Source: Pigoraptor vietnamica
Lineage: Eukaryota > Opisthokonta > Filasterea
Direction of reading: 5' to 3'
Assembly (NCBI GenBank): GCA_943704525.1
Contig: CALSCQ010002483.1
Coordinates: 1-40,000 of the forward strand
Length of the DNA stretch: 40,000 nucleotides
In this document: in pieces, positions 1-40,000 of the stretch
Layout of the letters: every line of letters begins with the position of its first letter
Numbering within the stretch: position 1 is the first letter of the stretch
Position numbers and translations under genes: made by a program
The notes under the pieces: model-generated
What the model was told of the DNA's origin: nothing
The model's input: only the letters and a program-made list of their open reading frames with translations
Databases searched by the model: none

Positions 1-115
<115 letters not shown>

Positions 116-198
116 CTCACCCTTCCTTCTCTCCCTTCCATTCTGATTGTTGTCTCTCGTTTGTCTCTAACCGCCTGTTGTCTGACCTCCCCCTTCAG

Positions 199-1859
199 AC
201 AATTCTGTCCGATACGTCGTAGCGTTTACGGAGTTGGCATCGTCTGGCATATCGATCTCGTACGTTACGGCGACAGTGGGTGAAGATGGGCGCGCCGCTG
301 TCACCGTGGGTCCCGTCCCTCTGCCGTACGGGGGCGTTTTCGGCGGCCCACTGGTCTCCCTTTCCTCTGGGGCATCCCCTCACGTGATCGTGGCCTCGGA
401 CGGAACTGTCGCGGTGTCGATGTCTTTGGACTGTCTTTCAGGGGTGCTCGAGAATGTGACAGTCGCGAACCTCACGCGGCGTTTGGGGCACAGGTGGGGC
501 GTCGCGATGGTCCCGTCAGCCTTGTCGCCTGCAATCGTTTCGGTATCTCGTCTGCCTTCGTGCGCCGCGTTCGTCGCGGTCGAGACGTTGGGAGGGGAAC
601 TGCTTGGCGACGGAGCGTGCGTCGTTCCTGACGGCGTCGTTACGTCTGCGGCCGTGAGCGTCACGGAGGCCGGTGACGAGTGTGCGCATCTGTCTGGGGC
701 CACAGCTGCAGGCGCAATCTCGTATACGGCAAATGCGAACGTTTACGTTACACTGATCTGCGCAGACGCCGAAACGGGGAAGCTATCGATCGCGTCAGGC
801 CCCACGGCGCTCGGGCCTGGCTCCAACACGTCTGTCGCTGCGCTTTCAGTCGTTGGTGCCGACGGCGTTGTTCGGGTCGCTATTGCCGAGTTGCACTCCG
901 ACGGCTTTTGTTTTAATTCGGATTGGAACAACAAGCGCGCGTTTCCGCTCGTGTGCGACGCCGTGCCCACGCCCATGGCTCTTGTTATGGACTACAATGT
1001 CGGCACTTGGGACGATTTCGTTGCGCTTGCTGGGATCGCCGCTCCGTATGCGACACCGTGTGGGCCCGTGATGCACGGAACGTTCGACTTGGGCCGCAGT
1101 CCTTCTGTGGCGCTGCACTCGCGGCGCACCGCGGACGGCGCCCTGGAATTGGGCCTCGCAGAGGTGCACGCGGGCTTTGGATCGGGCTCTGTCGATTGCA
1201 ACGGATGCGGCTTTCCGAACCACTTTGATGGTGTCGTACTGGACGGATGGCCCCTCCCGCCGCACATGACCGGAGCGTGGTTACTTGGGGATTCCCGTGT
1301 CGCGTCCCCGACCGCGGTCGCACGATCGTCGCTGGCGAGGCCATCGCCCGTTGTTCAGGCGGCGCCCGTCGCTGCGTCCCTTGACCCTTGCGTCGCGTGC
1401 GTCGAAGCAATCCAGGCGGCGCGTATTGCCATTCAGCACGATTACCAGCTCGTTTCGTGGCTGACAACAACGGCTGCGGCAACGTGCGACATATCGCATT
1501 TTGTGCTCGGCGGAGACAAAGTCGGATGCGAGAACTTTATCTTCATGTACGGTCCGGAGATCGTCGTCGAAGCGCTCACCGCAATTCTGGCCAACAAGGT
1601 GTGCCAGCTCGCTAGAATATGCCGGGCGCTGCCTGCGGTGACCGACGGCGTCGCTGGGCATCCAGGCGCGCGAGGTGCGGTTGACGACGAATCGATCCCT
1701 GCGGGCGTCGCGTTATTGTCGCCGCTGTGCGCCACGCGCGCTTTGGCGGATGCACTTGCTGTGCAAATCGACGAATGGGTCGCGTCGTCGAACAGCCGCA
1801 TGGGAAAGGCTGTTGGCTCCGCGCTTGCGAAGCTGCTCGACAAAGCGTGCAATAAGTGA
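199..1859 (+). CDS. Secreted-type protein with C-terminal saposin-B domain (last exon, 5' partial)
   Basis: This is the terminal exon of a gene that begins left of the window. The exon opens after a pyrimidine tract ending in CAG at 196-198, and one open frame runs from there to a TGA at 1857-1859, about 553 residues. I see no convincing ATG start inside it, so it is a 3' fragment. The first two thirds is rich in Val, Ala, Ser and Gly with scattered Cys, looks beta-stranded, and matches no family I know. From about nt 1384 to 1625 there is a saposin-B pattern: C-x2-C, then about 28 residues to C, 13 to C, 24 to C, and C-x5-C at the end. These six cysteines form three disulphides in the family, whose members bind or perturb lipids in lysosomes or outside the cell. 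The protein is therefore probably secreted or lysosomal, but the signal peptide would lie off the window. An AGTAAA at 1889-1894 may be its poly(A) signal. Confidence is good for the saposin domain and low for the rest. Confidence 0.8.
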
Positions 1860-2283
1860 CCGCGGTTCTCTTTTTATTTTTATCGTAAAGTAAACGCGTC
1901 GACCTCCGTCTGCATACGTAACGTCCGGTCGATTAATGGTTTGTTCGGCTTCAGTTACAGAAATGAGTAGAATCGTTGTGAACGATTCACAGCAGCCTCC
2001 AAGACAATGTGAAGCGCAACCCCCTTGAAGGGCCAAAGATAGCACACTAATTTTGAAGTTGGGCCAGGCGGTCGGCGCGCTGCCAATTAAAATCGATAGG
2101 TTTGGCTTGGAATACCATGCCCACCAGCCATAACCCGAGTAGCACAGGTCTGGATGACGGGCCTAAGTGAACCCGATTCTCCAAATGAGCGTCGTTTACT
2201 TGATGAATACTGTAACAGTAAGTGTCCATGACTCAGACGATCTTCATGGGCGTGTGCATGCTGCGTGCGTGCTTGCGCCTGAA
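1860..2283. other. Convergent intergenic region with a perfect 8-bp hairpin
   Basis: This 424-bp gap separates two genes that end towards each other. It is visibly more AT-rich than the flanking exons. It holds a perfect hairpin at 1970-1988 (8-bp arms GAATCGTT/AACGATTC, 3-base loop). AGTAAA occurs on the plus strand at 1889-1894 and on the minus strand at 2195-2200, so each gene has a candidate poly(A) signal within 90 nt of its stop. No gene was found here. Confidence 0.6.
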
Positions 2284-14009
<11,726 letters not shown>

Positions 14010-14592
14010 TATCTATCGATCGAAAAATAAGGAGTGTGATCTACGTGGGCTACGTCAGGCGTGAGTCGCCCGTAACACCGCTGGTCCCCTTGGAGGGCAT
14101 CTTAAAAGAAAAAACAGCGGGACTCTCGTGCCGCGCGCAAAAAGGCGGGTCGCGAGTGTGCGAATCGTCCCAAAAAAAGTCTGTTGGTTGAGAGGCCGCC
14201 CACCACGTTCATGTGTCAAACGGTGTTGGCGTGTGGATCTGTCACGTGACCATCGATGCCTCACCCCGGATGTCACATCTCCCTCCATGCCCATATATGG
14301 GAAATACCCACGAATGTCTAAATGTAGCTCATTTCGCGCGACGACAACCAAAACAGGCGTTGATCAACACACCGCCAGCCCCTCCCAGAGCCACTGCGGT
14401 ATTGTTCGCGTCGTCGATGCCTCTTCATTCTCCTGTCTTTCATCCCTCTCACGATCAGCGACCTCAATTGTGCGTGCGTGTGTGTGCGTGTGGGTGTGTC
14501 TCGTGCGTGCCTATGTGCAAGCCGCGCCAGCTGTCGTTCGCACGCAACACTCTTTGTTAGGAGGGGTACTCCCCACCCCTGCTGCACTCGCC
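14010..14592. promoter_or_regulatory. Shared divergent promoter region of SMG1 and integrin alpha
   Basis: The SMG1 start (14009, minus) and the integrin start (14593, plus) face away from each other across 583 bp, so both promoters should lie here. The region is less GC-rich than the exons, with a GT-rich stretch near 14470-14510. Apart from the CArG-type site listed separately I see no clear TATA box at a standard distance from either start. Confidence 0.6.
14291..14300. promoter_or_regulatory. CArG-box-like site (CCATATATGG)
   Basis: CCATATATGG fits CC(A/T)6GG, the site bound by SRF-type MADS-box factors. It sits inside a perfect 12-bp palindrome, about 290 bp upstream of the integrin alpha ATG and about 280 bp from the SMG1 ATG. 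In animals SRF controls many adhesion and cytoskeleton genes, which makes the placement suggestive. Function here is inference; a 10-bp match can occur by chance. Confidence 0.4.
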
Positions 14593-17500
14593 ATGGCGGC
14601 GGCGGCGGGCAGGGAAGGCGCGCATCGCCATGCGCTCGCCGCGATTTGCTTGCTGTCGGTCGTGGCAGCCGCTTCGGGGCAAAACATCTTCTACTCCTCC
14701 ACGCCGCTGTTTACGCTGTCCACGGATCAGCCGGGCGACTCGTACGGTGCGTGCTTGCAGTTGTATGCCCAATGTATATACTCAACGTTTTGCCGCACTC
14801 AATGTGATTGTTGTAACGTGCTCTTCTGTGCGGATGCAGGCTTTGCCGTCGGCGCCGGGGACTTTGACGGCGATGGCATTGCGGACGCTGTCGTGGGCTC
14901 TCCCACGTACACGCCGTGGCAGGATTCCGCGCAGTCGACGACAGCCACGTCGCAGAGCATGTTCCGCGACCGCACGGCGGAGGGCGCCCTCTATTTCCAC
15001 TACGCGCCGCAGCAGTCCGGCAAACCCCGCGACATTACGTCCATGTTCACGGGCATCCCTGCCAATTCGGTGTACCTCACGAACGGCATCACGTGCGCGC
15101 TGAACGTCGCCGACACGTACCTCTATCTCTTCAGCGGTAGTCGGGTGCTCACGATCGACCTCTCGACCAATGCCGTTGTGAGCGACGATACGATCGCGTC
15201 GCGCTTTGGGATATCGACGTCGTTCTTCGCGTCGGACCTGGACGCGGTGGCGCACCTGCGGCTGAACACGAACGCCGCGCCTCTCGTGTATTCGACGAAC
15301 GAGATCTATTTTTTCAAGGGCACGGACTACCTCGTGGTCGCCGTGACGCAGCAGGGGATGAAGGAGGTCTCGAGCAGCCGCGCGTCCATCTCGAGCCGCT
15401 TTCAGCTCATGCCGTTCGTGTCGAACCTCCAGTCGGTGCTGTGGGTCCCGCCCTCGCAGGCCATCTTCTTCCGCGACGGCAACTACTCTGTGTTCGATGT
15501 CGAGAACCGCCGCCCGCAGAACTACCCAAGCACCGCCACGCGCCCGGTGGCGTCGTCGATCTACCGCGGCCCCTTTGGCACGAACTTCCGCGCGACAGTG
15601 ACCATTCTCGACCCAACGGCACCCAACCACGCTCGCCGCGTGCTCTACTTCCAGGGGACGCGCGTCGCCCTGTTGTCGAACATGATCATCTCCAACGGCA
15701 CGTGGGTATCGGTGATTCACTCTCGCCGTCACGAGGCCACACAGAGAAGCTAACCTCACGCATACTTGCAGTTTTGCGGCGCCCACTTCAACGACGCAGT
15801 TCAAGACGGCCACGCGCTGGCGATCGTACTTTGGTGGCTCTATCGCAGTGGGGAAGTCTGGCGCGAGTGGGCCCGACAGCGCAGTCGCCGGTGCCTTCAG
15901 CGCCGACTTGAACAACGCGAACAGTGCGCGCTCGTTGGGGTGGGTGGCACGACTGCAGCGCGTCCCGTTTGTCGTGTCTGACACAGCACGCCTTGCCTGT
16001 GCAGAGTCGGCTACTACGACTACGGCCGTCTGTACCTCTTCGCCGGTTCGACGAGCGGCGTGCTCGCCCCGCAGTCGGCCGCCATTTCGTTCCTGGGCAC
16101 GGCGACGTCGGTGTGTCAGATGGGTTTCAGTGTGGGCCTCGGCCTCGCGAACAGCACGCGCGGGCTCAGCCGCGTCGTGTCGGGCGTCATCAACGCCAAT
16201 AGCATGGGCGGCATGATCATCTCGTACCCGGAGGGCGGCGTCGTCAACGACCTCGCCTCGACAGCGTGCGGCGTGGCCTACGGACAGTACTCGTCAAAGT
16301 GCGTGGCGCTTTGGGCAGTCGGTCCCGTCGCATTGTTTTCACTCACAGTGCGTCCGGACGTGTTTTGGGCTCCCTCTGACAGCCGCATTCGCCCTTCACA
16401 GGTTTGGCCATGCCATTGACGTGCTTGGCGATTTTGATGGCGACGGCGTGGACGGTGCGTGTGGGCGCTGTCTGTCGCTCAGATGCATCATGCGATACAT
16501 CATGCGTATCGCGTATTGCGTCTCGAGTGCAGCACAATCTCTGTCCAACGGCGGAGAGCCGGGGGGAGGGGGGTTATTTGCTGTGTGCGGTTCTGACCCA
16601 CCCTCTCTTTTGCGCAGACGTCGTTGTGGGGAGCATCAAGGGCGACCAGACGCAGGACATCATTTTTGGCGGCGATGTGTCCATCTTCAGCGGCGCGTAC
16701 GCCGAGGTCAGGAGCCAGTACACGACCCTCTCGATTGTGTGGAAGCGCGGGGGCACTGTCGTTGGCGGCCGTTTTGGGCATTCGCTGCTTTCGGTCGACA
16801 TCAACAAGGATGGGTATGTGTCGCTGTTCTGCGCCCTCCGTTCGCGTCTTCGCTGTGTTCGGTGACAGTGAAATTGACGCTGGACTTTCTGCTCGCAGCC
16901 TTGACGATCTCTTCGTTGGCGCCCCGAGCGCGTCACCCGGCGGCCGCGTGTATCTCTTCCTGCAGAACCCGCGCCCCAGCGGCCTCTCGACGGTCGAGTC
17001 GTGGACGTTCGATGGCCCGGCCAACGACGAGGAGTTTGGCTATGCGATGGCGCTTGCCGGCGACGTGAACAAGGACGGTTACCCGGGTGCGTGCTCCTTT
17101 GTTCGTATAGGCTGAGTGTGTTGTGCGGATGGCATTCGTCGCTCATACGTCCCGTGCTGCTGCGGGCTCTGCGCAGACGTCGTGATCGGGGCGCCCTTCT
17201 ACAACAATCGGCAGGGCCGCATCTTCATCTTCTTTGGCGGCGCATCCGGGCCAGGCGCAGCCCCCAACGAAATTGTGTACGGGTCGTCGCTGTCGCCCGC
17301 GGGTGCGCAGATGTTCGGCTTCTCCCTCGCGTCCGCGGACTTTGACGGCGACGGCTATCCTGGTGCGTGGGCAGCAGTCCCCCTTAATTTTTTTTTTTTT
17401 TCCCCCTGGTCTTGTTTTTTGTCGGTCATCTTTGTACCTCGTCTTTTCAGTATCTCACGCGAAGCCTTTTACTTTGGCCGTTGTGCTTTCTCGACAGATA

Positions 17501-20500
17501 TCCTCGTCGGCGCTCCCCGCAACGCAAACCCGACGGGCGGTTCTGTGGTGGCTGTGCGCGCGAGGCCTCAGTCGGACATCAACGTCCGCATTAGCCTGAA
17601 GAGCGCGACGGTGCGCACGGACGAGTCGTTCTCGTATCAGATCAACATCACGTGCAACGGGCCGTCCGCCCTCCCGAAATTTCGCATCATCGCCAACGTC
17701 TTTGTCCTCAACACGACGGTGCGTTTGGCGCGGCGCTCCTTGTGTGCGTGCTCTCCGCTTTGCACCCGACGCGCATGTACCTGCTACTCTCGTGGCTAAT
17801 ATGTGTGAGCTCTTTCCCTTCAGGTGAGCACGCCCGTCGCCACCTTCCCCAACGGCGCGGCCGTCCCCTACACGACGTTCTGGACGCCCACGTCGAGCGG
17901 CTGGATATTCTCGGTGGATGCCGGCCTTGCGGTTGGCGCGCGCACGAGCATCACGGTGAACTATGGCAGCTTCAACACGAGCCTGCAGTACCCGTCGTCG
18001 GTGACGCTCACGGCGCGCGCGGACGTGCCGGCGGACGTGATCGATCCGTTCCCCGACACGGACTCTAGCAGCGCCACGGTTTCGATTGTGTCGGTCGCAG
18101 ACCTCTTCGTGAGCGGGCGTGTGTCGCTGAACACAACGGCCGTCAACGGAACCAGCTTCAACGCCACGACGGGCACGGTGCGCATTCGACAGGGCGACCC
18201 CCTCTACATTTCGAACGTCACGGTCGGCAATCGCGGGCCGAGCACGGCGTTTGGGCTGACAATCACACTGACTTTGCCCGTGGGCGTGTTCCTCGACAAC
18301 ATTACGTCGCCGATCACGTGCAGCGGGCGCGGGCCGGTCGTGTGCACCACGGGCGCGCTCCCGCCGGGCGGGCTTGTGACGCTTACGTGAGTGCGAGGGA
18401 GGAAAGTGTACTGTCACGTGAGGTGGGCTTTGCTTACACACCTTTTGTTGCAGGAACATTCAATTGTCCACGCCCGGTTTGACGAAGAGCGACAGCGTGA
18501 CCGTGCGTGTGACGTCAGCCGGCCTCGACCCCACCCCTAATGACGCAGTGGTACGTGGCGGTCGCGCGTGTTTTTGAATTGGCGACAGACTCTGAACCGT
18601 CGTTTCTGCTCGCGCGCGTGAATTGCAGTCATCCTCGAACAACGTGGACGTGCTGTCCTTTGGCACCAAACTCTTTGTGGACTCGATCAAGATTGAGTCG
18701 GCGACAGACGACCCGAACATCTACGTGGGCTCGTCCGTCCGCGTGATTGCGCAGGTGAGCCAGCAGCATCATTCTCTTGCGAACGCCTAGAGCCTCCAAC
18801 CCACCCCCTCCCTTACTCACTGTATCCAACGCTTACTTTGCGACAGGTTACGAACCAGGGACCCCGCGACGCGATTGCGTCCACCATGCGCTTTGAGATT
18901 CCCTCCACATTCGAGAAGACGCAGGCAAACCTCCAGCCCGCGACCCTGCCCAGCACGTACAACGACGAGCGCCCCGGCGCCGGTCCCCTCTACAACGTGT
19001 CGTACTCTGTCACGACGTTCCCCTTCCAGGCCCAGATTGTGATGACGACCGTCTTCCGCATCGCATCGAACGCCGTGGGGTCGTCCGTCAGCGCCAAGGT
19101 GGTCGCCATTTCCAGCGACGAAACGGGTACCAATTTCTACGCGACGGCGAACAAGCCGCTCGGTCGCAAGTCGGATCTGTCGCTGACCCTGGCGGACAGG
19201 CTGGGACGCATCACGCCCGTCGTGAACGAGGTGATCAACGCCACGGCCACCGTCGTCAACATTGGCCCGTCGGACATGCTGGCGGCCGCGACCGCGACGG
19301 TCTCGTTTGTCGTGGGGGACGTCGCACTGACGTACCCGCGCATTTTGTCGATGGCCGCTGGGTGCACTGCTGCGAACACGTCGGCCGGCATCACGACTGT
19401 CACGTGCACCGTGGGCGGGCTCAACCTGAACGACCGCGGGACGCTGTACGTAGCGTTTGTGCCGGCAACCGGCGCAGACAAGGTGACGATCGTGTCGAAG
19501 GACTCGACGGGTTCGACGCGCTCGACGTACGTGGTGCCCATTGAGCGCCGCGTGAACCTGCAGGGGTTCATCCAGGCGCAGGCGACCGAGGTGCGCACGC
19601 AGCAGCCCATGCAGTACTCGTTCATCGTCCGCAACGGCGGCCGCAATGACGCCACAAACGTCGTCATCAACCACACGCTGTCACAAACGACGCGCGCCCC
19701 GTTTGCGAACCACTTCACCGTCCAGCTGGCCGTGTACAGCACGCCCTCGGGTGACCAGAATTGCGACACGTCGAATCCCCGGTACATCATATGCAACCTC
19801 GGCACTCTCAAGGGTGTGTCGGCGGGCGGCGCCTCGCAGGTCCGAGGCCGCGTGCGCCTCCTTCCGGTGAACCCCGGCGTCGGCACGGTGTCAGTCGCGG
19901 GTGGGTCATTCGCCGCTTGCACCGCACCTGTTCATGTCGTGGTATGACTTTGTCGTCTCACTCTCCCTCCCTTCTCAAACGCGCACCCGCACGCGCAGTG
20001 ACTTCGACGCAGGCCGACCTGGACCCCTCCGACAACAGCGGCAGCTTCAACGTGTTCATCCAGGAAACCAGCGACATTGTGCTGGACGCCTCGTTCGATC
20101 CCCTGCTGCCCTACTACGGCGGCAAGCTCGTGATCACGCAGCGCATCGTTACCCTTGGTCCGGCCAACGCTACAAACGTGGCGCTCGCCGTCAACTTCCC
20201 GGCGGCGGCGCTTGCGTACGACCCCACGCCGGCGCAGGTCCAGAACTGCAATGTGACGGTGAGCACATGTGCCGCCCGGGTGCTCAGTTCCTTGTCGCTG
20301 ATCGTGAGCTGATGTATTCTTCTGTGGCCGTGCGTGACCTGCAGCTCAAGGGTGACCAGCGGTCGATTGCGTGCTCTGTGACGCCGCTGCTGCGCACGGA
20401 CAGTTCCGAGTCTGTGCAGTTCTTCTTCCGCGTGAACAGCACGTTCTACCAGCCCTCGTTCCCGTACTACGCGCGCATTTCGCAGTCGGTGGGTGGCTTC

Positions 20501-20576
20501 CACTTGATTGCAAAAGTGATTAGCTAATCGCACGGGCGAGTCATCGTGCCGTTATCGCAACAGCGCTCACCAACAT

Positions 20577-20612
<36 letters not shown>

Positions 20613-21429
20613 TTCTTCTTTCCACGCAGCCCCTCGAGGAGGGTCCGGACGAGGCTGCCTCAAGCAACAACATTCGGTCGATGGATATCTCCGTATACCC
20701 GCCTTACGCTGACCTCTCGCTCGTCCCGTCGACGGTGCCGACTGTGACGAACCAGGCCGGCTCGATTGTGTCCATCAACCTGACGCTCACGAATCGCGGC
20801 CCGCTCAGCGTCCCGTACGTTGTGCTGAGCCGCCTGCGCTGGCCGTCGTCGGTCACCCCGACGAGCATCATGCTCACGTCGGAGAACTCGACGTTCCTGT
20901 CGGCGTGCGTGGGGCAGACGACGTGCGTCCTCCCAGCGATGAACCTCTCGGCAGTGACCACAATCATCCTCACTGGGACGTACAACCCGCCCGCACAGGC
21001 GCCCTCCGAGCTCGGCTTTGCGCTGAACGTCTCAAGTCCTGTGCTTGACATGAACGAGGCGAACAACGTTGTCGTGCTGCGTGCGCCCGTGGTCGCGGCG
21101 GCGGCGGCAACCGTCGTTTCCGGCAGCAGCGGCGGCGTTGCCGCGTGGATTATCGCAGTCGCCGTCGTCGGTGCCGTTCTCCTGATTGGCGGTGCGTGTG
21201 TTACGTCAAAAGAGGGTGAAGTGTTGTGGAAGGGTCCGCGACAAGCGACTTTTCGCGGTAGTGTCTGTGTTGCATGTCTGCTGACGCGCTGCTCCCAATC
21301 CACGCAGCGGTCGTGTTTGGCCTCTACCGTTACGGGTTCTTCAAGCGCAAGCTGCCCCCGCTCATGGACTTTGACGGCGCGAACCCCGTCGGCGCGACGA
21401 CAGTGGAGCCGCCGCCCCTCGAGGACTAG
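14593..21429 (+). CDS. Integrin alpha chain, complete, with hemopexin-like insertion
   Basis: This is a type I membrane adhesion receptor subunit that should pair with an integrin beta. Exons: 14593-14746, 14840-15701, 15772-15939, 16005-16298, 16402-16454, 16618-16813, 16899-17086, 17177-17362, 17498-17718, 17824-18386, 18454-18550, 18629-18754, 18847-19900, 19999-20258, 20345-20488, 20630-21191, 21308-21429. All phases agree, giving 1,749 residues. The ATG has a CCATGG context and begins a signal peptide of about 29 residues. Seven FG-GAP blades can be counted near residues 50, 358, 434, 493, 562, 622 and 684. Blades 1 and 4-7 carry Ca-binding loops such as DFDGDGIAD and DINKDGLDD; blades 2 and 3 lack them. 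Between blades 1 and 2, residues about 115-335, are four hemopexin-like repeats (IYFFKGTDYL, AIFFRDGNYSVF). Residues about 705-1690 form a beta-rich stalk with many N-x-S/T sites. A membrane helix at about 1694-1718 is followed by GFFKR (1719-1723) and a short tail. Nothing looks broken. Confidence 0.95.
20579..20612. repeat. Poly-C run of 34 in integrin intron 15
   Basis: Thirty-four consecutive C lie in the 141-bp intron 20489-20629, 17 bases before its 3' splice site. It forms part of the polypyrimidine tract. A run this long may also be length-variable or partly a sequencing artefact. Confidence 0.95.
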
Positions 21430-21607
21430 ACGCCCTGCTTCTCGACCCACTGCATTAGCGTTTCACCGCGTTGCTAGACACCGCCGGCAGTTCCTTTCTC
21501 CTTCTGCTTCATGCGCTTCCAACTGTCGCGGTGCACCCACGCTCGCACCGCGTGGTGTTTTTGTCGATTTTCGCGCGTTCCTTTTGCGTAAACACCGTAT
21601 GACAGCA

Positions 21608-21674
<67 letters not shown>

Positions 21675-21803
21675 AACGGCTCTGATGCCTGCTGTGCATT
21701 CGCTTTCGCCCAGTCGACTGTGTGGTGGCAGCAAGCAATTGCACACTTTCTGCACGAGCATCACGTCACCCATATGTTATTGCCCTGGCCATTCGCACAA
21801 CCC
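21430..21803. other. Convergent intergenic region with integrin 3' end
   Basis: This 374-bp gap separates the integrin stop from the stop of the minus-strand LOTUS/HerA-like gene. It contains GTAAA at 21588-21592, a possible poly(A) signal, and then the long poly-A run at 21611-21673. No other gene is visible. Confidence 0.6.
21611..21673. repeat. Poly-A run of 63
   Basis: Sixty-three consecutive A follow GCATAT, 181 bp past the integrin stop codon. There is no flanking target-site duplication that I can see and no adjacent retroelement body, so it looks like a simple homopolymer and not the tail of an inserted element. Confidence 0.95.
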
Positions 21804-24125
21804 TCATGACAAACCCACGGCCTTCGCGCGGCACTTTGTCACAAGAGGGCGCACGCGCGCGTGTCGCACACTGCGACTCACGAGGCCGACGCGCCAACCA
21901 AGCACGGTGGGCGACCAGTCCAGCGAGAACACGAGACCTTCGCACGCAGCCAGCGCCATGACCGCCGCGAAGTCCGTGTCGACCAAGGGCAGGTGAGCCT
22001 GCAACCAAGCAAACCACGAGCGCGCATGGAAGCGGTGCAAGACGACCGCAGAGGCGCCCGCGTATAGGTCCCCTGGCACGTGACGGGGCGATTCGGAGCC
22101 GACAATCAGGCTCAGCGCGCCCTCGCGCGCAATCGACACCAGCTTGCGGGAGAGGGTGTCACCGGCGGGATCGAGGTACCGGTGGACACCGTCGAACACG
22201 GCGATCTTGCGCGACGGTTGCGCTGAGGCGAGCATTGACAGCACGACGTCAAACACCGCGCGCACGTCGGCCACTGCAAGCATGGGATCGGCGAGGTCCA
22301 CGACAATGAGGCGGCGGGCGCCCGCGGCGCCGGACGTGAGCACAGACCGCACGTGGTGGGCGCCCCGTATGGCCTGGTTCTCCGGCTGCTCGTACAGAAA
22401 GAGATCGAGCGTGCGAAAGCGGTGGGTGAGCGCGGCCACCTGCGGCGGCGGGAGTTGCGCCACCAGTTGCGACAGCGCGCGCTTGAGGTCATCGTACGCC
22501 AAGGCCACGCCTAGCTTCTGCGATTGCCGCAAAATGTTGAGCACTGCTGCGGAAACGAGATCCCCCTCACTCTCGACGTCGAGGCGAAGGAGCGACTTGA
22601 GATTGGCAAACGAGAGGCTCGACCACGAGAATAGCAGCGGCGAGACCGTGCAGTTTTGCACCGCCGCGTACTGTTGCTTCCGCACAGAGTAACACGACGG
22701 CGACGTCAACACCACAATTTCCTCGGGAACGGCGGCTGCGTCGGGAACGGCCGAGCTGCGCTCGCCCATTGCCGCATATGCGCTTATCCCCGATGCATCG
22801 CCGCACTGGAAGACGACGGCCAGAGGCGCTGCGTCCGCGCGAATGTGCGGCGGAAAGTGTACCGTCGCACCCTCGAGCGCTGCCGTCACCGTGTGCGACA
22901 CGTCCGCGCCGTTCGATCCCGTGACAACCAGCGAGAAAGGCGCACCCGTGCTTAGGTACAGGGCGCAGTCACGCGGGGGCACGGCACCGTCGTCCGCATC
23001 GCTCGTGATCAGCGACCCGAGCAGCCCGCAGGGCGACGCACCCGCTGCATCGACCTCCCCACGCGACAGGAGCAGTGCTCCGCGCATTCCTTGGCCGCAC
23101 TCGCCGCGATCGCCCTCACCCACGAACGCCCACTCGGCCGGCCAAAACACTGAATCGCTCGCGTCGTGCGGCGCCGACGGGAGAAGGTCAGATGGACCAA
23201 TCGGCGACCACGTGCGCGCGGATCCCACACCACCTGCGTCGTACCCGCTGCCCCTCAGCGCGCCGTCGTGCGACAGAGGAACATCCCGCTCCGAAGACAC
23301 TGACGCGGCGTCGCTCCCCGCCGCGGGCTGTGCAAACGTGCGCACCTTGGGCATGGGCGGTCCCTTTCGCACGGCTGGCGAGCCAACAGACGCAGTCGCG
23401 TGATCCGCACTTCCAGACAGTGGGCCGTGCGTGCCCGCAACCGCGGTGGTCGGCCCGCCGGGGAACGGCACAAGTCCTGCGGATGCCGGCGTGGGGGCTG
23501 CGTGCGCCTCTGTCGTACCGCCGCCGCGTAGCAAAATGGTCGCGCGGCTCGAGTTGTCGTAGACAACCTTGTCGCTGAGAGCGGCAATGAGCTCCGACAG
23601 CTTCGAAATGGAGTCGGGCAGCACCTTGGCGAGGGAGGCCTTGTGCGGGCCGGCGCGGATGAGGCACGAGCCGAGGTTCGCAAGCAGCACGCGCTGGCCC
23701 GGCAGCACTCGGATGATCTCAAGCACAATCCGGCACGCGTCGTCCATACGGAGGCGTCCACTGGGCGTGACGCGGTGTTCCGGGACAAACACGTCCACGG
23801 GAAGGCCCGACCCGTGGGAGTTGGTGCGGCGCACAACGATGCCGTTGGGGTCCTCGTCCCTCACTTTTCGCACAAACACGCCGTTCTCGAAGCGGAACCA
23901 CGACGCCTGGTCCGCACACACGAGCTCATCAAGCGTCGCGCTGAGCTTCCCCGCGTCCACGGCATAGCGAATGTGGGGGACCGAGTGCGCCTGCGCCATG
24001 GTGACGACATTGCCGTTCGCCTTCGCTATCGCAAGCATCCCGCACATCGCTGCATAGTGGTCGTGGTGGCTGAAAGCGTCCCACAGCGCGCGGTCGGCCT
24101 CCGCGGCGCTCAGGGGGCGCCCCAT
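21804..24125 (-). CDS. Tandem LOTUS/OST-HTH-like domains fused to degenerate HerA-like ATPase core
   Basis: This intronless gene encodes 773 residues. The frame extends 12 codons further upstream, but the first ATG is at 24125, with G at -3. Residues about 8-90 and 120-195 each look like a winged-helix LOTUS/OST-HTH domain: a helical start, a G-x-V-x-L step, an SKLSELIAAL-type helix and a final beta strand (RATILLRGG). That fold binds RNA in other proteins; this assignment is tentative. Residues about 195-420 are low-complexity and disordered. The last 270 residues resemble the C-terminal half of HerA-like P-loop ATPases known from fungal proteins: CYSVRKQQYAAVQ, LIVVDLADPML, KIAVFDGVHRYLD, SESPRHVP, VLHRFHARSWFAWLQAHLP. 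No Walker A motif (GxxGxGKT/S) is present, and the Walker B position reads FDGVH where active relatives have LDEAH. It is therefore probably a non-hydrolysing protein, perhaps a nucleic-acid-binding scaffold. Confidence is high that it is a gene, moderate on domains. Confidence 0.85.
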   Translation of the reverse strand: MGRPLSAAEADRALWDAFSHHDHYAAMCGMLAIAKANGNVVTMAQAHSVPHIRYAVDAGKLSATLDELVCADQASWFRFENGVFVRKVRDEDPNGIVVRRTNSHGSGLPVDVFVPEHRVTPSGRLRMDDACRIVLEIIRVLPGQRVLLANLGSCLIRAGPHKASLAKVLPDSISKLSELIAALSDKVVYDNSSRATILLRGGGTTEAHAAPTPASAGLVPFPGGPTTAVAGTHGPLSGSADHATASVGSPAVRKGPPMPKVRTFAQPAAGSDAASVSSERDVPLSHDGALRGSGYDAGGVGSARTWSPIGPSDLLPSAPHDASDSVFWPAEWAFVGEGDRGECGQGMRGALLLSRGEVDAAGASPCGLLGSLITSDADDGAVPPRDCALYLSTGAPFSLVVTGSNGADVSHTVTAALEGATVHFPPHIRADAAPLAVVFQCGDASGISAYAAMGERSSAVPDAAAVPEEIVVLTSPSCYSVRKQQYAAVQNCTVSPLLFSWSSLSFANLKSLLRLDVESEGDLVSAAVLNILRQSQKLGVALAYDDLKRALSQLVAQLPPPQVAALTHRFRTLDLFLYEQPENQAIRGAHHVRSVLTSGAAGARRLIVVDLADPMLAVADVRAVFDVVLSMLASAQPSRKIAVFDGVHRYLDPAGDTLSRKLVSIAREGALSLIVGSESPRHVPGDLYAGASAVVLHRFHARSWFAWLQAHLPLVDTDFAAVMALAACEGLVFSLDWSPTVLGWRVGLVSRSVRHARVRPLVTKCRAKAVGLS

Positions 24126-24491
24126 CGCAAGTTCGCGTGTGTGATGCACAGGTGGATTCAAGAAAAAAAAAGATTAAGAGTGAAGGATGCGCTCCCCTGT
24201 GCGTAAGAGAGCGCGTGCCTGCCGCAGCAGTGCCTCTTGGGCAAGCAAGGCGAAGGGGATGCATGCAAATCGTCGGAAGAATGGGAGGAGTGAGTGACTG
24301 CGGCACGTGATCTCGTGTTGACCCGCCGGTAAGTACCCACTGCTCCAGTGTCTGGGACTGAATCCGGAGACCCGGGGGCTGATCTTAGCCCCCGTGGGAA
24401 TTGACACTCTACGGCTGCGTCAATCAAAGCGTGTGCGCGTGAAAACTTCGCAATAGAGTGAAGTATATGTCTACAATATTTACTCTGGTGT
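24126..24491. other. Intergenic region with strong GC hairpin, between MTO1 3' end and the LOTUS/HerA-like gene
   Basis: Both flanking genes read on the minus strand, so this 366-bp gap holds the MTO1 3' end and the promoter of the downstream gene. AGTAAA (minus strand, 24479-24484) lies 8 bp after the MTO1 stop. A hairpin at 24374-24393 has perfect 7-bp arms (GGGGGCT/AGCCCCC) and a 6-base loop. A run of nine T on the minus strand near 24163-24171 lies about 40 bp upstream of the next ATG. No RNA gene could be confirmed. Confidence 0.55.
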
Positions 24492-27400
24492 TTACATCGC
24501 GGCTGCCTGTTCGCGCGCATAGCGTCCGAGCTTGACGTGCCGGAGCAACAGCATGAGTGCGGCGGGCGTAATTCCCGCAATGTTGCTGGCGGCGCCGAGC
24601 GTGGGCGGCCGTACGCGCGACAGTTTCTCTCTTGCCTCGATCGACAGGAAAGGCAGCCTGCGGGCACAACACACGCGCGTGCACAGAGGTGTTACTGTGA
24701 TGGCCACGTTTAACAAGGACAACAACAACCACGCAACACTACCCACGCAGCGTAGTCAATGTCAGCGGGCAACGGAATGCCTGCGTCGCGGCGGTACTCT
24801 TCGATCTCGGACTCTTGGGCAGCAATAATGTGGCCATATTTGCCTGCGTCGGCGGCGCAGCATTGGTACGAGTAACACAACACCAACACCCGCACAAACC
24901 CATGCACACCAGCTTCCGTCTCTCTGCCACACGCGCACGCCACCCACTGTCGACTGTGAGTCCCTCCAGCACGGCGCGCGACAGCTCCCGCAGCTCGGGC
25001 ACGACGGCCTTCATCAAGTCCATTGTGATGTCGGGGAACGAAAGCACCTCCCATCCGCTGCAAAATTTGTCCAGTCAGCGACAAATCAAGCCAACCACAT
25101 AGTGCGACAACGCACACGACGGACGCGTCAATTGAAAGCCGCACACTAGCACGCAGGTACGGCACGGCCACACACCTACGCCGCTCGCAATAGTCGCCAA
25201 GCGCCACGCTGGGGAAGCGGTCGCGCCACTCCTTCATGCCCAGCCGCACTGCCACGAGGCTCGCACGCCCGCGCTCGTACTCTGTCATTTTCGCCTTGTG
25301 CGACTGCAAGCGCTCTTCGCTGACACACCCCGCCGCGTGGCCTGATAACAACAGCACGAGTGAGGCCATTGCATGGTGTGCTGACGGAGGGCCGCAATCG
25401 GTGCATGCGACAGCGCTGGTGTGTCTCGCGCACACACAACCCACCCTTCAGAGTCAGCCGAGTGTCCGCGTTGTCCGCTCGCATCGTAAACCGGTACTCG
25501 GCGCGCCTGAGAGCGCGGTTGAATCAGTCACATTGTACGACACACACAACAGCAAAGAGCGATGACGGTTCAGCCATATCAGAGCCCACGCAAAATAGGA
25601 CCACGCAAAATAGGACCACGCAAAATAGGACCACGCAAAATAGGACCACGCAAAATAGGACCACGCAAAATAGGACCACGCAAAATAGGACCACGCAAAA
25701 TAGGACCCAAAAATAGGGCCACGCAAAATAGGACCACCAAAATAGGACCACTCACGCCGTGAACATCCGGTAGGGCTCCGACGCGCCCTTCGTGATGAGA
25801 TCGTCGATAAGGACGCCAATGTATGCGTCCGCGCGATCCAGCACGAGGGGTGCGCGCCCCTGCGTCAGATTGCCCGCGTTGACGCCGGCCACAATCCCCT
25901 GCGACGCCGCCTCCTCGTATCCCGTCGTGCCGTTGATTTGGCCGGCGAGGAAGAGACCAGCCACGGGCTTTGTCTCGAGTGTCGGGAAGAGCTGGCGGGG
26001 GTCCACGTGGTCATACTCGACTCCATACCCTGCAATATCACGACAGTGTGAGTGAAGCAACGACGCCATACCCTGCAATATCACAACAGTGTGAGTGAAG
26101 CAACGACAGTCATTGCTTCAAGAAGTGACGCACAGCGAACAAACACAGAGCTGCACGAAGAATGGACCTAACCCCTGCCTGCAATACCACAACAGTGTGA
26201 GTGAAGCAACGACAGAGTCATCGTTTCAAGGAGTGACGCACAGCAAACAAAATGCTGCACGAAGAATGGGCCTAACCCCTACCCTCACCCCAACCCTAAC
26301 CCTATGACAGAACACTTCAGCTAAACCCACCGCAGCGCAGCATGGTGACATTCTCGAGGCCCTTCATCGTGCGAATGGCGCGAAATTGCTCCTCCTCAGG
26401 CATCGTCATCGAAATTCCGTTCGGGTACACCACGTGCGTGTTGTAGCCTGCGCACGCATGGTGCAACGGTAACGACCTCGTAAATAAGAGGTAAATAAGA
26501 TGACCATAAACGTGTGACCACCACATCTGCGCGAGGGACACGCTCGCAGACGCACACGCACCCTCCGGTTCCAGCCACACTTGGTGGGCGGCGCGCTTGA
26601 ACCTCAGCACCTTTGATTCGATCGACGGGCAATACCTGAGAGCGTCAACGCGTCAGGCGCAATGTGGGAATACGGTCAGAAGAATGTGTCGCCATCGCCT
26701 CTTGGGGAACGCACCTCGGGCCCTTCACGTCCTGCGTCACGTGACGATTTTGGTGGAGGTTGTCCCGTACGATTTGATGGAACTCGGGCGTCGTGTGTGT
26801 CATGTGGCACGTGAGCTGTCGGTCCTGCTCGTCCGCACGTCGTGTCCGTCGATTAAGGGTTACATGCCGTTAATGGGGGGGGAAGATAAGCACGCAGCAC
26901 GCGCACAGCATGCATGCAGGGGCAAACCGCGCCGACCATCCGACAAGCGCACGCCACCCCACCTTGTTTGCAACCGATTCGTTCATGAACGAAAACGGCG
27001 TCGGATCTTCGTCCCCGTACTGCGGCTCGAGTATGCTAAAATTGATGGTGCGGCCGTCCAGGCGCGGCGGGGTCCCTGTGCGCGCCAATGCCAGGCGCGT
27101 CAGCCAGAATGCAAAACCACGCACCGATAGCGCTTCCTTCATGTGGCATCACGAGTCACAAGGCAATAGAGACTCAGCCACTCGAACTGAGAGGTCAGAC
27201 CATCTTGGGATCGCAAACGCGTCCCTCAGCCCCACGCGCACACAAACAGAGACGCGGACGCCACGCACCCGTCTTCAGTCGGCGTAGCTCAAACTTGGCC
27301 TTTTCCAGCGTGAGCGACAGACCGACAGCCGGTTCGTCCCCAATGCGCCCCGCGGGAATCGACTTGAGGCCTGTCGAAGCAACAGCGTCAGCAGATGGAG

Positions 27401-28591
27401 TACGTGCTTCACATGGGCTCACGCACACGCAGCACACCGGGGGTGTCTTCATGATAAACCCACCAATGTGTATCTCCCCGCGCAGAAACGTCCCCGTCGT
27501 GATAACAATCGCCTTGCACGGAATGTGCGTGCCGTCAGCTGCGATGCACCACGCCGACGTCAGTCCCTCCACAGCAGGCCCAAACAGCAAGTCCAAATGT
27601 GAAGAGACGGAAATCAAATTGGCAGGTGCATCGGACCAGCGTGTGCATCCAGACGCACCGAGCTTCACCCCAGCAATGCCCGGCCGAGAGTCGCCCGATA
27701 ACGGCATGCCGTCGTGCAGCACGAGGTCCTCCACGGCAGCCGCGTGGACGGTGAGGTTGGGGTAGGACAACATCGTGCGCTGCATGTGCTCGCGATAGAG
27801 GTCGCGATCCATTTGCGCACGCGGTCCCTGCGTGCGAGCATGGCAACTGCGAGTGAGCAAACGAATTGTGTGCGTGCGCCAGAAGGAATACATGCACGGA
27901 CACAAGACGCGCGCCAATTGCGCTAGAATGGCGTGATGAGACCCACCCACACAGCCGGTCCACGGCTCCGATTAAGCACGCGGAATTGCACACCAGCGGC
28001 GTCTGTCGCAGCAAACAAGCTCAGTCAATATCCACCACAACGAAGGCGGACGCATCAGAGCAAAGCACGTGACACGCGGAGGGCAAGCCGAACACCCACC
28101 GCAGACCTTCCCGCACACGCCGTCGAGGGCGTCCACTTCGCGCACAAGTGTGCCCTTTCCGATGCCACCAAACGACGGATTGCACGACATTTCGCCTGCA
28201 AGAGCACACGTTAAGGACTGTGCTCACATACAGATGTGCCAGCGCAGTCTCCTAAGGACGCGCGTACGGAGAAGTGGCTGTGAACTGTCTGCAGGCTCTG
28301 TTACCCCTAGCGGCGCGTACCGATCGTGGATATCTTGTGTGTTAGAAGCAGCGTGCGGGCACCCGTGCGTGCAGCGCCAGCGGCTGCCTCGCACCCTGCG
28401 TGCCCTCCGCCCACGACGACGACATCGTAGCCAGCCGCGGGGTCGATGGCGTGGCCGTTGGGGCCGACGGGGCGTGTCACGTGCGGATCGGCGTGTGCTT
28501 GCTGCGAGAACGTCCGTCGCCGTGCGTGTGGCACTCGAAGCAACGACGGAGCGGCCACGCGGGCGCGCCGCACAACACACGCAAGATGCAT
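24492..28591 (-). CDS. MTO1: MTO1, mitochondrial tRNA 5-(carboxymethyl)aminomethyluridine enzyme (GidA/MnmG family)
   Basis: MTO1 is an FAD protein that, with the GTPase GTPBP3 (MnmE), modifies C5 of the wobble uridine in mitochondrial tRNAs. Fifteen exons on the minus strand: 28591-28321, 28195-28100, 28002-27947, 27827-27464, 27370-27269, 27075-26963, 26824-26715, 26635-26562, 26447-26331, 26029-25756, 25506-25445, 25341-25176, 25057-24948, 24843-24747, 24657-24492. Phases agree throughout, giving 725 residues (human about 717). The frame is open upstream of 28591, but this is the first ATG. Residues 1-45 are Arg/Ala/Ser-rich without acidic residues until later, as expected of a mitochondrial presequence. 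The FAD-binding motif is [14 protein letters not shown] (about 54-67). Family signatures are [26 protein letters not shown] (near 370) and [17 protein letters not shown] (near 464). [15 protein letters not shown] and the C-terminal [14 protein letters not shown], which contacts the partner, are also present. It should be functional. Several introns carry tandem repeats. Confidence 0.97.
25587..25750. repeat. 15-bp minisatellite in MTO1 intron 10
   Basis: The unit CCACGCAAAATAGGA recurs about 11 times. Eight copies are perfect at exact 15-bp spacing (AAAATAGGA cores beginning near 25592, 25607 and so on), followed by three degenerate copies. On the coding strand the array begins at once after the GTGAGT splice donor at 25755-25750 and fills two thirds of the 249-bp intron. 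Because 15 is divisible by three, it creates long meaningless open frames in several phases. Confidence 0.95.
26023..26214. repeat. 43-bp tandem duplication copying the 3' splice site of MTO1 exon 10
   Basis: A 43-bp unit begins at 26023 and is repeated at 26066; a third, shorter copy lies near 26178-26214 after an intervening segment that is itself partly duplicated. The unit contains the branch/acceptor region of intron 9 and the first seven bases of exon 10, so copy 2 carries a duplicate of the real acceptor. Splicing to that copy would add 43 bases and shift the frame. Confidence 0.9.
26271..26305. repeat. Degenerate interstitial telomere-like repeats (CCCTAA type)
   Basis: On the plus strand this stretch reads as imperfect CCCTAA/CCCTCA/CCCCAA units ending with two good ones (AACCCTAACCCTA). 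A single related word, CCTAACCCC, occurs about 100 bp earlier at 26167 at the matching place of the duplicated intron segment. TTAGGG telomeres are common in animals, fungi and many protists. Confidence 0.7.
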
Positions 28592-28863
28592 GGCAGGGGT
28601 TCCGTCGCTCAACTCACAGAGACACACAAAGCGCGCGTGTGTTTGAAGACGCCGTACCCGTGCGGTGTTGGGCAAGGCACGTGCCACTGGCTGGGCGTCA
28701 TTTCAAGTCATGACGGACACATGACGCAATACGACAAATTTGGAACCCTCACCTTACATTCTTGTTTAACACCCACCTTATCTGTGAATGGTGGCCGTGT
28801 TGACCGGTGTTCCACGCCCTCACACTTCTCGGCCGCAGTCACCCGACACAGTCTACTCACACT

Positions 28864-28909
<46 letters not shown>

Positions 28910-29149
28910 GGCTCTCTCTCTCTCACACACAACACACACACAACTTCATAACGCCTGTTGCAAGATTGTGAGCACATAGACTCAACACGCGCTTTACTCG
29001 CGCACGCACACAGCCCACGCTCACGTCGCAAACAGCTTACGCGCACAACCCCTCACGGTTCTTTTTCACTTTGCCGCTAGCTGCGGTTTATATTTCATTG
29101 ACGCTCACGCCGTCGTCGCCTCCCGGGGCGCGCTTTGCCTGCGGACAAA
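28592..29149. promoter_or_regulatory. Shared divergent promoter region of MTO1 and NoxR
   Basis: MTO1 starts leftwards at 28591 and NoxR starts rightwards at 29150. The 558-bp gap contains a CA microsatellite at 28868-28908, a CT/CA-rich tail to about 28942, and an AT-rich TTTATATTTC at 29087-29096, about 55 bp before the NoxR ATG, which may act as a TATA-like element. Nothing else stands out. Confidence 0.55.
28868..28908. repeat. (CA)n microsatellite
   Basis: About 20 CA units, followed by a CT run and a second short CA stretch to 28942. It lies roughly midway in the MTO1/NoxR divergent promoter gap. Confidence 0.97.
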
Positions 29150-31504
29150 ATGCTGCTCAAGGAGACTATTGTGAAGTGGAACGAAGCGTGCATTGCGTTT
29201 GACGCGGGCGACTATGCAAAGGCCCTTGGGCTGTTTACGGACGTCGCGGACTCTGCAAAGCTCTTCTTTGGTATGGGCGTGTGCTGCGCCCGCCTGGGTC
29301 GCCATGCGGACGCAATCAAGGTGTGCCTGGTGGCCGTGTGTTCGAGTGCGAGCGGTTGCGATTCGTCGCGTTGTTGCCTCGTCGCAGTATTGTGTTGATG
29401 TGTCGCTGTGTTTGTTTGTGCGGGCGAGACGAGTTAGAAGCGTCAAGGTAGAAGACTGTGGCATGTTTTGCTCCATGTAAACAGTAGCACGGAGACGTGC
29501 ATAGCCGCCCGATTTTGGCCATATCATTTCTCAGACTCTCACGCCTCCCCAAACGACTCCCTGCAGCATTTTACGGAGGCCATCGCGCGCGACGAGCACC
29601 TCGCCGTCGGCTACTTTGAGCGCGGCCTCGTGCTGCAGAGCATGGGCAACCACGAGGGGTGTCTTGCGGACTACGACGAGGCGCTGAACCGCCTGCGCGG
29701 GAACGAGCTTATCGACTACAAGCAGCTCGGCCTTGACTTCAAGCTGTACGCGTGCGAGATTCTCTTCAACCGAGCCCTCGCCCAGCTCGCAATCAACATG
29801 CGCGACACGGCCGTGGAGGACCTCCAGATTGCCTCCCAGCTGAAGAAGGAGGCGCGGCAGGCGTGCATCGACACGGCGCTCGTGGATGCGCAGCGCACGG
29901 GCTCGGCGCGGTCGTCCAAGCCGTTCACCGTGTGCAGCGGCTTTCTCTTTCGTCCGCCGGCGGACAAGGTTGCGAACGCAAAGGACGTTGACTTTATCAA
30001 GGGCAAGGGGAAGGTCGTCGCCGCGCTCGATTCGAACGACAACTTCACGGGGTTTTCGGGCCGAAAGTTCCACGGCGCCCCCGGTGCAACGCCGTTGCCA
30101 CGCCAGGCGAGCAGCAGCACGGACGACCTGCACAGCACGTCGAGCAGCGGCGCTACGCTGGCACCCCCGGCGCAGCTCGGCCGGCGCCGTTCCATGTCCA
30201 CGGATTCGTTTGATATGAAGCAACAGCAGCAGGAGGTGGAAAAGGCGCGCGCGTCGACGGGCCCGCAACGCCCCTCGACAGTCGCCGCGCCCTCGGCCGC
30301 GCTTCCTTCCCGCCCAAATGCGCCAAAGGCGGCACTGCCGAGCAGGGTAAGTGACGCCCTCTCGTGTGCGTGTGTGCATCGCCTTTCGAGTGTTGGGTGT
30401 CGTTCGTACTTCTTTGTGAGTGCGTGTGCGTTAGTTGTCTTGCCGGAGGGCAAGTGTCGATACGGTGATTGCTCACCAACACCATTTAACTCGTGCGACA
30501 ATGCAACACAGCCATCCACCACGGCCGCACCCTCCGCGGCCCAGGAGCCGCCTACGTCCCCGCACTATTACTCGACCCCAAAGCGAACGTTTGGTTCGTC
30601 GCCGTCGCCCGCACCTGCGCCCGCGCCCGCCCAGTCCAGCGCACCCGCGCCAGGCCCCCACCGGCCACCCCCGCCGCGCACTGCGCCGCCCGCACACTCA
30701 GCCGCGCCGGCGCAGGAGACGCCCGTGAAGAAGTGGTCGACGGGAACCACGCCTGCGCAGTCCGCACACTCAGCCGCGCAGGCACAGGAGACGCCCGTGA
30801 AGAAGTGGTCGACGGGAACCACGCCTGCGCAGTCGTCCGGTCAGGGCGACGCGCCGTGGGTCAAAAAATCGTCCACGGGCTCCGCACCAGCACACAATCC
30901 GCCGCCGCAAGTACCGCAGCCACCGATTCCTGCGTCGGAAAAGGTGTCGGCTCCCACCGCCGCCCTGCTTGCCAAATTTGGGGGCGGCGTGGCGCACGGC
31001 GGGCCGGCGGTGGACTCGCGGCCCATATCGACCGTGTCCGGATACTCGGGCTTGTCGGGAGTGTCGAGCGCCAGTGATGGGACGGTGCGTGTTGTGCATC
31101 GCATGTCTGCGCGTGCAATTCAGCTGCGTTGCGCGGTTCTTTGCAAACATGAGCCCTTGCGTTGCTTCCATTGGACGATGTGCGCTAAATTGGAAGCCTC
31201 TGTTTAATGGGCGATGTGCGCTGAGTCGGGCGCCTTGTTTAATGGGCGATGTGCGCTGAGACGCCCACCCTTTGCGCAGATGAAAATCAAGTGCCATTAC
31301 AAGGACACGCGCGTGGTGCAGGTGCCCGTCGACGTCTCGTTTGCCGACCTCCACGCCGCCGTGCTCAAGAAGTTTGGCGCGACCAAACTGACGCTGCAGT
31401 ACAAGGACGAGGACGGCGACCTCGTGTCGATGGCCGACCAGTCGGACCTCGACATGGCCCGCGAGGCCATGCAGAACAAGCTCCTCCTCTGGTGCACAGA
31501 CTAA
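29150..31504 (+). CDS. p67phox/NoxR-type NADPH oxidase activator (TPR, activation segment, PB1)
   Basis: In animals and fungi this family, together with Rac, activates superoxide-producing NADPH oxidase. Exons are 29150-29320, 29567-30346, 30512-31084 and 31280-31504, all phase 0, giving 582 residues. The first ATG at 29150 (A at -3) begins MLLKETIVKWNEACIAF, aligned with the start of p67phox. Residues 1-165 are the TPR domain; HLAVGYFERG and LRGNELIDYKQLGLDFKLYA match the p67phox TPR region closely. Residues about 200-222 (GKVVAALDSNDNFTGFSG) match the oxidase-activating segment, at the same position as in p67phox. Residues about 225-508 are Pro/Ser/Ala-rich and contain a recent 24-residue tandem duplication (ETPVKKWSTGTTPAQS). 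Residues 509-582 are a PB1 domain ending in LLLWCTD. No SH3 domain is present, as in fungal NoxR. The oxidase itself is not in the window. Intron 2 is a multiple of three with no stop. Confidence 0.93.
30692..30834 (+). repeat. 72-bp coding tandem duplication in NoxR
   Basis: Two nearly identical 72-bp units (30692-30763 and 30764-30834) encode two copies of a 24-residue segment containing ETPVKKWSTGTTPAQS. A third, weaker copy at protein level follows (APWVKKSSTGSAPAH). The nucleotide identity suggests a recent expansion of the linker before the PB1 domain. Confidence 0.92.
31174..31260. repeat. 35-bp minisatellite in NoxR intron 3
   Basis: Two close copies begin at 31201 and 31236 (core TGTTTAATGGGCGATGTGCG), preceded by a partial diverged copy from about 31174. 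All lie in the 195-bp intron 31085-31279, just before the PB1 exon. Confidence 0.85.
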
Positions 31505-31670
31505 ACGCAAGGGGCGCTCGCAGCGCCTGAGACCGAATTGCCTCGACCCGTCCACTCGCGTCCACACCCAACACACCCCGCGAGTGCGCAGCACACTTCC
31601 CCGTGCGGTCCACTCCTTCGCGCAGCCACGTGACACCGCCATGATGCAAACGTTGTCCGAGATCGCAGTC

Positions 31671-33679
31671 CTATGTCTCTGCGCCCTCGCTGTCCGCCAC
31701 CGCGTGGCCCTCTGCGTCCAATTGACTGATGACGAATGTGCTCCGCGCCGCGGACGGAAGGTCGGTGAGGTGGCGCGGCAGTGCGTTGCCAACGGCGAGG
31801 CCAGCGGCCGACAATGCACGCACGCCCTCCAGCACGCTCGTGCCCGAGAAGACCACGCGCACCGCAAACGGGGCGATGGAGGTTTCGCCGTCCACAAACG
31901 GCACGTCGACCTTGAACTCGACGCGCTCAAGGGTCGGCAGCGCGGTAGTCCCAAACGCGCGATCGGTCATGGCGCGCGTCGTCGCGTTCACGGCCGCGTC
32001 CTCTTCCACAATGCGGTGGCGACCGGGTCGCTCGGGCTCCGTGGGCTCTGCACGCGCCAAGCAAGTCAATGGAAAAGAACGCGGGACGCATTCCCATCCG
32101 ACTAACGACAGCTGAATGAGTCGTACGACCGTAGAATGAACCCTCCACCCACCCCCTTCCCAACCCCCTTCCCCGCACTCCAACTCCAAATCAAAGCGAC
32201 CCACTGTCCCCCTTGCCCTACCCAACCCCCATTCACACTCTCTCACTCCCACTCCAAATCAAAGCGACCCACCGTCCTCCTTGCGCTTGCGCTTCTTCGG
32301 CCTACGTGCGAGCGGATTGTCGTCCACACCGCCTTCACGCAGGGCTGCGTAGGGGCCCTGGCTGTGCTGGTGCAGCACGAGACTTGCGAGGGACTCTGGG
32401 CTGTTGCCGGACAGTCCGAGCTCCTTAATCTCGTCACCATGGCACGCCGCGAGCAGGGACTGCACGAGCGCCAAACACGCCGTTACTAACCCCCACTACC
32501 GTTCACACAAGCACAAAAAACACGTACTGCGGATCCGAAGGTCGACTCGAAGGCATAGCAACACACGTAGTGTCAGATTCAAACGCACAGCACACACTGG
32601 GATGGATCCTACAACCCCGGATGGGGGGACAGCGCCAGTTGCACCCCACCTGCAAAAAGAACTTGCGGTGCTCTGCGCGAATGGGCGTTGCGAGGATGAG
32701 CGGTGCGTGTGGGTAGTGGACGAGGTAGATCACGTTGACGGCGGACGGCAGCGCGTAGCGGTTCGCGCCCTCGAGCATGCACGCCCGCACAAGCACCGAG
32801 TCCTCCCTCTGCCACCAGCAGAGGTACTGCGGCGCGGAGAGTGAGTGCATGCACACGGGAGTAAACGAAGGCACAGAACGTGCGAATACATAAGGCAGTG
32901 CATGGGGTATGGTGCTGCAGGTACCCATGGGTGGCTATATAACCCCCCCCCCTCCCCCCCCCTTCCCTTCCCCTTGAACGTGCCACGAGGACACAGACCG
33001 CACGCACGCAGCACCCACCACGCGATAGTACGCGCTGAGGCGTTTTCGGAAGTCGTCGAGCAGCGCGGTGGTCTCGGTGGTTGGCTGCGCACCCGACCGC
33101 TGGGTAATCTTGAGCGCAGTCCACTTGCGGCCAGGCAGCGCCCCCTTCTCAATGCCTGCACACGCGCACATTAGGCGCCGCACGCAACAGCGTGCGTGTG
33201 TACAACGAGTACCGCACGTGCGCGCGCATGCACACAGGAGGCGTGCATGGTACACGCAGAGAGAGTGCCGCATGCACACAGGAGGAGTGTATGGGTAACA
33301 GGCCCACGTGCATTGTGACTGCGTACCGTATCGTTCAATTTCGGCGATTTCGCGGTTGGTCATCCCCACGTGCTGCGCAAGAGCGAGGCTCAGAGGGACC
33401 GTGCCAACGAGACAGGCGACAGACACACTCGCACAAATAGATGCACGTGTCACACAGTCGATAGCACAACCGTGCACACACGGGGATTACATTGCATTCG
33501 CAAGCACCCACAAAGCGCGTCGCGAGCAGCTCGTCAATGAGCGCGCGCTTCCCCGGCGACGTGAGGGACTCGCGACACTTCCACAGCCGCTCCGCCATGT
33601 CCAGCAGCTCTTCCCGCGAAAATTTGAACAGGAGGCGGCGCAGTGGCAGCGGCGCCACGCACGCAATGTCGCCGTCCAT
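31671..33679 (-). CDS. CENPN: CENP-N / Chl4 inner-kinetochore protein
   Basis: CENP-N is a subunit of the constitutive centromere-associated network; it reads the CENP-A nucleosome and binds CENP-L. Exons on the minus strand: 33679-33512, 33372-33327, 33155-33019, 32826-32650, 32459-32273, 32047-31671. Phases agree, giving 363 residues (human CENP-N 339). The N-terminus (LRRLLFKFSREELLDMAERL) is helical, as in the pyrin-like domain of CENP-N. The middle exon (CWWQREDSVLVRA, NVIYLVHYPHAPLI) and LVQSLLAACHGDEIKELGL correspond to the central CENP-N fold. The last exon (HRIVEEDAAVNATTRAMTDRAFG, then LERVEFKV and VRVVFSGTSVLEGVRAL) closely follows the human C-terminal domain (SRIIHENIVEKERVQRITQE). 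A basic RRPKKRKRK segment near 227-235 may be a nuclear signal. The exon 1/2 junction is the least certain, because another acceptor lies nearby. An upstream in-frame ATG at 33727 is possible. Confidence 0.88.
32183..32284. repeat. Duplicated splice-donor segment at CENP-N exon 5/intron 5
   Basis: A segment of about 34 bp is present at 32183-32216 and again at 32251-32284. The second copy spans the real exon 5 end and its GTGGGT donor (minus strand); the first, inside intron 5, has the same donor preceded by one base change. The intron therefore contains a near-perfect decoy donor 68 bp downstream. Confidence 0.88.
32943..32963. repeat. C-rich tract in CENP-N intron 3
   Basis: An almost pure C run of about 20 bases, broken by single T, lies in the 192-bp intron 32827-33018. 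On the coding strand it is a G-tract, a sequence type that can fold into quadruplexes or act as an intronic splicing enhancer. Function is not shown. Confidence 0.8.
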
Positions 33680-34088
33680 TATCAAAGCACCCTTCGCAAC
33701 ACAGACAACACGCACGCACGCATGCACGCACGTCCTACACGCACGCGTAAGACAACTCGAGCGGTAAAGGCGCCGAGCACGGCGATTTATTCAAATGGTA
33801 AATGTTTGAGTGTGTGCGCCCAATGATGCTGTGCACGTGACCAGCCAGTGCCCGCTTTGTATTTTGGGTGACGCGGCGAGCCTCTCAGCCGAGTTAATCG
33901 CTCCAATCCCTCCGCCTTTTCTGCTCTGTTTCCCTTATTACAGTGCGTGGACGTTGCGGCGTCTGTGCGTCTGTGTGTCTGTGTGTGTGCGTGTATATCT
34001 GCTGTGTGTGTGCGCATCTGCGCACTTGGAGTGTGCGGACGGGCACATCGATTGCAGTAGATCTATTGTTTGAGCTTGCGCACACAGA
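33680..34088. promoter_or_regulatory. Shared divergent promoter region of CENP-N and the TPR-protein gene
   Basis: This 409-bp gap lies between the CENP-N ATG (33679, minus) and the TPR-protein ATG (34089, plus). It has CGCA/TGCA-rich sequence near 33705-33745 and GT-rich sequence near 33965-34020. No clear TATA box or other known site was seen. Confidence 0.5.
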
Positions 34089-34135
34089 ATGGGTCTTTTC
34101 GGCAAGTCAAAGACGCCACAAGAGATGGTGTGTGC

Positions 34136-34196
<61 letters not shown>

Positions 34197-34197
34197 C

Positions 34198-34264
<67 letters not shown>

Positions 34265-35295
34265 CGTGCGTGCGCGCTGATAAGTCTGCGTCTCCGCGCT
34301 TTATGCCATCTCTGTATTTGCGAGGAGAAGAGTCACTGGCTCGCTTCGGTACATGCGCTAACGAAGGACCGTGCGCTAATCCCGATTCCGAACTCTACTT
34401 CACCGCAGTGTCTCATTACGCTGGGCCGTCACGTCGACGCCGCACGCTATCTCCAGCGCGCCGTCGCTGTCGCGCCCAAGGATCCCGGCATCCACTTTGC
34501 GCTCGGCACCACGTTGCACCGCCTGTGCAAGTACGACGAGGCAATGGAGGCGTTCCGCGCGGCGGCGTCGATTGACTCGTCGTTTCAAGTGCCCGACGCG
34601 CTCGTGGAGGACATTGCCACGCGCACACGCGCGAAGAAGTGGGCTGTTGTGATGCTTCCTGTTCGTGTCTCACGATGTGTTTTCCAACGCCAGTGTCGCT
34701 TTTCTCTTGTCGAGAGTTCGACCATTTGATGATTTTCCCTCGCGTTTTTACTGCCGTGCTTATCGGGCATTGTGTGTGAGGTGCTTATTTGCATGCCTCT
34801 CTTCGCAGGCTGTACATGGCGGCTGAAGCGAAGGCGAGCAAAGGAAACGTCCGCGAGGCCATTCAGGAGCTCAACAAAGCCGTCGCTGCATTTCCATCCC
34901 ACGAAGGTGGGGACCGTGTTTTGTTAGAGGCTGTCCTTGAGAGAGAGGGTGCATGTGCGTTCGCATGTGCGTGTATGTGTGTACGTGTACGCTATGCGTG
35001 TAAATATGTGTGTGTGTTGCTGTGTGCATGTGTTTGGGGGTAGGAAAACACCGAGCACTGTTATCCTCTCCTGCGATTGAGCATGCAGTGCATAGGTGCT
35101 TTTTCGCTCTTGCCCTGCCGCATGGCTGATCGCCGCTCTGTCCAGACTCGCACCTGATGCTCGGGCGTCTCTACGAGCACCAGTGCGGCCTCTCGTGTGA
35201 GGCGGTGGAGGACGTCTTTCCGGAGTGGCTTGATATGTTCTCGCAGGTCAACAGACACCCGTGCCAGGTGGGTGAATACAATGGATGCTCATCGG

Positions 35296-35347
<52 letters not shown>

Positions 35348-35387
35348 GTGTGTGTGTGTGTGTGTATGTGTGCGTGTGTGTGTGTGT

Positions 35388-35427
<40 letters not shown>

Positions 35428-38400
35428 ATGTGTGTGTGGGCGCGCTATTCAAAACTGATAGCACGTCCATTTCGTGTGTAGGTGCTCTACCTTGAAGCCC
35501 AGCGGCGCGTGCGGAGTCAATCGCATCGCGAGGCGCGTGTCCTAATGCAGGAGGCCATCTGTCGCGCACACCACGGCGACTTCATCGGCGAATTTCAGGT
35601 GCGCTGCGTGTGGGACATTCGTCATTTGTGTGCGTGTTTTCTTCGCCCTCTTTCTTCGTACGTGTGTCTGCGTGTGTGCGTGTTGTGCGCTTTTGCCGGT
35701 GTGTGTGTGTGCATGAAGCGGTACGCGCACATACATGCTAGTGTTGACGTCACTGTGATGCAGGATCTCTGCTTCGATTACAAGGATGCCCTTGGGCGTG
35801 AAGAGACCGACTTGGACTTCGCCGACTGCGGCCTCGATGGAATCACACGCGGCGTGCAGGTGAGCCCCTCTGCTGCGGCGGTGCGTTGTTCTCGGTGTCT
35901 CTGTCACTCTGTGCGAGTAATACGGTTGCTTTGAGGCTGTGCGTCGTTGTCTGCATGGAACTGTGGGGTGTTGGGTGAGGGTGGCAAAAGTGGACTCGTT
36001 TCCGTCGCTGGCGTCCGTGTCCTCAGAGATTGCAATTGGTCTGTCTCTCGCGCTTGTGTTGTGCGTGTTGCTTATTGTCCCTCCTGCGCACGCAGCTGAG
36101 CCTCGCTGACGAGTGCAACATCACTGGCATCGCCTTTGAGCTGTCAGGACGGTGTGTCCCCGTGCGCTGCGATGTTCAAAATATCGGACCCGTTTTAAAT
36201 GCACCCAACCTCACGCGCACGCTAACCGCTTACCGTATCCCTTCTCTCTCAGGTACGACCGCGCTCGCGGGTGTTACCAACTGGCACTCGGCCTCGATCC
36301 CGAGCACAGCGGCGCACAGCACAACAACGCCCGTCTCAAGCGACGAGCGGAAAATCTTCGGCTGACCCTTCGCCACTACGGCGAGGCGTCGCGGCACGGG
36401 AGCATGCAGGCGCGCGTGTCGTGGGGGAAGCTGCTGATACGGCTGGGTCGCTTGGGGGAGGCGCGGCAGGTGCTCGAGGGCGTTGACCAGAAGCACAAGA
36501 TTTGGGAGGTTCTGCGGAGAGCGAGGTGCTTATGGCGCTCGACAAACATGCGCATGTGTTGTGTGCGATTGCGGGCGCGGGCGTGTGTGGAGTGTGTAGT
36601 GTGTGTGTGGAGTGTGTGTGTGTGTTGTGACGTTTTTATGTGCATGCGCACTGAGTCCGATTTGACGACCCGTCCTGCTCGACCCAGGTCCCACGTGATG
36701 CGCGAATTGCGCCACTTTATGGAGATCGTTGGCAGCAGCGCTGCTGGGCCTGACCCCGCGGGCGGCGAGACGCACGCGCAGGCGCACACGGTCGCCTACA
36801 ACATTCTGTCGGAGCTGGAGGAGCTCAAGTGAGTGGGCCGTGCGCGGCTGTTTTTTAGAGAGCACTCTATTCGTCATAGTGCATGGTCTTGCTCGGTCTT
36901 TCGCTCAACACGCTCCGTTGCGTCACCACAGAACGCGCCTGACGTCACTCCGTTCCCGCGCGGAGAGCGACGCCGCGACATCCATCGCTGAGTCGGCTGC
37001 CGCGATCGTCAACGAGGACGCGCATGCGAATGGCCACAGTAACGGTTACCTGGGCGGCAGTTACTCGTTCATCGCAGGCGCCGCCGTTCCCGACGAGCCC
37101 TCGCGCGTGTCGCAGGACGAGCTGTCCGGACTCGAGGCCAAAATAGCCGACGCCAACAGCCTCCTCCGCAAGTGGGAGGACCGCCTCAACGCCGTCGACT
37201 CGCCCGCGTACGTCCCCCAGCTGCTGTGCCTCGCGGCGGCGCAGGCGCGCGCCGAGTTCTTCGACAGCGCTCTGCAGACGTGCGAGACGGCTGTCCGCGT
37301 GTCGTTCGCGAACGGAATGACGACCACGCGAAAGGCCGTTCTCCTCATGGCGCACCTTGCCGAGCGCTCGGGCAGTGCGGGCGAGCGCCTCGCGATGTAC
37401 CAGATGCAGGTGGCTGCGAACCCGCGCCTGTACGGCTACACGTACGCACTCATGGCCGAGCTCTTCCTCCTCGGGACGGACCAGAGCCAGGGGTCGTCGT
37501 CTGCGGCGTCCTCTGCCGCGATGGCGGGCTTGGCGTCCGTGCCGCAGACGCCGTCGACGCCGTCGCACCCCGCGCAGCACTCACAGAACGGAACGCCCTC
37601 GAGCGCGGCCAATGGGGCGACGCGGCTTCGCAGGTTTAGCGACGGCGCAGCGCTCTCGCCGTCCGCGTCGGCGCCCATTCCGATGTCCCCCGGAGAGGGA
37701 TCGATGGACGATGTCGACGTTGCTGCGCAGGGGTCGCTGGACGACTCTGTGTCGGCGTCGATGACGGGGCCGTCTCCGCGCGTCGGACTGACGCGGCACG
37801 GGAGCCTCAGTTCGCGCAACGGGTCCATGCGGCCGCCCACGGCGCGCGCGCTCTTCCCCGTCGGCAACGGGTCGTCGTCGTCCGGAGGGAGTGCCGGGTC
37901 GCAGTCGATAGGGAGGCAGCCGTCGGTCAAGCACTCTGCGAGTGTTGAGCGCGCGAAGGACTGCCTGAGGGAAGCAATTATGCTGTACCCCGAGGAGCAG
38001 TGGCTGTACGTGCGGCTGTCGATTCTGCTGCGGCCGGAGAGGGCGACGGAGGCGGAGATATGCGCGCGGTTCGACGGGTTTCCGCAGCTTCGAGTGGGTT
38101 GTGTGGCCATGGTTGCTCGGGTTGACTCTGTGTTACTTGTGCCTTCGAGTTCACTGTGTGTTTGGGCGTTGGTCTCTATGTTGCTTGGGTGTAGTTCACT
38201 GTGTGTTTGGGCGTTGGTCTCTATGTTGCTTGGGTGTAGTTCACTGTGTTTGGGCGTTGGTCTCTATGTTGCTTGGGTGTAGTTCACTGCGTGCCCCGCC
38301 GTGCGCTGTTTCGCCCCATCCGCTCTTGTCCCATCGCTACCAATCGAAAGACGGCACACGTCCATAGCTCCACCGATTCGAACTCCTTTTGCCCGGTTTC

Positions 38401-38992
38401 CTTTTTTGTGTGCCAGGCATGACCATTAATGGAAATTGTGTTCCCGCGTCCCTGATGTTTCTTTGCGCAGACACTGCTCGGCGTGTACTTTAGCGTGGAC
38501 TTTCCCGAAAGGGCGCTCGAGAACTTTGAACGCGCGAAAAAGGAATTTCCAGAGTCGCGCTTGCTTGAATTTTACATCTCGAACGCAGAACAGGACGTGG
38601 GTGTGACGCAATCTGCGCATGCGTCTTCCCTCTCCTCCTTCTCTGGATGTCGGCGTTTGGTTCAAACCATTGGGCTCTCCCTCTTCAGTGTGTTGTTGTT
38701 ATTTGATCTGTCTCCCTCTTCAGTGTGTTGCAGGTCGCTGTGTTATTTGATTTGTCTCTCTCTCCTGTGTGTCCTTGTACCTGTTTGCTGTTCGCTGTGC
38801 TGCTCATCGAGCCGCCTTGTTACGCCGTACTTGGCCTTTGGCCACCGTTTTCGCGCTGACTGTGCCACTCACAACCGCTGCTGTCGTCACGCACAGGTCA
38901 AGACGCAAAGCGCGGGCTCGAAAATGCTCAAAAAGTTGGAGTACGGCTTCCGAGAGCTCGGCTCGGGGCTCAAATCCCCGGCGAAAAAGTGA
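34089..38992 (+). CDS. TPR-repeat protein of unknown function, complete
   Basis: Twelve exons: 34089-34127, 34409-34638, 34809-34906, 35146-35267, 35482-35598, 35764-35859, 36096-36151, 36253-36525, 36688-36828, 36932-38093, 38471-38596, 38897-38992. Phases agree throughout, giving 851 residues. The first exon encodes only 13 residues (MGLFGKSK...). Residues about 14-125 contain clear TPR helices ([48 protein letters not shown]). Further TPR-like units lie near 253-330 ([32 protein letters not shown]), 460-560, and at the end of exon 10 through exon 11 ([32 protein letters not shown]). Residues about 565-740 are a Ser/Pro/Gly-rich linker. The last 30 residues are basic ([10 protein letters not shown]...SPAKK). 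TPRs bind other proteins, so a scaffold role is likely, but I do not recognise an orthologue. Several introns are expanded by GT microsatellites. The exon 4 donor has an alternative 21 bases earlier, at CAG/GTCAAC. Confidence 0.85.
34128..34275. repeat. (GT)n microsatellite in intron 1 of the TPR-protein gene
   Basis: The intron's GT donor is itself the start of a GT run broken by CGTGCGTGCGT blocks near 34191-34199 and 34261-34272. Roughly 60 GT units follow the first 13-codon exon, so the donor lies inside the repeat and several near-identical GTGTGT positions compete with it. Confidence 0.95.
35299..35435. repeat. (GT)n microsatellite in intron 4 of the TPR-protein gene
   Basis: A long GT run with occasional CGTG and TATG interruptions occupies most of the 214-bp intron 35268-35481. 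The 3' splice site that follows is a TAG, which is rare among the introns of this window. Confidence 0.95.
38150..38282. repeat. 45-bp minisatellite in intron 10 of the TPR-protein gene
   Basis: Three copies begin at 38150, 38195 and 38240 (two of 45 bp, one of 43 bp), and a few bases of a fourth follow at 38283. The copies are identical apart from one 2-bp loss. They lie in the 377-bp intron 38094-38470. Confidence 0.95.
38676..38765. repeat. 35-bp imperfect repeat in intron 11 of the TPR-protein gene
   Basis: Copies starting with TCTCCCTCTTCAGTGTGTTG at 38676 and 38711 are followed by a diverged third near 38755. Each copy carries a pyrimidine tract plus CAG, so the repeat supplies extra acceptor-like sites well before the real 3' splice site at 38896. 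Confidence 0.75.
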
Positions 38993-39324
38993 CGCGACAG
39001 CCGCACACTGTACATACGCAATACACGTGTTGCTAGAAAATTGTCGTGTGTGCGTCTGCGGACGTAAAATTGTCGGCAGTACCTTTCAAAGGATGGAAGT
39101 TCAATTTCGGCACATTAAAGCCAGACCCTCACGCACGCACGCACACACGCAGACGCGTTGGTATCGATTGGCATCGTCGCGAGTGTTTTCACTCGAAAGA
39201 AGCAATCATGACACGCTCAGAAGCGCCAACGCACGCGCACGCACGCGCGCACGCACGCAAACACGCGCCCCGCAGTATAAATCGAGTCCAGCACACGCAC
39301 ACTTTCGTCGCCACATGCATTGCG
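38993..39324. other. Convergent intergenic region
   Basis: This 332-bp gap separates the stop of the TPR-protein gene and the stop of the acidic-tail gene. GTAAA at 39064-39068 and ATTAAA at 39113-39118 are candidate poly(A) signals for the TPR gene. CGCA-rich simple sequence fills 39130-39270. No gene was found. Confidence 0.55.
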
Positions 39325-40000
39325 TCATTCGGCCTCTTCGTCGTCATCCTCTTCGTCGTCGTCGTCGTCATCGTCATCCTGCAGTCACATTGTGGCGTCA
39401 CGCATTTGTGCGTGCGCATTCATGCACGCACGCACGCACACATGTATGAGCACACATACACACGCACGCGTGCGCCAACACACAAAACAAGAGACCATAC
39501 GCACACATACATACACACACGCACGCAAGCACGACACACACACACACACACAAAAAAAACGCGCAGACACACGCGCGCACACATGCTCACCTCGTCTTCC
39601 CACTCGTCCTCGTCGCTCACATCTTCCCACGAGCCCTCCTCACCGTCATCGTCGTCCTCATCGTACAGCTCTGCCTCGCTGTCATCGGTGTCAAAATCCA
39701 CCGACAGAAACGACGGCGACATCGGCCGCTGTGGATACTTGTGCACATACGTCGCGTGGTCGTACGGCAAAAGCTGCGCCATCGCCTCCATGCGCCGTAC
39801 AAGCATCTTCACCCTGTCCACCGTCACGAGTGGGTTGCCGCCAACAAACTCGCTCACGAGAAACTCGATGGCCGGCATGAGGCCGCGCGCAGGGCCTTCG
39901 GGCGTAACAGCCTTCGGTGTGCAGTCGGCGATTCGCGCCCTCTGCTGCGCGCGCAACAAAGCGCCGCGGTATATGTTTGGGCCGTACTTCTGTTCGAGAT
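39325..40000 (-). CDS. Protein with highly acidic C-terminal tail (last two exons, 5' partial)
   Basis: Two exons on the minus strand, 40000-39591 and 39378-39325, separated by a CA-rich 212-bp intron; the gene continues beyond the right edge. The junction is phase 0 (GAG/GTGAGC donor; CTGCAG acceptor preceded by TGTGA). The visible part is about 154 residues. It starts with LEQKYGPNIYRGALLRAQQR, then a helical segment (VTVDRVKMLVRRMEAMAQLL), then HKYPQRPMSPSFLSVDFD. It then becomes very acidic (ELYDEDDDDGEEGSWEDVSD) and ends with a last exon coding almost only Asp and Glu before TGA. Such tails occur in histone chaperones, nucleolar proteins and many others, so the tail alone does not give a function. 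I do not recognise the family. Confidence 0.7.
39379..39590. repeat. CA/CGCA-rich intron of the acidic-tail gene
   Basis: The intron is mostly alternating CA, CGCA and CATA units on the plus strand (39420-39585), with an A8 run near 39552. Open frames through it on either strand encode only Cys/Val/Arg or His/Thr repeats and are not genes. Confidence 0.85.

Follow-up and report, generated by a model that had tools for sequence, protein, structure and literature searches.

A predicted integrin alpha-like gene of the filasterean Pigoraptor vietnamica encodes a whole hemopexin-like domain inside its head, where it separates blade 1 from blade 2 of the integrin propeller. Integrins are the adhesion receptors by which animal cells hold on to what surrounds them, and this organism is single-celled. 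The gene lies in a window of 40,000 nucleotides (positions 1 to 40,000 of contig CALSCQ010002483.1), which is the stretch of DNA that we analyzed. Our computations show an open frame with consistent splicing, a seven-bladed head, the homology of the insert to hemopexin domains, its predicted fold, a GFFKR tail, and the presence of beta subunit and talin genes in the genome. We think that the protein probably serves as the alpha chain of an integrin heterodimer, and that a complete hemopexin-type propeller, inserted after strand C of blade 1 and before strand A of blade 2, would have a role in recognition.

Gene model and domain organization

The gene spans 14593..21429 of the window on the forward strand, as do all the features that we describe in it. 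Splicing by hand gave 17 exons and a protein of 1749 residues. The 16 introns are 65-163 bases long, all have the form GT...CAG, and their removal leaves a single open frame up to the stop codon. Exon 1 (14593..14746) encodes a hydrophobic N-terminus that resembles a signal peptide and a strand leading into blade 1. Exon 2 (14840..15701) encodes blade 1 and the entire insert in the same open frame. Strands A-C of this blade (W1; 14842..15027) include a DFDGDG loop at residue 59, and the insert follows at 15028..15699, with four predicted blades. The first-pass annotation had located the insert correctly, but the extent that it gave, residues 115-335, was slightly too short: we found residues 115-338, i.e., 224 residues.

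The rest of the head is encoded downstream. Exons 3-4 (15772..16298) hold the return from the insert and blades 2 and 3, which were placed by eye apart from an 18.1-bit link between the two obtained with a blade profile. Exons 5-9 (part of the latter; 16402..17600, with an approximate end) encode blades 4-7 with four DxNxDG-type calcium loops. These blades align in register with their counterparts in human integrin alpha-5, and the alignment ends on blade 7 (E 7.5e-27). Counting back from this alignment, the head has seven blades outside the insert, the first of them in exon 2. The FG-GAP profile (PF01839) matched five stretches of the spliced protein (E 2.1e-38) and was above its cut-off on exon 2 alone (E 2.6e-6). 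DxDxDG-type loops occur at residues 59, 503, 571, 631, and 693. VWA is absent among the 10 Pfam families reported for the spliced protein at E values up to 10.

The head is followed by a long extracellular stalk (17600..21100, end points approximate) made of DUF11/CARDB-like repeats, where Pfam DUF11 (PF01345) matched six stretches of the spliced protein (E 3.4e-22). The stalk is of no clear thigh or calf type, and Integrin_A_Ig_3 (PF20806) scored 23.1 bits on the spliced protein for a cut-off of 23.6. An apparent transmembrane helix spans the last intron (exons 16-17; 21140..21330); this helix, the only one seen, was judged by eye, as was the signal peptide. The integrin alpha cytoplasmic motif (PF00357; 21334..21369), with GFFKR at residues 1719-1723, scored just above the cut-off when the genome was searched (20.4 bits for 20.2), higher than the two other matches there, and it was under the cut-off on the whole protein (14.4 bits).

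As the assembly comprises 1395 contigs and the gene model was predicted from genomic sequence alone, the hemopexin stretch might belong to another gene and have been brought here by an error of the assembly or of the model. However, the exon that holds both blade 1 and the insert is free of stops for 286 codons, a standard intron restores the frame for blade 2, and exon 2 has no second copy in the genome, its single match being itself. We thus regard an artefact as very unlikely.

Some other features of the region are worth recording. The intron before exon 16 contains a run of 34 C (20579..20612), and a run of 63 A lies 3' of the stop codon (21611..21673). On the reverse strand, an open frame of 1807 codons from stop to stop (8589..14012) looks like a genuine large protein.

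Homology of the insert to hemopexin domains

The four motifs quoted in the first-pass annotation as hemopexin signatures are all present in the frame of exon 2: YLYLFSGSRV at residue 145 (15118..15147), IYFFKGTDYL at residue 207 (15304..15333), AIFFRDGNYS at residue 259 (15460..15489), and VLYFQGTRV at residue 319 (15640..15666). The repeat cores are thus spaced by 62, 52, and 60 residues. The Pfam Hemopexin profile (PF00045) passed its cut-off of 21.3 on exon 2, with 27.5 bits and E 3e-6, but matched a single stretch, corresponding to repeat 2, and not four. The insert alone scored 24.7 bits, again in one stretch, and the same match fell below the cut-off on the whole protein (17.7 bits).

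To assess chance, we used a set of 121 hemopexin proteins (P0013-P0133), without the insert, to build two profiles. All but one of these proteins are the best 120 of 220 matches found with an alignment that paired the insert with P0013. These 120 are hemopexins on independent grounds too, since all of them bear the Pfam Hemopexin label. The insert matched the two profiles with E 2.3e-17 and 4.2e-18, whereas the best of 2000 shuffled sequences reached E 0.14 and 0.043. As controls, 13 pieces of this integrin scored -0.8 bits or less. For ten FG-GAP propeller proteins, each profile reported six rows, none of them above 0.2 bits. With a single-repeat profile, repeats 1 to 3 scored 17.8, 22.5, and 20.6 bits, values that none of 1000 shuffles reached for any of them. 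The divergent repeat 4 scored -1.6 bits, and 337 of 1000 shuffles scored as high. Hence, for the first three repeats the sequence by itself exceeds what chance would give, and the claim of four hemopexin repeats holds for these three, while the fourth lacks sequence support of its own. Comparing the repeats with each other gave weak signals: the best of the six pairs was that of repeats 1 and 4, and 90 of 2000 shuffles scored as high. The assignment of repeat 4 as a hemopexin blade would thus rest on its position, its weak likeness to repeat 1, and the structure model, in which it has strands.

In a phmmer search against the PDB, the top matches were three plant seed proteins, with E values from 0.008 to 0.05. 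We take these proteins to have the hemopexin fold, in keeping with their appearance among the structural matches of the insert model. The conserved DAA of hemopexin blades is mostly lost (TCA, DAV, QSV, and RAT in its place), so the ion channel may be gone. A disulfide between blades 1 and 4 is a feature of the hemopexin domains of matrix metalloproteinases (MMPs). The insert has a single cysteine, at residue 137, and therefore cannot form it, which counts against the MMP subtype and not against the fold.

One might wonder if the insert consists of extra FG-GAP blades, or of an ordinary unstructured loop, either of which had been named as grounds for discarding the hemopexin reading. The spacing of 52-62 residues is indeed propeller-like. 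Yet Pfam found no FG-GAP match within the insert, which fits the hemopexin profiles (E 4e-18) where the ten FG-GAP proteins score about zero, and seven blades are already accounted for outside it. These explanations are hardly credible.

Predicted structure of the insert

An AlphaFold2 model of the insert, guided by a hemopexin alignment, is a four-bladed propeller. The modelling alignment (A3) contained the insert and 17 of the 121 hemopexin proteins. It was picked among three alignments because it covered all four repeats; in the other two (A2 and A4), which we rejected, the insert was shifted by one repeat and most of repeat 4 had no coverage. The suggestion that the insert forms a second small propeller of four blades is supported by the model and its structural matches. 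Since the alignment consisted of hemopexins, this predicted fold is not independent of the homology. For comparison, exon 2 modelled from its single sequence, without alignment, folded poorly (pLDDT 33.5). With high confidence, the model assigns the first segment of the insert, of the form I-x-S-x-F, to the hemopexin fold.

Position of the insert in the head

From strand C of blade 1 to the FG of blade 2, the window gene has 254 residues. In the paralogs at C661 and C928 (see below) the distance is 21 and 20 residues after hand splicing. By the splicing and the alpha-5 alignment, the insert precedes blade 2, as the first-pass annotation had claimed, and is not between blades 2 and 3 as the I domain of animals. 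It falls either in the C-D hairpin of blade 1 or in the D-A loop toward blade 2. The two are on opposite faces of the integrin propeller, the D-A loop being on the ligand face. The choice depends on which segment is strand D of blade 1. With RDITSMFTG, which precedes the insert, the site would be the D-A loop and hence the ligand face. With STTQFKTA, which follows the insert, it would be the C-D hairpin and hence the opposite face.

We scored both arrangements. The best variants with strand D before and after the insert reached 8.5 and 8.6 bits, with five variants ranging from 6.2 to 8.6 bits and 4.4 bits when no strand D was included. In this tie, the structure model leans to the opposite face: the opening I-x-S-x-F segment resembles those of the other repeats and lies within the modelled fold, and if it belongs to the hemopexin domain, strand D would be STTQFKTA and the site the C-D loop. 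The first-pass placement of the insert on the ligand face is thus not established.

An insert in the C-D hairpin would be on the lower face, away from the ligand, and might have a regulatory or structural function. It might brace the head on the stalk, set the balance between bent and extended forms, or link neighboring receptors. Functions of this kind are the strongest alternative to a role in recognition. Against them, the test of strand D was a tie, RDITSMFTG is also strand D-like, and the assignment of faces relies on general integrin geometry. We consider this explanation as a whole, the placement together with the functions that would go with it, rather unlikely, and we retain recognition as the probable function of the inserted propeller.

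We also considered that the intron between exons 2 and 3 might be the same as that of the paralogs' linker. We dropped this idea, as the phases (2 and 0) and the distances from the FG of blade 2 differ.

Relatives of the insert and hemopexin domains elsewhere in the genome

Searches for relatives of exon 2 confirmed none in viral_contigs or genome_contigs, and the insert matched phages and plasmids with rows at E 4 to 9 only. A large protein database yielded one distant hemopexin protein for exon 2 (E 3e-3). When we searched for proteins with a similar headpiece, scoring the 7994 candidates with the most words in common, 10 FG-GAP proteins were listed, and none of these had a hemopexin domain.

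In the search of the genome, PF00045 matched at least nine times, at the loci C911, C450, and C250; two of these matches, both at C911, were over the cut-off. The counts are lower bounds, since the search missed the window's own copy. An exon at C450 passed the cut-off when it was scanned alone. With hemopexin matches at other loci too, the domain is no stranger to this genome.

The contexts of these matches vary. On the reverse strand of C911, the domains PA, fibronectin type II, hemopexin, bacterial-type Ig-like, and EGF-like follow each other in a row, seemingly in one secreted-looking protein. At C450:38460-40280 and C250:400-2300, hemopexin-like repeats come after bHLH-like exons on the same strand and are perhaps bHLH-hemopexin fusions. 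Of the two loci, C450 alone had Pfam HLH above its cut-off; in the C250 pieces that we scanned, Pfam matched neither HLH nor Hemopexin.

Paralogs and candidate integrin partners

The genome encodes other alpha-like genes, one at C661, whose C-terminal part is beyond the end of the contig, and two at C928, one of which has its N-terminal part cut off. By eye, blade 2 of the paralogs at C661:1-3400 and C928:24000-28500 is interrupted by an insert of another kind, some 310-340 residues long, which lies after the APGCTSG strand and before the following one, of the GKVFAFDN type. The two inserts are related to each other (E 4e-20, 41% over 121 columns). No Pfam family was above its cut-off in them, and the C661 insert had no match at E 1 among the PDB sequences. 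Unrelated recognition domains may have entered the integrin alpha heads of this protist lineage more than once, and the addition of ligand-reading modules to the head would then be an older habit of independent origin and not an invention of chordates; we put this forward tentatively, as something a little short of an even chance.

At C819:32061-32087, a second match of the GFFKR type to PF00357 passed its cut-off only together with its neighbors and is perhaps part of another alpha gene. Other FG-GAP matches were set aside as not being integrins: by eye, the one at C244 resembles a BBS2-type ciliary protein, and those at C584 and C547 resemble proteins of the GPI-phospholipase D type.

Candidate partners of an integrin alpha subunit are encoded in the genome. 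The VWA domain of beta subunits (PF00362) was over the cut-off at C661, C928, and C829, and below it at C373. In open frames, Pfam identified VWA at C661 (E 6.5e-51), together with EGF repeats, and at C928 (E 1.1e-26). Talin is represented by its VBS domain at C232 (E 2e-17). At C661 (around 3100-4600) and C928 (around 28500-29900), the alpha gene adjoins a beta gene on the opposite strand, as if they had a common promoter region.

These observations bear on the possibility that the window gene is not an integrin subunit at all, and encodes instead an FG-GAP receptor that works as a single chain, has a stalk of the DUF11 type, and resembles integrins in its tail by coincidence. The stalk has DUF11/CARDB repeats in place of clear thigh and calf domains, Integrin_A_Ig_3 is slightly under its cut-off, the tail motif is under its own on the whole protein, and none of the eight PF00362 matches of the genome is on the contig of the window gene, which thus has no adjoining beta gene. 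However, blades 4-7 are in register with human alpha-5, the tail motif is above the cut-off in the genome search, where it is the best of three, and the genome has beta genes, alpha-beta neighbors, and talin. We conclude that a single-chain receptor is improbable and favor an integrin alpha subunit.

Discussion

The protein has much in common with the integrin alpha chains of animals, Capsaspora, and Thecamonas: a seven-bladed FG-GAP head with calcium-type loops, a stalk, a single apparent membrane helix, and a GFFKR tail, in a genome that also encodes beta subunits and talin. It differs from them by the hemopexin-like insert between blades 1 and 2, by its DUF11/CARDB-like stalk, and by a calcium-type loop that is also present in blade 1. 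As in the alpha-I chains of chordates, a whole globular domain is found within the alpha propeller, but here it is a hemopexin domain instead of a vWA domain with a MIDAS, and the site is between blades 1 and 2 instead of 2 and 3. The insert shares the repeat signature and the modelled four-bladed fold of the hemopexin-like domains of MMPs, vitronectin, plant seed albumins, and bacterial hemopexin-repeat proteins, including the segment at the N-terminus with which repeat 1 begins and which contributes to ring closure. Unlike them, it has a divergent fourth repeat and a DAA core that is mostly lost, and it is inside another propeller; its single cysteine leaves no disulfide of the MMP kind.

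PMC4237329 states that I-domain inserts were not observed in species diverging before tunicates, and calls the plan of integrin alpha remarkably constant since its inception. The Thecamonas alpha-like sequence reported in PMC3192720 has three FG-GAP repeats and, in its record, no membrane segment. Domain combinations across 172 eukaryotic genomes, with Thecamonas included in the tables, are the subject of PMC3499355. Among the matches listed by our searches of a largely open literature, whose scope leaves those tables outside, we found no description of a fusion between hemopexin, FG-GAP, and integrin.

How might such a receptor work? The alpha protein would pair with a beta subunit, and the inserted propeller would project from the head as an additional recognition module. 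Hemopexin domains act as recognition modules in vitronectin and MMPs. By analogy, the module may recognize a protein of the matrix, of the prey, or of a partner cell. The head and stalk could then transmit binding or load at the module to the tails and to talin. In this way, the receptor would fill the role that the alpha-I domain has in vertebrates by means of an unrelated domain at a different site.

The presence of a hemopexin-like module in an integrin head suggests that protists extended their integrins with modules by a route of their own, distinct from the one that gave vertebrates their inserted domain. If this is true, the integrin head tolerates insertions of whole domains at other sites, hemopexin here and another insert in the paralogs, and the integrins of protists may read ligands through modules that animal integrins lack. 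The insert-bearing alpha chain would then be a concrete construct with which to study integrin function in a cell without animal tissue.
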